A program made the translations under genes and the position numbers. Source: Symbiobacterium thermophilum IAM 14863 (GTDB lineage: Bacteria > Bacillota > Sulfobacillia > Symbiobacteriales > Symbiobacteriaceae). Taken from it: a stretch of 64,000 nt of DNA. Position 1 is the stretch's first letter; each line of letters starts with the position of its first letter. This document shows, one piece after another, positions 1-64,000 of the stretch. The notes below the pieces were generated by a model, which saw nothing but the letters and a program-made list of their open reading frames with translations, had not been told where the DNA came from and made no database searches. Where the stretch lies: positions 1,736,001 to 1,800,000 of the forward strand of contig NC_006177.1 in assembly GCF_000009905.1 (NCBI RefSeq). Direction: 5' to 3'.

Positions 1-2
1 TG

Positions 3-1547
3 CTCTCCGACAACTTCGTCGGGCTGGCCATGGGCTGGGGCTGCGTGGGCCTGGCCTCCTACATGCTGATCGGCTTCTACTTCACGCGGCCCGGCGCCCA
101 GAACGCCGCCATCAAGGCCTTCGTGATGAACATCATCGGCGAGGCGGGGCTGTTCGCCGGCATCGCCTTCATCTACGCCAACTTCGGTTCCTTCAAGTTC
201 GATGACGTCTTCGGCGCCATCGCGCAGGGACCGGTGAGCGCCTCCGCGCTGAACCTGATCGGCCTGTTGCTGCTCATCGGCGCGGCGGCCAAGTCGGCGC
301 AGCTGCCGCTGCACACCTGGCTGCCCTACGCGATGGAAGGCCCCACGCCCGTGTCGGCGCTGATCCACGCCGCCACGATGGTGACGGCGGGCGTCTACCT
401 GGTCTCCCGGGCCTACCCGATCTACGAGGTGGCCACGGGCGCGGCGATGGCCGTCGCGTGGATCGGCGGCCTCGGGGCGCTGTTCGGCGCCCTGGTCGCG
501 GCCGGCCAGTTCGACATCAAGCGAGTGCTGGCGTTCTCGACCCTGTCCCAGATCGGGTACATGTTCCTGGCCAACGGTCTCGGGGCGTACGTCGCCGCCG
601 ACTTCCACTTCTTCACCCACGCGTTCTTCAAGGCGTGTCTGTTCCTCGCCGCCGGCATCGTGGTGCACCACTACGGCGGCGACCAGGACATCCGCCACAT
701 GGGCGGCCTCTGGTACCGGGACCGGTTCGCCGGCCTCACCTTCGGTGCCGCCGCCCTGGCCCTGATCGGCCTGCCGCCCTTCGCCGGGTTCTTCTCCAAG
801 GACGAGATCCTGCTCGCGGCGTACAGCCAGGGGCAGTGGGCCCTGTTCGCCATCGCCATCGTGGCGGCCGGGCTGACCGCCTTCTACAACGTGCGGCTCT
901 TCAGCCTGGTCTTCCTGGGCGACGCCTACGTGCCGCCGGCGAAGCCCGCGGGCAAGAAGCGCAGCCGGGCGCAGGCCGCGGCGGAGGAGGCGGCCCATGC
1001 GCATGGGCACAGCCACGGCCATGACCATGCGACGCCCGCGGCCATGAAGTGGCCGGTGGCGATCCTGGCCGTGCTGTCGGTGGTCTCGGGCTGGCTGTTC
1101 TTCGACCACGTCCAGCTCACCGCCCTGGAGCCCGCCTTCCCGACGCTGGAGCTGCACCACGAGTCCGTCAACCCGGTGGTCGCCGGCCTGTCCGTGGCCG
1201 TGGCCCTGGCGGGCGGCCTCATCTCGTGGTACCTCTACCGGCCCGCGGGCGCGCGGCGAGCGGTGGAGCTCGACCCGCTGCATAAGCCGGGCATCCTCTA
1301 CAACATGTTCTACGTGGACACGCTGTACGATGTGGCCTTCGTGCAGCCTGCCCGGGCGACGGCGGAGTTCGTGGGCGACCTGTTTGATCCCCGCGGCATC
1401 GACGGCGTGGTCAACGGGCTGGGGGCACTGTCCCGGGGGCTCGGCGGACTGCTCCGCCGCTGGCAGAGCGGCCTGGTCCGCTCCTACGTGCTGACGGTCT
1501 TCGCCGGCGTCCTGCTGGTGGTCGCGTACTACATGTTCTACGTCTAA
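3..1547 (+). CDS. nuoL: NADH-quinone oxidoreductase subunit L (5' end missing)
   Basis: This is a proton-pumping antiporter-like membrane subunit of respiratory complex I. The reading frame is open from the first bases, so the N-terminal part lies outside the window; about 514 codons remain. Multiple hydrophobic helices are visible, and the family core GKSAQLPLHTWLPYAMEGPT followed by PVSALIHAATMVTAGVYL is intact. The C-terminal region (KPGILYNMFYVDTLYD) matches the NuoL lateral-helix end rather than NuoM or NuoN. A His-rich stretch (HAHGHSHGHDH, about 985-1032) sits in a loop after a basic segment, which is not a usual family feature. nuoN follows after 31 bp, so nuoM is not in its common place between L and N. 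Confidence 0.93.
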   Translation, partial: LSDNFVGLAMGWGCVGLASYMLIGFYFTRPGAQNAAIKAFVMNIIGEAGLFAGIAFIYANFGSFKFDDVFGAIAQGPVSASALNLIGLLLLIGAAAKSAQLPLHTWLPYAMEGPTPVSALIHAATMVTAGVYLVSRAYPIYEVATGAAMAVAWIGGLGALFGALVAAGQFDIKRVLAFSTLSQIGYMFLANGLGAYVAADFHFFTHAFFKACLFLAAGIVVHHYGGDQDIRHMGGLWYRDRFAGLTFGAAALALIGLPPFAGFFSKDEILLAAYSQGQWALFAIAIVAAGLTAFYNVRLFSLVFLGDAYVPPAKPAGKKRSRAQAAAEEAAHAHGHSHGHDHATPAAMKWPVAILAVLSVVSGWLFFDHVQLTALEPAFPTLELHHESVNPVVAGLSVAVALAGGLISWYLYRPAGARRAVELDPLHKPGILYNMFYVDTLYDVAFVQPARATAEFVGDLFDPRGIDGVVNGLGALSRGLGGLLRRWQSGLVRSYVLTVFAGVLLVVAYYMFYV

Positions 1548-1578
1548 GCACCCGGTGGTCATGTAAGGAGGGGCTCGC

Positions 1579-3054
1579 GTGCCTGTCGATCTCAACTTCA
1601 CCATTGCGGCGCCGCTCCTGGCGCTGGCCGCCGGGGCGCTGCTGATCCTGCTGCTGGACCTGCTCTTCCGGTACGAGACGATTCAGGGGCCCATGTACGT
1701 CGCCGCGGTCGGCGCGGTGCTCGTCGCGGGCTGGTACCTGGTGCCGCTCTGGCGGGGGGCCGCCGAGCCGTTCGGCTTCCACGGCATGCTGGTGATGGAC
1801 CGGTTCGCCGCGGTCTACGGTCTGGTGCTGCTCGGCGCCGCGCTCCTGGCGATCCTGCTCTCCTTCGGCAGGGTGCGGGAGGACCAGTCCGGCTATCTCG
1901 CCCTCCTGCTCTGGGCTGCCATGGGCATGGTGCTGCTGGGCGGCGCCGGGAACCTGATGGTCATCTTCCTCGGCATCGAGCTGCTGTCGCTGGCGCTGTA
2001 CGTGATGATCGCGTTCGCGCCGAAGCGGATGGCGGCCCGGGAGGCGGCCTTCAAGTACTTCGTGCTGGGTTCGGTGGCCGCCGCGTTCCTGATCTTCGGC
2101 TTTGCCCTGATCTACGGCGCCGCCGGTACCATGTCGCTCACCGGCATCGCCGCGGCCGCCCGGTCGTTCACCAGCGAGGGCGCCTGGTCGGTGGGCCTCT
2201 ACTACAAGGTGGGCGTGGGCCTGGCCATCGTGGGCCTGGCGTTCAAGATGGCGCTGGTGCCGTTCCACATCTGGGCGCCCGACGTCTACCAGGGCGCGCC
2301 GACGCCCGTGACGGCGTTTATGGCCATCGGCACCAAGGCGGCGGCCTTCGCCGCCATGGCCCGCCTCCTGGTCGCGGCCGTCCCCCAGGCCTACCAGCCG
2401 TCCTTCCTGCTGCCGCTGTCCATCCTGGCCTTCGCCTCGATGATGCTGGGCGCCACGGTGGGTATCTGGCAGAGCGACCTGAAGCGGCTGATGGCTTACT
2501 CCGGCATTGCCAACGCCGGTTACCTGATCATGGCGATCCCGGGACTGGGGCTGGACGGGCTGTCTGCCGCCGCCTACTACCTCGCCGCCTACGGCTTCGC
2601 GACGATGGGCGTCTTCGCGGTCGTCCGCATCCTGGAGGCGGACGGGGTGGACGGCTCGCAGCTGGCCAACCTGAAGGGGCTCTTCTACCGCAGCCCGTGG
2701 GTGGGCGTCTGCCTGGCCGTGCTGTTCTTCGGCCTGATCGGCGTGCCGCCGACGGGCGGGTTCGTGGGCAAGTTCCTGCTGGCCATCGCCGCCGTGCGGG
2801 GCGGCGCCTGGATCGTCCTGACCGGTCTGATCCTCTCCACCGGCATTTCCGCCTACGTCTACCTGAAGGTGATCGGTACCGCCTTCACGCGGACGAAGGT
2901 GGCCCCGCAGCCCGAGGAGGGCGAGGAGCCGCATCCGCCCACCCGCACCGCCGCCCAGGTGGTGCTGGCCATCGCCACCGCCGGCACGCTGGTGCTGGGC
3001 GTGCTGCCCGGGCCGGTGTCCGAGCTCCTGCGGGTGGCACTGGCGGGGATGTGA
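1579..3054 (+). CDS. nuoN: NADH-quinone oxidoreductase subunit N
   Basis: This is an antiporter-like membrane subunit of complex I, 491 residues, a normal family length. The start is GTG, with AAGGAGGGG at 1565-1573. About 14 hydrophobic segments are present, with the proton-antiporter core FKMALVPFHIWAPDVYQGAP and the following PTPVTAFMAIGTKAAAFAA, as well as the LKRLMAYSGIANAGY helix. It is probably the last gene of the nuo operon, since a strong hairpin follows the stop and an insertion element lies beyond it. Confidence 0.95.
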   Translation: MPVDLNFTIAAPLLALAAGALLILLLDLLFRYETIQGPMYVAAVGAVLVAGWYLVPLWRGAAEPFGFHGMLVMDRFAAVYGLVLLGAALLAILLSFGRVREDQSGYLALLLWAAMGMVLLGGAGNLMVIFLGIELLSLALYVMIAFAPKRMAAREAAFKYFVLGSVAAAFLIFGFALIYGAAGTMSLTGIAAAARSFTSEGAWSVGLYYKVGVGLAIVGLAFKMALVPFHIWAPDVYQGAPTPVTAFMAIGTKAAAFAAMARLLVAAVPQAYQPSFLLPLSILAFASMMLGATVGIWQSDLKRLMAYSGIANAGYLIMAIPGLGLDGLSAAAYYLAAYGFATMGVFAVVRILEADGVDGSQLANLKGLFYRSPWVGVCLAVLFFGLIGVPPTGGFVGKFLLAIAAVRGGAWIVLTGLILSTGISAYVYLKVIGTAFTRTKVAPQPEEGEEPHPPTRTAAQVVLAIATAGTLVLGVLPGPVSELLRVALAGM

Positions 3055-3077
3055 TCCCGGCCATACGGGCATGATCC

Positions 3078-3112
3078 GGCCCGGGTGAGCGTGGCGCTCA
3101 TCCGGGCCCTTG
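3078..3112 (+). terminator. Hairpin terminator after nuoN
   Basis: A 13-bp stem (3078-3090 with 3096-3108, one G-U pair) has a five-base loop and starts 24 bp after the nuoN stop. The sequence after it is only weakly T-rich, so termination efficiency is uncertain. Confidence 0.65.
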
Positions 3113-3154
3113 CGCGTCCGGCACCGGGCAGGCGATCAGCCGGCCTTGTGTGAG

Positions 3155-4727
3155 TAAAGTTTTCGTGGGTACAACACATTTTTTCTCCTGAAATAGCAGG
3201 ACGAGAGATGTGCCCTTCCAAAGTGTTGAGATTGGCCAATACCAACACGAGGAGGGTCATCTCTCGTCATGGAGCAAATTCGTGCTGCGGTGGATTTCTC
3301 CTTTCAGGAGATTGAACGTTTGGCTTGGCAACAGACACTCGACTGCTTCCGCGAGGCTTTGGTCGAGGCGCTCTCTGCGATTGACACGGCGCTGTACGAG
3401 AGCCGAGACCCGAGTCGGTATGTGTACAAGGAAATGCGGTCCCGAAGCGTCGTCACCAAGTTCGGGCCGATCACGTTCCAGCGCCGCTACTACTGGGACC
3501 GCGAGGAAGAGCGTTTCGTGTTCCTGCTGGATGAGGTGTTGGGAATAGCGAAACGGCAGCGGGTGAGTGACTCGGTAAGGGCAGATGCGGTTGAAGCGTC
3601 TGTGACAGCTGGATCGTACCGGGGTGCTGCGGCAGAGCTGGAGCGGCGGGATTGCCAGGTGTTTGTCAGCCATGAAGCGATTCGGCAGTGGAACCTGCAG
3701 ACCGGAAGGGCGCTTGCAGCGGCGGAAAAACAGCAGCAGATGACGTTGGCCGGTACCCGACGTGTGCGGGTCTTGTTCATCGAGGCAGACGGGTTCTGGC
3801 CAGCTCGTCAGCGTGGCAAGAAGGCAGAAGTCCGGCTGTTTGTGATTCATGAGGGTTGGATCCAGCGAGGCCCAGGTAGTAAGGAGTACAGCCTGGTGAA
3901 CCGGCGCGATTTCGTGCCCGAACCGGGCAGGGATAGCTGGGAGCAGTTGAGCGAGCTTCTGGAGAGCGAGTACGACCTAAGCGAGACCTGGGTGATCATC
4001 AACGGGGACCGGGCGTTGTGGATCCGGGAGGGCGTGACGTGGTTTCCCAAGGCGCTGTACCAGATCGATCGGTTCCACCTGAAGCGGGAGTTAAACCATG
4101 TGCTGCGCCACCGGCCCCAGCGCTTAGAGCAGGCACACGCTGCACTTGAAGCAAACGATGCTGGACGGTTGCTGGCGGTGCTGGATGAAGCGCATAAAGC
4201 CGAGACCGACACGGATCGTCGTGGGAAGATGCGCCGGCTGCTGGCCGACCTCAGGACGATGCCGGAGTCAATTCGAGATTACCGTATTCGGCTGCAAGAG
4301 CGGGGCGTCAACGTTGAGGGGTTACGCGGCGTGGGCGCCGCGGAAGGGGCGGTGGAGCGGTATTCGGCACGGCTGCGGAAGGTGGGGCGGAGCTGGTCGG
4401 AAAGTGGCCTGATGGCAATGCTGCAGGTGATGGCAGCATATTATCGCGGCGCTTTACGGGGGGCCGTACAGTACGTTGAGCGTGCGTTGGGGCTTGAATC
4501 TGTGAACGCGGCTGCGGAGAAAGTGCGCCATCGGGTTCGTGAGACCGTAGGCCGGGGAGTCGATGCTGCCCGGCATGCACGCATGCCGATCCTGAACGCC
4601 GGTCGCAACAACAGCGGAGGATACTCCAAGACGTTCAGGGGGTTTGCGGGTCTGGTGACCAGGTAAAAAACGAGAACGGTAGTCAGCGTCCGTTCAAGAA
4701 CCAGATTTATACAGAACACTTTTGGAA
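3155..4727 (+). mobile_element. ISLre2-family insertion sequence (approximate ends)
   Basis: The element contains one intact transposase gene and is AT-richer than its neighbours. The outer sequences are imperfect inverted matches: AAAGTTTTCGTGGGTAC from 3156 resembles the complement of the segment around 4705-4723 (AAAGTGTTCTGTATAAA). A GTGAG pentamer occurs on both sides (3150-3154 and 4728-4732) and could be part of a target duplication, but it is short for this family. The boundaries are therefore estimates. Confidence 0.6.
3269..4666 (+). CDS. ISLre2 family transposase
   Basis: The 465-residue protein has the usual length for ISLre2 (UPF0236) transposases and no internal stop. Family-like segments are the N-terminal region with SVVTKFGPITFQRRYYWD, the ELERRDCQVFVSHEAIRQW helix region, VLFIEADGFW and WVIINGDRALWIREG. 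The last two hold acidic residues that probably belong to the catalytic core. The start is ATG, preceded by GAGGAGGG at 3250-3257. The gene appears intact and may be active. Its lower GC and different codon use compared with the flanking genes point to recent arrival. Confidence 0.9.
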   Translation: MEQIRAAVDFSFQEIERLAWQQTLDCFREALVEALSAIDTALYESRDPSRYVYKEMRSRSVVTKFGPITFQRRYYWDREEERFVFLLDEVLGIAKRQRVSDSVRADAVEASVTAGSYRGAAAELERRDCQVFVSHEAIRQWNLQTGRALAAAEKQQQMTLAGTRRVRVLFIEADGFWPARQRGKKAEVRLFVIHEGWIQRGPGSKEYSLVNRRDFVPEPGRDSWEQLSELLESEYDLSETWVIINGDRALWIREGVTWFPKALYQIDRFHLKRELNHVLRHRPQRLEQAHAALEANDAGRLLAVLDEAHKAETDTDRRGKMRRLLADLRTMPESIRDYRIRLQERGVNVEGLRGVGAAEGAVERYSARLRKVGRSWSESGLMAMLQVMAAYYRGALRGAVQYVERALGLESVNAAAEKVRHRVRETVGRGVDAARHARMPILNAGRNNSGGYSKTFRGFAGLVTR

Positions 4728-4775
4728 GTGAGACGTACCCACTTTGGCTTGACAGGCCCGCCGGCCTTCCTCGAC

Positions 4776-4805
4776 TTGATAATGATAACCGTTATCACAT
4801 ATAAT
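4776..4805 (+). promoter_or_regulatory. Promoter of the araC-type regulator
   Basis: TTGATA (4776-4781) and TATAAT (4800-4805), separated by 18 bp, form a near-consensus vegetative promoter about 35 bp upstream of the regulator start. The spacer is filled by a Fur box. Confidence 0.75.
4778..4796 (+). promoter_or_regulatory. Fur box
   Basis: GATAATGATAACCGTTATC matches 17 of 19 positions of the classic Fur consensus GATAATGATAATCATTATC. It lies between the -35 and -10 elements, so Fur-Fe(II) binding would block RNA polymerase when iron is sufficient. Confidence 0.88.
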
Positions 4806-4839
4806 GTGTATGACGTTTGCCCGATGAGGGGAGATGTGG

Positions 4840-6294
4840 ATGTCGGATGGACTCGGCCTCCCGGCCCTGCACTACCTGGGCGAGCAGCGGCTGGCGCTGG
4901 GTGCAAGGCGCACGGTGGAGGTGCCGTCTGTCCGTTACGGCCGGTTCGTGTGGAGCGACAGTTGCAGCCTTCTGGCGGTGGGCGAGGGCGTGCGCGGCCG
5001 GTGGAGCTGCCGGGTCGCGCAGGGGGAGGTCCTGCTGCTCTGCCCGGACGAGCAGGTGTGGGTCACCAGCCTGAGCGATCACGCCGGGGAACTGCGGATG
5101 CTGTACTTCGAGACCCGGGGGGAAGGGCACGGCCACAGCATAGCCAGTTGGGTTCCGCCGGTTCCGGTGCGGCTTCCCGGGGTGGAGCCGGCCCTGCAGG
5201 CCAGGGCGGATGCGGCGAACGGCGGGTCTGCGCCCCTGATCGACTTCTTCCGCATCCAGGCACACCTCTACGAGCTGATGGCGGCCTACCTGAGCGGGGC
5301 GCGCCGGCGACCCGGGCAGTACTCGCTCCTGAGCTACGCGGAGCAGGTCCGCAGCCAGATGGCCGCCCACAGCGAGCGGGAGTACAGCATCGAGCTGATC
5401 GCCCGGAACTCGGGCGTCAGCCCCCACCGGTTCTACGAGGCATTCCGGCTGCTCACCGGCCTCACGCCGCATAAGTACCTCTCGGCGCTCCGGTTGCGGA
5501 AGGCCCTGCGGCTACTGGCCGGGGATTTCCGGTCGGTGGCGGAGGTGGCCCACGCCGTGGGCTACGAGGACGAGTTCTACTTCAGCCGGGTGTTCAAGCG
5601 GGAACTGGGCCTGGCGCCCAGCGCCTTCGTCCGGCAGATCCGCGCCCGCCCGGACGTGAACGTCCCCTGCGGCGACCTGGCGATCTTCGGGCTGGCCGCC
5701 CCGCCGCACGATTCCGCGGAGCCGGTGCCTGAGAGCGCCGCAAGCCCGCCCGCGTGCCCGCGGGAGGAAGAGGAGGCCCCTCCGGGCGCCGCGTGGAGCC
5801 GGCGGGTGCGGAAGCTGGGGCAGTTGCTGGGCCTGGAGAGCGTGGCCGCCCACTGGACCGCTATCATGGAACGGCGGCTGTGCCACCTGAAGGGCCTCGT
5901 CCGCAGCCGGTTCGGGGACACGCCCTTCCTGGTGGTGGGCGTGGATACGGACGGTTACCGGGTCTTCGGCACCCGCCATCCGGGGCTGGGGGACCTGCTC
6001 TACATCTCCGGCGGCTTCACCCCCTGCCGCACCGTGCACGGGCTGCGGGAGGTCCGGGTTGCGTCCCTGGACGAGGTGGCCGCCTTCGGCTGCAGGACGG
6101 CCCTGTTTCTGGTCCAGGGTCGGGCTCGGCCCTCGCTCCCGGCGGAGTGGGCCGACGCCGTGGGACCGGAGGGGACCCGCTGCCTGGCGGTGGGCTGGTG
6201 CGGGGTGGAGGACGCGGCCCGGTACGAATGGCTGGTGGAACGGCTTACGCTGCACCTGCTGGAACCGGAGTTCGCAGCGGATACGTCAGGGTAA
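4840..6294 (+). CDS. AraC family regulator with C-terminal ligand-like domain (Btr-like)
   Basis: This is a predicted transcription activator of the adjacent iron-siderophore import genes. The protein has about 484 residues: an N-terminal sensing region, a double AraC helix-turn-helix at about residues 178-270 (YSIELIARNSGVSPHRFYEA, then SVAEVAHAVGYEDEFYFSRVFKRELG), a Pro/Glu-rich linker and a C-terminal domain (about 335-484) that has no clear catalytic motif. The layout recalls Bacillus Btr/YbbB, which senses ferri-siderophore through a fused binding-protein domain. Here that domain looks short. An upstream in-frame ATG at 4834 abuts the purine-rich AGGGGAG (4827-4833), so ATG 4840, with a six-base spacing, is the better start. 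The promoter is Fur-controlled. Direct repeats overlapping the stop codon may be its binding site. Confidence 0.82.
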   Translation: MSDGLGLPALHYLGEQRLALGARRTVEVPSVRYGRFVWSDSCSLLAVGEGVRGRWSCRVAQGEVLLLCPDEQVWVTSLSDHAGELRMLYFETRGEGHGHSIASWVPPVPVRLPGVEPALQARADAANGGSAPLIDFFRIQAHLYELMAAYLSGARRRPGQYSLLSYAEQVRSQMAAHSEREYSIELIARNSGVSPHRFYEAFRLLTGLTPHKYLSALRLRKALRLLAGDFRSVAEVAHAVGYEDEFYFSRVFKRELGLAPSAFVRQIRARPDVNVPCGDLAIFGLAAPPHDSAEPVPESAASPPACPREEEEAPPGAAWSRRVRKLGQLLGLESVAAHWTAIMERRLCHLKGLVRSRFGDTPFLVVGVDTDGYRVFGTRHPGLGDLLYISGGFTPCRTVHGLREVRVASLDEVAAFGCRTALFLVQGRARPSLPAEWADAVGPEGTRCLAVGWCGVEDAARYEWLVERLTLHLLEPEFAADTSG

Positions 6295-6330
6295 GGAAGT
6301 TCCATGTCAAGTTGAGGAAGGTCCATGTCA
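6294..6330 (+). repeat. Direct repeat, 21-bp period: candidate AraC-regulator operator
   Basis: AGGAAGTTCCATGTCA (6294-6309) and AGGAAGGTCCATGTCA (6315-6330) match at 15 of 16 positions and start exactly 21 bp apart, two helical turns. They end just before the -10 element of the import operon. AraC-type activators commonly bind such directly repeated sites next to the -35 region. Confidence 0.65.
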
Positions 6331-6354
6331 CCGGCCGGTGTGATCCGGTATGAT
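6325..6354 (+). promoter_or_regulatory. Promoter of the ferric-siderophore import operon
   Basis: TATGAT (6349-6354) is a good -10. The best -35 is ATGTCA (6325-6330, 18-bp spacer), a poor match, as expected for an activator-dependent promoter. The -35 overlaps the second copy of the direct repeat. Confidence 0.55.
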
Positions 6355-6363
6355 CAGATCGGT

Positions 6364-6382
6364 GAGAATGATTATCACTATC
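6364..6382 (+). promoter_or_regulatory. Fur box
   Basis: GAGAATGATTATCACTATC matches 16 of 19 positions of the Fur consensus. It lies just downstream of the -10 element, over the probable transcript start, and so would repress the import operon when iron is abundant. Confidence 0.82.
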
Positions 6383-6418
6383 ATCGAGGAGACACGCTGC
6401 GATGGATGTGTGTTCACC

Positions 6419-7387
6419 GTGAAACGATCGCTCCTGATCCCGCTGCTCACCGTTCTTCTCGTCGTCCTCACCGTCGGTTCGCTGTTCATCGGCGTGACGG
6501 ACATCAGCGTGACGCAGGTGCTCCGGCTGACCGAGGACCAGCGAATGGTGCTCATGACCAGTCGGGTGCCCCGGACCGCCGCGATCATCCTGGCTGGGGT
6601 CGGCATGGGGGTATCCGGGCTGATCATGCAGCAGCTCAGCCGCAACAAGTTCGTTTCGCCGACGACGGCCGGCACCGATGACTCCGCCCGTCTGGGCATC
6701 CTGGTGGCGATGATCCTCTTCGGTTCGGCCACGATGCTGCAGAAGATGGTCCTCGCCCTGGTGTTCGCCCTGGCCGGCACGTACATCTTCATGGCGATCC
6801 TGGAACGGGTCAAGCTGAAGGACGCCGTGTTCATCCCGCTGGTGGGCCTGATGTTCGGCAGCATTGTGAGCTCGATCACGACGTTCTTCGCGTACCGGTA
6901 CGACCTCCTTCAGGCCGTCACCACCTGGCTCCAGGGCAACTTCGCCCTGGTGATCAAGGGGCGCTACGAGCTGCTCTATTTCTCCGTGCCGGCGGTGATC
7001 GCCGCCTACATCTACGCCAACCGGTTCACCATCGCCGGCATGGGGGAGGACTTTGCCACCAACCTCGGCGTGAACTACCGCAGTGTCGTCAACGTCGGGC
7101 TGGCCCTGGTCTCCCTGGTCTCCGCGCTGGTGCTTCTCACCGTCGGGATGCTGCCCTTCCTCGGGCTGATCATCCCCAACCTGGTCTCCATCTTCCAGGG
7201 CGATCACCTGCGGCGCAACCTGCCGCTCACGGCTCTGGTGGGCGCCGTCTTCCTGCTGGCCTGCGACATCGTGGGGAGGTTGCTCATCTATCCGTACGAG
7301 GTGCCGATCGGCCTGACGGTCGGCGTGATCGGCAGCGCCATGTTCCTCTACTTGCTATGGAAGGGACAGCGAACCCGTGAAGCATAA
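6419..7387 (+). CDS. Iron-siderophore ABC transporter permease (YclN-like)
   Basis: This is an integral membrane subunit of a FecCD/BtuC-type importer, 322 residues from GTG 6419. The segment SRVPRTAAIILAGVGMGVSG, then LIMQQLSRNKFVSPTTAGT, is typical of the YclN/CeuB/FatD subgroup that imports petrobactin-like catecholate siderophores. Upstream in-frame codons fall inside the Fur box or the leader, so GTG 6419 is preferred. It overlaps the TGA of a six-codon leader frame (6402-6422). The second permease starts 11 bp before this stop, which indicates a tight operon. Confidence 0.88.
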   Translation: MKRSLLIPLLTVLLVVLTVGSLFIGVTDISVTQVLRLTEDQRMVLMTSRVPRTAAIILAGVGMGVSGLIMQQLSRNKFVSPTTAGTDDSARLGILVAMILFGSATMLQKMVLALVFALAGTYIFMAILERVKLKDAVFIPLVGLMFGSIVSSITTFFAYRYDLLQAVTTWLQGNFALVIKGRYELLYFSVPAVIAAYIYANRFTIAGMGEDFATNLGVNYRSVVNVGLALVSLVSALVLLTVGMLPFLGLIIPNLVSIFQGDHLRRNLPLTALVGAVFLLACDIVGRLLIYPYEVPIGLTVGVIGSAMFLYLLWKGQRTREA

Positions 7388-8336
7388 GCGGAACCTCATT
7401 ATCCTGGGCATCCTCCTCCTGCTGGCCTTGACCGTCGTCGGCCTCTACCTGTTCGTCCCGCTGCGGGGGAACATTCAGTACATCCTGCGGCTGCGCACCC
7501 ACAAGGTGCTGGCCATGGCGCTTACCGGCACGGCCATCGCCTATGCCACGGTCGTCTTCCAGACCATCACCAACAACCGGATCCTGACCCCGTCGATCAT
7601 CGGCATGGACTCCGTCTACCAGCTGTTCCAGACCATCATGGTCTTCTTCTGGGGGTCCACGGCGCTGCAGTTCGTCGACCAGCAGATCAACTTCCTCATC
7701 ACCGTGACGCTGATGATCGGCTTTGCCCTGCTGCTGTACCAGGTGCTGTTCCGCAAGGACGGCACGAACCTCCACTTCCTGCTCCTGATGGGCATCGTGA
7801 TGGGCACCCTGTTCGGCAGCCTGACCACCTTCCTGCAGGTGCTCATCGACCCCAACGAGTACGCCGGCCTGCAGTCCCGCCTGTTCGCCAGCGTCAGCCG
7901 GGTCAACACCAATCTGCTCTTCCTGGGCGGGGGGCTGATGATCCCGGTGATGCTGTACGGGCTGCGGTATGTGCGGACCCTGGACGCCATCGCTCTGGGG
8001 CGGGACCACGCCATCAACCTGGGCGTGGACTACGGCCCGGTGCTCAGGCGGATGCTCATCGTCGTGGCCGTGCTCATGGCCGCGGCCACGGCCCTGGTGG
8101 GCCCGATCACCTTCCTGGGCCTGCTGGTGGCCAACATCAGCTACCACCTGCTGGACACCTACCGGCGGGGGCCGCTGATCGCCGCGGCGGTGGCGGTGGG
8201 CGTGGTCTTCCTGGTGGGGGCGCAGCTCATCATGGAGCGGGTCCTGGCCTACTCCACGCCGGTCAGCGTGATCGTGAACTTCATCGGCGGCATGTACTTC
8301 CTCTACCTGGTCTTGAAGGAGAGAACGGCATGGTAA
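7377..8336 (+). CDS. Iron-siderophore ABC transporter permease (YclO-like)
   Basis: This is the second FecCD-type permease, 319 residues with about nine hydrophobic helices; it pairs with the preceding subunit to form the translocation pore. The start is GTG 7377, inside the end of the first permease gene, with AAGGGA at 7361-7366. Family features include the segment NRILTPSIIGMDSVYQLFQT and, near the C terminus, VGPITFLGLLVANISYHLL. The gene order permease-permease-ATPase-binding protein is that of Bacillus yclNOPQ. Confidence 0.88.
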   Translation: MKHKRNLIILGILLLLALTVVGLYLFVPLRGNIQYILRLRTHKVLAMALTGTAIAYATVVFQTITNNRILTPSIIGMDSVYQLFQTIMVFFWGSTALQFVDQQINFLITVTLMIGFALLLYQVLFRKDGTNLHFLLLMGIVMGTLFGSLTTFLQVLIDPNEYAGLQSRLFASVSRVNTNLLFLGGGLMIPVMLYGLRYVRTLDAIALGRDHAINLGVDYGPVLRRMLIVVAVLMAAATALVGPITFLGLLVANISYHLLDTYRRGPLIAAAVAVGVVFLVGAQLIMERVLAYSTPVSVIVNFIGGMYFLYLVLKERTAW

Positions 8337-9109
8337 AGGTGAGGGGCGTTTCCAAGTCCTTCGGGCCGAAGCGGGTGCTGCACGACGTCTCGTTGGACAT
8401 CGAAAAGGGCAAGGTGACGACGCTCATCGGGCCCAACGGCGCGGGCAAGTCGACCCTGCTCTCGCTGATGTCGCGGCTCTTACCCAAGGACTCCGGCCAG
8501 ATCCTGATCGACGGGCGGGAGATCGGCCAGTACAAGTCGGAGGAGCTGGCCCGCCGGCTGGCGATCCTGAAGCAGACCCACCACCTGAACATCCGGCTGA
8601 CGGTGCGGGAGCTGGTGGAGTTCGGCCGGTTCCCCTACAGCCACGGGCGGCTGACCAGGGAGGACCGGGAAGTCGTCGACGAGGCTCTCCGCTACCTGGA
8701 CCTCCACGAGATCGAAGGCAAGTACCTGGATCAGCTGAGCGGCGGCCAGCGGCAGCGGGCGTTCATCGCCATGGTGCTCGCCCAGGACACGGAGTACGTC
8801 CTGCTGGACGAGCCGCTGAACAACCTGGACATGAAGCACGCGGTCCAGATCATGCGCATCACGCGCAGTCTGGCGAACGACCTGGGCAAGACGGTCGTGC
8901 TGGTCCTGCACGACGTGAACTTCGCCTCGGCCTACTCGGACCACATCGTCGCCCTGAAGGACGGACGGGTGGCCGCCGCGGGGACGCCTGACGAGCTGAT
9001 CCGTTCCGACGTGCTGGGCGACATCTACGAGATGAAGATTCCCATTGAGACTGTGGGCGGCTGCCGGGTGTGCATCTACTTCACCGGCGAGCAGGCCGCC
9101 GCCCTCTAG
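8330..9109 (+). CDS. Iron-siderophore ABC transporter ATP-binding protein (YclP-like)
   Basis: This is the cytoplasmic ATPase of the importer, 259 residues. It has Walker A GPNGAGKST, signature LSGGQRQR, Walker B YVLLDEPLNNLD and a switch His in VLHDVNFA. ATG 8330 overlaps the preceding stop by seven bases, with AAGGAGAG at 8316-8323. The gene belongs to the Fur-controlled transcript. Confidence 0.92.
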   Translation: MVKVRGVSKSFGPKRVLHDVSLDIEKGKVTTLIGPNGAGKSTLLSLMSRLLPKDSGQILIDGREIGQYKSEELARRLAILKQTHHLNIRLTVRELVEFGRFPYSHGRLTREDREVVDEALRYLDLHEIEGKYLDQLSGGQRQRAFIAMVLAQDTEYVLLDEPLNNLDMKHAVQIMRITRSLANDLGKTVVLVLHDVNFASAYSDHIVALKDGRVAAAGTPDELIRSDVLGDIYEMKIPIETVGGCRVCIYFTGEQAAAL

Positions 9110-9151
9110 GCAGAATCAACGAGCAAACATCAACGCATGAGGTGGTCTCTG

Positions 9152-10144
9152 ATGAAGCGCAAGGTTTCCCTGGTCAGCATGCTGCTCGCCCTGGCCCTCG
9201 CGGTGGTCGGGTGTGGCGGCGGTACGAGCACGGGTGCCAACAACCTCAGCACCGGGGGCAGCACCAGCCCCGTCCAGACGGCCGAGCCGTCCCCCGCGGC
9301 CCAGGACACGATCGTGATCACCCACCAGCTGGGTGAGACCCCCGTTCCGGTGAACCCGCAGAAGGTGGTCGTCTTCGACTTCGGCATCCTGGACACGCTG
9401 GACCTGTTGGGCGTCGAAGTGGCGGGCCTGCCCCAGGGGAACGTTCCGCCGTATCTCGCCCAGTACACCCACAGCAAGTACGCCAACGTCGGCACCCTTC
9501 AGGAACCCGACTTTGAGGCCCTGAGCGCCCTTGACCCCGACCTGATCATCATCTCGGGCCGCACCTCCACCCACTACGAGGCGCTGTCGGAACTGGCGCC
9601 CACCATCTACCTGGCCGTGGACACCAGCAACTACATGGAGTCCTTCAGGAAGAACATGGAGACCATCGGCGCCATCTTCCAGAAGGAGGAGCAGGTGGCG
9701 GCGGAGCTGAAGGAGATCGAGGACAAGATCGCCGAGGTCCGCACCAAGGTCGCCGGCGGCAGCGAGAAGGCGCTGATCCTGCTCTCCAACGACAAGTCCA
9801 TCAGCGCCTACGGCCCGGGCTCCCGGTTCGCCCTGATCCACGACGTGCTGGGCTTCCCCGCCGTCGACCCGACCATCGAGGTGAGCACGCACGGCCAGCA
9901 GGTCTCCTTCGAGTACGTGAAGGAGAAGAACCCCGATTACATCTTCGTCATCGACCGGGCGGCGGTGGTCTCCGGCGGCGGCCAGCCGGCCAAGGATACC
10001 TTCGACAACGACCTGGTCAAGCAGACCAACGCCTACAAGAACGGCAAGATCATCTACCTGGATCCCAACTACTGGTACCTCTCCGGCGGCGGGCTGGTCT
10101 CGGTCTCAGCCATGATCGACGAGGTGGCCGCGGCCATTCAGTAG
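9152..10144 (+). CDS. Iron-siderophore substrate-binding lipoprotein (YclQ-like)
   Basis: This is the extracytoplasmic receptor of the importer, 330 residues, with a lipoprotein signal ending in AVVGC (Cys 21). The body has the class III periplasmic-binding fold signature: DTIVITHQLGETPVPVNP, KVVVFDFGILDTLDLLG, then FEALSALDPDLIIISGR. ATG 9152 is preferred over ATG 9137 because GAGGTGG at 9139-9145 gives a six-base spacing. It is the last gene of the iron operon and a strong terminator follows. The substrate is inferred only from family resemblance. Confidence 0.9.
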   Translation: MKRKVSLVSMLLALALAVVGCGGGTSTGANNLSTGGSTSPVQTAEPSPAAQDTIVITHQLGETPVPVNPQKVVVFDFGILDTLDLLGVEVAGLPQGNVPPYLAQYTHSKYANVGTLQEPDFEALSALDPDLIIISGRTSTHYEALSELAPTIYLAVDTSNYMESFRKNMETIGAIFQKEEQVAAELKEIEDKIAEVRTKVAGGSEKALILLSNDKSISAYGPGSRFALIHDVLGFPAVDPTIEVSTHGQQVSFEYVKEKNPDYIFVIDRAAVVSGGGQPAKDTFDNDLVKQTNAYKNGKIIYLDPNYWYLSGGGLVSVSAMIDEVAAAIQ

Positions 10145-10158
10145 GGGGGAAGAACAAC

Positions 10159-10197
10159 ACCGCCAGGCCTGTGAAACAGGTCTGGCGGTCGTCCTTT
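10159..10197 (+). terminator. Rho-independent terminator of the iron operon
   Basis: A 13-bp stem (10159-10171 with 10177-10189, one G-U pair) with a TGAAA loop is followed by TCGTCCTTTT. Confidence 0.82.
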
Positions 10198-10252
10198 TCG
10201 CATAGGCTAAGCTGTTGTGAACCAGCCTGAGGCGGAGAGGAGCGTGTGTACC

Positions 10253-11407
10253 ATGACCCGGCCTGGTGCCGTGAGCCACTACTTCGCCGGGGCCAACACC
10301 CCGGGCGGGTTCTTCTCCCGGTACGATCAGATTGCACCCGCCGACGCCCGGAAGGTCTTCATCCTGAAGGGCGGGCCGGGTACCGGCAAGTCGACCTTCA
10401 TGAAGCGCATCGCGGAGGAGCTCCTGGCCCTGGGCCACGACGTGGAGTACTTCCACTGCTCCGCGGACAACGAGGGAATCGACGCCATCTACGTCCCGGC
10501 CGCGGACGCCGCGGTGCTGGACGGCACGGCTCCCCACGTGGTGGATCCCAAGTACCCCGGGGCGGTGGAGGAGATCATCAACCTGGGCCAGTTCTGGGAC
10601 GAGCGGGCCCTGCGGTCGCCGGAGGCGAAGGAGCGGATCATCCGGCTCACCCGGGGTTACAAGTTCTGGTTCCAGCGGGCCAACGAGGCCCGCCGGGCCG
10701 CGCAGGCGTGGCTGGACGAATGGGCGGCCTACCACCGGGCTTGCCTGGACGAGGACCGGATGCAAGCCGCCGGCGAGGCCATCCTCGCGGAGCTGTTCCG
10801 GGGAGCCCCGGCCGACGGGCAGGACAGCACAGATCCGGCCCCGGGGCGGCCGGGCCGCGCCCGCCGGCTTTTCGCGTCGGCCATCACTCACGGCGGGCCG
10901 CGGAGCTTCCTCGGCCCAGTGTTCAACGGCGTGCGGCGGCGGTTCGTCCTGGTCGGGCCCCCGGGCACCGGGAAGAAGACCATCGTCCAGCGGGTGGTCG
11001 ACGCCGCGCTGGCCCGGGGCCTGGACGCGGACGTCTTCCACTGCACCATGTACCCCGAGCGGCCGGACCACGTGCGGCTGCGGGCCCTGTCCGCGGGGGT
11101 GATCAGCTCGTCCTGGGCCCACGAGTATACCCCCGGGCCAGGGGACGAGGTCATCGACACGGGCGCATTCGTGGACCCGGCGAAGCTCGCATCCTACGCG
11201 GACGCCGTCGCCGGCGCCGAGGCGGCCTACCGGGCGGCGCTCCGGCGGGAGGTCGAGCACCTGGGCCGGGCGAAGGCGGTGCACGACGAGCTGGAGCAGT
11301 GTTACCTGCCGCACATGGACTTTGACGGAATCGAACGGGTGCGGAGGGAGACCCTGGAGCGGATCCTGGCGTGCATCGCCGAAGGGCAGGCCGACACGGG
11401 GGCGTAG
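10253..11407 (+). CDS. Double P-loop ATPase, function unknown (PRK06851-like)
   Basis: The protein has 384 residues and two nucleotide-binding halves. The first Walker A is GGPGTGKST near residue 41 and the second is GPPGTGKKT near residue 235; each is followed by a similar element (VEYFHCSADN, then ADVFHCTMYP), so the protein looks internally duplicated. Such proteins are seen in spore-forming Firmicutes and have no established role. ATG 10253 lies ten bases after GAGAGGAG, which is better placed than GTG 10217. It stands alone after a terminator. Confidence 0.75.
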   Translation: MTRPGAVSHYFAGANTPGGFFSRYDQIAPADARKVFILKGGPGTGKSTFMKRIAEELLALGHDVEYFHCSADNEGIDAIYVPAADAAVLDGTAPHVVDPKYPGAVEEIINLGQFWDERALRSPEAKERIIRLTRGYKFWFQRANEARRAAQAWLDEWAAYHRACLDEDRMQAAGEAILAELFRGAPADGQDSTDPAPGRPGRARRLFASAITHGGPRSFLGPVFNGVRRRFVLVGPPGTGKKTIVQRVVDAALARGLDADVFHCTMYPERPDHVRLRALSAGVISSSWAHEYTPGPGDEVIDTGAFVDPAKLASYADAVAGAEAAYRAALRREVEHLGRAKAVHDELEQCYLPHMDFDGIERVRRETLERILACIAEGQADTGA

Positions 11408-11438
11408 CGTGTGCGACCGGGGCCGGCAGGGGGCGCTG

Positions 11439-11756
11439 TCACCCCCCGCCCGCCGCGTCCCGCAGGTGGCGCTCCAGGGCGCGCTCCAGATCGAGCAGGG
11501 CGTTGACCATCTCCTCCCGGAGCCAGTGCCGGGTGCGGGACTGGTTGAAGTAGCGGACGGCGAGCAGTGCGGCGCGCGCCGCCGCCACCGGGACTTGCAG
11601 CTCGGTGGGGCGAACGGAGTTGGGGATGGCGGCCAGCAGGCCCCGGATCTCCTCGATCTCGGCGTTTGCCAGGTCCATGCGGGCTACCTCCAGCACGACC
11701 TCCAGCGACCCCCTGAGCAGAAACGGGTTCCGGACCCTGACGGACAGCGTGGACAT
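11439..11756 (-). CDS. Small hypothetical protein
   Basis: The predicted soluble 105-residue protein begins MSTLSVRVRNPF and contains an amphipathic helical C-terminal half (LREEMVNALLDLERALERHL). I do not recognise a family. The start is ATG 11756, with GGGGAGGG six bases upstream. That ribosome binding site is part of a hairpin stem (11763-11783), so translation may be controlled by RNA structure or the hairpin may act as an attenuator. It lies downstream of the methyltransferase on the same strand. Confidence 0.6.
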   Translation of the reverse strand: MSTLSVRVRNPFLLRGSLEVVLEVARMDLANAEIEEIRGLLAAIPNSVRPTELQVPVAAARAALLAVRYFNQSRTRHWLREEMVNALLDLERALERHLRDAAGGG

Positions 11757-11762
11757 GGAAAA

Positions 11763-11783
11763 ACCCTCCCCTTGTAGGAGGGT
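11763..11783 (-). promoter_or_regulatory. Hairpin holding the ribosome binding site of the small gene
   Basis: On the minus strand ACCCTCC pairs with GGAGGGT across a seven-base loop and is followed by TTTT, then the ATG at 11756. It could work as a weak terminator of the methyltransferase transcript, as a Shine-Dalgarno-masking hairpin, or both. Confidence 0.5.
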
Positions 11784-11851
11784 ATGTCCACGCGCCGCCC
11801 GTACATGCCACCCGCCCCGGCAGGGGAACGGGGGCGGAGGGGGAACTTCTC

Positions 11852-12625
11852 TTAGGAACGCCTGCCGGTCCGCGCCGCGTGCCGCAACAGGTTGGTGAGG
11901 GCCCGCGCCTCCTCGCGCCGGGGTTGGGCGCGCAGCAGGAGGGCCCTCAGCCGCGCCGCCGCCGAGGAGCGGCGGCCGGGGCTGCCGCCGGGGTAGAGGG
12001 CGGAGAGCAGTTCGTCCACCGCCGCGAAAAGGGCTTCCCGCTCGGCACCCGTCGCCAGGGATTCCGTTGCATCCGGTGGGGCGGCGGCCGCGGGGGGGCG
12101 ATGGGCCGGGCCGTCGTTGGGCTGGGTCCACGCCATCCAGAGCTCGTAGGCGATGACCAGCGCGGCCTGAGCCAGGTTGAGCGAGCGGTTGAAGGGGTGC
12201 GTCGGGATCGTGATGACGCCATGGCAGAGGTCCAGCGCGGCGTTGGGCAGGCCGTCCCGCTCCGGTCCGAACAGGATCGCCACCCGCTGCGTCCGGGCCT
12301 GGTCCAGGATCATCGGTGCAGCCGCGCGGGGCGGCAGCACCTGCCGTTCGGTCTCCCTGGGCCGGCCGGTGGTGCCCAGCGTGAGGCCGCAGTCGGCGAG
12401 CGCGGCCTCCAGCGTGGGGAAGCGGCGCGTGCGGGCGATGAGGGGCTCGGTGTGGTGGGCGATGCCGGCGATGCGGTGGGGGTCGAACGCGGCCGGCTCC
12501 ACCAGCCGCAGGTCGGAGAGGCCGAAGTTGGACATGACCCGGATGATGGCGGCCACGTTGACCACGTCCTGCGGCTGGTAGAGCACCAGGGCGACCCTGT
12601 CCAGAGGCGAAGGCTGCATGGGCAT
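11852..12625 (-). CDS. TrmH/SpoU family RNA 2'-O-methyltransferase
   Basis: The predicted SAM-dependent SPOUT-class RNA methyltransferase has 257 residues. Motifs are visible in order: the N-terminal VALVLYQPQDVVNVAAIIR, the middle VAILFGPERDGLPN (motif 2) and ITIPTHPFNRSLNLAQA (motif 3), which form the trefoil knot that binds SAM. The arrangement resembles TrmJ/LasT-type tRNA methyltransferases, but the exact target cannot be read from the sequence. The start is ATG 12625, after AGAGAGGAA. The C-terminal extension (about residues 175-257) is Ala/Arg-rich. Confidence 0.85.
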   Translation of the reverse strand: MPMQPSPLDRVALVLYQPQDVVNVAAIIRVMSNFGLSDLRLVEPAAFDPHRIAGIAHHTEPLIARTRRFPTLEAALADCGLTLGTTGRPRETERQVLPPRAAAPMILDQARTQRVAILFGPERDGLPNAALDLCHGVITIPTHPFNRSLNLAQAALVIAYELWMAWTQPNDGPAHRPPAAAAPPDATESLATGAEREALFAAVDELLSALYPGGSPGRRSSAAARLRALLLRAQPRREEARALTNLLRHAARTGRRS

Positions 12626-12735
12626 GTTCCTCTCTCCTGGTGATCCATATCATTGCCCATTTCGCCGGGCGGCGTCTCCCAGCCTGCCGAACCTTTCCGG
12701 GCGCGGCGGAATCTAACTGTCAGGAGTGACGCATA

Positions 12736-13005
12736 ATGAACTACCTGGTCGTCATCGTGCTCGCGCTGACCGCTGTCGTGGTCGTCTCCGTGATCCGCAC
12801 CCGCCGGGATCGGGAGTTGCTGGCGGACGAGGTGCGCCGCCGCGGCGGCGAGGTGATCCGCCTGATCCGGGCACGGCGGGGCAGCCCTTTTCCGGATACC
12901 GGCCGGGGCTGGTGGGCCTGGAAGGTGGAGTGGCGGGACGCCGGGGGCGAGCGGACCTCCTGGGCCCTGACGACCAGAGACGGCCTCGGGGAGTGGAGGG
13001 ATTAG
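12736..13005 (+). CDS. Small membrane-anchored hypothetical protein
   Basis: The 89-residue protein has one N-terminal membrane helix (about 3-20), then a basic cytoplasmic or surface tail rich in Arg and Trp (RGWWAWKVEWRDAGG). The start is ATG, with AGGAG nine bases upstream. The next gene begins two bases after its stop, so the two are probably cotranslated. No family was recognised. Confidence 0.6.
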   Translation: MNYLVVIVLALTAVVVVSVIRTRRDRELLADEVRRRGGEVIRLIRARRGSPFPDTGRGWWAWKVEWRDAGGERTSWALTTRDGLGEWRD

Positions 13006-13006
13006 C

Positions 13007-13963
13007 GTGCTGCGGGCCACTGGGGTGACCCTGACCCTGACCGTGACCGACGTGGAGGAGGCCCTGGCGGGCTTCGCCGCCGGGGCCGTGCAGGACCTGC
13101 GGGTGGGACTGGAGAGCGGCGCCATCCTCGTCCGGCTGCGGGTGCCGGTCGAACCCGTCCGCATGCTGGTGCCGGTGGAGCTGCGCTTCACCGTGATGGC
13201 CGCCGCGGGAAACCTGGTCAAGCTGGGCGTGGCGTGGACCAACATGGGCCTCCTGCCGGCCTTCGTCAAGGAGAAGGCCCTGCAGAAGGCCTTCGAGGCG
13301 CTGCCGGGCGAGTACCAGGACGGCGTCTGGCGGCTGGACCTGGGCGAAGTGCTGGAGCACGTGCCCGTCAGCTTCCGGCTGAAAGGGGTGCACGTGGACC
13401 GGGACGGCATCGTCGTCGAGCTGGCCGACGTGATGGCCTTTCCCATCGACACGTCCGCGCTGGGGGCGCTCTCACCCGGTGCCCTGGTCCCCGTTCCCAG
13501 CGCCGGGGAGCAGACCATCCCGGAGCACCAGGGCTTCTACGACAAGCTGAGGGAGCGGGTGCGGCGCTACGCGGCCGAGAAGGCCCCGCAGTGGGCCCAG
13601 CCGCTGATCCCGTGGCTGATGGCGGTGCCCGATTTCTTCGTCCTGCTGGTGCGGCTCGCCCGGGATCCCCGCGTGCCGCCGGCGGCCAAAGTGATCGCCG
13701 GCGCCACGGTGGCCTACTTCGTCTCGCCGATCGACCTGATTCCCGACCCGATTCCCCTCATCGGCGAGGTCGATGACCTGGGGCTTGCGTTGCTGGCGGT
13801 GGAGCAGATCGCCAGGCTGGTGCCGCACGACGTGGTGCAGGAGGCCTGGCCGGGGGAGGGCGACGTGCTCCAGCTGGTGCGCGAGGGCACCAACCTGATC
13901 ACCCGGGTCCTGCCGAACCGGGTGCTGACCGCCCTGAAGAAGGTCTTGGAGCAGCCGGCCTGA
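13007..13963 (+). CDS. DUF1232 (YkvA-like) membrane protein with N-terminal lipid-binding-like domain
   Basis: The 318-residue protein starts at GTG 13007. The first 165 or so residues form a beta-rich region resembling DUF2993/LmeA-type domains. The C-terminal part contains the DUF1232 hallmark ARDPRVPPAAKVIAGATVAY followed by SPIDLIPDPIPLIGEVDD. The function of DUF1232 proteins is unknown; they are membrane-associated. A 10-bp perfect hairpin covers the stop codon (13949-13974). The preceding small membrane protein is a likely operon partner. Confidence 0.72.
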   Translation: MLRATGVTLTLTVTDVEEALAGFAAGAVQDLRVGLESGAILVRLRVPVEPVRMLVPVELRFTVMAAAGNLVKLGVAWTNMGLLPAFVKEKALQKAFEALPGEYQDGVWRLDLGEVLEHVPVSFRLKGVHVDRDGIVVELADVMAFPIDTSALGALSPGALVPVPSAGEQTIPEHQGFYDKLRERVRRYAAEKAPQWAQPLIPWLMAVPDFFVLLVRLARDPRVPPAAKVIAGATVAYFVSPIDLIPDPIPLIGEVDDLGLALLAVEQIARLVPHDVVQEAWPGEGDVLQLVREGTNLITRVLPNRVLTALKKVLEQPA

Positions 13964-13974
13964 TCCGGCTGCTC
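13949..13974 (+). terminator. Hairpin overlapping the stop codon
   Basis: GAGCAGCCGG pairs with CCGGCTGCTC across a six-base loop that contains part of the TGA stop. No clear T-run follows, so it is a weak terminator or an RNA-stabilising hairpin. Confidence 0.45.
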
Positions 13975-14126
13975 CTTCGCGCGCCATCGGCGGCCTCCGG
14001 CCGGGGGCCCCGGCGGTTTCCCTGTTGAGCCTGCTTGCCGGGCGGTGGTATAGGCCGGAGGCAGGGATGGAATGGTAGCGAGGGCGAATCATGAACGGTA
14101 CGCGACGACTGAAGGAGGCTTCCAGG

Positions 14127-15377
14127 ATGGATCGCCCTGATCAGGCACAACTGCTCAACGAAGGCGTGGTTGCCAAGTTCCTGCGGTACGTTCAGGTGGA
14201 CTCGCCGTCTGGCGAGGGAGAAGGGGTGCCCAGCACGCCGGAGCAGTGGGACATGGCCCGGTTGCTGGAGGCCGAACTGAAGGCCCTGGGGCTGGAGGAG
14301 GTGAGGGTCGACGAGCACGCGATCGTCACCGCCACCTTGCCCGGCAACCGGCCGGGGGCGCCGGCGATCGGGCTGCTGGCTCACTTTGACACCTTCCCCG
14401 GGACGCCGGGGCACAACGTCAAGCCGCTGGTGCACCGGAATTACGACGGCGGCGAGATCCGGCTGCCCGCCGGGCCGGTGATCCGGCCCGAGGAGCACCC
14501 GGCCCTGCGCCGCTGCATCGGCCACGACATCATCACGTCCGACGGGTCCACGCTCCTGGGCGCGGACGACAAGGCGGGGGTGGCGATCATCATGGAGATC
14601 GTCAGCCGGCTCATCCGCAACCCGGACGCCCCCCGCGGCCCGATCCGCATCGGTTTCACCCCCGACGAGGAGACCGGCAGGGGGATTCGGCTGTTCGATG
14701 TCGCGGCCTTCGACGCCACCGCTGCCTACACCTTCGACGGCAGCGCCCTGGGCGAGGTGGAGGCGGAGAACTTCAACGCCCGGAACCTGGAGGTCACGAT
14801 CACCGGTAAGAGCGCGCACACCGGTACCGCCAAGGGGCAGATGATCAACGCCGTCGCCCTCGCGGCGGAGTTCTGCATGGCCATCCCGGCCACCATGCGG
14901 CCGGAGAGCACGCAGGGGTACGAGGGGTTCATCCACGTGGACGCCATCAACGGCTCCGTCGAGGAAGTGACCATGAAGATCCTGCTCCGGGACTTCACGG
15001 ACGAGGGGCTGGCGCACAAGCAGGCCATCGTCGAGGGGCTGCTGGCCGGCCTGGAGCAGCGCCACCCCGGGGCGCGCACCGCCCTGCGCCAGACCGGCGG
15101 TTACCGGAACATGAAGGCGGGGGTCGCCAGGGACCCCCGCGTGCTGGACCTGGCCCTGGAGGCCGTGCGCGACGCCGGCCTGGAGCCGGTGCTGAAGCCG
15201 ATCCGGGGCGGGACGGACGGCGCCGTGCTCACTGAGATGGGCCTGCCGTGCCCGAACCTGTTCACGGGCGGCATGAACTACCACAGCCGGACGGAGTGGG
15301 CGTCGGCCCAGTGGATGGAGAAGGCGGTGGAGGTGGGCCTGAACCTGGTGCGGCGCTGGGCGGAGGAACGGGCCTGA
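14127..15377 (+). CDS. pepT: Peptidase T (tripeptide aminopeptidase)
   Basis: This cytoplasmic dinuclear zinc exopeptidase of family M20B removes N-terminal residues from tripeptides. The protein has 416 residues, a normal length. Metal and catalytic motifs are present: LLAHFDTFPG (His, Asp), LLGADDKAGVA (bridging Asp) and FTPDEETGRG (catalytic Glu), with GGTDGAVLTEMGLPCPNLFTG near the end. ATG 14127 lies eight bases after GAAGGAGG, which is better than ATG 14091. Confidence 0.95.
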   Translation: MDRPDQAQLLNEGVVAKFLRYVQVDSPSGEGEGVPSTPEQWDMARLLEAELKALGLEEVRVDEHAIVTATLPGNRPGAPAIGLLAHFDTFPGTPGHNVKPLVHRNYDGGEIRLPAGPVIRPEEHPALRRCIGHDIITSDGSTLLGADDKAGVAIIMEIVSRLIRNPDAPRGPIRIGFTPDEETGRGIRLFDVAAFDATAAYTFDGSALGEVEAENFNARNLEVTITGKSAHTGTAKGQMINAVALAAEFCMAIPATMRPESTQGYEGFIHVDAINGSVEEVTMKILLRDFTDEGLAHKQAIVEGLLAGLEQRHPGARTALRQTGGYRNMKAGVARDPRVLDLALEAVRDAGLEPVLKPIRGGTDGAVLTEMGLPCPNLFTGGMNYHSRTEWASAQWMEKAVEVGLNLVRRWAEERA

Positions 15378-15395
15378 GCCCTCGTGCCCGGGCCC

Positions 15396-15755
15396 TCACG
15401 CGCCGCGCTTCTTGGGCTTCTCGCCGCCCACCAGCGTCGAGGGGAACTCCTGCCCGGTGGCCAGCCGCAGCACGGCCGGGTCGCCGGGCAGCACCTCTCC
15501 GCGAATCCCCAGCCAGCGCAGGGCCTCCCGGACGGCCTGCTGATCCTCCGGCGTCTCCACGTAGAAGGCGAGGACCTCGCCGGTGGCGGCGCTGGCCGCC
15601 AGGAGCAGCTTCCAGCCGTTGCGGTCACGGCGGCACAGGCGGTAGGTCTGGGGCGGGGCATCCGGATTCGGGTGGCGGAAGGCCCAGTAAAGCCCCTTGG
15701 GGCTGGATCCCGTGAAGCGTGCGGCGTCCAGGGCCTTGTGGACGAGCGATGCCAT
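15396..15755 (-). CDS. Hypothetical protein
   Basis: The 119-residue soluble protein starts at ATG 15755, after AGGAGG at nine bases' distance. The sequence has aromatic and basic patches (KGLYWAFRHPNPDAPPQTYR), then GWKLLLAASAATGEVLAFYV, and ends Lys-rich. It is convergent with pepT. No family was recognised. The alternative longer start near 15800 lacks a ribosome binding site. Confidence 0.55.
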   Translation of the reverse strand: MASLVHKALDAARFTGSSPKGLYWAFRHPNPDAPPQTYRLCRRDRNGWKLLLAASAATGEVLAFYVETPEDQQAVREALRWLGIRGEVLPGDPAVLRLATGQEFPSTLVGGEKPKKRGA

Positions 15756-15856
15756 CGGCGCATACCTCCTGTCGGTGTATAAACAGGTTGACATTATCAC
15801 TTTAGCAAAAGAAGTCGCACGGGGAAAGCCCGGCGGCGCGAAGGAGTTGAGGGCCC

Positions 15857-16366
15857 GTGGGAGTGCACGATCACAAGGAGGAGGCGGCCCGGGCGGTCGG
15901 CCAGCTTACGGCCGGCATCGTGACGGTGAGCGACACCCGGACCGCGGAGACGGACGAGTCCGGCCAGTTGCTGCGGGAATTGCTGACCGGAGCCGGTCAC
16001 CGGGTGGAGGCGTACGCCATCGTGCCGGACGAGGTGGAGGCCATCCGGAGCGCGGTGGTGCGCTTCGCGGAGCGGGTGGACTTTGTCGTGGTGAACGGCG
16101 GTACGGGCATGACTCCCCGCGACGTCACCATCGAGGCCTGCCGTCCGCTCTTTTCGAAGGAGCTGGAGGGCTTCGGCGAGCTGTTCCGCATGCTGTCCTA
16201 TCAGGAGATCGGCTCCGCGGCGGTGATGTCCCGGGCGGCCGCGGGGGCGGTGGGGCGCGTGATGCTGTTCTGCCTGCCCGGGTCCAAGGGCGCCGTGCGC
16301 CTGGCGACGGAGCGGCTGATCCTGCCGGAGATCCGGCACCTGGTCAGCCACATCCGCAAGCGCTGA
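15857..16366 (+). CDS. moaB: MoaB/MogA family molybdopterin-binding protein
   Basis: This enzyme is predicted to adenylylate molybdopterin during molybdenum cofactor synthesis. It has 169 residues, the same size as Bacillus MoaB, with AGIVTVSDTRTAETDESGQL at the N terminus and the active-site region VVNGGTGMTPRDVTIEA. It ends with LPGSKGAVRLATERLILPEI, the substrate-binding loop. The start is GTG, with AAGGAG upstream. No other cofactor gene is adjacent in this window. Confidence 0.9.
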   Translation: MGVHDHKEEAARAVGQLTAGIVTVSDTRTAETDESGQLLRELLTGAGHRVEAYAIVPDEVEAIRSAVVRFAERVDFVVVNGGTGMTPRDVTIEACRPLFSKELEGFGELFRMLSYQEIGSAAVMSRAAAGAVGRVMLFCLPGSKGAVRLATERLILPEIRHLVSHIRKR

Positions 16367-16384
16367 CGGGGACCGGGGCCGCAT

Positions 16385-16416
16385 CGCCAACCCGCCGCTG
16401 GCCCCAGGGGTTGGCG
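16385..16416 (+). terminator. Possible terminator after moaB
   Basis: CGCCAACCC pairs with GGGTTGGCG across a 14-base loop. There is no T-run after it, so support is moderate. Confidence 0.4.
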
Positions 16417-16421
16417 GAGAC

Positions 16422-16450
16422 GTGACATGCTGGATTGGTTTTGATAGAAT
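16422..16450 (+). promoter_or_regulatory. Promoter of speE
   Basis: GTGACA (16422-16427) and TAGAAT (16445-16450), each one base off consensus, are separated by 17 bp. Confidence 0.7.
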
Positions 16451-16524
16451 ATATCCGTGCATAGAACCAAAGCGTTGCAACTCGGGAACCGACCCCGTGG
16501 TTGGTGGATCAGAGGAGGATGGGA

Positions 16525-17379
16525 ATGAATCGTGGCGATTGGCTGATCGAGGAACAGACCCCCAGCTACCAGACCCGGTGGCGGGTCCGGGAGGTGCTCC
16601 ACGAGGAGCAGACGCCGTACCAGAAGCTGCAGGTGCTCGAGCTGGAGGATTTCGGCCGGGCGCTGGTGCTGGACGACGCGGTGCAGACCACCGTGGGCGA
16701 TGAGTTCATCTACCATGAGATGATCGCCCACGTACCCCTGTTCACGCATCCGCACCCCGAGCGGGTCCTGATCATCGGCGGCGGCGACGGGGGCACGGCC
16801 CGCGAGGTCTGCCGCCATGAGTCGGTGCAGAAGGTGGACATGGTGGAGATCGATCGGGCGGTCATCGAGGCGTGCCGGAAGCACCTGCCCGAAATCGCCT
16901 GCGGCATGGATCACCCCAAGGTCAACCTGGTGGTGGGCGACGGCATCGCCTGGGTCGCCGACCACGCCGACGAGTACGACGTGATCATCGTCGATTCGTC
17001 CGATCCCGTGGGGCCCGCCAAGGGGCTGTTCAACCAGGCGTTCTACAAGAACGTGTTCCGGGCCCTGAAGGCAGACGGGCTGTTCGTCTGCCAGGTGCTC
17101 TCGCCGTTCTTCCATCAGTCCCTGATCCGCGACGTGTACGGCGTGGTGTCCGCGATCTTCCCGATCACCATGCCCTACCTGGCGGTGGTGCCCACGTATC
17201 CCAGCGGACTGCACTGCTTCATGCTGGGCTCCAAGCGGCACAGCCCCTTGCGGGAGGGGGTCCGTACCCCCGCCTGGCCCACCCGCTGGTATACACCGGC
17301 CGTCCATCGGGCCGCCTTCCAGCTGCCACCGGTCGTCGCACAGCTGCTGGAACCGTCGGGCTCGCAGGCCGGCCAGTAG
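16525..17379 (+). CDS. speE: Spermidine synthase
   Basis: This enzyme transfers aminopropyl from decarboxylated SAM to putrescine. The protein has 284 residues. Motifs are YQKLQVLELEDFGRALVLDD, then IIGGGDGGTAREVCRH for nucleotide binding and VDMVEIDRAVIEACRKHLPE. The catalytic region is IIVDSSDPVGPAKGLF, followed by FYKNVF. ATG 16525 is six bases from AGAGGAGG (16511-16518), while ATG 16519 abuts it. It has its own promoter and terminator, so it is monocistronic. Confidence 0.95.
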   Translation: MNRGDWLIEEQTPSYQTRWRVREVLHEEQTPYQKLQVLELEDFGRALVLDDAVQTTVGDEFIYHEMIAHVPLFTHPHPERVLIIGGGDGGTAREVCRHESVQKVDMVEIDRAVIEACRKHLPEIACGMDHPKVNLVVGDGIAWVADHADEYDVIIVDSSDPVGPAKGLFNQAFYKNVFRALKADGLFVCQVLSPFFHQSLIRDVYGVVSAIFPITMPYLAVVPTYPSGLHCFMLGSKRHSPLREGVRTPAWPTRWYTPAVHRAAFQLPPVVAQLLEPSGSQAGQ

Positions 17380-17424
17380 CGGATCGGAGATCCGTGGGTC
17401 AACCCACCGAAGCGATAGGATGAG

Positions 17425-17464
17425 AGGCGGCGCGCCCGCTGATGCGGGGCGTGCCGCCTTTGCG
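17425..17464 (+). terminator. Terminator of speE
   Basis: A strong 13-bp stem (17425-17437 with 17447-17459, one G-U pair) is followed by TTTG. Confidence 0.7.
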
Positions 17465-17613
17465 CGTCTGCACTGGCCGTGGGGCCGCAGGGCGCCCACC
17501 GGCGCGGGTCAGTTCCCATCCGAAAAGCCACTTCACCTCAAAACATCTGTACATGGTGAAAGGAGTTTGGCCTCCTGCGGAGAATAAGGGCTCCTCAATA
17601 CCTAACTGTCCGG

Positions 17614-17641
17614 GTGACGTAATATCGAGAACATTAATAAT
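17614..17641 (+). promoter_or_regulatory. Probable promoter of the branched-chain amino acid operon
   Basis: GTGACG (17614-17619) and AATAAT (17636-17641) with a 16-bp spacer lie 36 bp before the first gene. Just upstream, overlapping GGAG/CTCC inverted repeats (about 17551-17597) could form alternative hairpins. Confidence 0.45.
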
Positions 17642-17677
17642 CGACCACCCGGCGCAGATTGAGGAGGGGCAACACAC

Positions 17678-18829
17678 GTGAAACGGATCCTGGCGGGTTT
17701 CCTGGTGGCTTCGCTGTTTGCGCTTGCGGCTTGCGGTGGCAGATCCCCCGCCGGCCGATCCGGAGCGGGCGCCGAGACCGTGAAGATCGGCTGGATCGGA
17801 CCGCTCTCCGGAGCCAACAAGACCTACGGTGAGTCGGCCAAGCGCGGCGTGGAACTGGCACTGGAAGAGGCGGGCTACAAGGTCGGCGACCTGACCGTGG
17901 AGCTGATCGCCGGTGACGACCGCAGCGACTCCACCGAGGCGGTCAACCTGGCCACGAAGATGATGACCCAGGACCGCGTCGCGGCCATCATCGGCCCGGT
18001 GACCTCGGGGTCGGCCATCGCGGTGAGCGCGATCGCGGAGACGTACAAGGTCCCGATGATCACGGCCACCGCCACGGCGCCCAAGGTGACCGTGAACGAC
18101 GACGGCAAGCGGAAGCCGTTCGTGTTTCGGGCCTGCTTCATCGACCCGTTCCAGGGACAGGCGGCCGCGAACTTCGCCAGCCGGGAGCTGGGCCTGAAGC
18201 GGGCTGCGGTCTTCTACGACAAGGGCAACGACTACACCATCGGGCTGGCCGAGGCCTTCCGGGAGACCTTTGAAGCCAACGGCGGCGAGGTCGTCGCCTG
18301 GCAGTCTTACAGCAGCGAGGACACCGACTTCTCCGCCATCATGACCAACGTCGCCGCGCTGAAGCCGGATGTGCTCTATCTGCCGGACTACTACGGCCGG
18401 GTCTCGCTGATCGCCAAGGCGGCCAAGGACAAGGGCATCAACGTGCCGATGCTGGGCGGCGACGGCTGGGACTCCCCCGACCTGGACTCCGCCACGCTGG
18501 CCGGCGGCTACGTCACCGCCCACTACTCGGAGCAGGACCAGCGTGAGGCCGTGCAGCAGTTCGCCACCAGGTTCCAGGAGCGCTACGGCGAGCGGCCCGA
18601 TTCCTTCGCCGCCCTGGGCTACGATGCAGCCAAGCTGCTCCTGGGCGCCATCGAGCGGGCCGGCAGCACCGACGGGGAAGCCCTTCGCGCGGCCCTGCAG
18701 TCCACCCAGGACTTCCCTGCCGTGGGCGGCCAGCTCTCCTTCGACGAGTGGGGCAATCCGATCAAGTCCGCCGCGCTGCTGCAAGTGCAGGCCGACGGCA
18801 GCTACAAGTACATCACCAACGTGGACTAG
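17678..18829 (+). CDS. Branched-chain amino acid ABC transporter binding lipoprotein (LivJ-like)
   Basis: This extracytoplasmic receptor has 383 residues and a lipobox LAAC at Cys 19. The type I periplasmic-binding fold is recognised from VKIGWIGPLSGANKTYGES, then RGVELALEEAG, AAIIGPVTSGSAIAVSAIAE and KRAAVFYDKGNDYTIGLAE. The start is GTG 17678, with GAGGAGGGG eight bases upstream. A 12-bp hairpin separates it from the permease genes, an arrangement that often lets the receptor be made in excess. The true substrate may be branched-chain amino acids or a related compound. Confidence 0.92.
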   Translation: MKRILAGFLVASLFALAACGGRSPAGRSGAGAETVKIGWIGPLSGANKTYGESAKRGVELALEEAGYKVGDLTVELIAGDDRSDSTEAVNLATKMMTQDRVAAIIGPVTSGSAIAVSAIAETYKVPMITATATAPKVTVNDDGKRKPFVFRACFIDPFQGQAAANFASRELGLKRAAVFYDKGNDYTIGLAEAFRETFEANGGEVVAWQSYSSEDTDFSAIMTNVAALKPDVLYLPDYYGRVSLIAKAAKDKGINVPMLGGDGWDSPDLDSATLAGGYVTAHYSEQDQREAVQQFATRFQERYGERPDSFAALGYDAAKLLLGAIERAGSTDGEALRAALQSTQDFPAVGGQLSFDEWGNPIKSAALLQVQADGSYKYITNVD

Positions 18830-18838
18830 CCTTCGCGG

Positions 18839-18872
18839 GGCCAGGGCCAGTCTCTGACGGCTGGCCCTGGTC
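18839..18872 (+). terminator. Intercistronic hairpin after the binding-protein gene
   Basis: A 12-bp stem (18839-18850 with 18861-18872, one G-U pair) has a ten-base loop. It is probably a partial terminator or an mRNA-stabilising structure. Confidence 0.6.
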
Positions 18873-18902
18873 ACGTCTTCCGGCAAGGGGGCGAGCGAAC
18901 CG

Positions 18903-19793
18903 ATGGAACACCTGTTGGAACAGACGCTGAACGGGCTGCAGCTGGGCTTTGTCTACGCCCTCATCGCCGTCGGCTACACGATGGTCTACGGCATCATCAA
19001 GCTCATCAACTTCGCTCACGGCGACGTCTTCATGGTCGGCGCGTTCCTGGCCTACTTCGGGTTCACGTCCTGGGGACTGCCCTGGCCGGTCGCGGTGCTG
19101 GTTTCCATGGCCGGCTGTGCCGTGCTCGGCGTGGGCATCGAGCGGCTGGCCTACCGGCCCCTCCGTGCACGGGGCGCGCCCCGCATCGCGGCCCTGATCA
19201 CGGCCATCGGCGTTTCGCTGTTCATCGAGTACTTCACCAGCCTCAACTTCGTCTTCGGCTCGGACTACCGGAACGTTCCCCGGGTACTGCCCGACCGCCG
19301 CTGGGAGCTGGGCGGGATCACGGTCACCAACGTGCAGCTCCTGGTGCTGGTCACCGTGCTGGTGCTGGTGGCCTCCCTGCAGTTCGTGGTCTACCGCACC
19401 CGGGTGGGCAAGGCCATGCGGGCCGTTGCCCAGGACACGGACGCTGCCCGGCTGATGGGCATCGACGTGGACCGGATCATCGCCTGCACCTTCGCGCTGG
19501 GCTCGGCGCTGGCGGCAGCAGCCGGGGCCCTGTTCGCCGTGGCCTATCCGCAGATCCACCCGTTCATGGGGATCATGCCCGGCCTCAAGGCGTTCACCGC
19601 GGCCGTGCTCGGCGGCATCGGCTCGATCCCCGGCGCGCTGCTCGGGGCGCTCGTCATGGGGCAGGTGGAGGTGCTGACGGCGGCCTACGTCACCACCGAC
19701 TTCCGGGACGCCATCGCCTTCGCGCTGCTGATTCTGGTCTTGCTGCTCCGTCCCACCGGTCTGCTGGGCAAGACCGCCCCGGAAAAGGTGTAG
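18903..19793 (+). CDS. livH: Branched-chain amino acid ABC transporter permease LivH
   Basis: This inner-membrane permease has 296 residues and about eight hydrophobic helices. The family segment YTMVYGIIKLINFAHGDVFM is intact near the N terminus, and the cytoplasmic coupling region VGKAMRAVAQDTDAARLMGI is typical. ATG 18903 begins the membrane part of the operon, and livM follows after about 13 bp. Confidence 0.94.
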   Translation: MEHLLEQTLNGLQLGFVYALIAVGYTMVYGIIKLINFAHGDVFMVGAFLAYFGFTSWGLPWPVAVLVSMAGCAVLGVGIERLAYRPLRARGAPRIAALITAIGVSLFIEYFTSLNFVFGSDYRNVPRVLPDRRWELGGITVTNVQLLVLVTVLVLVASLQFVVYRTRVGKAMRAVAQDTDAARLMGIDVDRIIACTFALGSALAAAAGALFAVAYPQIHPFMGIMPGLKAFTAAVLGGIGSIPGALLGALVMGQVEVLTAAYVTTDFRDAIAFALLILVLLLRPTGLLGKTAPEKV

Positions 19794-19806
19794 GGAGGTG
19801 GCACCC

Positions 19807-20796
19807 GTGCGCAAACAGGCATTTGCTCCCGCGGCCGCGGCGGCGGTCCTCTACCTGGGGCTGGCCTGGCTCCGGCAGGCGGGGTTCATCGGCATCTACT
19901 GGGGCCAGATCATGGACCTGGCCCTCATCACCACCATCCAGGCGGTGGGCCTCAGCCTCATCTACGGCTTTGCCGGCCAGTTCTCCCTGGGCCACGCCGC
20001 ATTCTATGGCCTCGGCGCCTACGTTGCGGCCTTTGTCACCCGCGCCTTCGGGGGGAACACGCTGACCTTCGCCCTGGCCCTGGCCGCCGGTGCGGCGACG
20101 GCCGGCCTGGTTGCCCTGTTGATCGGCCTGCCGATCCTGCGGCTGCGGTCGGATTACCTCGGCATCGCGACGTTGGGCTTCGGCATCATCGTGAAGGTCC
20201 TCCTGGACAACGCCGACAAGCTGTCGCCCGTCCTGGGCGGCGCGCGGGGGATGGCCGGGATCCCGCGGCTCACCACGTTCCACTGGGTCTTCTGGCTCGC
20301 CGTGCTCAGCGTCTGGCTCGCCCGGAACCTCGTCCGCTCGAGCCATGGACGGAGCTGCATCGCGGTGCGGGAGGACGAGGTCGCGGCAGACATCATGGGC
20401 TTGGACACCACGCAGTTCAAGACGCTGGCCTTCGTCGTGGGCTGTGCGATGGCCGGGCTGGCCGGCGGGCTCTACGCTCATCTTTACAGCTTCCTGCACC
20501 CCAGCAGCTTCGACTTCCTGAAGTCCTTCGACGTGCTGCTGGTGGTGGTGCTGGGCGGGCTCGGGTCGCTGACGGGCACCGTCGTGACGGCGATTGGCTG
20601 GGTTTTCCTGCTGGAGGCGCTGCGCGGCGTGCTCGGCCAGCAGTTCCTGGACTGGCGGGGAGTCGTCTACGCTCTGGTGCTGATCGTCCTGATGATCCTG
20701 CGGCCCCAGGGGCTCATGGGCGGCCGGGAGATCAGCCTGGACGGCGTCCTGGGGCGTGCGGCCGCGAGAGGGGGTGCGGGCCGTGGCGCTGCTTGA
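19807..20796 (+). CDS. livM: Branched-chain amino acid ABC transporter permease LivM
   Basis: This is the second permease, 329 residues, with the LivM motif LSLIYGFAGQFSLGHAAFYG and the later LRSDYLGIATLGFGIIVKVL. GTG 19807 lies eight bases from GGAGG, while GTG 19798 overlaps that site. Its C terminus overlaps the start of livG by 14 bp, which indicates coupled translation. Confidence 0.94.
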   Translation: MRKQAFAPAAAAAVLYLGLAWLRQAGFIGIYWGQIMDLALITTIQAVGLSLIYGFAGQFSLGHAAFYGLGAYVAAFVTRAFGGNTLTFALALAAGAATAGLVALLIGLPILRLRSDYLGIATLGFGIIVKVLLDNADKLSPVLGGARGMAGIPRLTTFHWVFWLAVLSVWLARNLVRSSHGRSCIAVREDEVAADIMGLDTTQFKTLAFVVGCAMAGLAGGLYAHLYSFLHPSSFDFLKSFDVLLVVVLGGLGSLTGTVVTAIGWVFLLEALRGVLGQQFLDWRGVVYALVLIVLMILRPQGLMGGREISLDGVLGRAAARGGAGRGAA

Positions 20797-21550
20797 GTGC
20801 CGGAACGTCTCCCGCCACTTCGGCGGCCTGCGGGCGCTGGGCCACCTGGACCTGGTGCTGGAGCCGGGCGAGGTGGTGGGGCTGATCGGTCCCAACGGAG
20901 CCGGCAAGACCACGGTGTTCAACGTCATCACGGGCGTCTTCCCACCCACCGAGGGCGAGGTTCTGCTGGAGGGCCGGGTCTTGAACGGGCTGCGCCCCTG
21001 GCGCATCACGCAGCTGGGCATCGCCCGCACCTTCCAGAACATCCGGCTGTTCCGGGAGATGTCTGTGCTGGACAACGTGCTGGCGGCGATGCATCCGCGC
21101 TGCGGCTACGGCCTCCTGGACGCCCTGCTGCACACGCCGCGCTTCGCCGGGAGGGAGCAGGCCATGCGGGACGAGGCCCTGGCGCTGCTGGAGCGGATGA
21201 ACCTGGCCGACCGGCGCCATGACCGGGCTGGATCGCTTCCGTACGGCGCCCAGCGGCGGCTGGAAATCGCCCGGGCCCTCGCCACCCACCCGAAGGTTCT
21301 GCTCCTGGACGAGCCCGCCGCCGGCATGAACCCGACGGAGGTGGACGCTCTGGTGGAGCTGATCCGGGGGGTTGCGGCGGAGTTTGGTCTGACCGTGCTG
21401 CTGATCGAGCACCAGATGGGGCTGGTGATGAACCTCTGCCAGCGACTGGTGGTGCTGGACTTCGGCGAGGTCATCGCCCGGGGCAAGCCGACGGAGATCC
21501 AGCAGAACCCGCGGGTGCTGGAGGCCTACCTGGGCAGGGGGGTGGTGTAA
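20783..21550 (+). CDS. livG: Branched-chain amino acid ABC transporter ATPase LivG
   Basis: This is the 255-residue ATPase, with Walker A GPNGAGKTT, Walker B VLLLDEPAAGMNPTE and the LivG-type loop IARTFQNIRLFREMSVLDN. The signature is degenerate (SLPYGAQRRLEIARA), as is usual for LivG. GTG 20783 is eight bases from GAGAGGGGG. The stop overlaps the livF start by one base. Confidence 0.94.
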   Translation: MALLECRNVSRHFGGLRALGHLDLVLEPGEVVGLIGPNGAGKTTVFNVITGVFPPTEGEVLLEGRVLNGLRPWRITQLGIARTFQNIRLFREMSVLDNVLAAMHPRCGYGLLDALLHTPRFAGREQAMRDEALALLERMNLADRRHDRAGSLPYGAQRRLEIARALATHPKVLLLDEPAAGMNPTEVDALVELIRGVAAEFGLTVLLIEHQMGLVMNLCQRLVVLDFGEVIARGKPTEIQQNPRVLEAYLGRGVV

Positions 21551-22269
21551 TGCTGGAGGTCCGGGACCTGCGGGTCGCCTACGGGAACATCGAGGCCCTG
21601 CACGGCATCTCGCTCACGGTGGCGGAAGGGGAGATCGTCACCCTGATCGGCGCCAACGGCGCCGGCAAGTCGACTACCCTGCGGGCGGTCTCGGGACTGG
21701 TGCGGGCCCGATCGGGGCAAATCCTGTTTGAGGGGCACGACATCACCCGAATCCCGGCGCATCGGATCGTCGCGCTGGGCATCGGCCACGTGCCCGAGGG
21801 ACGGAAGATCTTCACGGACATGACCGTGCAGGAGAACCTGGAGCTGGGCGCCTATATCGCCGATCCCAGGCGGTTCCGGGAGGACCTGGAGGCGGTGTTC
21901 GAGCGGTTCCCGCGGCTGCGGGAGCGACGGCGGCAGTCCGCGGCGACGCTCTCCGGCGGGGAGCAGCAGATGCTGGCCCTGGGGCGTGCGCTCATGCTCC
22001 GGCCCAGGCTGCTGCTCCTGGATGAGCCCTCGATGGGCCTTTCCCCGCGCCTGGTGGAGGAGATCTTCGCCATCATCGTCGCGCTGAACCGGGCGGGCAC
22101 GACGGTTCTGCTGGTGGAGCAGAACGCCGCCATGGCCCTGTCGATCGCCCATCGGGCGTATGTGCTGGAGACGGGTCGGGTGGTGCTGGAAGGGCCGGCG
22201 AAGGAGCTGCGGAACCATCCCGCCGTGAAGGAGGCTTACCTGGGCGGCGGTGGATCCGTGCAGCGGTGA
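21550..22269 (+). CDS. livF: Branched-chain amino acid ABC transporter ATPase LivF
   Basis: This is the second ATPase, 239 residues, with Walker A GANGAGKST, signature LSGGEQQMLALGRALM and Walker B LLLDEPSMGLSP. The GHVPEGRKIFTDMTVQENL segment is typical of LivF. It is the last gene of the operon. No clear terminator hairpin was seen directly after it. Confidence 0.94.
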   Translation: MLEVRDLRVAYGNIEALHGISLTVAEGEIVTLIGANGAGKSTTLRAVSGLVRARSGQILFEGHDITRIPAHRIVALGIGHVPEGRKIFTDMTVQENLELGAYIADPRRFREDLEAVFERFPRLRERRRQSAATLSGGEQQMLALGRALMLRPRLLLLDEPSMGLSPRLVEEIFAIIVALNRAGTTVLLVEQNAAMALSIAHRAYVLETGRVVLEGPAKELRNHPAVKEAYLGGGGSVQR

Positions 22270-22508
22270 AGCGCGCCGCCGCCGGCCCGAGGTATCGCCT
22301 GCCCCGAAGTCTTGGCGCCGCGGAACTGTGGTCTCGATGGCTTCCCGGGCTCTCTTGCACACGGTTTGAGACTGCCCCGAAGGCGCCTGCGACGGGCACC
22401 TGCCCGTGGAATCCGGCTCGCGCAAGGGCTCGCGCCACGCGCAGACCGTGCGCGCTTTATGATGGGACGGTTACGAATAGCCCCTTCGCCCCATGAAACT
22501 CTGTACCG
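22270..22508. other. Intergenic stretch without a supported gene
   Basis: No frame here has both a ribosome binding site and a protein-like composition. Short GC-rich inverted repeats are present (for example ACGGGCA with TGCCCGT, 22393-22408). They may be part of the livF transcript end, but nothing specific is recognised. Confidence 0.5.
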
Positions 22509-22537
22509 TTGGCGGGTACGGAGCATGCCAATATACA
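22509..22537 (+). promoter_or_regulatory. Candidate promoter of the radical SAM gene
   Basis: TTGGCG (22509-22514) and TATACA (22532-22537) with a 17-bp spacer lie about 40 bp before the ATG. Confidence 0.5.
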
Positions 22538-22576
22538 TTAGAATGTTTGTGTAGGGCAGTCCGGGGGGTGGGCCGC

Positions 22577-23689
22577 ATGCCAGGTGCCAGGAGCGAGGGG
22601 CCGTACGCCGGCACAGCGCCGGTGGCCGTCGAGGAGAAGCCACAGTCCGGAGCCAGGCCCCGCCGCGTCGTCTGGGAGTTGACCCGGGCCTGCAACCTCA
22701 CGTGCCGGCACTGCCGCACGGTGACCTGTCCTGCGCCGACCGGGAAGGACCTGTCCACCGATCAGGTGGTCCGGGTGATCGAGGACATCGCCTCCGTGGC
22801 CCGGCCGACGTTCGTCTTCACGGGCGGGGAGCCGCTGAAGCGGCCGGATCTGTTCACCATCGCCGCCCACGCCAGCCGGCACGGCGCTGTCGTTGTGCTG
22901 GAGACCAACGCGACCATGATCACGGCCGAGGCGGCCGCGTTCCTGAGGACGTGTGGCGTGGCCGCGGTCCACGTGGCGCTGGACGGCGCAACGGCGGAGA
23001 CCCACGACGAATTCCGGGGCATCCCGGGCGCCTGGGCCGCCGCGTGGCGCGGCATCGCCCACCTGAAGGCGGTTGGCCTGCCGTTTCACCTGAAGTTCAC
23101 CATCGGCGTCCACAACCGGGACCAGGTTCCGGCGATGCTGCGGCTGGCCGAGCAGGAGGGGGCCGCCGGTGTCCACCTCTGCGCGCGGATGCCCGCAGGC
23201 TGCGGGATCCGGCTGGAGAGGGACGAGCGGCTGTCGCCGGAGGAGATGGAGGCGTTGCTGGGCTGGCTGAGCGCCAGCTTCGAGCGGACCACGGTGGCGG
23301 TGCAGGCGACGTGCGCCCCACAGTTCCACCGGGTGCTGCGGCAGCAGGGCGGGGCGGCGGTGGTGGAGCGGCAGCGGGAGCAGGCGCACGCGGTGGTCGG
23401 CGGCGGGTGTTCGGCGGCGACCCAGGGCTGCTTCATCGCACACGACGGGCAGGTCCAGCCGTGCCGCCACCTGCCCCTGCCGGTGGGCCACGTGCTTCAG
23501 CAACGGTTCCAGGAGATCTGGGAGCACGCCCTCCTGCTGCGGCAGCTGCGCGACCGGGACCTCCTGGGGGGAAAGTGCGGCGAGTGCGGGTACCGGGGCG
23601 CCTGCGGCGGCTGTCGGGCCCGCGCCTACGAGGCCTATGGCTTCCCCCTGGCGCAGGATCCGTCGTGCCCGTACGAGCCCGGCGACTAG
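22577..23689 (+). CDS. Radical SAM/SPASM domain protein (AhbD/NirJ-like)
   Basis: This is an iron-sulfur radical SAM enzyme of unknown substrate, 370 residues from ATG 22577. The SAM cluster motif is CNLTCRHC near residue 41, followed by FTGGEPLKRPDLF and ETNATMITAEAA. The C-terminal SPASM-type region has many Cys (GCFIAHDGQVQPCRH, then GGKCGECGYRGACGGCRARA), which would bind one or two auxiliary clusters. The architecture resembles heme-pathway proteins AhbD/NirJ and peptide-modifying enzymes, but there is no heme gene or short precursor-peptide gene beside it. An upstream ATG at 22493 would place the start before the candidate promoter and is disfavoured. Confidence 0.8.
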   Translation: MPGARSEGPYAGTAPVAVEEKPQSGARPRRVVWELTRACNLTCRHCRTVTCPAPTGKDLSTDQVVRVIEDIASVARPTFVFTGGEPLKRPDLFTIAAHASRHGAVVVLETNATMITAEAAAFLRTCGVAAVHVALDGATAETHDEFRGIPGAWAAAWRGIAHLKAVGLPFHLKFTIGVHNRDQVPAMLRLAEQEGAAGVHLCARMPAGCGIRLERDERLSPEEMEALLGWLSASFERTTVAVQATCAPQFHRVLRQQGGAAVVERQREQAHAVVGGGCSAATQGCFIAHDGQVQPCRHLPLPVGHVLQQRFQEIWEHALLLRQLRDRDLLGGKCGECGYRGACGGCRARAYEAYGFPLAQDPSCPYEPGD

Positions 23690-23747
23690 TCGGGCACGAT
23701 AGATCCCCGAGACTGCCGACCTCAGCCTTTCATGCACGTCATGCTTT

Positions 23748-23780
23748 GACCGCGCCCCTTGCAGAAGGGCGCGGTCTTGT
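23748..23780 (+). terminator. Terminator after the radical SAM gene
   Basis: GACCGCGCCC pairs perfectly with GGGCGCGGTC (23748-23757 with 23767-23776), followed by TTGT. Confidence 0.65.
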
Positions 23781-23843
23781 GTACGGTGAATTCTGGTCAT
23801 GACACCGGGCCCGCCCACGGGCCCGCCCGGAAGGGGGATGGGG

Positions 23844-24179
23844 ATGCGCAGTCTGCTGGCCGTCATCGCCGTGGCCGTCGGCATTTTCCTGCTGGTGACC
23901 GTCGTGCTGCCGTTCGTGGGGATCCTTCTGGCCGCGGTCCTGGCCCTGGCGGGCCTGGGCGTGGTGGCCTACCTCGCGGCCCCGGTGCTGGCGCGCCTGC
24001 CGTGGTTCCGGGATCGCATACACGTGGAGGAGCACCCGTTGGGCCGCACCATCCGCTTTGGCGCTGTGCGGGTGCACCAGCGGGCTCATGCACGAAGGGC
24101 CGACGACTTCATCGACGTGGAAGGCCGAACCATCGACGTCGAGGAGGACCTGCTGCCGCCAGGTGACGGAAGGGATTAG
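23844..24179 (+). CDS. Small two-helix membrane protein
   Basis: The 111-residue protein has two adjacent hydrophobic helices (about 3-21 and 26-46), then a basic and finally acidic soluble tail (FIDVEGRTIDVEEDLLPPGD). ATG 23844 lies seven bases after GGAAGGGGG; ATG 23838 is too close. No family was recognised. It is convergent with the deacetylase gene. Confidence 0.6.
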   Translation: MRSLLAVIAVAVGIFLLVTVVLPFVGILLAAVLALAGLGVVAYLAAPVLARLPWFRDRIHVEEHPLGRTIRFGAVRVHQRAHARRADDFIDVEGRTIDVEEDLLPPGDGRD

Positions 24180-24188
24180 GCGCAGGGC

Positions 24189-24929
24189 CTACCCGTCGTC
24201 CGCAGGCACCAGGTCGGAAATCCGGACCAGCTTGAAGCCCCGCCGCTGCAGCCCCTCGAGGATGCGCGGCAGCGCCTCCGCCGTCTCGGTGACGAAGTCG
24301 GAGGCCGTCAGCCGGATGATGTCGCCCCGCTGGGCCTTCCGCACCACCCGCCGGACGATCTGGTCGGCCGTCAGCCCGAGGTGGTCCTGGCCATCCAGGG
24401 CGTAAGTGACCGTGACCAGCCTGGCCTGGTGGGCAGCGCGCAGCACCTCCGGCGGGGCCTTGCCGCTCGGCGGGCGGAAGTACCGTACGGGGCCGCCCAG
24501 GATCTTGGCCAGGGCGGACTGGCTGCCCAGCAGGTTGGAGACGATTTCGTTTTCCGGCATCCCCGAGAGGTCACGGATCTGCTGGCCCAGCGTGCCGACC
24601 TCGTGGCCGCGGCGGGCGATTTCCTTGACCATGTCCGGATACAGCTGCAGGAACGTGCCGCCCACGAAGAAGGTGGCCTTCACCCCGGCCTGGTCCAGGA
24701 TGTCCAGGATCTTGGCGAGCTCCTGTTTCTGCCACGTGACGTCGAAGGTCAGGGCCACCCGGTCGTCGGGCGAGTCGGCCCGTGTGAGCGGCCGGTCGGC
24801 CTGCCAGGCCGTTGCCGCAGTCGGTTGGAATGCGGGGCTCCGCAGAAACGAGATCGTGAACAGCGCCAGGCAGAGCGTGGCCACCACGACGGCCCGGCGC
24901 ACCAGCCATGCGCGGTCGATGAAGAGCAT
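24189..24929 (-). CDS. Polysaccharide deacetylase-like protein, metal site incomplete
   Basis: The 246-residue protein has an N-terminal membrane anchor (about 12-30), so it is predicted to face outward, and a NodB-homology domain. VALTFDVTW keeps only the first Asp of the usual TFDD pair. The His-x3-His metal site is missing (GHEVGTLGQQI where GHxxxxHxxxH is expected). YFRPPSGKAP and the C-terminal RLTASDFVTETAEALPRIL segment remain. This resembles sporulation-linked YlxY/PdaB-type proteins that have lost metal ligands, so deacetylase activity is doubtful. The ribosome binding site is inside a stable hairpin (24937-24964). It is the last gene of the mrf-selW cluster on this strand. Confidence 0.82.
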   Translation of the reverse strand: MLFIDRAWLVRRAVVVATLCLALFTISFLRSPAFQPTAATAWQADRPLTRADSPDDRVALTFDVTWQKQELAKILDILDQAGVKATFFVGGTFLQLYPDMVKEIARRGHEVGTLGQQIRDLSGMPENEIVSNLLGSQSALAKILGGPVRYFRPPSGKAPPEVLRAAHQARLVTVTYALDGQDHLGLTADQIVRRVVRKAQRGDIIRLTASDFVTETAEALPRILEGLQRRGFKLVRISDLVPADDG

Positions 24930-24936
24930 GGTACAA

Positions 24937-24964
24937 CCCCCCGGACAAGAGTATGTCCGGGGGG
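24937..24964 (-). promoter_or_regulatory. Hairpin masking the ribosome binding site of the deacetylase gene
   Basis: An 11-bp perfect stem (24937-24947 with 24954-24964) with a six-base loop contains the GGGGGG that precedes ATG 24929. It could terminate mrfB transcripts or limit translation of the deacetylase gene. Confidence 0.55.
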
Positions 24965-24971
24965 CCCTGCG

Positions 24972-26291
24972 TTATGAAGACTGGCCCGTGCGCTTGCGGC
25001 GAAGCCGCCGGAGCCGGTGTTGCACCTCCTGGTACTCGCGCTGGGCTCCGGCACCGCCCAGCGACCGGCGCCGGTCGACCACCTCCAGCGCCCGGACGGT
25101 CAGGCTCTCCGCCAGATCGTACCGGCGGGTGACGTGCTCGTGGTACTTGGCCAGTTCGATGTACGGAAAGAGCGTCAGACCGCCGGAGGCGATCATCTGC
25201 TCCCAGATGGCCACCGCCTGCGGGTGCGCCCGGGCCCGCTTGTACGCGAAGGAGAGGCGGCGGAGCAGGGCGGTCTCGGAGACCGCCGCGATGCCCCGTT
25301 GCCGGGCAGCCTCGTAACACGTGAGGGCCTCGGCCAGCTGTCCCCGCGCCTCAAACAGGCGCCCCAGGTGATAGAGGTCGTCTCCGCAGAGCAGTTCGCC
25401 GTCGGGCGTGGGCCCCAGCGGGTCAGCGGCCATCTGGCCCATCCAGCCCGCCAGCGAGGCCAGGGAGAGGATGTCCAACCGGTTGTGTTCCACCACCTGG
25501 ACCAGGGCGGAGGCGTCGCCGGAACGCAGGTAATCGAAATAGAGGGCCGGAATGCGGGAACCCGGCACGTCCCCTGTGCGGACGACGCCCAGGATGGCCC
25601 GCTCCAGGTCCTGCAACGTACATCCGTCGAGCCGGGCGCTCCAGAGCCGCCGGGCCGGGTGGAGCAGGTCGAGGTGCGGCGCCCCGCCGAGCGGCGGCCT
25701 GCGGCGGGCCAGGCGGAACCGGGTCTCCAGCAGCGGCCAGTCAAAGGACTTGCCGTTGAAGGAGACCAGGCACGTGCACGGCGCGAGGTCGGCGGCGATG
25801 GCGGCGAGCATGGCCTCCTCCTCGGGGAAGTCCCGCAGGAAGTACTGCCGCACGACGAACTCGTCCCCCTGGTAGAAGCCCACCCCGACCAGGAAGGCGT
25901 AGGTGCCGGTGCCGCCGGCCAGCCCCGTGGTCTCGGTGTCGACGAAGGCGGCGCGCCGCGGGTCGAAGGCAGGCGGCACCCGCCCCACCAGCGGCCAGAC
26001 CGTGGCGGGCAGCTGCAGCGGCCATCCCAGGGGCAGCGGCCCCCGGCGGAAATCCAGGGGATAGCGCCGTTCCAGCCGGAACGCAGGCCCGGCTTCCGTG
26101 GCCACCAGGTGGCCCTCCAGCCCGGGGCAGAGCGAAGCCGGCTGGAGGGCGGAGGGCGCCCCGGCCGGGGCCCGGGTGGGGTCACCGGAGCTCGCCTGTG
26201 ACGCGGGAGCCGCCGGAGAGGCCGCCCTTTCCGCGGCGGCCCGGGCGGCCCCGGCCGCCTTCAGCAGCCGCAGCCGCTCGCGCACGTTCAC
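24972..26291 (-). CDS. mrfB: RNase H-like exonuclease MrfB (YprB)
   Basis: This is a predicted 3'-5' exonuclease that works with helicase MrfA in repair of mitomycin-type DNA damage, as known in Bacillus. The protein has 439 residues: an Ala/Pro-rich N terminus, then a DEDD fold with FVDTETTGLAGGTGTYAFLV (Exo I), LVSFNGKSFDWPLLETRF (Exo II) and VVEHNRLDILSLASL (Exo III), and a C-terminal TPR-like helical region (about 310-430). The start is GTG 26291, with GGGAGGA upstream. It lies 20 bp after the selenoprotein gene and belongs to the same run as mrfA. Confidence 0.88.
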   Translation of the reverse strand: MNVRERLRLLKAAGAARAAAERAASPAAPASQASSGDPTRAPAGAPSALQPASLCPGLEGHLVATEAGPAFRLERRYPLDFRRGPLPLGWPLQLPATVWPLVGRVPPAFDPRRAAFVDTETTGLAGGTGTYAFLVGVGFYQGDEFVVRQYFLRDFPEEEAMLAAIAADLAPCTCLVSFNGKSFDWPLLETRFRLARRRPPLGGAPHLDLLHPARRLWSARLDGCTLQDLERAILGVVRTGDVPGSRIPALYFDYLRSGDASALVQVVEHNRLDILSLASLAGWMGQMAADPLGPTPDGELLCGDDLYHLGRLFEARGQLAEALTCYEAARQRGIAAVSETALLRRLSFAYKRARAHPQAVAIWEQMIASGGLTLFPYIELAKYHEHVTRRYDLAESLTVRALEVVDRRRSLGGAGAQREYQEVQHRLRRLRRKRTGQSS

Positions 26292-26311
26292 TCCGCATTC
26301 CTCCCGTGTGA

Positions 26312-26542
26312 TCAGGACCGGATCAACTGCTGCACCTCGCCCGGTTCGGGGAACCGGCGCAGCCGTTTCTTGGAAAAGACCAGCCTCCCGTCCGCCACGA
26401 TCTCGAACACGCCTCCCCTGGAGGGGACGAGTTCGACGGCCGCATCCGGGAACTGGGTGCGCAGTTCCGCCGCCAGCCTGGCGGCCCGCTCATCAAACCG
26501 TCATACCGTGCAGTACTCGATGGTCACCCGCTGGACCGTCAT
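26312..26542 (-). CDS. SelW-like (Rdx family) selenoprotein, UGA read as selenocysteine
   Basis: This 76-residue thioredoxin-fold redox protein has a CxxU motif. On the minus strand, ATG 26542 is eight bases after TGGAGG. The translation runs MTVQRVTIEYCTV, then an in-frame TGA (26501-26503, residue 14), then RFDERAARLAAELRTQFPDA and continues through GGVFEIVADGRLVFSKK and RRFPEPGEV to TGA at 26312. The stop falls exactly where this family has Sec or Cys (C11-x-x-U14), and the flanking sequence stays family-like. The RNA just after the UGA forms CCGCCA-GGC-TGGCGG, with its loop 22 bases downstream, matching the bacterial SECIS pattern of a small hairpin with G early in the loop. A stop-based gene finder would miss it. 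It sits between mrfA and mrfB. Confidence 0.87.
26466..26484 (-). promoter_or_regulatory. bSECIS-like hairpin of the selW-like gene
   Basis: On the minus strand the six-base-pair stem CCGCCA/TGGCGG with loop GGC begins 16 bases after the in-frame TGA. The loop starts with GG, as expected for SelB recognition in bacteria. Confidence 0.6.
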
Positions 26543-26663
26543 GGCTGTCGCCTCCAGGGTGGCGGTGTGGAGTTGCGGGAATCCGCGGCGGGCGCCTGTA
26601 TGCCGCCTGCGGTGACCGGGCGGTGGTGTCCGGAGGCGCGGCAGCCGTCCGCCGCAGGGGGAA

Positions 26664-28940
26664 TCACTGCAGGTTGCGGTGCGCCAGGGCCCGCTCCAGG
26701 ATCCTGATCACCCCGGCCTTGGCGCCTGTGAGGTTGCCCGTCTCCGCCGCGGGGCCGACGCAGGCGGGGCAGCCGCGCTCGCAGCCGCAGGCGCGGACCC
26801 GCTCATAGGCGGTGGCGAGGAGCTCGGCATGCAGGTCGTAGCACTTCTCCCCGAGGCCGATTCCCGCCGGGTAGGCGTCGTAGAGGTAGATGGTCGGCGC
26901 CTCCTCGAAGGGGGAGCGCACCTGGATCACCGACCGCAGGTCGGCCGGGTCGCACATCAGGAACAGCGGCGCCAGCCCCCGGAGGAGATGGCCGAGGCCG
27001 GCGAGGGCCGACTGCAGTTCGTCCTGCGTGAACCCCTCGCACATGGACTCGGGCAGCGAAAGCCAGTAGGCCGCAGTGTGCATCTGGTACTCGGGCAGGT
27101 GGATCTCACCCCAGCCCAGGTTCTCGTGGGTGTGCAGCCGGATCTTTTTAAAGATCGTCGCCTTCGCGGCCGTCATCACCTCGCCGAAGCGGACCCGCAG
27201 GCCGAGTTCCTCCTTTTCCTTCAGCACGTCCAGCGGCTTGATGGTGACGGCCAGGTTGGCGTCGGTGTAGTACTCCACGTCGACCTTGTGCACGTATGCC
27301 TTCTTCTCGTCCCAGTCCAGCCGGTCCACGTGATACTGTTCCGCCTGGTGCAGGTAGATCGCGTTGGTGTGGACCATGGTCATCGCACCCAACTGATCGA
27401 TCTCGCCGAGAACGCGAGTCTGGCCCGGCACGGACTGGTCGATGATGACCACGTTCTCCGCGTCGACGCTGCGCAGGCTGATGCTTTCCGCCGGGAAGTT
27501 CTCGGCAGACCAGTGGTACTTGCCGCCGACCTTGCGGAGGATTCCTTCCTCCTCCAGGTAGTCCAGGATCTCCCCGGTGGTCTCCACCCCGAACTTCTCG
27601 CCTTCCAGGAAGGGCAGCTCGAAGGCGGCGCACTTCAGGTGGCTGACGAGGATCAGGAGGTTGTCGGGGTTGATCAGGGCCTGCTCCGGGGCACGCTCAA
27701 AGAAGAACTCGGGGTGTTCCATGATGTACTGGTCCAGCGGGGAGGCCGATCCCACCAGCACCGTGAGGGAGGTGGAGGCCCGCCGCCCGGCCCGGCCCGC
27801 CTGCTGCCAGGCCGACGCCACCGTGCCGGGGTAGCCCGTCATCACGCAGGCCTCCAGCTGGCCGATGTCGATGCCCAGCTCCAACGCATTCGTGGAGACG
27901 ACGCCGAGGATCCTGCCCTCCCGCAGACCGGCCTCGATCTGGCGCCGCTCCAGGGGCCGGTAGCCGCCCCGGTAGCCCATCACCCGGTGGGCCTTGTTGG
28001 GGCCGACCCGCTCCTTCAGGTAGGTGGTGAGCACCTCCACGTTGTTCCGGCTCCGGGCGAAGACGATGGTCTGGATGTCGTTCTGCAGCAGCTTGCCCGC
28101 CACCCGGGCGGAGGCCTTGACCACCGGCTCCCGGACGCCGTCCCGGCCGACCGCCGGCGGGTTGAGGAAGATGAAGTGCTTCTCGCCGCGGGGCGCGCCG
28201 TTCTGGTCGATCAGCCGGACGGGCTGCTCGATGAGCCGCTCGGCCAGCTCCTGCGGGTTGGCGATGGTGGCGGAGGAACAGAGGAAGACGGGCCGGCTGC
28301 CGTAGAAATCACAGATGCGGCGCAGCCGGCGCATCAGGTTGGCGAGGTGCGAGCCGAAGACCCCGCGGTACTGGTGCAGTTCGTCGATGACCACGTACCG
28401 CAGGTTCTCGAAGAGCTTCACCCACTTGGTGTGGTGCGGCAGTACCCCGGTGTGCAGCATGTCGGGGTTGGTGATGACGATATGGCCCGCCTGGCGGCAG
28501 ACCTGGCGCACCTGGGGCGGGGTGTCGCCGTCGTACACGTAGGACTTGATCTCCGCCCCCAGCCGGTCGGCCAGCGACTTCACCTCCGCCACCTGGTCCT
28601 GAGCCAGGGCCTTGGTGGGGAAGAGGTACAGCGCCCGGGCTGCGGGCTCGTGCAGGATCGTGTTGAGCACCGGCAGGTTGTAGCACATGGACTTGCCGGA
28701 GGCGGTGGGGGTCACCACCACCGTGTTCTGGCCGGCCAGGGCGGCCGCGATGGCCTCTGCCTGGTGGGTGTACAGCCGGTGGATGCCCCGCTCCTTCAGG
28801 GCGGCGACGAGGCGCGGATCGAGCGCCGCCGGCCAGTCCGCGTATTGGGCGGGAGCCGGCGGCAGCGTCTGCCAGTGGACGATGTTGGGCCCGATGGCCG
28901 GGTCGCTGCGAAGCTGATCGAGGAACTGTTCGAGGTTCAT
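26664..28940 (-). CDS. mrfA: DEAD/DEAH-type helicase MrfA (YprA)
   Basis: This superfamily 2 DNA helicase acts in excision of mitomycin-type adducts and crosslinks in Bacillus. The protein has 758 residues. The N-terminal ATPase domain has TPTASGKSMCYNLP (Walker A) and YVVIDELHQYRGVFG (DExH box). The second domain has VVSTNALELGIDIGQLEACV, followed by QQAGRAGRR. The C-terminal DUF1998 region ends with the Cys cluster CGCERGCPACVGP, a metal site. ATG 28940 is six bases after GGGAGGT; an upstream in-frame start lacks this. It is divergent from bshA and heads the mrfA-selW-mrfB-deacetylase cluster. Confidence 0.93.
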   Translation of the reverse strand: MNLEQFLDQLRSDPAIGPNIVHWQTLPPAPAQYADWPAALDPRLVAALKERGIHRLYTHQAEAIAAALAGQNTVVVTPTASGKSMCYNLPVLNTILHEPAARALYLFPTKALAQDQVAEVKSLADRLGAEIKSYVYDGDTPPQVRQVCRQAGHIVITNPDMLHTGVLPHHTKWVKLFENLRYVVIDELHQYRGVFGSHLANLMRRLRRICDFYGSRPVFLCSSATIANPQELAERLIEQPVRLIDQNGAPRGEKHFIFLNPPAVGRDGVREPVVKASARVAGKLLQNDIQTIVFARSRNNVEVLTTYLKERVGPNKAHRVMGYRGGYRPLERRQIEAGLREGRILGVVSTNALELGIDIGQLEACVMTGYPGTVASAWQQAGRAGRRASTSLTVLVGSASPLDQYIMEHPEFFFERAPEQALINPDNLLILVSHLKCAAFELPFLEGEKFGVETTGEILDYLEEEGILRKVGGKYHWSAENFPAESISLRSVDAENVVIIDQSVPGQTRVLGEIDQLGAMTMVHTNAIYLHQAEQYHVDRLDWDEKKAYVHKVDVEYYTDANLAVTIKPLDVLKEKEELGLRVRFGEVMTAAKATIFKKIRLHTHENLGWGEIHLPEYQMHTAAYWLSLPESMCEGFTQDELQSALAGLGHLLRGLAPLFLMCDPADLRSVIQVRSPFEEAPTIYLYDAYPAGIGLGEKCYDLHAELLATAYERVRACGCERGCPACVGPAAETGNLTGAKAGVIRILERALAHRNLQ

Positions 28941-29050
28941 GCAGAGACCTCCCGGATATCCTCCGCGGAGTCGTACGCCTACATATTTCAGCGGTGCGGG
29001 GGTCAAACCCTGCAGCCCGCTCATCCCGCCGTGAATCGGAGGCGTGGCGC

Positions 29051-30211
29051 ATGCGCATCGGTATCGTCTGTTATCCCAGCGTGGGCGGCAGCGGCATCGT
29101 GGCCACGGAGCTGGCGGCGCAGCTGGCCCGCCGCGGCCACGAGGTCCACCTGGTCTCCTCGGCCGTTCCCTTCCGGCTGAACCGGTTTGAGGAGCGCATC
29201 CGCTTTCACCAGGTGGAGACCCCGACCTATCCCCTCTTCCAGGAGCCGCCCTACGTGCTGACCCTGGCCAACAAGCTGGTGGAGGTGCATCGGATCGCGG
29301 GGCTGGACGTCATCCACGCCCATTATGCCGTGCCCCACGCGACGGCGGCCTATCTGGCGCGGGAGATCATCGGAGCCGGCGGCCCCAGGGTGGTCACGAC
29401 GCTGCACGGCACGGACATCACGCTCATGGGCGCGGACCCGTCCTTCACGGAGATCATCGCCTTCTCCATCAACCGCTCGGATGAGGTGACGGCCGTGTCC
29501 GAGTCCCTGCGGACGGACACGGTCACGCTGCTGCCCGTCGACCGGCCGGTGCGGGTCATCCCCAACTTCCTGGACTGCGCCCGGTGGAGGCGGCAGGAGG
29601 CCGGGGAGCTCCGCCGGCGGCTGGCGCCGGAAGGGGAGCGGCTGCTGATGCACATGTCCAACTTCCGCCGGGTCAAGCGGCCCTGGGATGTGGTCGAGGT
29701 CTTCGCCCGGGTGGCGCGCCGGCTGCCCAGCCGGCTGATCCTGGTGGGGGAGGGGCCCGAACTGGCGCCCACGCTCAGCCTGGCGGCGCGGCTGGGGGTC
29801 CGGGACCGCGTCCTGGTGCTGGGCAACCAGGAGGAGGTGGCGCCGCTGCTGTCGGCGGCGGACCTGTTCCTGCTGCCCAGCGAGCAGGAGTCCTTCGGCC
29901 TCGCGGCGCTGGAGGCCATGGCCTGCGGCGTACCTGTGGTGGTCAGCCGCACCGGCGGCCTGCCGGAGGTGGTGGCGGAGGGGGAGACCGGGTTTCTCTG
30001 CCGGGTGGGCGACGTGGAGACCATGGCGGAGCGGGCGCTGCAGATCCTGGAGGACGGGCGGCTGCACGCGCGCCTCAGCGCGGCCGCGGTGGAGTGGGTG
30101 CGGACGCACTTCTGCGCCGAGCGGGTCGTGCCCCAGTATGAGGCGCTGTACCGCACAGTGACAGGCCAGGCGGCGGAAGACGGTGACGGAGAGGGCCGGC
30201 GGCCCGGCTGA
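29051..30211 (+). CDS. bshA: N-acetyl-alpha-D-glucosaminyl L-malate synthase BshA
   Basis: This GT-B glycosyltransferase performs the first step of bacillithiol synthesis, joining UDP-GlcNAc and L-malate. The protein has 386 residues. It begins MRIGIVCYPSVGGSGIVATE, the BshA-type N terminus, with IHAHYAVPHATAAYLARE, TTLHGTDITLMGADPSF, HMSNFRRVKRPWDVVEVF and the sugar-nucleotide motif PSEQESFGLAALEAMACGVP. The start is ATG 29051, with GGAGGCG seven bases upstream. It is divergent from mrfA. bshB and bshC are not in this window. Confidence 0.93.
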   Translation: MRIGIVCYPSVGGSGIVATELAAQLARRGHEVHLVSSAVPFRLNRFEERIRFHQVETPTYPLFQEPPYVLTLANKLVEVHRIAGLDVIHAHYAVPHATAAYLAREIIGAGGPRVVTTLHGTDITLMGADPSFTEIIAFSINRSDEVTAVSESLRTDTVTLLPVDRPVRVIPNFLDCARWRRQEAGELRRRLAPEGERLLMHMSNFRRVKRPWDVVEVFARVARRLPSRLILVGEGPELAPTLSLAARLGVRDRVLVLGNQEEVAPLLSAADLFLLPSEQESFGLAALEAMACGVPVVVSRTGGLPEVVAEGETGFLCRVGDVETMAERALQILEDGRLHARLSAAAVEWVRTHFCAERVVPQYEALYRTVTGQAAEDGDGEGRRPG

Positions 30212-30288
30212 CGGGGGGTATACCCGGACGGGCCTCTGCAGCCCCCTGACGACGCGTGCCGGCGGAAATGGCGACAAACCGCGAAGAT

Positions 30289-30322
30289 GAGCGCCTGCAT
30301 CGCCCGGGGGATGCAGGCGCTC
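30289..30322. terminator. Bidirectional hairpin between bshA and the metal ATPase
   Basis: A perfect 13-bp stem (30289-30301 with 30310-30322) with an eight-base loop lies between convergent genes. There is little T-richness on either side. Confidence 0.55.
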
Positions 30323-30340
30323 TGCTATCGCCAGAACGAA

Positions 30341-32473
30341 TCAGATCGCGCGGCGGGGAGAGGACGGCTGTTTCAGCACCCGCGTGGCGTTGAGGATCGC
30401 GAGCAGCGCGACCCCCACGTCGGCGAAGACGGCCGCCCACATGTTGGCCAGCCCCAGGGCGCCCAGCAGCATCACCACCGCCTTCACCCCGATGGCAAAG
30501 GCGATGTTCTGGTGGACGATCTGCCGGGTGCGCCGGCCCACGGAGACGCCTGTGGCCAGCTTGGCCGGGTCGTCGTCCATGATGACCACGTCCGCGGCCT
30601 CGATGGCGGCGTCGGTGCCCAGGGCGCCCATGGCCACCCCCACATCCGCCCGGGCGAGCACCGGCGCGTCGTTGATGCCGTCGCCGACGAAGGCGAGCGC
30701 CCCGGTGCGGCCGGCCGTCCGGCGGGCGGCGTCGATCTCCTCAACCGCGGCCACCTTCTCCTCGGGCAGCAGGTTGGCCCTCACCTCATCCAGCCCCAGG
30801 CTCCGGCCCACTGCCTCCGCGACCCGGTGGTCGTCGCCGGAGAGCATCACCTGGCGGCTGACCCCCAGGGTGCGCAGCCGCTCCACCGCCTGGCCGGCGG
30901 TAGGCTTGGCCTGGTCGGCGACGGCGATGCGCCCCAGCCACGCCCCGTCGGCGGCGACGTGGACCACGGTGGACGCCCCGTCGTCCCCCGGCGGCACCGG
31001 GATGCCCTCCGCAGCCAGCAGCCGGGCGTTGCCGGCCAGCACCACCCTGCCGTCGATCCGGGCGCGCACGCCGTGGCCGGCGATCTCCGCGTAGTCGTCG
31101 ACGATCCCGGCGTCGACGGGCCGGCCGTAGGCCTCCCGCACCGCCGCCGCGATGGGGTGAGCCGAGTGGGCCTCCGCGTGGGCGGCGAGGCGGAGGACGT
31201 CGCCGGCGTCCACGCCGTCCGCGGCGGCCACCGACGATACGGTGAACCGGCCCTGCGTCAGCGTCCCGGTCTTGTCCCAGACCACGGTGTCCAGCCGGGC
31301 CAGGGCGTCCAGGTAATTGCCGCCCTTGACCAGGATGCCGGCCCGGGACGCCGCGCCGATCCCGCCGAAGTAGGTGAGCGGCACGGAGACCACAAGGGCG
31401 CAGGGGCACGAGATCACCAGCAGCACCAGCGCCCGGTGGAGCCAGTCGGCGAAGGTCGCGCCCGGCAGCAGGAGGGGGGGCAACAGGGCGACCAGGGCGG
31501 CGATCCCCACCACCGCCGGGGTGTACCACCGGGCGAAGGCGGTGATGGCCCGCTCGGTGGGCGCCTTGCGGGCCGCGGCCTCCTCCACCAGCTGGAGCAC
31601 CCGGGCGATGGAGGACTCGCCGAAGGGACGGGTAACCCGGACCGCGATAAGCCCCTGCAGGTTCACCGTGCCCGCCAGCACCGCGTCGCCGACGCCGGCC
31701 GGCCGGGGCGCCGACTCGCCGGTGAGGGCGGAGGTGTCCACGTAGGTGGAGCCCTCGATCACCTCGCCGTCCAGGGGGATGCGCTCCCCCGGCCGCACGA
31801 GGATCTCCTCGCCCACGGCCACCGACTCCGGGCTCACCTGGATCAGCCGGTCGCCCCGGCGGACGGTGGCGTGGTCGGGCCGCACGGCCAGCAGCGCCCG
31901 GATGGAGCGGCGGGAACCTGCGACGGCCCGGTCCTGGAAGTACTCGCCCACCGCGTAGAAGAGCATCACCGCCACGGCCTCGGGCAGCTCGTGGATGGCA
32001 AACGCCCCGAGGGTCGCGACGGTCATGAGGAAGTTCTCATCGAACAGCTGGCCCCGCCCCAGGTTTCGCAGGGCGGCCAGCAGGACGTTCCGCCCCACCA
32101 GGAGGTAGGCGGGCACGAACACCGCGTACTCCGCCCACGGCGAGGCGTGGAGGGCGTCGTGGAAGACGGCCCCGGCCACCAGGAGCGCGGCGGCCGCGGC
32201 CATCTCGGCGATGCGGCGCCAGGTGGGTATGCCGTCATCATCCTCCTCGTCAGGCCCTGCCTGTTCCGTCGGGTCCAGGACGGTCACCTTGGGGTCCACC
32301 TCCCGGATCACCGCGCGCGCCCGGTCCAGCTGTTCCGCGGGCAGGAGCAGCTGGCCGGTGGCGAAGCTGACCACCGCCTCGCTCATCCCCTGCCGGTGGA
32401 GCGCGTCCTGGATCCGGGCAGCGCAGTCGGCGCAGTCGAGCCCCTGCAGGTTGTAGCTGACCTTTGTGGCCAT
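30341..32473 (-). CDS. zntA: Heavy-metal P1B-type ATPase (Zn/Cd/Pb exporter)
   Basis: This ATP-driven inner-membrane pump exports divalent soft metals. The protein has 710 residues. It has an N-terminal HMA domain with GLDCADCA, an actuator motif TGES, the transmembrane metal site SCPCALV, phosphorylation loop DKTGTLTQG, the SAHPIA motif and hinge GDGINDAPVLARADVGVAMG. The C-terminal membrane part is typical of the Zn/Cd/Pb subgroup. The start is ATG 32473, directly after the SmtB-like repressor gene. The two are cotranscribed from a repressor-controlled promoter. Confidence 0.93.
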   Translation of the reverse strand: MATKVSYNLQGLDCADCAARIQDALHRQGMSEAVVSFATGQLLLPAEQLDRARAVIREVDPKVTVLDPTEQAGPDEEDDDGIPTWRRIAEMAAAAALLVAGAVFHDALHASPWAEYAVFVPAYLLVGRNVLLAALRNLGRGQLFDENFLMTVATLGAFAIHELPEAVAVMLFYAVGEYFQDRAVAGSRRSIRALLAVRPDHATVRRGDRLIQVSPESVAVGEEILVRPGERIPLDGEVIEGSTYVDTSALTGESAPRPAGVGDAVLAGTVNLQGLIAVRVTRPFGESSIARVLQLVEEAAARKAPTERAITAFARWYTPAVVGIAALVALLPPLLLPGATFADWLHRALVLLVISCPCALVVSVPLTYFGGIGAASRAGILVKGGNYLDALARLDTVVWDKTGTLTQGRFTVSSVAAADGVDAGDVLRLAAHAEAHSAHPIAAAVREAYGRPVDAGIVDDYAEIAGHGVRARIDGRVVLAGNARLLAAEGIPVPPGDDGASTVVHVAADGAWLGRIAVADQAKPTAGQAVERLRTLGVSRQVMLSGDDHRVAEAVGRSLGLDEVRANLLPEEKVAAVEEIDAARRTAGRTGALAFVGDGINDAPVLARADVGVAMGALGTDAAIEAADVVIMDDDPAKLATGVSVGRRTRQIVHQNIAFAIGVKAVVMLLGALGLANMWAAVFADVGVALLAILNATRVLKQPSSPRRAI

Positions 32474-32478
32474 CTGGC

Positions 32479-32844
32479 TTACTCCTCCTGATAGTGTTCC
32501 TGCGCGGTCTGGATGAGCTGCAGCACGTGGTCGTCGGAGAGGGAGTAGTAGACGTGCTTGCCCTCTCGCCGGCTCTTCACAAGCCGCATCAGCCGCATCA
32601 GCCGCAGGTGGTGGGAGATGGTGGGAAGCGTGAGGTCGAGGATCCGCGCCAGATCGTGGACGCAGAGCTCCTCGGCGGCGAGCAGGTAGAGGATCTTGGT
32701 GCGGGTCTCGTCCGCCAGCACCCGGAACAGCTCCGAGAGGCCGGCCACATCCAGCAGCCGCTCCCGCAGGCTCTCGATCCGCGCCTCGTCGGCATCCGGA
32801 CGGGGACAGACGTCGTCCATCTGGTGGTCACCGCGCCGTTCCAC
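32479..32844 (-). CDS. ArsR/SmtB family metal-sensing repressor (CzrA-like)
   Basis: This winged-helix repressor of the metal ATPase operon has about 121 residues from GTG 32844. Helix-turn-helix segment: VHDLARILDLTLPTISHHLR. The C-terminal helix holds DDHVLQLIQTAQEHYQEE, which matches the alpha5 zinc site (Asp-x-His-x10-His-x2-Glu) of SmtB/CzrA position for position. CVHD before the DNA-reading helix and an N-terminal Cys could form a second, CadC-like site. GTG 32844 lies ten bases after GAGGGG; ATG 32820 is an alternative start. A palindromic operator lies just upstream. Confidence 0.88.
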   Translation of the reverse strand: MERRGDHQMDDVCPRPDADEARIESLRERLLDVAGLSELFRVLADETRTKILYLLAAEELCVHDLARILDLTLPTISHHLRLMRLMRLVKSRREGKHVYYSLSDDHVLQLIQTAQEHYQEE

Positions 32845-32869
32845 GCCCCGACACCCCCTCGATAAGACA

Positions 32870-32887
32870 ATTAGATAGCTGTCTAAT
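32870..32887 (-). promoter_or_regulatory. SmtB/CzrA-type operator
   Basis: ATTAGATAGCTGTCTAAT is an 18-bp palindrome with two mismatched positions. It sits right after the -10 element of the repressor-ATPase promoter. Confidence 0.75.
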
Positions 32888-32890
32888 GGA

Positions 32891-32920
32891 AGCATACGCC
32901 TGCCGCCGGTGTTCTGTCAA
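32891..32920 (-). promoter_or_regulatory. Promoter of the metal-resistance operon
   Basis: On the minus strand TTGACA (32915-32920), an 18-bp spacer and TATGCT (32891-32896). The -35 is a perfect match to consensus. Confidence 0.8.
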
Positions 32921-33038
32921 TAAGGGATGGCGCAAGTTGCGCACCGCCGACCGGCGCTGGGCCCCGGCCGTCCGTTGTTGCACGGGACGCCTGGGGTGTT
33001 GGAATGATCGTCATGCCAAGATGGAATTCGTGCCCGCG

Positions 33039-33066
33039 TTGAACTACTACCCCTGTCGTATATACT
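33039..33066 (+). promoter_or_regulatory. Promoter of the blaI-like/M56 genes
   Basis: TTGAAC (33039-33044) and TATACT (33061-33066) with a 16-bp spacer. The spacer is covered by the candidate BlaI operator at 33043-33060. Confidence 0.7.
33043..33060 (+). promoter_or_regulatory. Candidate BlaI-type operator, copy 1
   Basis: ACTACTACCCCTGTCGTA matches the site at 34401-34418 in 13 of 18 positions, with identical outer halves (ACTACTA and GTA). It would block the promoter of the repressor's own gene. Confidence 0.55.
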
Positions 33067-33087
33067 GGGCGTAGAGAGGTGACGCAC

Positions 33088-33489
33088 TTGACGGGGACCA
33101 CCGGATTCGACCTGGGCCCGCTGGAGGCCGACATCATGCGGCTGGTCTGGGAAAAGGGCGAGGTGCAGGTGGACGATATCCACCAGGCCCTGCTGCGGGA
33201 CCGTGAGATCGCCTACACCACCGTCATGACGGTGATGTCCCGCCTGGCGGCCAAGGGGCTGTTGACCCGGCGCAAGCACGGCCGGGCGTACCTGTACCGC
33301 GCGGCCCTCCCCCGGGAGGAGATGGCCGAGTCCACCCTGCACGAATGGAGCCGGCGCTTCTTCGGAGGCCGCATCCTGCCGGCGGTCAGCTTCCTGCTGG
33401 GCAGCGAGCGGCTGACGCCGGAGGAGGTGGCGGAGCTCCGGCGGTTGGTGGAGCGGCTGGAGAAGGGGGACGACGGCGGATGGACCTGA
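33088..33489 (+). CDS. BlaI/MecI family transcriptional repressor
   Basis: The 133-residue winged-helix repressor contains LGPLEADIMRLVWEKGEVQV, YTTVMTVMSRLAAKGLLTRR and KHGRAYLYRA, the BlaI/MecI/CopY pattern. TTG 33088 is eight bases after GAGAGG; GTG 33079 overlaps it. The gene overlaps the M56 peptidase gene by ten bases, the usual BlaI-BlaR1 pairing, in which proteolysis relieves repression. Confidence 0.86.
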   Translation: MTGTTGFDLGPLEADIMRLVWEKGEVQVDDIHQALLRDREIAYTTVMTVMSRLAAKGLLTRRKHGRAYLYRAALPREEMAESTLHEWSRRFFGGRILPAVSFLLGSERLTPEEVAELRRLVERLEKGDDGGWT

Positions 33490-34379
33490 TGGTTTCGCTG
33501 GGGATCTGGCTGTTGGTGGTGACGCTGTTCCTGGTGGACACCGAGATCACCCTCCGGTTTGTCGGCCGCTACGCCGACCCGCACCTGCGGCTGGGCTGGT
33601 GGACCGCGCTGCTGCTGGTGCCTTGGGTGACCCTGCTGCTGTCGCCCCTGCGCACCTGGGCTGCGGCGGGGCTCGCGCTGGCGGCCGCCTGGGGGCTGGT
33701 GCGCCACGCGGCGGCGTACCAGGTCCTGCGCCGCCGGCTCCCGGGGGCGCCCGAGGGCGTCGTGGAGCGCGTTCGCGCGCTGGCACGGGAGTTCGGGGTG
33801 CGGCAGCTTCCGGAGATCCTCTACGACCCCAGCGACCGGATGGAGCCGGCCGCGGTCGGCCTTTTCCGGCCGGCCCTGGTGCTCACGCCGTCGGCGCTCG
33901 ACCTGCCCGAGCAGGACTTCCGGGCGGTGGTGGCCCATGAGCTGGCCCACGCCCTCCGGCGGGATCCGCTCCGGCTATGGGCCGGCGGCATCACCGGGGC
34001 GGTGCTCGGCTGGCACCCGCTGATCCGGCGGGCGTGCCGGCTGTTCACCCTGGAGGTGGAGATGGCCGCCGACTGGCAGGCCGCCGCCTGGGCCGGCGAC
34101 CGCCGGGCGTACGCCCTCGCCCTGGGCCGGTGGGGGCTGCGCCGTCACGGGGACCACGGTTCACCGGTCGGCGCCGCCTTCGCCACCGCCCCGGCTCACC
34201 TGCTGCCGCGGCTCCACTACCTGCTGGACCCGACCGCGGCCGCGCCCCATCTACGGCCGCCGCTGGGGCTGCGGGATCCCGGTCCCGGTCGCCGGGGATC
34301 CGGTGCGGCCCGCTGGGCCCACCTGGCGTTGGCGGCGGCCTACACCGCGCTCAGCGCTGTCATGACCCGCGTGTTCTGA
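33480..34379 (+). CDS. M56 family membrane metallopeptidase (BlaR1-like, no sensor domain)
   Basis: The 299-residue membrane protein has hydrophobic helices at both ends and a zinc peptidase centre VVAHELAHALRRDPLRLW (HExxH). The downstream VEMAADWQA provides a candidate third ligand. Unlike BlaR1/MecR1 it has no extracellular penicillin-binding domain, so the signal must be sensed by the membrane helices or by a partner. ATG 33480 lies inside the end of the repressor gene, so translation is coupled. Confidence 0.82.
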   Translation: MDLMVSLGIWLLVVTLFLVDTEITLRFVGRYADPHLRLGWWTALLLVPWVTLLLSPLRTWAAAGLALAAAWGLVRHAAAYQVLRRRLPGAPEGVVERVRALAREFGVRQLPEILYDPSDRMEPAAVGLFRPALVLTPSALDLPEQDFRAVVAHELAHALRRDPLRLWAGGITGAVLGWHPLIRRACRLFTLEVEMAADWQAAAWAGDRRAYALALGRWGLRRHGDHGSPVGAAFATAPAHLLPRLHYLLDPTAAAPHLRPPLGLRDPGPGRRGSGAARWAHLALAAAYTALSAVMTRVF

Positions 34380-34400
34380 GGCGGGTTTCGCTCTGGCCAA

Positions 34401-34418
34401 ACTACTATAAGTGTAGTA
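34401..34418 (+). promoter_or_regulatory. Candidate BlaI-type operator, copy 2
   Basis: ACTACTATAAGTGTAGTA has inverted half-sites (ACTAC and GTAGT) and overlaps a TATAAG -10-like element (34406-34411) just before the ABC exporter genes. Confidence 0.6.
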
Positions 34419-34434
34419 CAGGAGGTTGCGCGCG

Positions 34435-35796
34435 ATGGAGCGGTTCACCTACACCCGCACCGGGCAGGCCCTGAAGAACAAGTACAGTTCTCTCATCCTG
34501 CTCAGCCTTGCGGACCTGGTCGCCTGGGTCATCCCCCCGCTGCTCATGCCGCGGCCTGCAGGGCTGTGGGTTGGTGCGGGAGGACTGGTCGCCACACTGG
34601 CCGTCTACTGGTGGCTGACCGCCAGCCTGCGCACCTGTCACGTGCTGGACGGGGACCGGCTGATTCTGCGCATGGGGCGGAGCGCCCTCGCGGTAGACCT
34701 GGCGGACGTGGAGTCGGCCCGGATGGCGGGGCACGGGCTGCGGGTCCCGGGCGAGGCCGGGGTCATGTACGCGCCTCGCACCGACACGCTCTTCATGGTG
34801 GCCGACCACCGGCAGCTCGTGTCGGTGGACCTGTCCCGCCCGTACGCCATGAAGGTCCCCGGGCAGGGGATCTGCCAGTTCACCCGCATCGTGCTCAGCC
34901 TGGACGAGCCTGAACGGTTTCTCCAGGCGGTGGCGGGCCGCCGGGGACAGGTGCACCTGGACAGGCCGCAGCCCGCCGCCGGGGGGGAAGGGCGGCCGGG
35001 GGCCACGTCACCCGCACCGCCGGTGGTGTCAGAGGGGCCTGCGCCCGGCGGGGCGGCCCTGGCGCTGGAAGGGCTGGTGAAGCGGTTCGGCGGCTTCACC
35101 GCAGTGGCCGGCGTCGACCTGGCGGTGCGTTACGGGGAGATCGTGGCCTTCCTCGGCTCCAACGGCGCAGGCAAGTCCACCACCATCCGCATGGCCACCG
35201 GGCTGGTGCGCCCCAGCGCCGGGCGGGTGCTGGTGGAGGGGCGGGACCTTTGGGCCGAAGGGGCTCCCGTGCGCCGGCTCCTGGGCTACGTTCCGGACAC
35301 GCCCCTTCTCTACGAGTCCCTGACGGCCCGGGAGTTCCTCTGGCTGATGGCCGGCCTGTACGGGCTGTCACGGGTGGAAGGACGCCGCCGCGCCGACGAG
35401 CTGCTCAGGCAAGTGGGGATGGAGCGCTGGGCCGACTACCCGATCCGGGCCTTTTCGCTGGGCATGAAGCGCAAGATGGCCATCGCCGCGGCCCTGGTGC
35501 ACCGACCCCGGGTGCTGCTCCTGGACGAGGTGACCAACGGCCTGGACCCGCGGGCGGCGCGGGAGGTGAAGGATTTCATCCGGCAGGCGGCCGGAGAGGG
35601 CGCCGCGGTGCTGCTCACGACCCACGCCCTGGACGTGGCCCGGGAACTGGCGGACCGCATCGCCATCCTCCACGGCGGCCGGCTGCGGGCCGTGGGCGAC
35701 CTGGAGGCGCTCCGGTCCGCGGCGGGATTGCCCGGCGCAGGGCTGGAAGAGCTGTTCCTGGCCTTGACGGCGGAAGCAGAGGGGGTGTCCGCATGA
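34435..35796 (+). CDS. Fusion of membrane PH-like domain and ABC transporter ATPase
   Basis: The 453-residue protein has two N-terminal membrane helices (about 22-60) followed by a beta-rich bacterial-PH-like region (about 65-170), a Pro/Gly linker and a complete ABC ATPase. Walker A is GSNGAGKST near residue 240, Walker B is LLLDEVTNGLDP, and the signature is the degenerate FSLGMKRKMAIAAAL seen in export-type ATPases of the ABC-2 class. Fusing a membrane PH-like domain to the ATPase is unusual. ATG 34435 is after GGAGG, and a BlaI-like operator sits at its promoter. The permease gene overlaps its stop. Confidence 0.82.
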   Translation: MERFTYTRTGQALKNKYSSLILLSLADLVAWVIPPLLMPRPAGLWVGAGGLVATLAVYWWLTASLRTCHVLDGDRLILRMGRSALAVDLADVESARMAGHGLRVPGEAGVMYAPRTDTLFMVADHRQLVSVDLSRPYAMKVPGQGICQFTRIVLSLDEPERFLQAVAGRRGQVHLDRPQPAAGGEGRPGATSPAPPVVSEGPAPGGAALALEGLVKRFGGFTAVAGVDLAVRYGEIVAFLGSNGAGKSTTIRMATGLVRPSAGRVLVEGRDLWAEGAPVRRLLGYVPDTPLLYESLTAREFLWLMAGLYGLSRVEGRRRADELLRQVGMERWADYPIRAFSLGMKRKMAIAAALVHRPRVLLLDEVTNGLDPRAAREVKDFIRQAAGEGAAVLLTTHALDVARELADRIAILHGGRLRAVGDLEALRSAAGLPGAGLEELFLALTAEAEGVSA

Positions 35797-37361
35797 ACGG
35801 CGCGCAAACGACGGGTGCGCTGCGGGCGCTGGCGGCGGCCGCGTGGCGGGCGGCCTACAACGACGGCTGGCGCTTCAGCCGGACCAAGGCGGGCCTGTGG
35901 ACCCTGCTGGCGCAGGCTGCGGTGGCCGGCCTGGCCGCCTGGCGGGTGGCGGCCCATCCCCCGGCGGTCCCCGCGGGCGAGGGACTGTGGCTGGGGTTTG
36001 CGGAGGGCTGGCTCGTCGGGCTGCTCATGGCGCTCCTGCGGGGGCGGGAGCGGCTCTTCACCGGGCCGCTGGTGACCCTCGTACACCTCTCCCCGGCCCC
36101 GGCCCGGACGCTGGTGCTGCTGCACGTCCTGCGCAGCCTGCCCGGGCGGGCGTGGTTCGCGCTGCTCTTCTGCGCCGCCCTCGTTCCCGCCCTGGGCGCC
36201 GGCGGGGTCACCGGCGGCCCCCTGGCGGTCCGGGCGGCCGCGGTGTGGCTGTCCACCGCAGCGGGCGGCGTCCTCGGCCACCTGACGGGAACCGGTGCCC
36301 TGGTCGGCGTGGTTCGCCGGTGGCCGGCGGCGCTGGCGGCGATTCCGGCGCTGGCGATGGTGCTCTTCCTGGGGCTGGTGGGCCTGACCCTCTACGTGTT
36401 CACGGCAGGCCTCTGGCAGCTGGGCGCGGCCCCCGCCGGCCCGCCTGCTCCCGCCGGGCGTCCCGGCCCGGGCCTGCCGGCGGCGTCTGCGGTCCTGTTC
36501 GCGCTCGTGGGTCTGGTGGCCCTGGCCGCGCTGGTGCGGCCGGCGGTACGCAGGTCCGGGACGCCGACCCCGGACGCGCACCGGGAGGCCTGGCTGGCCG
36601 TTCGGGAGGCGCTGGACCGGGGGAGCCGCCCGGTGCGGTCCCGGTGGCCGGCCGCGGCGGGCGGCCCACCAGGCGCCCTTCAGGCCCTGGCGTGGCTGCT
36701 GGCGGTCCGCAACTGGTTCAGCCTCGTCCGCCTGGGGCTGTGGGCCGCGGTCCTGGCCATGCCGTTCGTCCTCGGACCCGCCCCGTCCCGGATGGAGCCG
36801 TTCCGGGCAGCTGCCCTGTGCATCGGCATGGGGCTGGTGGCCGCCCTGTTCAACTACGGCGAACAGGCGGCGGCCCTCTTCTCCGTGGACGGGGAGCGGG
36901 CCGCCATCGGGGTGCTCGCGGGGATACGCCCGGCACAGCTGGTGCTGGGCAAGTGGCTGGCGGCGCTGCCCCTGGTGGCCGTGGCCGCGCTGACGACCCT
37001 GGTCTGGGCTGCGGCCGCCGGTTGCGGTCCTGCGGATGTGGCCCGGCTGACCGCGGCCTGCGGGGCGATCGCCCTGGCGGCGACCACCTGGCTGGTGGGG
37101 GCGGCCGCCTTCGACGCGGCGCCCAGGCCGGGCGGGGCGGCGCCGGCAGGAGAGGTCCTTGCCGCCGCGTTTGAGCAGGTGCCGACCCGGCCGGGCGGCA
37201 TCGTCGGGCTGGCCGGCGCCGCCGTGCTGGCGGCAGCCGGCGTGTGGCTGTACCTGCGGGAGCCGCGGGCGCTGGCGGCGCTGGCGGTGCCTGCCCTGGC
37301 CGCTGCACTGGCCGGGTGGCGGTGGGTGGACCGGGTGTGGCGGCGGGGCGCACTGGGGTGA
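35793..37361 (+). CDS. ABC-2-like exporter membrane subunit, hypothetical
   Basis: The 522-residue Ala/Leu/Pro-rich protein has about 10-12 hydrophobic helices in two halves joined by a polar segment (about 245-310). It starts at ATG 35793, overlapping the ATPase stop (ATGA). It probably forms the membrane channel for the fused ATPase. No specific family motif was recognised, so the substrate is unknown. Control by a BlaI-type repressor suggests an envelope-stress or antibiotic-response role; that is inference. Confidence 0.7.
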   Translation: MNGAQTTGALRALAAAAWRAAYNDGWRFSRTKAGLWTLLAQAAVAGLAAWRVAAHPPAVPAGEGLWLGFAEGWLVGLLMALLRGRERLFTGPLVTLVHLSPAPARTLVLLHVLRSLPGRAWFALLFCAALVPALGAGGVTGGPLAVRAAAVWLSTAAGGVLGHLTGTGALVGVVRRWPAALAAIPALAMVLFLGLVGLTLYVFTAGLWQLGAAPAGPPAPAGRPGPGLPAASAVLFALVGLVALAALVRPAVRRSGTPTPDAHREAWLAVREALDRGSRPVRSRWPAAAGGPPGALQALAWLLAVRNWFSLVRLGLWAAVLAMPFVLGPAPSRMEPFRAAALCIGMGLVAALFNYGEQAAALFSVDGERAAIGVLAGIRPAQLVLGKWLAALPLVAVAALTTLVWAAAAGCGPADVARLTAACGAIALAATTWLVGAAAFDAAPRPGGAAPAGEVLAAAFEQVPTRPGGIVGLAGAAVLAAAGVWLYLREPRALAALAVPALAAALAGWRWVDRVWRRGALG

Positions 37362-37488
37362 GGGGAAGGGTTCGCGGCCCCGGGCGCAGAAAAGGTGCCA
37401 GGACCCGCCGCGGGCGCGCTCCGGGGGGCCGCCGTGCCTTCCGGGCGGAGGACGCGCCCGGACAGGGGCGGTGAAGGAGGCGGGTGGC

Positions 37489-39102
37489 TTGCGACGGATA
37501 CTGCGCACCGGGGCGGCCGCAGCGGTGCTGCTTCTGCTGAGCGGCGCCGCCGGGGCGGCCTCCGGCACCCTGGAGAACGTCTGGATCCTCCGCAACGGCT
37601 TCACCCTGACGGTGAACGGCAGGGCGGTGGAGGCGGACAACCTGCTGCTGGAAGACCGGGCCTACGTGCCGCTGCGGGAGGCGGCAGCGGCGATGGGCAT
37701 GGCGGTCGCCTGGGACCCGGCGACCCGCACCGCCTCCGTCTCGCCGCGATCGGCTGCGCTCCGGCTCGCCGCGCCCGTGGATCCCTTCAACCCCGTCGTT
37801 GACCTGGCGAGCCTGGGCGTCCGGGCGGAGGACGTGGAGGCGATCGGGCTGGAGACGGCCGGGGCGTCTTACGTGGCCGTGCGGTTTGCGCTGGAGTGGG
37901 ACCAGCTGCACATGACGGACGACCAGGCGGCGGCGGAAGGGCGGCCCGTTCTGGCGCTGCACACGGACTACGTCCTGAAGCTCTTCACCCGCACCGGCGG
38001 GATGCTGCGGGTCGGCTTCACCACCGGAGGGCTGCCCGAGCTTACGCCTACGGGGCGCCGGCAGATCGTCCTGGTGCCGCCGTCCCCGGAGCAGGGCTTC
38101 CACTGGCCCTACTTCCTGGTGCTCCCCAGCGACGGGCACCGCCAGGCCAATGCGGGGCACAGGCGGTACCTGATCGTGGACATCAACAACACCGGGCCCA
38201 GCAACAGCGTCGCCGACACCGTGGCCCGAACCCGGGTGGAGCTGGAGCGCGGGCAGTTGCCCTCCGCCCGGCTGGCCGAGGAGCTGTGGGCGCCCATGCT
38301 CATGCCGGCGATCCCCCGCCCGGTGATCACGTACCGGTACGGCGGCCAGCAGAACACGTTTCTCACCCACGCCCTGGACCGGGACACGGCGACCCTGCAT
38401 CTGATGATGCAGGAGCCGGGGCTCGCCGCCTTGCTGGAGCGGCAGTTCCGGCAGGCGGGTGTCACGGTGGATAGCCTGATGCACCTGGACCGGCAGGTGG
38501 CGGCGATGATCCAGCACGCCGTCGGCTACCTGAACGAGCATGGCTTCGGCGTGGAGGAGCAGGCCTTCCTGGTGGGGTTCTCGGCCTCGGGGACGTTCGT
38601 CGACCGGCTGGCGGCCCTGCACCCGGACCAGGTGAAGGCGGTGGTCGCTGGCGCGGCCCTCGACAACATGCTGCTGCCGCTGGCAGAGCACGGGGGCGAG
38701 AGGCTGATCTACCCGATCGGCGTCGCCGACTATGAGGCCATCACCGGCCGGGCCTTCGACCTGGAGGCCCACAACCGCGTGGCCCGGCTGGTGTACATGG
38801 GGGAGAACGACGACAGCAACACGGTGCTTTACCAGGATTCTTACGGGGACGAGGAGCGGCGCATCATCACGACGCTCTGGGGCGAGGAGGTCCTGCCGCG
38901 CGCCCGCGCCCTGACCGCCCTCTACGGCGAGTCCGGCGGACACGGGATGTTCATCCTGGACCGGGGCGTGGGGCACGAGTACTCGGAGGTCATGTACCAG
39001 TACATGAAGGCGTTCCTGCAGGCGAACCGCGACGCGGATGCGCCGGCCTATCCGCTCCCCGACGACCCTGAGCAGTTGCCGTTCACCCTCTATGCGCCGT
39101 GA
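37489..39102 (+). CDS. Secreted protein with copper-amine-oxidase-like N-domain and alpha/beta-hydrolase domain
   Basis: The 537-residue protein has a signal peptide (about 1-24, ending SGAAGAA). Residues about 25-90 match the stalk or copper amine oxidase N-terminal domain (FTLTVNGRAVEADNLLLEDR, then AYVPLREAAAAMGMAVAWDP), which is often cell-wall-associated. The remainder looks like an alpha/beta hydrolase with nucleophile motif VGFSASGTF and a possible catalytic His in ESGGHGMFIL. TTG 37489 is eight bases from AAGGAGG; GTG 37471 lies before that ribosome binding site, so TTG is chosen. The substrate is unknown. Confidence 0.75.
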   Translation: MRRILRTGAAAAVLLLLSGAAGAASGTLENVWILRNGFTLTVNGRAVEADNLLLEDRAYVPLREAAAAMGMAVAWDPATRTASVSPRSAALRLAAPVDPFNPVVDLASLGVRAEDVEAIGLETAGASYVAVRFALEWDQLHMTDDQAAAEGRPVLALHTDYVLKLFTRTGGMLRVGFTTGGLPELTPTGRRQIVLVPPSPEQGFHWPYFLVLPSDGHRQANAGHRRYLIVDINNTGPSNSVADTVARTRVELERGQLPSARLAEELWAPMLMPAIPRPVITYRYGGQQNTFLTHALDRDTATLHLMMQEPGLAALLERQFRQAGVTVDSLMHLDRQVAAMIQHAVGYLNEHGFGVEEQAFLVGFSASGTFVDRLAALHPDQVKAVVAGAALDNMLLPLAEHGGERLIYPIGVADYEAITGRAFDLEAHNRVARLVYMGENDDSNTVLYQDSYGDEERRIITTLWGEEVLPRARALTALYGESGGHGMFILDRGVGHEYSEVMYQYMKAFLQANRDADAPAYPLPDDPEQLPFTLYAP

Positions 39103-39130
39103 CGGCAATCTGACGGCCCGGATATCACGG

Positions 39131-39152
39131 CGGCGCCGGCGCGCCGGCGCCG
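39131..39152. repeat. Perfect 22-bp GC palindrome
   Basis: The segment is fully self-complementary and made only of G and C, between the hydrolase stop and the NUDIX gene start. It could form a tight hairpin in RNA, but there is no T-run after it. Confidence 0.5.
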
Positions 39153-39170
39153 TATGGGAGGCGTAAACCC

Positions 39171-40316
39171 GTGTCACGAGCCCAGGCGATCGTCGTCCGC
39201 GGACAGGAGGTCCTCATGGTCAGACACCGCCAAGGGGAGGCAGAGTGGTGGTGTCTGCCCGGCGGAGCAGTCCTGGACGGGGAAACGCCGGCGGAGGCTG
39301 CTCTCCGGGAGTTGGAAGAGGAGTGCCGGGTGCGCGGAAGGGTAGTCCGCGAGACCAGCGTGGTCACCTATGGCCCGGACGACCGGCACTACACGTACCT
39401 GGTGGACATCGGCCGGCAGGAGCCGGCGCTGGGCTGCGATCCGGAGCACGCCGCGGACAGCCAGGTCCTCCAGGAGGTGCGGTGGATGCGGCTGGACGCG
39501 CTCTCCGAGCGGGACCGCGCCTTCCTGTGGACCGCGGGGCTGCTCAGTGTGCCGCCCTTCGGAGGACTGGTCCTGGGGTGGGGCGATGCCGTGAGCTACC
39601 CGTGCAGCAACGCCCTGGGGTCTGCCGGTCACATCGCAACCGGCCGGTACGGGCAGGAAGCTGGGTCGCTGGGGTCTTCGTCCCCTTCGCTGCGGGGCAA
39701 TGGGGATGCCGGAGGGACGGCGCTGCGGATCATCGAGCACCGGCGGCACACGATGCGCGCCAAGCCCGGCCGGCACCTGTCCCAGCCGGGGGTGGACCTG
39801 GCCCGCAGGGTAGGGGAAGGCCTGGGGCCGTTTCACCGGGTGGTGACGAGCAGCCTCCCCCGCGCTTTCGAGACCGCCCTCGCCATGGGGTTCGCCGTGG
39901 ACGAGCAGGTTTCGTTGCTTGCGAGCCTGCCTGACGGTTTTGAGGACGAGGTGCCGTGGGACGCCGGCATCGGCCGGATCGCCTCGGCGGTGCGGCGCCG
40001 TCCCGACGGGACAGTTGCACGGTTCGCACACCAGCTGGCCGCCTTCCACCGGGATCTGGCTGCCAGGCTTCCCGACGGCGGCCGGGCCCTGGTGATCTCC
40101 CACGGGGGGATCGTGGAGGCCAGCGCGGTCGGGTGCAAGCCGGACGGGGACTACGCGGGGTGGGGGCCAGCGTTCGGCTACTGCGAAGGCGTGCGGATGT
40201 ACTTCCACGGCACGCGGTGCGAGCGGATCGAACCGCTCCGGGTCGCGGCTGCAGCCGATCCTGGCGGGCAGGATGGTGCAGCCGGCGGGACGGGTGACCC
40301 CGCGCGCGGCGTGTAG
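39171..40316 (+). CDS. NUDIX hydrolase fused to histidine phosphatase domain
   Basis: The 381-residue protein joins two hydrolase domains. Residues about 1-130 carry the NUDIX box GGAVLDGETPAEAALRELEE followed by ECRV, for nucleoside diphosphate derivatives. After a Gly/Ser-rich linker, residues about 185-360 form a phosphoglycerate-mutase-like domain with the RRH motif, SSLPRAFETALAMG and VISHGGIVEASA (second catalytic His). The classic RHGE is changed to RRHTMR, as in a side branch of the family. Together they could act in sequence on a nucleotide-linked substrate; this is inference. The start is GTG 39171, with GGGAGG upstream. Confidence 0.8.
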   Translation: MSRAQAIVVRGQEVLMVRHRQGEAEWWCLPGGAVLDGETPAEAALRELEEECRVRGRVVRETSVVTYGPDDRHYTYLVDIGRQEPALGCDPEHAADSQVLQEVRWMRLDALSERDRAFLWTAGLLSVPPFGGLVLGWGDAVSYPCSNALGSAGHIATGRYGQEAGSLGSSSPSLRGNGDAGGTALRIIEHRRHTMRAKPGRHLSQPGVDLARRVGEGLGPFHRVVTSSLPRAFETALAMGFAVDEQVSLLASLPDGFEDEVPWDAGIGRIASAVRRRPDGTVARFAHQLAAFHRDLAARLPDGGRALVISHGGIVEASAVGCKPDGDYAGWGPAFGYCEGVRMYFHGTRCERIEPLRVAAAADPGGQDGAAGGTGDPARGV

Positions 40317-40367
40317 ACAACCCCCGCCCGCGTCTGTAAAATAGGAACGTCACGGCGACCGATTCCG

Positions 40368-40398
40368 GAGGCCACCGCATCCCACCGGCGGCCTCTTT
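40368..40398 (+). terminator. Hairpin terminator before rimO
   Basis: GAGGCC (40368-40373) pairs with GGCCTC (40390-40395), with further CCG/CGG pairing inside, followed by TTTC. Confidence 0.5.
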
Positions 40399-40418
40399 CA
40401 CATAGGAGGCGACACGAC

Positions 40419-41876
40419 TTGACCGACCGCCCGACGACCGCCCTGCCCGGCGCCCAGATCGCCGGCCGCCCGGTGAAGGTGGGGTTCATCTCCCTCGGCT
40501 GCGCCAAGAACCTGGTGGACACCGAGTCGATGATCGGCCTGCTCCGGAACACCGGCTACCAGATCACCAACCGCGCCGAGGAGGCCGACGTCCTCGTCGT
40601 CAACACCTGCGGGTTCATCGACGCGGCCAAGCAGGAGAGCGTCGACGCGATCCTGGAGGCGGCCCAGCACAAGACCCGCGGCAGGTGTCAGGCGCTGGTG
40701 GTGGCGGGCTGCATGGTGCCCCGGTACGGCGAGGAGCTCGCCCGGGAGATCCCGGAGATCGACGCGCTGGTGGGCACCGCCGACTACCCCCGCATCGGCG
40801 AGGTGGTGGCGGGGATCCTGGCCGGACAGCGGGTGCAGCAGATCTCCGACCCCGATTCCATCACCGACTGGAACTTCGAGCGGGTCCTGGCCACGCCCGG
40901 CTACACCGCCTACCTCAAGATCGCCGAGGGTTGCGACTGCGCCTGCGCCTTCTGCTCGATCCCGCTGATGCGCGGCCGCCACCGGTCCCGCCCGATCGAG
41001 TCCATCGTGGACGAGGCCCGGCGGCTGGCCGGGATGGGCGTGCGGGAGCTGGTGGTCATCTCCCAGGACACCACCTACTACGGGCTGGACCTGTACCGGA
41101 AGCCGATGCTGGCCAGGCTGCTCCGGGAGCTGGCGCAGGTGGACGGCATCCGGTGGATCCGCATCCACTACTCCTACCCGACCCGGATCACCGACGAGCT
41201 GATCGAGGTCATCGTCACGGAGCCCAAGGTCCTGAACTACCTGGACCTGCCGCTGCAGCACGGGTCCAACCGGGTGCTGCGGATCATGAACCGGCCCGCC
41301 AACGCGGAGGGGTACCTGCGGCTGGTGCAGAAGCTGCGGGAGCGGGTGCCGGACATCTGCCTGCGCTCCACCTTCATCGCCGGCCACCCGGGCGAGACGG
41401 AGGAGGACTTTGAACTGCTGCTGGACTTCCTCCGGGCCTGCGAGTTCGATCACGTGGGCGTCTTCGCGTACTCCCAGGAGGAGGGCACGAAGGCCGGGCA
41501 GATGGAGCAGCTGCCCGAGGAGGTGCGGCTGGCCCGGCGAGACCGGGCGATGGAGGTGCAGCAGGAGATCGCCCGCCGTCGGAACCAGCTGCAGGTGGGC
41601 CGGGAGCTGGAGGTGCTGGTGGAGGGCCGGTCCCCCCAGGGCCGCGGCTGGTTTGTGGGCCGCTGCTACGGGCAGTCGCCGGGGATCGACGGGGTCGTCC
41701 TGTTCCGGGCGCCCGCCGGGGCGGAGCTGAAGCCCGGCGACATGGTGCAGGTCCGGATCACCGGCGTGCAGGACTACGACCTGCTGGGCGAGGCCACCGA
41801 GCCGCTGACCGTCGACGGAATCGCCCAGGAGCAGGACCTGATCCTGCCCGTCTTCCACCTGACGCGCCATCAATAG
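40419..41876 (+). CDS. rimO: Ribosomal protein S12 methylthiotransferase RimO
   Basis: This radical SAM enzyme adds a methylthio group to Asp of ribosomal protein S12. The protein has 485 residues, slightly long. It has an N-terminal cluster domain beginning [20 protein letters not shown] with [14 protein letters not shown], and the SAM cluster [17 protein letters not shown], followed by [13 protein letters not shown]. It also has [20 protein letters not shown] and the C-terminal TRAM domain. TTG 40419 is nine bases after TAGGAGG. Confidence 0.94.
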
Positions 41877-41941
41877 CTGAAAACCGTGGCCCGGCGCGCG
41901 GCGCGCCGGGCCTCGCCCTTCTGCCAGAGGAGGAGACCGCA

Positions 41942-42409
41942 GTGAAGACCATCGCCGCCCGCATGCTCGACCAGATGAAGATCCCCTACGAGATCCGGAC
42001 GTATGAGTGGAGCGAGGAGGAGATGGACGCCGTCTCGGTTGCCCGCAAGATCGGCCTGCCGCCCGAGCAGGTCTTCAAGACCCTGGTCGTCCGGGGCGAC
42101 CGGACCGGCGTGTTGGTGGCGTCGATCCCCGGTAACGCCGAACTGGACCTGAAGCGGCTGGCCGCCGTCAGCGGCAACAAGAAGGTCGAGATGGTGCATG
42201 TGCGGGAACTCCAGGGGCTCACCGGGTACATCCGGGGCGGCGTGTCGCCCCTGGGGATGAAAAAGCCGTATCCCTACTACCTCGACGAGACGGCCCAGAT
42301 CATCGAACAGCTGGCCGTGAGCGCGGGGCAGCGGGGGCTGCAGCTGATCCTGAGCGGGCCGGACCTGATCCGCGCGACCGGAGCGAAGCTGGCGGACATC
42401 GCCCGGTAG
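41942..42409 (+). CDS. ybaK: YbaK/EbsC-type aminoacyl-tRNA deacylase
   Basis: This enzyme trims mischarged tRNA, typically Cys-tRNA(Pro). It has 155 residues: [20 protein letters not shown] with the catalytic-type Lys, then [20 protein letters not shown] and [20 protein letters not shown] at the end. The start is GTG, with AGGAGGAG upstream. It lies 65 bp after rimO. An inverted repeat (42432-42440 with 42463-42471) follows its stop. Confidence 0.9.
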
Positions 42410-42526
42410 ACCCTGCGCGAGAGGAGAGTCGCCGCGCCGCATCGAAAGTGTCGGCCAGCGGAGCGGCGCGGAGAGTCCCCGCCCGGGCGACGGAGATGGG
42501 GGGCGGCCGTGAAAGGAGATGGCGAC

Positions 42527-43690
42527 GTGAACGGTGCATGGACGTACCTGGAGCGGCTCACCCGGTATCCCCACCGGGGCGTGGGTAGCCCGGAGGAGGC
42601 CGCCGCGGCGGAGGAGGCGGCGGGCTGGCTGCGGGACATGGGCTACGACGTGGAGATCCAGCGCTTCCGCGCGCCCCGGGACACGCTGTACATCGGCCCC
42701 GCGGTGATCATGCTCGGCTACCTGGCCGCCGGGGCAATCGCAGCCTGGTGGCAGCCCTGGGCCGGGCTGGTGCTCGCCGTGCTGCTGCTGATTCCGCTGG
42801 TGGGTGAGATGTCCGGCAGGGGCCTGGATCTGGATCTCTACACCCCCAAGGTGACCTCGCAGAACGTCATCGCCCGACGTCCGGAGCGGGGCGGCGAGCG
42901 GCTGACGGTGGTGGTCTCGGGCCACCTGGACACCCAGCACGCCACATGGCTCTTCCATCCCCGGATGGCCCGCCACGTGCAGACCTACCTGAACGTGGCC
43001 TACGGGTCGCTGGGCCTCATGTTCCTGGGGCTCCTGCTGCGCGCCGTGCTGCCGGCGGCCGGCTGGCCGTTGTGGATCCTCGCGGCGGGGGCGGTGCTGC
43101 TCGCGCTGCACATCGCCTTCCTGCTTTCCTGCGCCTTCGGCGGCGGCTACATCAACGGCGCCAACGACAACACCACCGGCGCCGCGCTGACCCTCGCGCT
43201 GGCGGAGCACTTCGCAGCCCACCCGCTGCCGGGGGTTCGCTTCCACTTCGTGCTCACCGGCGCGGAAGAGGTGGGCACACGGGGGATGAAGGCGTTCCTC
43301 CGCGCCCACCGTTATGACCCGGATTCGACCTACTTCATCAACCTGGACAACCTGGGCGGCGGCACCCTGACCTACCTGGAGGGCGAGGGCATGACGCTTT
43401 ATCACCGGTTCGGGAAGGACCTGGTGGAGATGGCCCGGATCATGGCGGCCGAGCGGCCGGGACGGGTGAAGGCGCGCCCCAACCTGCTGCTTCCCACGGA
43501 CGCCATGATCCCCGCCGCCCACGGCTATCAGGCCATCAGCTTCCTGGCCTTCCTGGAGGACGGGTCGCTGCCCAACTACCACTGGTACAGCGACACCCTG
43601 GAGAAGGTGGACCGGGAGCTCCTGGCCTTCACGGAGGCGTTCCTGAAGGAGTACATCCAGCGGCTGGCGGTGTCCCGCATCGCTCTGTGA
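42527..43690 (+). CDS. M28 family metallopeptidase with membrane helices inserted in the catalytic domain
   Basis: The 387-residue protein is a predicted zinc aminopeptidase-like enzyme held in the membrane. Metal-site segments are in order: VVVSGHLDTQHATW, YINGANDNTTGAALTLALAE, VLTGAEEVGTRGMKAF, FINLDNLGGGTLTYL and the last His in LPNYHWYSDTLEKV. Hydrophobic hairpins lie at about residues 60-95 and 165-205, the latter between the first His and the bridging Asp, which splits the peptidase fold. GTG 42527 follows AAAGGAGAT; GTG 42509 lies before it. The substrate is unknown. Confidence 0.82.
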   Translation: MNGAWTYLERLTRYPHRGVGSPEEAAAAEEAAGWLRDMGYDVEIQRFRAPRDTLYIGPAVIMLGYLAAGAIAAWWQPWAGLVLAVLLLIPLVGEMSGRGLDLDLYTPKVTSQNVIARRPERGGERLTVVVSGHLDTQHATWLFHPRMARHVQTYLNVAYGSLGLMFLGLLLRAVLPAAGWPLWILAAGAVLLALHIAFLLSCAFGGGYINGANDNTTGAALTLALAEHFAAHPLPGVRFHFVLTGAEEVGTRGMKAFLRAHRYDPDSTYFINLDNLGGGTLTYLEGEGMTLYHRFGKDLVEMARIMAAERPGRVKARPNLLLPTDAMIPAAHGYQAISFLAFLEDGSLPNYHWYSDTLEKVDRELLAFTEAFLKEYIQRLAVSRIAL

Positions 43691-43770
43691 CTCAGAGGGC
43701 GCCGGACGGCGAGACGAAAACGGCGAGCGGACAGCCGCTCGCCGCCTTTTCTGTCGATGGAGGGGCGGGG

Positions 43771-44859
43771 CTACCGCTTGGCCGGCAACCCCTGTGCCAT
43801 GGACCTCAGGAGCAGCGCCCGTTCGTCCCTGGCGGCAGGTGCGCCGATGTTGAAGCGGTCCAGCAGGGCCCGGATCTCGTCCAGGCTCTCCCGGCGCCCG
43901 ATGAGGACCTGCACCAGGAGGCTCAGGCAGCTGCCCCGCGACATGGGCAGGCCCCGCCGCCGGTCGTCCCGGTAGATCTGCCGCGCCAGCGACCGGACCC
44001 GTTCCTGCGACTGCTCGAGGGCATCCGCCAGGTCCTTCAGGTTGGTGATGCCCAGGTGCTCCAGCTCCTCCACACGGGCCTCCAGCACCGCCTTGGTCGG
44101 TCCCATCAGGGGCCGGCCCCGCATCTCGGAGATCTCCTCATCCAGGGCCTGGACGAGGTCGGAGCGCCGGATGAAGGTCTCCAGCGAGATCGGGTCCAGC
44201 GCCACGCTCTCCGGGTGATCGTGCATCTGGGCCACCACCCGGGTCGAGTACAGGCTAAGCTCATCGCGCAACCGCATGAACTGGTCGTCGGCCAGCTCCA
44301 GCAGGCCGGCCAGCATGGAGAACCGGCGCCGCAGGCTGCTGGGGATGCCTCCCGCGACCTTGTACCCCAGGTCGTGCTCGATCTCCGCCCAGGCGTGCTG
44401 GAGAATCGAGCGAACCTGGATCTCGCAGCGCAGCCCGGCAAAGCGAGCGTACTCGGGCCTGGCCAGCACCGCCGGGGGCAGGAGGCAGACCCGGTGGACC
44501 GAGGAGTAGCCGAACCAGTGCGGGTCGTGGGGGCGTTTGTCCTCGGAATGGTCCAGATCCACCTCGAAGTGGCGGTCGATCACCCGCACGACCCGGTCGA
44601 CGTCGTCGGCGAAGTTGGTGACGACCCGCACGCCCACCAGGTCCGTCACCTCGATGAGGGACTCGTAGTCCTTGCCCGGGCGAGTCAGCTTCTCCGCCAG
44701 CGCGTCGACGCTCTTGACCCGGTAGGTGATGCCGTTGATCGGGATGTTGGCCTCGTCCAGCAGGTGGCTGAGGAGTTGCTGCACACACTGGCCGAAGGCC
44801 TGGTACAGAGCCTGCTGCGACCGGAACGTCTCTACCCACTCACGCTGCTTGCCGTTCAT
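43771..44859 (-). CDS. RelA/SpoT-domain protein (probable alarmone synthetase)
   Basis: The 362-residue cytoplasmic protein has a (p)ppGpp synthetase-like domain: ITYRVKSVDALAEKLTR, then VTDLVGVRVVTNFADDVDRV, GYSSVHRVCLLPP and CEIQVRSILQHAWAEIEHDL, with GYK after it. These correspond to the ATP, GTP and catalytic segments of small alarmone synthetases. There is no hydrolase (HD) domain. The C-terminal part (about 210-362) is helical and unlike RelQ/RelP, so it may be regulatory. ATG 44859 is nine bases after GAGGTG; ATG 44868 overlaps it. It is divergent from the FtsH-like genes across a region with a 16-bp palindrome. Confidence 0.82.
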   Translation of the reverse strand: MNGKQREWVETFRSQQALYQAFGQCVQQLLSHLLDEANIPINGITYRVKSVDALAEKLTRPGKDYESLIEVTDLVGVRVVTNFADDVDRVVRVIDRHFEVDLDHSEDKRPHDPHWFGYSSVHRVCLLPPAVLARPEYARFAGLRCEIQVRSILQHAWAEIEHDLGYKVAGGIPSSLRRRFSMLAGLLELADDQFMRLRDELSLYSTRVVAQMHDHPESVALDPISLETFIRRSDLVQALDEEISEMRGRPLMGPTKAVLEARVEELEHLGITNLKDLADALEQSQERVRSLARQIYRDDRRRGLPMSRGSCLSLLVQVLIGRRESLDEIRALLDRFNIGAPAARDERALLLRSMAQGLPAKR

Positions 44860-45024
44860 GAGCTGCATCACCTCGTTTGCGCAGCCGATGTGCACCGGCC
44901 CATTCCTTCCCTGACGGCGACGGAATCTCCTGCGCGCAAAAAGGGAGCGGTCCCGGATGGACCGCGAGGGTAGAGGGAAAGACACAGAGGGGGGTTCAAC
45001 ACACTTTCAGTATACAGCGGGAAT

Positions 45025-45040
45025 GTTACAACGTTGTAAC
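45025..45040. promoter_or_regulatory. Perfect 16-bp palindrome, candidate operator
   Basis: GTTACAACGTTGTAAC is fully symmetric and overlaps the expected -35 region of the minus-strand promoter (-10 TATACT at 45009-45014). The binding regulator is unknown. Confidence 0.6.
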
Positions 45041-45184
45041 AAGTCCGCAACGGCCAGGAGGAGACCAGGGAAACGATCCAGCCGTTGCACAGCGCCGCAG
45101 AATGTACCAGCCGTGCGCCGGCCCTTTGCATGCTATACTGGAGATACTCCGTTACATTAAAGATTTTGCGTTAAAGATCAGGCG

Positions 45185-45207
45185 GCCACGAAGCACGTCT
45201 TCGTGGC
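45185..45207 (+). other. Leader hairpin of the FtsH-like operon
   Basis: GCCACGAAG pairs with CTTCGTGGC across CACGT, 36 bp before the first start codon; GTCGCTTTG follows. It may be an attenuator or an mRNA-stabilising structure. Confidence 0.45.
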
Positions 45208-45243
45208 GTCGCTTTGTCCGGGCGCGTGCAGGGGGGATGCGTT

Positions 45244-45795
45244 GTGAATCTGCGGCAGCTGCGGTGGCCGGTCGTGCTGGTGACGCTGGCGGTGACCCTG
45301 GCAGGGCTGTTCGGGGCGGGGCAGCTGGTGCGCAGTCAGACGATCGATCAGCCGCTGGTGACTGCCCTTGCGGGCGTGGACGGGCTGGCCGCCTATCACC
45401 TCGCAGCGGTGGGCGGGGTTTCGGAGATCACCATCGAGCCGGCTCCGGGCGCAAGCCTGCGGAAGGTCTATGGGGAGGTGGACCGCCGGGTCCGCCAGAT
45501 ACTGAAGGACGGACAGTATGTGATCGCCGTCGCCGGGAGCGGGGCCGGGGAGCTGGAGCCGCTGGTCGAGCGGCTGAACCTGTTCGTGCAGGAGGCGGTG
45601 GCCACGGGCGCGTTCACCGGGATGGCCGACCGGATCGCCGCCGAGGCCGCTGCGGCCGGGGCCCGGGCGCACATGGCGGTGGACGACCGGCGGGTGTACC
45701 TGACCGTGTGGCAGGCCGACGCCTACGCTTACAGGGTCGTCGAACGGCCGGCCTGGCCACCGGCCGCACCGCAGGGAGGGGGGACCGGCCTGTGA
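45244..45795 (+). CDS. One-pass membrane protein of unknown function, partner of FtsH-like protease
   Basis: The 183-residue protein has one N-terminal membrane helix (about 7-25) and an outward domain of about 155 residues with helical and beta content (VSEITIEPAPGASLRKVYGE, then VDRRVRQILKDGQYVIAVAG). The start is GTG 45244, after a G-rich site. It overlaps the protease gene by four bases (GTGA), so the two are translationally coupled. No family was recognised. The position and size suggest it stands in for the extracytoplasmic domain missing from the protease. Confidence 0.65.
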   Translation: MNLRQLRWPVVLVTLAVTLAGLFGAGQLVRSQTIDQPLVTALAGVDGLAAYHLAAVGGVSEITIEPAPGASLRKVYGEVDRRVRQILKDGQYVIAVAGSGAGELEPLVERLNLFVQEAVATGAFTGMADRIAAEAAAAGARAHMAVDDRRVYLTVWQADAYAYRVVERPAWPPAAPQGGGTGL

Positions 45796-47321
45796 AGAGC
45801 TTTCCCCTCAAGGAGGTCCTCCTGGGCGCTTCAGCCGCGGTGCTGGCGTACCTCGCCATCACCGGGGTGAACGTGCTGCCGGTGGTGTTCCTCGCCGGTC
45901 TCGTCTGGCTGATGTACCAGTCGTCCGTCCTGCGCGGCCCCTCGGCGGCTGCGGTCAGGAGCCCGGCCACCACGGCCGTCCCTCAGGTGCGGTTCGAGGA
46001 CATCGGCGGACAGGCGGCGGCAAAGAAGGAGCTGCTGGAGGCCATCGAGTTCATCGCCAACCGGGAGCAGATCGCCCGCATGGGCATCCGGCCCCTGAAG
46101 GGCATCCTGCTCACCGGGCCGCCCGGCACCGGCAAGACGCTCCTGGCCAAGGCGGCGGCCCATCACACCGACTCCGTGTTCCTGGCGGCGGCGGGATCGG
46201 AGTTCGTCGAGATGTACGCCGGCGTCGGCGCACAGCGGGTTCGGGAGCTGTTCCGGCGGGCCCGGGAGCTCGCCCGGAAGGAGCGGAAGCGGTCCGCGAT
46301 CATCTTCATCGACGAGATCGAGGTGCTCGGCGCCCGGCGGGGGTCGCACAGCACCCATATGGAGTACGACCAGACCCTCAACCAGCTGCTCACCGAGATG
46401 GACGGCATCGCGGTGGACGAGGAGATCCAGGTGCTGGTCATGGCCGCCACCAACCGGGCCGACATGATGGACCCGGCGCTGCTGCGCCCGGGCCGGTTCG
46501 ACCGCATGGTGAACGTGGACCTCCCGGACAAGGAGGCGCGGCTGGCCATCCTCCGCCTGCACACCCGGCAGAAGCCCCTGGGCGACGACGTGGATCTGGA
46601 GGCCATCGCCCGCCAGACCTTCGGCTTTTCCGGGGCGCACCTGGAGTCGCTGGCCAACGAGGCCGCGATCCTCGCGCTTCGGGAGGGGCTGAGCGAGGTG
46701 CGGCAGCGCCACCTGGTCGAGGCCGTGGACAAGGTGATGCTGGGGGAGCGGCTGGACCGGAAGCCGACGGAGGAAGAGAAGCGCCGGGTCGCGGTCCACG
46801 AGGCGGGCCACGCCCTGGTCGGCGAGTGGGTGGATCCGGGGTCGGTGGCGACGGTGACCGTCACGCCGCGCGGGCGGGCGATGGGGTACGTGCGCACGAG
46901 CCCGTCCGATGACCAGTACCTCTACACCCGGTCCCAGTTGGAGGCCCGCATCCAGGTGGCCCTGGCCGGCTTCCTGGCGGAGGAGCTGTTCTTCGGCGAG
47001 GCGTCCACGGGCGCGGCGGGCGACTTTGAGCAGGCGACCGCCTTGGCCCGCCACATCGTCCACGCCGGCCTCAGCCCGCTGGGCATTGTGGATCCCGCCA
47101 ACCTCGACAAGGGGCTGGAGGCCGCCATGGTGCAGCGGATCATCGCCGATCAGCGGGAGATGGTGGCCTGGTTCCTGGCCGAGCGGCGGCCGCTGCTGCA
47201 GCGCGTGGCCGACGTCCTCGTCGACACCGAGGCGATCGACGGCGAGGCGATCCGGCGCATGCTGGCGGACGCACCGCCGCTGCCGCCCGTGCAGGGCCCC
47301 CCCTTGCCGGAAACCGCATAG
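45792..47321 (+). CDS. FtsH-like membrane AAA metalloprotease lacking the extracytoplasmic domain
   Basis: This 509-residue ATP-dependent protease has two membrane helices within the first 45 or so residues, joined by a very short loop where FtsH has an extracytoplasmic domain of about 75 residues. AAA domain: VRFEDIGGQAAAKKELLEAI, Walker A GPPGTGKT (about 109), Walker B AIIFIDEIEVLGARRG, SRH region NRADMMDPALLRPGRFDR. Peptidase domain: zinc motif HEAGH (about 336) and the acidic ligand region GAAGDFEQATALAR. It is shorter than the usual 600-650 residues and ends Pro-rich. It is coupled to the preceding membrane protein and is probably a second, specialised FtsH paralog. Confidence 0.88.
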   Translation: MKSFPLKEVLLGASAAVLAYLAITGVNVLPVVFLAGLVWLMYQSSVLRGPSAAAVRSPATTAVPQVRFEDIGGQAAAKKELLEAIEFIANREQIARMGIRPLKGILLTGPPGTGKTLLAKAAAHHTDSVFLAAAGSEFVEMYAGVGAQRVRELFRRARELARKERKRSAIIFIDEIEVLGARRGSHSTHMEYDQTLNQLLTEMDGIAVDEEIQVLVMAATNRADMMDPALLRPGRFDRMVNVDLPDKEARLAILRLHTRQKPLGDDVDLEAIARQTFGFSGAHLESLANEAAILALREGLSEVRQRHLVEAVDKVMLGERLDRKPTEEEKRRVAVHEAGHALVGEWVDPGSVATVTVTPRGRAMGYVRTSPSDDQYLYTRSQLEARIQVALAGFLAEELFFGEASTGAAGDFEQATALARHIVHAGLSPLGIVDPANLDKGLEAAMVQRIIADQREMVAWFLAERRPLLQRVADVLVDTEAIDGEAIRRMLADAPPLPPVQGPPLPETA

Positions 47322-47333
47322 CCAACACTGCGA

Positions 47334-47357
47334 AAGCGGCGCCTGCGGGCGCCGCTT
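47334..47357. terminator. Bidirectional terminator between the FtsH-like operon and the ger operon
   Basis: AAGCGGCGC pairs with GCGCCGCTT across a six-base loop. A-T pairs at the base of the stem would provide short T-runs for both directions. Confidence 0.6.
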
Positions 47358-47373
47358 CTGCGCGCGGCCGGCG

Positions 47374-48141
47374 CTACACCGGGGGCTGCCAGGGCGACCA
47401 GCCCGGCTCGGACGCGGGCTCCGGCGGCTCCCAGGGCGGCGGCGGGTCGGAGGAGAGTGGCGGCCGGGGCCGCCGCGGGCCCGGCGCGCCCGGGCTCGGC
47501 GGCTGGGCGCCCCGGGGACCGCCTGTCGCCCCGGCGGACGGCGCCTGGGGCTGTTGCGGCCGGCCGTGTCCCGGTGCCTGCGGCGGCTGCGGCTCTCCGT
47601 GCCCCTGCGGCTGCTGCAGGTGCCCCTGTGCCGGCGGTTGCCCCTGTGCCTGCGGCTGCTGCAACTGCTGCGGCTGTTGCATCTGCCCCCATGCCTGCGG
47701 CTGGCGCGCCTGCGGCTGCTGCTGCCGTTGGGGCTGCTGGTCCTGGCCGTGGCCGCCGGCGCGCTGCTGCAGGCCGATCTCCGCGCGCGCCTCCATGAGC
47801 ACCGCCTCCATCTGCTTCTGGATGCGGTGGGTCTCCTCCAGCACTGCCTTCAGCTGCTTCAGGTTAGCCTCCAGTTCCTGCACCAGCTGCTGCTTGGCGG
47901 CGCGCAGGGCGGTCAGCATCGATGCAGCCGTCTCCCCGTTCAGCGAGGGCAGCCAGGGCGGCTGCTGTGCCCCCTGCGGCTCCAGGTACGCCTGGTCGCG
48001 GCCCTGCGGGGGTGCGTCCTGGGGACCGCCGGGCTGCTGAGCCGGGGCCTGCGACCCGGCGGGATTCTGCTGCGGGCCGCCGGCGCTTCGGAAGGACCTG
48101 GCCAGGCGGCGCACCGGCCGCGGACGAGGGTTGTTCTGCAC
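47374..48141 (-). CDS. Gln/Pro-rich low-complexity protein of the ger operon
   Basis: The 255-residue protein is mostly disordered (repeats of QQPQ, QPQAQ, PPQ), with one ordered region (about 70-125) predicted to be coiled coil (LTALRAAKQQLVQELEANLK, then QLKAVLEETHRIQKQMEAVL). GTG 48141 is seven bases after AGGAGG. It follows gerAB by 33 bp and probably shares its forespore expression, so it could be a spore coat or germinosome-associated protein. That is inference from position; no family was recognised. Confidence 0.62.
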   Translation of the reverse strand: MQNNPRPRPVRRLARSFRSAGGPQQNPAGSQAPAQQPGGPQDAPPQGRDQAYLEPQGAQQPPWLPSLNGETAASMLTALRAAKQQLVQELEANLKQLKAVLEETHRIQKQMEAVLMEARAEIGLQQRAGGHGQDQQPQRQQQPQARQPQAWGQMQQPQQLQQPQAQGQPPAQGHLQQPQGHGEPQPPQAPGHGRPQQPQAPSAGATGGPRGAQPPSPGAPGPRRPRPPLSSDPPPPWEPPEPASEPGWSPWQPPV

Positions 48142-48174
48142 GTGACCGCCTCCTCAGACTCCGAGATTCGCTTT

Positions 48175-49284
48175 TCAGGATGAGATGTCGGGCGGCCTGT
48201 ACTGCCTTTCCCGGATCCACGAGGCCGCCAGGAGCAGGGCTGGAACTCCCAGCCCCAGGCAGAGGGAAAACGGGGTCCAGACCGTGGTGGAGAAGGCGAA
48301 CAGCCAGGGCAGGTTCGGGATGCTCAGCATCCAGAGGACGGCCGCGAGGCCGAGAGCGGGCAGCAGCGGCCGCTGGTTGCGCAGACCCAGCGCGAACTGG
48401 GCCGCGTCCACCGCCAGCCACAGGTGAGTGGCCGTCTTCACTATCATGCCCAGGAGACAGATCGTGATCAGGATGACGTCGAGCCGCTCCACGAACTCGC
48501 CGATGGTAATCTGCTGGAAGAGGGCATGGATCGGGAAGGCGAAGTGGGCGACCAGCGAGTGACCGAAGATGCCGATGGACAACGCGGTGCAGCTCATCAG
48601 GTGAACCGCCGCGATCAGCGCCCCTGCGATGAGGCCCCTTCCCGCGTACTGCGGCCGATCGACCATGGCCGCCAGAGGAAGGAACGTCCACGACTCCGCG
48701 TACCATCCCGTGGTGGGCCACGCGGCGGCGACGAGTTGCAGGGGCGACTGGTCCCACAGGGGCAAGAGGTGCAGCGCGCGGACGAGTCTCAGCAGGGTGA
48801 CCACGACCAGCGAGAAGAGGGACACGGCGATGACCATGAAGAAAAAGGCCAGCCGGGCGAGCACCTCGGCTCCGCAGTAAGCGCCGTACCCGGCGACCAG
48901 GAGGAAAGGCAGGGCCACGGCGAGGGTCGGGGTAACCGGCAGGATCGCCACCGGGATGGCCTCCACCATATCGCGGAGGCAGAGGGCCGTCAGCCCTACG
49001 TTGAACAGCGTTGTGAGCAACATGAGCAGACGGGCCGGCAACCGACCGAGCAGGTGGTGTGACAGCGCCCCCAGCCCCAGGTGCGGGTGGCGGCGGACCA
49101 GAAGGCCCAGCATCAGCGCCACCGGAACGGCCGAAAGGAAGAAGGAGACCAGAGGCGCCATCCAGCCCCCGCTCTTTCCCGTCTCGGCCAGGCTGGAGGG
49201 CAGGAGGAGCTCCGTGGCGGAGAAGTGCAGCGTGTAGACCAGGAACATGAGCTGTTGGTGGCTGATGAGGACCCGGTGCCCCAC
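48175..49284 (-). CDS. Spore germination permease GerAB-type
   Basis: This amino-acid-transporter-like membrane subunit of a germinant receptor has 369 residues and about ten helices. It starts with ISHQQLMFLVYTLHFSATEL, the family-type N terminus, and ends with the usual polar tail. GTG 49284 lies six bases after AAGGGGG; ATG 49290 abuts that site and is the alternative start. It sits between gerAC and the Gln-rich gene. Confidence 0.88.
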   Translation of the reverse strand: MGHRVLISHQQLMFLVYTLHFSATELLLPSSLAETGKSGGWMAPLVSFFLSAVPVALMLGLLVRRHPHLGLGALSHHLLGRLPARLLMLLTTLFNVGLTALCLRDMVEAIPVAILPVTPTLAVALPFLLVAGYGAYCGAEVLARLAFFFMVIAVSLFSLVVVTLLRLVRALHLLPLWDQSPLQLVAAAWPTTGWYAESWTFLPLAAMVDRPQYAGRGLIAGALIAAVHLMSCTALSIGIFGHSLVAHFAFPIHALFQQITIGEFVERLDVILITICLLGMIVKTATHLWLAVDAAQFALGLRNQRPLLPALGLAAVLWMLSIPNLPWLFAFSTTVWTPFSLCLGLGVPALLLAASWIRERQYRPPDISS

Positions 49285-49298
49285 GGACATCCCCCTTC

Positions 49299-50456
49299 TC
49301 AGCTCCGCAGCGGATTGCGCATGAGCCCCGTGGTGTGCAGGCGCAAGTCCACGGACACGGTGACGGGAACCTCACGCCAGGTTTCGCCCCAACGCTCTTC
49401 GCCGACGGTGCGCCACAGGCCCGGCCGGAGGGCGCGCACGTGCTCGCCGAAGAACACGGGGTCCACCCCGGCCTCCTGCAGGTTGGCGATGACCTGCTCC
49501 ATCAGGTCCCGCAGCTCGGCCTCGGCCCGTTGCACCAGTTGCTCGTGGACTTGCGGTTCCACGAGAGGCCGGGGGCACTGCATCTCCGTCACCCGCAGCC
49601 GGCCCCGCAGGGCCACCGCAAACGCCGGCTTGCCGCCGCGGTGCAGGCGAACCCGGTGCCCGGCCTGGACGACGCGGAACGACACGCTCTCCGGCCCCGG
49701 CTCGTCACCGCAGGGAACCGTGATGACCCCGTCCCGCCCGCGGCCCCGCAGCCACTTGATCGCCCGTACCTCCCGGGCGTCCAGGTACAGGGCGACCCGG
49801 TCGCCCCGCAGCACCGCGGCCCCGCCCAGCCGGGCGGCGTACCGCTGCCCTTTCGCCCCCGTGTCGGGGCTCTCCATGAGCTCGATCACCGGCAGCAGCG
49901 GGGCGCGGTACGTGGTCGCCCGGGCTGAGAAGAACTCCCAGAGCCGGACCTCCAGGCCGATGTGGGCCTTTGCGATCTCGGTGAGCGCCTTGGTCTGGAG
50001 GTTCTCCATCAGCGGTTCCGTCTCCAGCAGCGTCCGCACGGGACCGCCGCGCACCATGACGATCAGCCCCTGCAGGCGGAACTCGGGCGCCCGCAGGACG
50101 AAGTCAAGCGCGTCGCCGAGACCGTGCTCCGCCAGTCGCTCGCCGATGAACACCACCAGGGTGTGGGTGAGATTGATGCGGCGGGGCAGACGCAGTTCGA
50201 TCTCCCGCAGGACCCCGGCGAAGCTGCGGCCGCGCTGGGTGACGACGATCCGGCTGGGAATCCCGGCGTCCCCCTGCGGCGCATTCTTCATGTGGGACAC
50301 CGGCGGTCCGGCGATGCCGAAGGTGAACTCGTACAGGCCGTTGTCCGCCAGGTCGACGCCCAGGGCGATGACCAGCGCGAGGTCGGCCAGCTCCAGCCGG
50401 CCCCAGCAACCCGTGAGCAGCGGCAGCAGCAACAGCAGGGCGGCGACCCGCCTCAT
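49299..50456 (-). CDS. Spore germination lipoprotein GerAC-type
   Basis: This lipoprotein subunit of a germinant receptor on the outer face of the inner spore membrane has 385 residues and a lipobox LLTGC (Cys 17). WGRLELADLALVIALGVDLA and the later ALTEIAKAHIGLEVRLWEFF match the Ger(x)C pattern. ATG 50456 overlaps the gerAA stop by four bases. Confidence 0.9.
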   Translation of the reverse strand: MRRVAALLLLLPLLTGCWGRLELADLALVIALGVDLADNGLYEFTFGIAGPPVSHMKNAPQGDAGIPSRIVVTQRGRSFAGVLREIELRLPRRINLTHTLVVFIGERLAEHGLGDALDFVLRAPEFRLQGLIVMVRGGPVRTLLETEPLMENLQTKALTEIAKAHIGLEVRLWEFFSARATTYRAPLLPVIELMESPDTGAKGQRYAARLGGAAVLRGDRVALYLDAREVRAIKWLRGRGRDGVITVPCGDEPGPESVSFRVVQAGHRVRLHRGGKPAFAVALRGRLRVTEMQCPRPLVEPQVHEQLVQRAEAELRDLMEQVIANLQEAGVDPVFFGEHVRALRPGLWRTVGEERWGETWREVPVTVSVDLRLHTTGLMRNPLRS

Positions 50457-52168
50457 CGCCGTGCTCCCGCGCGCCGCACCGGCCCGGGACCGGGTTTCAT
50501 CCCATGGCCTGCCCGGACGGGATCGGTCTGTTCCACCGCGGCGGGGCGCTTCTGCCGCGCCCAGAGCGGGGACCGGACGACGGTGTCGCGCAGGTCGGAC
50601 GGCAGGAGGGGGCCGAAGGGCGCCATGTAGGGCGTGCCGAAGGACCGCAGGCTGAGCAGGTGAATGAGCAGCGCGGTCGCCCCCAGGATCAGGCCGTACG
50701 CCCCGTAGGTCCCGGCCAGGATCAGCAAGGGGAACCGCAGCATCCGGAGGGCCAGCGCGGTCGAGTAATCGGGAAGCATGAGGTTGGCCAGCGCGGTGAC
50801 CGCGACGGTGATGATCATGGGGGCCGAGACGATACCGGCCTGGATGGCCGACTCGCCCAGAATCAGGGCGCCCACGATGGAGACCGATTGTCCCAGCTGG
50901 GACGGCATGCGCACGCCGGCCTCCCGGATGATCTCGAAGCCGAGTTCCATCATGAATGCCTCCATCGCGGCCGGGAAGGGGATCCCTTCGCGGGCCGCCA
51001 TGATCGTGAGCAGGAGATTGGTGGGGATCGTCTCCCGATGGAAGGTCGTCAGGGCGACGTAGATGGAGGGGCCGAAGAGCGCGACCGCGGCGAACAGCAC
51101 CCGGAGGATCCGCACCAGCACGACGGCGGGGAAACGCTCGAAGTAGTCCTCCGGTGAGTGGATCAGGTCCATGAAGGTCGAGGGCGCCACGAGCACCCAG
51201 GGGCTTCCGTCGACGACGATGGCGAAGCGGCCTTCCAGGAGCCCGCCCACCACCGCGTCCGGCCGCTCGGTGGCCCGGACCAGCGGGAAGACGGTCCAGG
51301 GCGTGTCCTCGATCAACTCCATCAGCTGGCCGCTGTCCAGCATGCCGTCCACCTTCACCCGGCGGATGCGCCGCATTGCCTCATCGATCAGTGACTGCTT
51401 GCAGACGGTGGCCAGGTAGCAGACGGCCACCCGGGTGCGGGTCAACTCGCCGACGGTGAGCATGTCGACCCGCAGCCGGGGGTCCCGGACGCGGCGGCGG
51501 ATCAGGGTGAGGTTGACGTGAATCGACTCGATGAAGCCCTCCCGGGGGCCCCGGACCACCCGCTGGGTCTTGGACTCGCTGATGGCCCGCTGCGGGCCGC
51601 CGGTGACGTCGAAGGCCAGGGCGCATCCCGACCCCTCGACGAAGAGCACCGCCATGCCCTCGGAGACGGCGAAGGCCGCCTGCCGGATCTGGACGACCTC
51701 ACTGGTATCCGGAGCGCTGACCTGGTGGTGCCGGATCCAGCCCACTACATCCCGGGCCGCGGGCGGCCGCTCCGCCGCCGAGGCCGGCTGCAGCAGCGAG
51801 TGGAGGCTCTGGTCCAGCCGCGGTTCGTCCACCATCGTGGGCAGGTAGACGATCATCGCCGGCACCGCCCCCGGTTCCAGCGAGATGTGGCGGACCGTCA
51901 GGTCCTGGCTGTGTCCGAAGTACAGGTCCATCAGGGCCTCGGCCTGCCCGAGACGGGCGGGGACGGGAAGCGCCGGGTTGCGGTGAACGAGTTCGAACAG
52001 CCGGGTCTCGGACCGGGGCGATACGGCCATCCGGCGCGCCAGATCGGCTTCCCGGGCCAGGCCCAGGGACCGGAAGTAGGCCTCGAGCTGGAGCGACTGG
52101 CCGGCCAGCCGGTGCACCCGGAGCCGGTGCGGCGTGCTGCCGCTTCGGGTTGACACGCGGTAGCGCAA
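50453..52168 (-). CDS. Spore germination protein GerAA-type
   Basis: This is the A subunit of the germinant receptor, about 571 residues from TTG 52168 (GGGGGGTG seven bases upstream); GTG 52156 is an alternative. The N-terminal soluble part contains VRHISLEPGAVPAMIVYL. The core has EGSGCALAFDVTGGPQRAIS, TQRVVRGPREGFIESIHVNL and DGSPWVLVAPSTFMDLIHSP, then four or five C-terminal helices. It is slightly longer than usual at the N terminus. The same frame stays open far upstream, but that region is antisense to cinA. Confidence 0.9.
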   Translation of the reverse strand: MRYRVSTRSGSTPHRLRVHRLAGQSLQLEAYFRSLGLAREADLARRMAVSPRSETRLFELVHRNPALPVPARLGQAEALMDLYFGHSQDLTVRHISLEPGAVPAMIVYLPTMVDEPRLDQSLHSLLQPASAAERPPAARDVVGWIRHHQVSAPDTSEVVQIRQAAFAVSEGMAVLFVEGSGCALAFDVTGGPQRAISESKTQRVVRGPREGFIESIHVNLTLIRRRVRDPRLRVDMLTVGELTRTRVAVCYLATVCKQSLIDEAMRRIRRVKVDGMLDSGQLMELIEDTPWTVFPLVRATERPDAVVGGLLEGRFAIVVDGSPWVLVAPSTFMDLIHSPEDYFERFPAVVLVRILRVLFAAVALFGPSIYVALTTFHRETIPTNLLLTIMAAREGIPFPAAMEAFMMELGFEIIREAGVRMPSQLGQSVSIVGALILGESAIQAGIVSAPMIITVAVTALANLMLPDYSTALALRMLRFPLLILAGTYGAYGLILGATALLIHLLSLRSFGTPYMAPFGPLLPSDLRDTVVRSPLWARQKRPAAVEQTDPVRAGHGMKPGPGPVRRAGARR

Positions 52169-52197
52169 GTTCTGCACCCCCCGGCCGAGGCTGCCGA

Positions 52198-52228
52198 TAG
52201 TATGCGCCCGCCGGAACGATCCGCATGC
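52198..52228 (-). promoter_or_regulatory. Candidate sigma-G-like promoter of the ger operon
   Basis: On the minus strand GCATG (52224-52228) and CATACTA (52198-52204) fit the forespore sigma-G elements GHATR and CATWHTA, but the spacer is 19 rather than 17-18 bases. It lies 30 bp before the TTG start. Confidence 0.5.
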
Positions 52229-52300
52229 CTGGCGCAGGACTGGGGCCGGGGCGCGGCGAAACCTCCCCCGGCGAAACCGGCGGCGGAGGAGGGCAAACAG

Positions 52301-53581
52301 GTGATCGCTGAGCTGGTCTTCGTGGGCACCGAGTTGCTCCTGGGAGAGATCCTGAACACCAACGCCCAGTACCTGAGCCGGCAGCTGGCCCAGCTGGGCG
52401 TGGACGTCTATCACCAGGTGGTGGTCGGCGACAACGCCGCGCGCCTCAGAGCGGTTCTCAGCCAGGCCCTGAGCCGGTCCGACCTCGTGATCGCCAGCGG
52501 CGGGCTGGGGCCGACCGATGATGACATCACCCGCGAGGTGGCGGCCGAGGTGACCGGGCGGCCGCTGGAGCTGGATCCGCAGCTGCTCGCGCAGCTCGAG
52601 ATCTGGTTTGCCCGCCGCGGACGGCGCATGGCGGAGAACAACCGGCGGCAGTGCATGGTGCCCCGCGGGGCCCGGGTGCTGCCCAACGACCGGGGGACCG
52701 CGCCGGGGTTGATGATCCCCGCGGACGGGGACAAGGTCGTCATCCTGCTGCCCGGCCCGCCGGGCGAGCTGCGGCCGATGTTTGAGGCCCACGTGGCGCC
52801 CTACCTCGCCGCGCGGAGCGGCGGCCGGCCGCTCAGGTTGGTCACCCGGACGCTGCGGTTCGTGGGCATCGGCGAATCCGCCCTGGCCGACGGGCTGCGG
52901 GATCTGATGGCGACTCAGACGGACCCCACCATCGCGCCGTACGCCAAGGTGGCTGAGGTCCACCTGCGGCTGGCCACCCGCGCGGCGGACGAGGCCGAGG
53001 GCTACGCCCGCATCGCCCCCCTGGAGGCGGAGATCCGGTCCCGCTTCGGCCGGTTCCTCTACGGCTCGGACGAGGAGACCCTGCCGCAGGCGGTGGGCCG
53101 GCTGCTCGCCGAACGGGGGATGACGCTCAGCACGGCGGAGTCGTGCACCGGCGGCCTGGTGGCGAAGTGGATCACGGACGTTCCCGGTTCGTCCCGCTAC
53201 TTCGGCACGGGTTTCGTCACCTATGCCAACGAGGCGAAGGTGAGCCTGCTGGGGGTCCCGGAGGAGTTGCTGTCCGCCCACGGAGCGGTAAGCGAGCCCG
53301 TGGCCCGGGCAATGGCGGAAGGGGCCCTGCAGCGGTCGGGGGCGGACGTGGCCGTGGCCGTCTCCGGGATCGCCGGCCCGGACGGGGGCACCCCGGAGAA
53401 GCCGGTGGGCACGGTCTGCTTCGCCCTGGCCGGGCGGGGGCGGCAGGGCGGCGGGCCGCTCCCGGCCGGCACCTGGGCCGAGACACTGTGGCTGCACGGC
53501 GACCGGGACGGCGTCCGCGAGCGGGCCGCGGTGCACGCCCTGGCCATGGTGCGGCGGTACCTGCTGGGCTACCTGGACTGA
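52301..53581 (+). CDS. cinA: CinA family protein (competence/damage-inducible)
   Basis: The 426-residue protein has an N-terminal MoCF-binding-like domain (AELVFVGTELLLGEILNTNA, then LVIASGGLGPTDDDITREVA and LLPGPPGELRPMF) and a C-terminal pyridine-nucleotide amidase-type domain (STAESCTGGLVAKWITDVPG, then AVSGIAGPDGGTPEKPVGTV). Family roles include NMN deamidation, ADP-ribose hydrolysis and links to competence. GTG 52301 is seven bases after GGAGGAGGG. Confidence 0.93.
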   Translation: MIAELVFVGTELLLGEILNTNAQYLSRQLAQLGVDVYHQVVVGDNAARLRAVLSQALSRSDLVIASGGLGPTDDDITREVAAEVTGRPLELDPQLLAQLEIWFARRGRRMAENNRRQCMVPRGARVLPNDRGTAPGLMIPADGDKVVILLPGPPGELRPMFEAHVAPYLAARSGGRPLRLVTRTLRFVGIGESALADGLRDLMATQTDPTIAPYAKVAEVHLRLATRAADEAEGYARIAPLEAEIRSRFGRFLYGSDEETLPQAVGRLLAERGMTLSTAESCTGGLVAKWITDVPGSSRYFGTGFVTYANEAKVSLLGVPEELLSAHGAVSEPVARAMAEGALQRSGADVAVAVSGIAGPDGGTPEKPVGTVCFALAGRGRQGGGPLPAGTWAETLWLHGDRDGVRERAAVHALAMVRRYLLGYLD

Positions 53582-53623
53582 AGGGCGGCGGGCGGCCGTG
53601 AGGAGAGAGGGTTTTCGTTCTTT

Positions 53624-53641
53624 GTTAACCCGCTTTATGAA
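53624..53641 (+). promoter_or_regulatory. Candidate ROK operator, copy 1
   Basis: GTTAACCCGCTTTATGAA matches the site at 53720-53737 in 15 of 18 positions. It lies just before the -35 element. Confidence 0.6.
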
Positions 53642-53646
53642 CACTC

Positions 53647-53675
53647 TTGACGCAACCGGCAGATTGCGGCAAAAT
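53647..53675 (+). promoter_or_regulatory. Probable promoter of the ROK regulator-gap operon
   Basis: TTGACG (53647-53652) and CAAAAT (53670-53675) with a 17-bp spacer. The leader then holds a hairpin, AGCCGCTG/CAGCGGCT (53685-53702). Confidence 0.5.
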
Positions 53676-53719
53676 AGGGTTAGAAGCCGCTGGTCAGCGG
53701 CTCTTCCTCAGCAGACTTC

Positions 53720-53737
53720 GTTAACCGTCTTTACGAA
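53720..53737 (+). promoter_or_regulatory. Candidate ROK operator, copy 2
   Basis: GTTAACCGTCTTTACGAA. With two flanking bases it is an inverted repeat, TTCGTTAA-N5-TTTACGAA, one base from perfect. It lies in the leader 14 bp before the start codon. Confidence 0.65.
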
Positions 53738-53750
53738 AGGGTGAAGTGCC

Positions 53751-56002
<2,252 letters not shown>

Positions 56003-56013
56003 CATCGTCAGCG

Positions 56014-56042
56014 CCGCCCCCCATCGCCGTGGTGGGGGGCGG
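56014..56042 (+). terminator. Hairpin between gap and mgsA
   Basis: CCGCCCCCCA pairs with TGGGGGGCGG across a nine-base loop, 12 bp after the gap stop. It has no T-run, so it may attenuate read-through into mgsA or protect the gap message. Confidence 0.5.
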
Positions 56043-56070
56043 AGTCCGCGTAAAGGAGGAGGGTTTGGCC

Positions 56071-56451
56071 TTGCGCATCGCCCTGATCGCCCACGACAAC
56101 CGCAAGCAGGACATGCTGAAGTTCGTGAAGGACCACAAGTCCGCGTTCGAGGGGCACCAGCTGTTCGCCACCGGCACCACGGGGAAGCTGATCCGGGAGC
56201 ACACCGGACTGGACGTGCACTGCTTCCTGTCGGGCCCGCTGGGCGGGGACCAGCAGATTGGCTCCCGGGTGGCCACCGGGGAGATCGACATGGTGATCTT
56301 CCTGCGGGACCCCCTCACGGCGATGCCCCATGAACCGGACGTGCAGGGGCTTCTCCGGCTGTGTGACGTGCGGGACATCCCGGTGGCCACGAACCTGGGC
56401 TCGGCGCGCATGTTCGCCGACGACCTGATGCGCCTGAAGGACGTGAAGTAG
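56071..56451 (+). CDS. mgsA: Methylglyoxal synthase
   Basis: This enzyme converts dihydroxyacetone phosphate to methylglyoxal and phosphate, a bypass of the lower glycolysis that begins with gap. It has 126 residues: [17 protein letters not shown] at the start, [16 protein letters not shown] for phosphate binding, and [20 protein letters not shown] with the catalytic Asp; [15 protein letters not shown] is also family-type. TTG 56071 is seven bases from GGAGGG, while TTG 56065 is too close. Confidence 0.94.
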
Positions 56452-56522
56452 CCGCCGAGTCGCGGCGGTGGCGCGGGCCGACCTGTCCCGCGTTTGCGCG
56501 GGCACCGAAACAGGGAATCCTT

Positions 56523-56550
56523 CGAAGGGGCCTTCGGGCCCCTTCGGCTC
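56523..56550 (+). terminator. Terminator after mgsA
   Basis: CGAAGGGGCC pairs perfectly with GGCCCCTTCG across a TTCG tetraloop. The T-run is missing but the hairpin is very stable. Confidence 0.6.
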
Positions 56551-56700
56551 CTCGGGGCGTATCCGTTCCCGGGGCCGCGCCGTCTGTAAAACAGTTGTCC
56601 CGGATGTGAGCGCCCGAACTTGACCCTTCACGACCGTGGGACGTTGCGGTAAAATGAATGGAAATTGCGTGCGGGCCCGGGAACTGAGGAGAGGTTTGTG

Positions 56701-58281
56701 ATGACGGAAACGAAGTTGACATTTCGTGATTTAGCGTTGTCCGAGAAGGTGCTGAAGGCACTGGACGATATGGGGTTTGAGGAGCCCTCGCCGATTCAGG
56801 CGCAGGCGATTCCCGCACTGCTGCAGGGCAAGGACGTGATCGGGCAGGCGCAGACCGGCACGGGCAAGACCGCGGCCTTCGGCGTGCCCATCGTCGAGCG
56901 GCTGGTTCCCGGTCAGCGGGCCGTGCAGGCGCTGGTCCTCACCCCGACCCGTGAGCTGGCGATCCAGGTCGCGGAGGAGATCACCAAGATCGGGCGCCAC
57001 GCGCGCGTGAAGACCATCGCCATCTACGGCGGCCAGTCCATCGAGCGGCAGATCCGCTCGCTCCGGTTCGGGGTGGACGTGGTCATCGGCACGCCGGGCC
57101 GGATCCTGGATCACCTCGGCCGGAGCACCCTGGACCTGTCCCAGGTGCGGATGGTGGTCCTGGACGAGGCCGACGAGATGCTGGACATGGGCTTTATCGA
57201 GGACATCGAGAAGATCCTGCAGAACACGCCCGCGGAGCGGCAGACGCTGCTCTTCTCCGCGACCATGCCGCCGGAGATCCGGCGTCTGGCCGGGCGGTAC
57301 ATGCGGGACCCGATCACGATCTCGGTGACGCCCCAGCAGCTCACCGTCCCGCAGATCGACCAGTACTTCTGCGAGGTGCGGCCGTCGTTCAAGACCGAGG
57401 CGCTCACCCGCATCCTGGACATCGAGAACGTGGAGCGGGGGATCTGCTTCTGCCGCACCAAGAAGGGCGTCGACGAGCTGGTGGAGGCTCTGCAGGCCCG
57501 GGGCTACCAGGCCGAGGGCATCCACGGCGACATGAACCAGGCGCAGCGCAACCGCGTGATGAGCCGGTTCAAGGAGGGCTATATCGAGCTGCTGGTCGCG
57601 ACGGACGTCGCCGCCCGCGGGCTGGACATCTCCGACGTGACCCACGTCTTCAACTACGACATCCCGCAGGACCCGGAGAGCTACGTGCACCGCATCGGCC
57701 GCACCGGGCGCGCCGGGCGCACCGGGACCGCCATCACGCTGGTGACGCCCCGGGAGTTCCCGCAGCTCCGGCTGATCGAGCGGGTGATCAAGGCCCGGCT
57801 GCAGCGCCGGCCCGTGCCGACCCTGAGCGACGTGGCGGAGAAGCAGCGGGAGCAGCTGAAGGAGCGGCTGATCAAGATCCTCGAGGAGGATAAGCTCGGC
57901 GAGTTCAGGGAGCTGGCCGAGGACCTCCTGGCCGAGTACGACCCCAGCGACCTGGTGGCCGCCGCCCTGAAGCTGGTCTCGGGCGAGGGCAAGCCCGCCC
58001 AGCAGGCGCAGATGGAGTTCGGCGACACCGGCGCCGAGGCGGGGATGGTCCGCTTATTCCTGAACGTCGGCCGCGCTCAGGCGATCCAGCCGGCGGACAT
58101 CGTGCGGACCATCGCGCAGGAGGCCAACATTCCGGGCTCGTCCATCGGCATCATCAACATCTATGACCGGTTCACGTTCGTGGAGGTGCCCAAGGAGGTC
58201 GCCGCCCAGGTGATGCAGGCGATGCAGGGCGCCACGATCCGCGGGTACCAGGTCAACATGGAGCCCGCAAAGCCGCGCTAG
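56701..58281 (+). CDS. DEAD-box RNA helicase (CshA/DeaD-like)
   Basis: This ATP-dependent RNA helicase has 526 residues. Motifs in order: Q-motif region GFEEPSPIQAQAIPALLQGK, AQTGTGKTAAFG, PTRELAIQ, TPGRILDHL, VLDEADEMLDMGF, SATMP, ATDVAARGLDISDVTHVFNY and HRIGRTGRAGRTG. A DbpA-type RNA-binding domain (about 440-522, VRLFLNVGRAQAIQPADIVR) forms the C terminus, as in CshA/DeaD used in ribosome assembly and cold response. ATG 56701 follows GAGGAGAGG; GTG 56698 is an alternative start. The 250-bp upstream region holds the mgsA terminator and a TTGCGGTAAAAT element. Confidence 0.93.
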   Translation: MTETKLTFRDLALSEKVLKALDDMGFEEPSPIQAQAIPALLQGKDVIGQAQTGTGKTAAFGVPIVERLVPGQRAVQALVLTPTRELAIQVAEEITKIGRHARVKTIAIYGGQSIERQIRSLRFGVDVVIGTPGRILDHLGRSTLDLSQVRMVVLDEADEMLDMGFIEDIEKILQNTPAERQTLLFSATMPPEIRRLAGRYMRDPITISVTPQQLTVPQIDQYFCEVRPSFKTEALTRILDIENVERGICFCRTKKGVDELVEALQARGYQAEGIHGDMNQAQRNRVMSRFKEGYIELLVATDVAARGLDISDVTHVFNYDIPQDPESYVHRIGRTGRAGRTGTAITLVTPREFPQLRLIERVIKARLQRRPVPTLSDVAEKQREQLKERLIKILEEDKLGEFRELAEDLLAEYDPSDLVAAALKLVSGEGKPAQQAQMEFGDTGAEAGMVRLFLNVGRAQAIQPADIVRTIAQEANIPGSSIGIINIYDRFTFVEVPKEVAAQVMQAMQGATIRGYQVNMEPAKPR

Positions 58282-58329
58282 AGCCGGCAGGGCCGCCCGG
58301 GCGGTCCGCCGGCCGGGGAAGGGCGAAGC

Positions 58330-58373
58330 AGCGGCGGCCCCTGACCGTTTTTGGACGGTCGGGGGCCGCTTTG
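58330..58373 (+). terminator. Terminator of the helicase gene
   Basis: A long stem with minor mismatches (58330-58348 with 58355-58370) has a TTTTGG loop, followed by TTTG. Confidence 0.7.
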
Positions 58374-58425
58374 TCCCTGTTCGGCGGCACCGCAGCCCCG
58401 CTACCATGGCGGGGGAGGGATGTCC

Positions 58426-58719
58426 GTGGAAACGTGTTACATGATCCGGCTCACCCGCCGACCGGGGTGCGTGATCACCGACGAGCTCATGCGGGCCCAC
58501 CGTGCGCACCTGAAGCGGCTTGCCGAGCAGGGGCGCCTGGTGCTTTGCGGCCCGTTCGCCGACCGTACCGGCGGGATGACGGTCATCCGGGCGGCGTCGC
58601 TGGCGGAGGCCGAGGCGGTAGCCGCAGCCGATCCGCTGGTCGCATCGGGCATGGAGGACTGCGAGATCCGGGAGTGGATCATCACGGGTGGGGAGGGACG
58701 GCCGCTGGAAGGCCACTGA
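58426..58719 (+). CDS. YciI-like protein
   Basis: The 97-residue small cytoplasmic protein has a ferredoxin-like YCII fold. Features are the His-containing helix MRAHRAHLKRLAEQGRLVLC, then GPFADRTGGMTVIRAASLAE and ADPLVASGMEDCEIREWIIT. Proteins of this family may have enzymatic or binding roles; none is established here. GTG 58426 is six bases after GGAGGG, while ATG 58420 abuts it. Confidence 0.8.
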   Translation: METCYMIRLTRRPGCVITDELMRAHRAHLKRLAEQGRLVLCGPFADRTGGMTVIRAASLAEAEAVAAADPLVASGMEDCEIREWIITGGEGRPLEGH

Positions 58720-58736
58720 GCACCTGGGGCGGGACA

Positions 58737-58769
58737 GGGGCGCGGCCCGGGCGGGGCCGCGCCCCTTCA
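58737..58769 (+). terminator. Terminator of the yciI-like gene
   Basis: A perfect 12-bp stem (58737-58748 with 58754-58765) is followed by TTCAT. Confidence 0.6.
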
Positions 58770-58817
58770 TAATGCGGGAAGCGTGGGGAGAGAATGTGGT
58801 AGAGCCATGGGAGGGGG

Positions 58818-59174
58818 TGGCACCCACTGGATTTCCGCTCTGCCCGTCAGGAGAGCCCTGCCGTTCCTCCTTGCGGCCGGCCCCGGTTTGACCGCAGGGA
58901 ATTCCTCCGGATGGTGTGCCTCGCTGCGGTCGGCATGGCCGCCGCGCCTGCCGGCGCCGCGGCGGTGCTCGTCAGGGCCGCGGAATCGGCTCGACCGGCT
59001 CCGCGGGAGCGCGCCCCCCGGTGGGAGGGCTTTTCCGCCGGAGCGGACCCGTCGCCGCAGGAAGCACCGGTCGCGTATGACCGCTGGTGCGGTCATCCCC
59101 TGTGCCCGTCCCGGATGGATCACCGACTGCACAGGCTCGTCTGCCCATGCCCGTACGGCCCGCCCGGACGATGA
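58818..59174 (+). pseudogene. Possible remnant of a Tat-exported Rieske-type protein
   Basis: The 118-codon frame has RFDRREFLRMVCLAAVGMAA, a twin-arginine signal pattern, followed by an Ala-rich hydrophobic stretch. The end has WCGHPLC and LVCPCPYG, which look like the two Rieske cluster motifs CxHxxC and CPCHG, but the second His is missing and the frame stops soon after. In another frame the sequence continues with a plausible Rieske-like tail (RPDDDTRRSAPVTRSG). A frameshift near 59150 in an older gene would explain this. It could also be chance in GC-rich DNA. The GTG start lacks a well-placed ribosome binding site. Confidence 0.35.
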
Positions 59175-59363
59175 CACCCGCCGTTCCGCCCCTGTCACGC
59201 GCAGCGGACCCGCTGCCTGCACCCTGAGCAGCGGCCCGCCGTGACAGGGGCGTCTGCGCGCCTCTTGCAACCCGCACCCCGGCGCTTCCGATTGGCAGGA
59301 AACGGAAGAGACCCCCTCGCCGGGCTCCGGCATACAGGTGGGGAGAAGGGAGCGCGATTCCGC

Positions 59364-60092
59364 TTGGAGTGGCTGATCGTCGCCATCGTCAGCCTGGGCA
59401 CCAGCTTCGTCAAGACCGCGTTCGGGCTCGGCGCCGGGGTGCTCTTCGGCCCGGTGCTCGCGCTGTTCCTGGAGCCCAGGCAGGCCATGGGGATGACGGC
59501 GCCGGTGATGTTCCTCAGCAGCGTCGCCGCGCTGGCCGCCCACTGGCGGCGGTGGGACTGGCCCGTCCTCCGCCGGCTGCTGCCGACTGCGCTGGCGGGC
59601 CTCTGGCTGGGCAGCGTCTTCCTGGCGCAGGCGCCCGCGCCCCATCTGCGCAGGGCCATCGGTGTGGCCGCCGTGTCCTTCGCGGTGGTGCAGGTTGCGC
59701 GCCTGCGCCGGGGGGCGGCGGTGTCGCCTGCAGGAGACTGGGCGCCGGGCCCGGCGGTGCTCCTGGGTTTCACCGGTGGCGTCGTCAGCGGCATCGCCCA
59801 CTCGGGCGGCCTCTTCTTCTCCATGTACCTGCTGCCGCGCCTGGAGAAGGTGGCCTTCGTCGCCTCCCTGACCGCGACCTTGATGGTCGTCGACCTGTTC
59901 CGGCTGGTTTCCTACTGGTACCTGGATGTGCTGCAGCCGCGCCACGTGCTGCTGGGCCTGCTCTGTGCGCCGCTCATGCTGTTGGGCGGCTGGCTGGGGA
60001 AGCGGCTCAACGGCCGGCTCTCGTCACGGGGGTTCGTCACGGCCCTGTCGGCGCTCATCGCCGCAACGGGGCTGGCCCTGCTGGCGCGGTGA
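59364..60092 (+). CDS. TauE/SafE family membrane protein (probable sulfite/anion exporter)
   Basis: The 242-residue protein has about seven or eight helices and the internal repeat typical of the family: KTAFGLGAGVLFGPVLALFL in the first half and LGFTGGVVSGIAHSGGLFFS in the second. It probably exports sulfite or a related anion. TTG 59364 follows GAGAAGGGAG at about 11 bases; longer in-frame starts upstream have no support. The ABC transporter genes follow at once, which fits release of sulfite from imported sulfonates. Confidence 0.78.
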   Translation: MEWLIVAIVSLGTSFVKTAFGLGAGVLFGPVLALFLEPRQAMGMTAPVMFLSSVAALAAHWRRWDWPVLRRLLPTALAGLWLGSVFLAQAPAPHLRRAIGVAAVSFAVVQVARLRRGAAVSPAGDWAPGPAVLLGFTGGVVSGIAHSGGLFFSMYLLPRLEKVAFVASLTATLMVVDLFRLVSYWYLDVLQPRHVLLGLLCAPLMLLGGWLGKRLNGRLSSRGFVTALSALIAATGLALLAR

Positions 60093-60115
60093 GGCAGCCT
60101 GTGCGAGGTGAGGAG

Positions 60116-60898
60116 ATGCGGCATGTGAAGCTTCAGATCCGCGGGCTGACCGCCACCTACCGCACGGCCCGGGGGACGATCACCGCCCTGAACGGGATCG
60201 ATCTCGACGTCCGGGAGGGTGAGAAGGTGGTCATCCTGGGGCCGTCGGGTTGCGGCAAGTCCACCCTGCTCAAGATCGTGGCGGGATTCGAACGGGCTGC
60301 GGCGGGGTCGGTCTGCGTGGACGGCCTTCCCGTCAGCGGCCCCGGCCCGGACCGTGCGTTCGTGTTCCAGGAGTTTGACCAGCTCTTTCCGTGGCTGACG
60401 GTGTCCGGGAACCTGTCGTTCGCCCTGCGGGTGGCGCGGGGAGTCACCGGCCGCGAGGCCGAGCGGGCGATCGACGAGGTCCTCTCGCTGGTGGGCCTGA
60501 GCCGGTGGCGCGATCTCTACCCGCACCAGCTCTCCGGCGGCATGAAGATGCGGGTGGCCATCGCCCGGGCGCTGGTGCTGAACCCGGCTGTGCTTCTCAT
60601 GGATGAACCGTTCGCCGCCCTGGACGCCCAGAGCCGGTCGCTCCTGCAGGCCGAGGTGAACCGCATGCTGGCCGAGACCGGGCAGACGCTGCTCTTCGTC
60701 ACCCACTCCATCGAGGAGGCCCTGGTGCTCGGGGACCGCATCGTGGTGCTGTCGGCGTCACCCGGCCGGGTCAGACAGATCATCGAGCCGGCCGTAACCG
60801 GCGTCACCCTGCTGGAGCGGCCCGAGGGAGCCGAACTGCGCCGGGTGATCCGCCAGCTGCTGGAGCAGGACCGGGTTGCAGGGGAGATGGCGTCGTGA
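60116..60898 (+). CDS. Nitrate/sulfonate/taurine-type ABC transporter ATPase
   Basis: The 260-residue ATPase of the SsuB/TauB/NrtD group has Walker A GPSGCGKST, Q-loop region FVFQEFDQLFPWLTV, signature LSGGMKMRVAIARAL, Walker B LLMDEPFAALDAQ and switch VTHSIEEAL. ATG 60116 with GAGGTG at five bases is used; GTG 60125 with AGGAG at nine bases is equally possible. Its stop overlaps the permease start by four bases. Confidence 0.9.
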   Translation: MRHVKLQIRGLTATYRTARGTITALNGIDLDVREGEKVVILGPSGCGKSTLLKIVAGFERAAAGSVCVDGLPVSGPGPDRAFVFQEFDQLFPWLTVSGNLSFALRVARGVTGREAERAIDEVLSLVGLSRWRDLYPHQLSGGMKMRVAIARALVLNPAVLLMDEPFAALDAQSRSLLQAEVNRMLAETGQTLLFVTHSIEEALVLGDRIVVLSASPGRVRQIIEPAVTGVTLLERPEGAELRRVIRQLLEQDRVAGEMAS

Positions 60899-61662
60899 GG
60901 AACGGGGGGAACAAGCTGGTTGTCGTCCTGGTCCTCCTCGCCCTCTGGGAAGGGTACGCGCGGGCAGCGGACGTCAACCCCTTGCTGGTGCCTGCTCCCA
61001 GCCGGGTTCTGCTGGCCTTCGGTGAGTACATCCGAGACGGCAGCCTGTTGCGCCACACGCTGCACACACTGCAGATGGTGCTGACCGGCATGTCCATCGG
61101 CATCCTGACCGCCTTCTGCCTGACGGCCCTCGCCACCGCCGGCCGGTGGGGGCGGGACCTGCTCCTGACCCTGACCACCATCATGAACCCATTGCCCGCC
61201 ATCGCCCTTCTGCCCGTCGCCCTGCTCTGGCTCGGCATCGGGCCCCGGTCCCTGGTGTTCGTGATCGCCAACTCGGTGGTGTGGTCGCTGGCGCTGAACA
61301 TGCACACCGGCTTCGAGACCGTGCCGCTGACCTGGAGACAGGCGGGGCAGAATCTGGGCCTCCGGGGCTGGGGCCTGATCCGGCACGTCTACCTGCCTGC
61401 GGCGCTGCCCTACATACTGACCGGGGTGAAGATCGCCTGGTCGTTCGGCTGGCGCACGGTGATCGCCGCGGAACTGGTCTTCGGTGCCAGCGGCCAGGCA
61501 GGCGGGCTGGGCTGGATGATCAACGTCGAACGCTACAACCTGAACACCGCCGGCGTGTTCTGCGGCCTCGTCACCATCGTCGCCCTTGGCCTTCTGGCTG
61601 AGGCGCTCTTCGAGGTGCTGGAGCGCCGGACCATCCGCAGGTGGGGAATGTCTGCGGGCTGA
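60895..61662 (+). CDS. Nitrate/sulfonate/taurine-type ABC transporter permease
   Basis: The 255-residue permease has about six helices. Features are NPLLVPAPSRVLLAF at the start, PLPAIALLPVALLWLGIG and the EAA-like loop RQAGQNLGLRGWGLIRHVYL, which contacts the ATPase. The start is GTG 60895, overlapping the ATPase stop. The start of the lipoprotein gene follows by 15 bp. Confidence 0.9.
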   Translation: MRNGGNKLVVVLVLLALWEGYARAADVNPLLVPAPSRVLLAFGEYIRDGSLLRHTLHTLQMVLTGMSIGILTAFCLTALATAGRWGRDLLLTLTTIMNPLPAIALLPVALLWLGIGPRSLVFVIANSVVWSLALNMHTGFETVPLTWRQAGQNLGLRGWGLIRHVYLPAALPYILTGVKIAWSFGWRTVIAAELVFGASGQAGGLGWMINVERYNLNTAGVFCGLVTIVALGLLAEALFEVLERRTIRRWGMSAG

Positions 61663-61677
61663 GGAGGAGGAGAGGGG

Positions 61678-62730
61678 ATGAGCGTGCGGAAGCGGGCGAC
61701 GGCCGGCCTCCTTCTCCGGGGCCTCGCCGTGTTGCTGATGAGCGTCCTGCTGGGCGGCTGCGCGGGAAGGCCGGCGGGTTCCCTGGGGGCTGCCCCCGTC
61801 GGGGAGGCGGAGGACGGGGCAGAGGCCCCGAAGGATTACGGCGAGATCCGGCTCGGCTACCAGTTCGGCACCGGCTACCTGCCGGTGGAGGTGATGGTGG
61901 AACACCGGCTGATCGAGAAACGGCTGGGCAACGTCAAGGTGACCCGTCAGCAGCTGGGGGGCGGGGGAGCCCTGACGGAGGCTGTCCTGGCCGGGTCCAC
62001 GGACGTGGTCTTCATGGGCCTCGGCCCGTTCTTCGTGGGCTGGGGAAAGGGGATCGACTGGAAGATCGCAGCGGCCATGCAGGACATGCCGATCGGCCTG
62101 AACAGTGCCAAACCGGGCGCCACGAGCCTCAGGGACATCGGGCCGGAGGACCGGATTGCCCTGCCGGGGATCAACTCGATCCAGCATGTGATGCTGGCCA
62201 TGGAGGCCCAGAAGCAGCTGGGCGATCCCCGGGCCCTCGACGAACTGCTGGTGGCCATGCCGCATCCCGAGGGCGAGCGGGCGCTCCTGGCGGGAAGTGA
62301 GATCACTTTCCACTACACCGCGCCGCCCTACCTGCAGCGGGAGCGGCAGCAGCCCGGCATCGCCAAGATCGTCGACTCGTACGAAACCATGGGCCAGAAG
62401 CACACGTTCAACGTGATGGTGGTGCCTGCCCGGTTCAAGGAGGAGAACCCGGAGCTCTACCAGGCCCTGGTGGACGCGTACACCGAAGCGACGGAATGGG
62501 TGAGGGCGAACCCCGCCGAGGCCGCGGACCTGATGATCCGGCTGGGCGACCGGACGGACCGGGACGAGTTGATCGCGCAGATTACCCACCCGGACGTGGT
62601 CTGGACCATCGAACCCCACGGTCTGATGAAGATCGTCACGTTCATGAAAGAGGCGGGTTTCCTCGATAAGGCGCCCGCCGACTGGAGGGAGGTCACCTGG
62701 GAGAACCTTCATCACCTGAACGGCAACTGA
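61678..62730 (+). CDS. Nitrate/sulfonate/taurine-type ABC transporter binding lipoprotein
   Basis: The 350-residue receptor has a lipobox LLGGC (Cys 28). The body fits the SsuA/ThiY fold: IRLGYQFGTGYLPVEVMVEH, GALTEAVLAGSTDVVFMGLG and VPARFKEENPELYQALVDAY. The long GA-rich tract AGGAGGAGGAGAGGGG precedes ATG 61678; GTG 61684 is an alternative. Last gene of the operon, followed by a 17-bp-stem terminator. The substrate could be an aliphatic sulfonate or a related anion. Confidence 0.88.
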   Translation: MSVRKRATAGLLLRGLAVLLMSVLLGGCAGRPAGSLGAAPVGEAEDGAEAPKDYGEIRLGYQFGTGYLPVEVMVEHRLIEKRLGNVKVTRQQLGGGGALTEAVLAGSTDVVFMGLGPFFVGWGKGIDWKIAAAMQDMPIGLNSAKPGATSLRDIGPEDRIALPGINSIQHVMLAMEAQKQLGDPRALDELLVAMPHPEGERALLAGSEITFHYTAPPYLQRERQQPGIAKIVDSYETMGQKHTFNVMVVPARFKEENPELYQALVDAYTEATEWVRANPAEAADLMIRLGDRTDRDELIAQITHPDVVWTIEPHGLMKIVTFMKEAGFLDKAPADWREVTWENLHHLNGN

Positions 62731-62732
62731 GA

Positions 62733-62780
62733 GCGCGCATCACCAGCCCGCCCCGCGTGAGGGGGGCTGGTGATGCGCGC
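62733..62780 (+). terminator. Terminator of the sulfonate-type ABC operon
   Basis: A perfect 17-bp stem (62733-62749 with 62764-62780) has a 14-base loop right after the lipoprotein stop. Confidence 0.65.
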
Positions 62781-62791
62781 GATGGCCCGTT

Positions 62792-63319
62792 TCAGTCGGT
62801 CGGGAGTTCACCGGAATCGCCGGGTGCGGCGTGGGTCGCGCCCTTGCGGGCGCGGCGCCCCGCGAGCCGCCACGCCCCCCTGCTCCGACAGCGCACCCCG
62901 GCCTCGTCCAGCACCAGCCGGATGGTCTCCTTGCTGATCCCGTCGACGATGTGGAGCTGCACGAGGGCCTCCTGCAGGCGCGAGAGCGACCAGCAGGGCC
63001 ACGGAAACCCAGCGACCTGGGGGGGCGTGAGGGCCAGCTTCACGATGCGGGCCCGCTGGTTGGCATCGAAGACCCGGGGTCGACCGCCGCAGTACGCCGG
63101 CTTCAACGCGTCCAGGCCGTGCTCGTTAAAGTGGTGGATGACGTGGCGCACGTGGTCGACGGAACAGTGGAAGCGCTGGGCGATCTGCGGCGCCGTCAGC
63201 CCCTGCGCCGAGGCGAGCACGATGGCCGCCCGCCGGCTGCTCACCACCCGGTGGCGGCGCCGGGCGGCGCGCTCCAGCTCGGCGCGCTCCTCGGCCGACA
63301 GCTCTCGGACGAAAATCAC
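62792..63319 (-). pseudogene. IS630-family transposase fragment (DNA-binding half only)
   Basis: The 175-codon frame from GTG 63319 (AGGAGG at seven bases) holds the helix-turn-helix half of an IS630 transposase: RRAAIVLASAQGLTAPQIAQ, RFHCSVDHVRHVIHHFNEHG and LDALKPAYCGGRPRVFD, then the second HTH-like part ending GVRCRSRGAWRLAGRR. The catalytic DDE domain (another 150 or so residues) is absent, as the frame stops at 62792 and the ABC operon terminator follows. It is thus a remnant. It might still make a DNA-binding protein. Confidence 0.78.
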
Positions 63320-63329
63320 CCTGCATCCT

Positions 63330-63690
63330 CCTAGCAACAGCTGTTGATTAAGGGTTCGCAGTCCCTTCAAAAAGTCCTTCCTACCTGGTTTTTCGCTGGC
63401 AGAAATCCAGATTGACGTTTTTGGACGATCTTCTGGACAGAGGACATAGCTTTTTGGTATCGTTATTTGGTGAGATATCAGGAGCAGTTTCAGAAGCGAG
63501 GGGATGGAAGGCAGCGACTCCACCTGTTCAGGCTCCAGCGCCCCCGTGCCGTGGGACCTGGATCTTTTTCTTTGTGAACAGGGGACTTTGCGAAGTTCCG
63601 CTCTCGTCTGAAGACTCCTGAACCCCCGGTGCGCCGCCCCGAGGCCGGGCGCAGGGGCGGACGGATCCGTGATTCAGCACGTCAGGGAGG
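63330..63690. other. AT-richer intergenic stretch next to the IS630 remnant
   Basis: Base composition drops clearly compared with the rest of the window. A frame of about 69 codons (63412-63621) has no convincing ribosome binding site and does not look like a known protein. The stretch is probably old mobile-element debris plus the mrpA leader; no repeats were pinned down. Confidence 0.5.
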
Positions 63691-63697
63691 TGTTGCT

Positions 63698-64000
63698 TTG
63701 GCGCAGGCGCTGGCATCGATCGCACTTCCGCTGATCGCCGCCTTCATGATGCCCGTGCTCTACCGGTGGCTCCGGTGGCGCCTGGGCGTGGCGGCGACCG
63801 CCGTAGCTGCAGTGACGTTCGTCCTCGTGGTGCTGACCCCCGAAATGTCGCTGGTCATCCCGTGGGTCCCGCAACTGGGGATCGACCTCTCCATACACGT
63901 CGACGGGTGGGGCCGGCTGTTTGCCCTGCTCATTGCCGGGATCGGCACGCTCGTCGTCCTCTATAGCATTCCCTACCTGGGCGCCCGGGAGGACCTGGGG
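63698..64000 (+). CDS. mrpA: Na+/H+ antiporter subunit A (MrpA), 3' end beyond the window
   Basis: This is the large membrane subunit of the Mrp multisubunit cation/proton antiporter, homologous to NuoL. Only the first 101 residues are visible: SIALPLIAAFMMPVLYRWL, then LGIDLSIHVDGWGRLFALLI and AGIGTLVVLYSIPYLGARED, the family N terminus. TTG 63698 is seven bases after GGGAGG (63685-63690). The frame is open to the window edge. Confidence 0.86.
   Translation, partial: MAQALASIALPLIAAFMMPVLYRWLRWRLGVAATAVAAVTFVLVVLTPEMSLVIPWVPQLGIDLSIHVDGWGRLFALLIAGIGTLVVLYSIPYLGAREDLG

Follow-up and report, generated by a model that had tools for sequence, protein, structure and literature searches.

Does a reading frame interrupted by a TGA on the minus strand of the Symbiobacterium thermophilum genome encode a selenoprotein, or is it a damaged gene? 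The frame lies in a stretch of 64,000 nucleotides that was analysed as a whole (the window, to which positions without a further label refer). A first-pass annotation had described a 77-codon Rdx/SelW gene with a good ribosome binding site, a single internal stop falling exactly at the U of the CxxU motif and a small stem with a GGC loop about 22 bases past the UGA. These elements were found as follows:

26312..26542, minus strand: selW-like selenoprotein gene of 76 residues, from an ATG start to a TGA stop (Pfam and NCBIfam matches)
26501..26503, minus strand: in-frame UGA, putative selenocysteine codon, codon 14, the U of CxxU (TGA conserved in relatives)
26551..26555, minus strand: ribosome binding site GGAGG, 8 nt before the ATG (direct reading)
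26469..26485, minus strand: bSECIS-type hairpin GCCGCCA-GGC-UGGCGGC, 7 bp, 3-nt GGC loop starting 22 nt after the UGA (energy and covariation)

The 77 codons include the stop. Translation of 26542-26312 yields MTVQRVTIEYCTVURFDERAARLAAELRTQFPDAAVELVPSRGGVFEIVADGRLVFSKKRLRRFPEPGEVQQLIRS, followed by a TGA stop; the TGA at 26503-26501 is the sole stop within the frame and completes the motif C11-T-V-U14 (CTVU). The likeness to the family on both sides of the UGA, noted from the letters alone, is borne out by Pfam Rdx (PF10262), which matches with 6e-25 and 87.7 bits (cut-off 22.6) over positions 1-73 of 74, and by NCBIfam NF041051 (SelT/SelW/SelH family (seleno)protein; 95.3 bits, cut-off 88). 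TIGR02174 (CXXU_selWTH) scores 71.1 bits against a cut-off of 34.2. Among the solved structures, the Rdx proteins 2fa8 (3.5e-13), 3dex, 2oka and 2obk as well as Selenoprotein W 2npb (0.006) are matched at the level of sequence. The protein resembles the SelW-like bacterial selenoproteins covered by PF10262, NF041051 and TIGR02174 in its length, the N-terminal CxxU, the downstream bSECIS-type hairpin and the FSK...RFPE segment. In most relatives the U is followed by NY or GY and in the S. thermophilum protein by RF, a difference that does not matter.

In bacteria, selenocysteine is decoded by SelB, which together with Sec-tRNA(Sec) binds a hairpin and decodes the UGA. The locus almost certainly carries a selenoprotein gene of this kind, SelW-like and belonging to the Rdx family. 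The hairpin just behind the UGA would be recognised by SelB carrying Sec-tRNA(Sec), selenocysteine would be inserted at position 14, and the resulting small oxidoreductase would have a thioredoxin fold, CxxU as its active site and a predicted thiol/selenol redox role.

Such a gene implies that the host makes selenocysteine, and the absence of selB and selC had been named as an observation that would speak against it. Both are present in the complete genome: selB at G000:C1:1186139-1187998 with 379 bits (cut-off 242) and the tRNA-Sec with 71.4 bits and the anticodon TCA (UCA), along with selA (612 bits) and selD (380 bits). A region of at most 7 kb holds selA, selD and the tRNA-Sec together. 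The selD gene (G000:C1:2777528-2778457) has one in-frame TGA of its own, in the context TAKSG-TGA-GCK (a KSG-U-GCK site), so that the selenophosphate synthetase SelD is probably itself a selenoprotein; SelD is listed in PMC1794560.

The hairpin by itself would carry little weight. Folded alone it has an energy of -12.0 kcal/mol (z -2.75). According to the constraints published for bSECIS elements and quoted in PMC13188914, the loop has 3-9 nt with G in the first two positions and lies 16-37 nt after the UGA, the stem has 4-16 bp, and the energy is -7.5 kcal/mol or lower; the selW-like hairpin, with its GGC loop, 7 bp, 22 nt and -12.0 kcal/mol, lies within these limits. Stems of at least 7 bp at bSECIS distance, however, follow about 7% of the TGA triplets in the GC-rich window, and for this reason a lone hairpin of such a kind in GC-rich DNA is weak evidence. 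When the stretch was folded as 64 nt, the stem did form but the total energy was no better than that of shuffled sequences (z -0.2), and in a 45-nt fold of the window copy the minimum-energy structure was an alternative pairing. This preference for another pairing and the commonness of stems in GC-rich DNA were counted against the selenocysteine reading. The energy of the whole downstream stretch (z -0.2 and -0.8) was rejected as evidence for the hairpin, as was a looser test based on minimum free energy, which is unspecific since 38-39% of control stretches pass it.

The hairpin becomes convincing only through its conservation in homologues. In 43 distinct homologous stretches the helix is paired in 86% of the cells, compared with 74% after shuffling and 27-62% in controls slid by 1-3 columns. 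Both sides have changed in 28 cells, against a mean of 5.1 in shuffled sets, and the covariation score is 0.351 versus 0.125 for shuffled sets. None of 500 shuffles, which make no correction for relatedness, reached 0.351. In the alignment (A1) the types of double change are CG, UA and GC at columns 21-33, GC, CG and UA at columns 22-32, and CG, UA, UG and GC at columns 23-31. Eight homologues with Cys in place of the TGA form 1-5 of the seven helix pairs (seven of the eight form 1-3), whereas the TGA forms form 4-7. The helix is mostly lost in the Cys homologues, a comparison that is only supportive because these homologues, which are plasmid-borne, are also more distant in sequence.

Across columns 19-35 of the same alignment (window 26469-26485) the double changes shift the encoded residues in step (AA-x-LAA, AS-R-LEA, AL-R-VSD), as if the RNA hairpin dictated the protein sequence in the AAxLAA segment of SelW.

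A premature stop at codon 14 that truncates the frame is what would be seen if a Cys or Trp codon had mutated to TGA in a dead gene, or had been misread in sequencing, and it is the sole observation in favour of such an origin. If this were so, the stop should not be shared by relatives, and a stop that varies among them had been named beforehand as an argument against the gene. Instead, in a separate collection of 38 relatives drawn from other genomes, among them Gemmatimonadota, Acidobacteriota, Desulfobacterota, Actinomycetota and others, 37 have TGA at the identical codon; the remaining one, from Streptomyces ipomoeae, has TGC. Among 61 related genomes an Rdx gene occurs in 14, and all 16 full-length copies have one in-frame TGA. 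Across 154 genomes of the class, every full-length Rdx match likewise contains an in-frame TGA, one of them (in G096) two, and a few short or partial matches contain none. The same codon is thus TGA in dozens of species across phyla, including three of the genus. Past the stop the protein remains family-like, and a comparison of the codons after the TGA with those of two congeners revealed 15-24 synonymous changes against 15-22 replacements, a pattern indicative of coding. Because the TGA is conserved and is followed by this coding pattern, and with the selenocysteine machinery encoded in the genome, a pseudogene or sequencing error is as good as ruled out.

A live gene could also be translated by near-cognate suppression or by a Trp-reading tRNA, with no selenocysteine involved. 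Yet the residue aligned with the UGA is Cys in the only relative that lacks the TGA and in the plasmid-borne Cys homologues, a tRNA-Sec and selB are at hand, and a covarying hairpin occupies the bSECIS position, all of which make read-through of this kind very improbable. The distribution of selB favours the selenocysteine reading: of the 14 relatives that have an Rdx gene, 13 carry selB above the cut-off, compared with 40 of the 61 genomes overall. The exception (G006, loci L097 and L098) has a TGA-form selW and no selB above the cut-off in an assembly of 630 contigs rated 100% complete. The missing selB is probably an assembly gap; the genome was nevertheless counted against the selenocysteine reading.

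Two further Rdx genes deserve mention. The G096 gene with two in-frame TGA codons (G096:C166:8188-8406) possibly encodes two selenocysteines or is a defective copy. On the Thermomicrobium roseum plasmid NC_011961.1 (408167-408409; L107 101-343), the annotated start of the Rdx gene TRD_RS11105 lies past a TGA that is in frame and occupies the U position; the gene is probably a SelW-like selenoprotein gene shortened in the public annotation.

The SelW-like gene is real, but its novelty, and its description as hidden in the first-pass annotation, do not hold to the same degree. NF041051 was written for a "(seleno)protein", and in Zhang et al. 2006 (PMC1794560, Table 3) S. thermophilum is listed with 12 selenoproteins, of which one is SelW-like. 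That entry concerns the same species and has no coordinates in the main text, so it is identified by its uniqueness: since the 3,566,135-bp genome yields a single Rdx match, the selW-like gene, the entry should be this gene, unless another family definition entered into their count. The gene is already known, its family, mechanism and the gene itself having been described before. A comparable case is SelW of Campylobacter jejuni (CJnc60), a small gene missed by annotation, with a UGA read by tRNA-Sec and read-through documented by Ribo-seq and proteomics (PMC11955535). C. jejuni belongs to a different phylum and the two are likened here by description, not by sequence, although the name of NF041051 bears "Campy". 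With the family, the mechanism and the gene already described, the biological gain is little; the locus demonstrates that a true selenoprotein gene that is split by ordinary stop-codon rules can be spotted from raw sequence. Two small points are added here, namely that the hairpin has undergone compensatory change across phyla and that selW is placed within mrfAB.

The placement involves the two genes that flank selW:

26664..29024, minus strand: mrfA-like helicase (YprA family), upstream neighbour (Pfam DEAD, Helicase_C and MZB, the MrfA Zn-binding domain)
24972..26291, minus strand: mrfB-like exonuclease, downstream neighbour (Pfam RNase_H_2, 5e-43; best PDB match MrfB 8un9, 5.2e-36)

The mrfB-like gene begins 20 nt past the selW stop. 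The order mrfA, one or two copies of selW, mrfB was found in all three Symbiobacterium species examined (24972-29024 in the S. thermophilum window), and the longer order zntA-like, bshA (divergent), mrfA, selW, mrfB, pdaB-like recurs in both congeners. The position of selW between mrfA and mrfB in three species, with duplication in two, is mildly new. The duplicates are tandem copies, both with TGA (L085 6228-6773 in G001 and L086 5761-6302 in G002). S. thermophilum has one copy, which resembles the first of the two, and three-frame translation of the 121-bp gap before the gene revealed no remnant of a second selW. From the gene order in the three members of the genus one might propose that Symbiobacterium SelW is co-transcribed with MrfAB and works in DNA repair, for example, and speculatively, as a redox partner in the handling of agents that damage DNA once activated by reduction (mitomycin C is one), or in protecting the zinc site of MrfA. 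At the loci examined outside the genus the neighbours differ and no MrfA or MrfB match lies near selW. The tie to DNA repair is for this reason speculation, a functional link was not accepted from gene order, and a role in MrfAB repair is considered unlikely.

The divergent bshA gene, for bacillithiol synthesis, adjoins mrfA-selW-mrfB in the three Symbiobacterium species. Elsewhere in the S. thermophilum genome, the diaminopimelate dehydrogenase, through which the species was established, agrees in all of 299 residues with PDB entries 3WB9, 3WBB and 3WBF, the last of which is the diaminopimelate dehydrogenase of Symbiobacterium thermophilum (PMC7424261).
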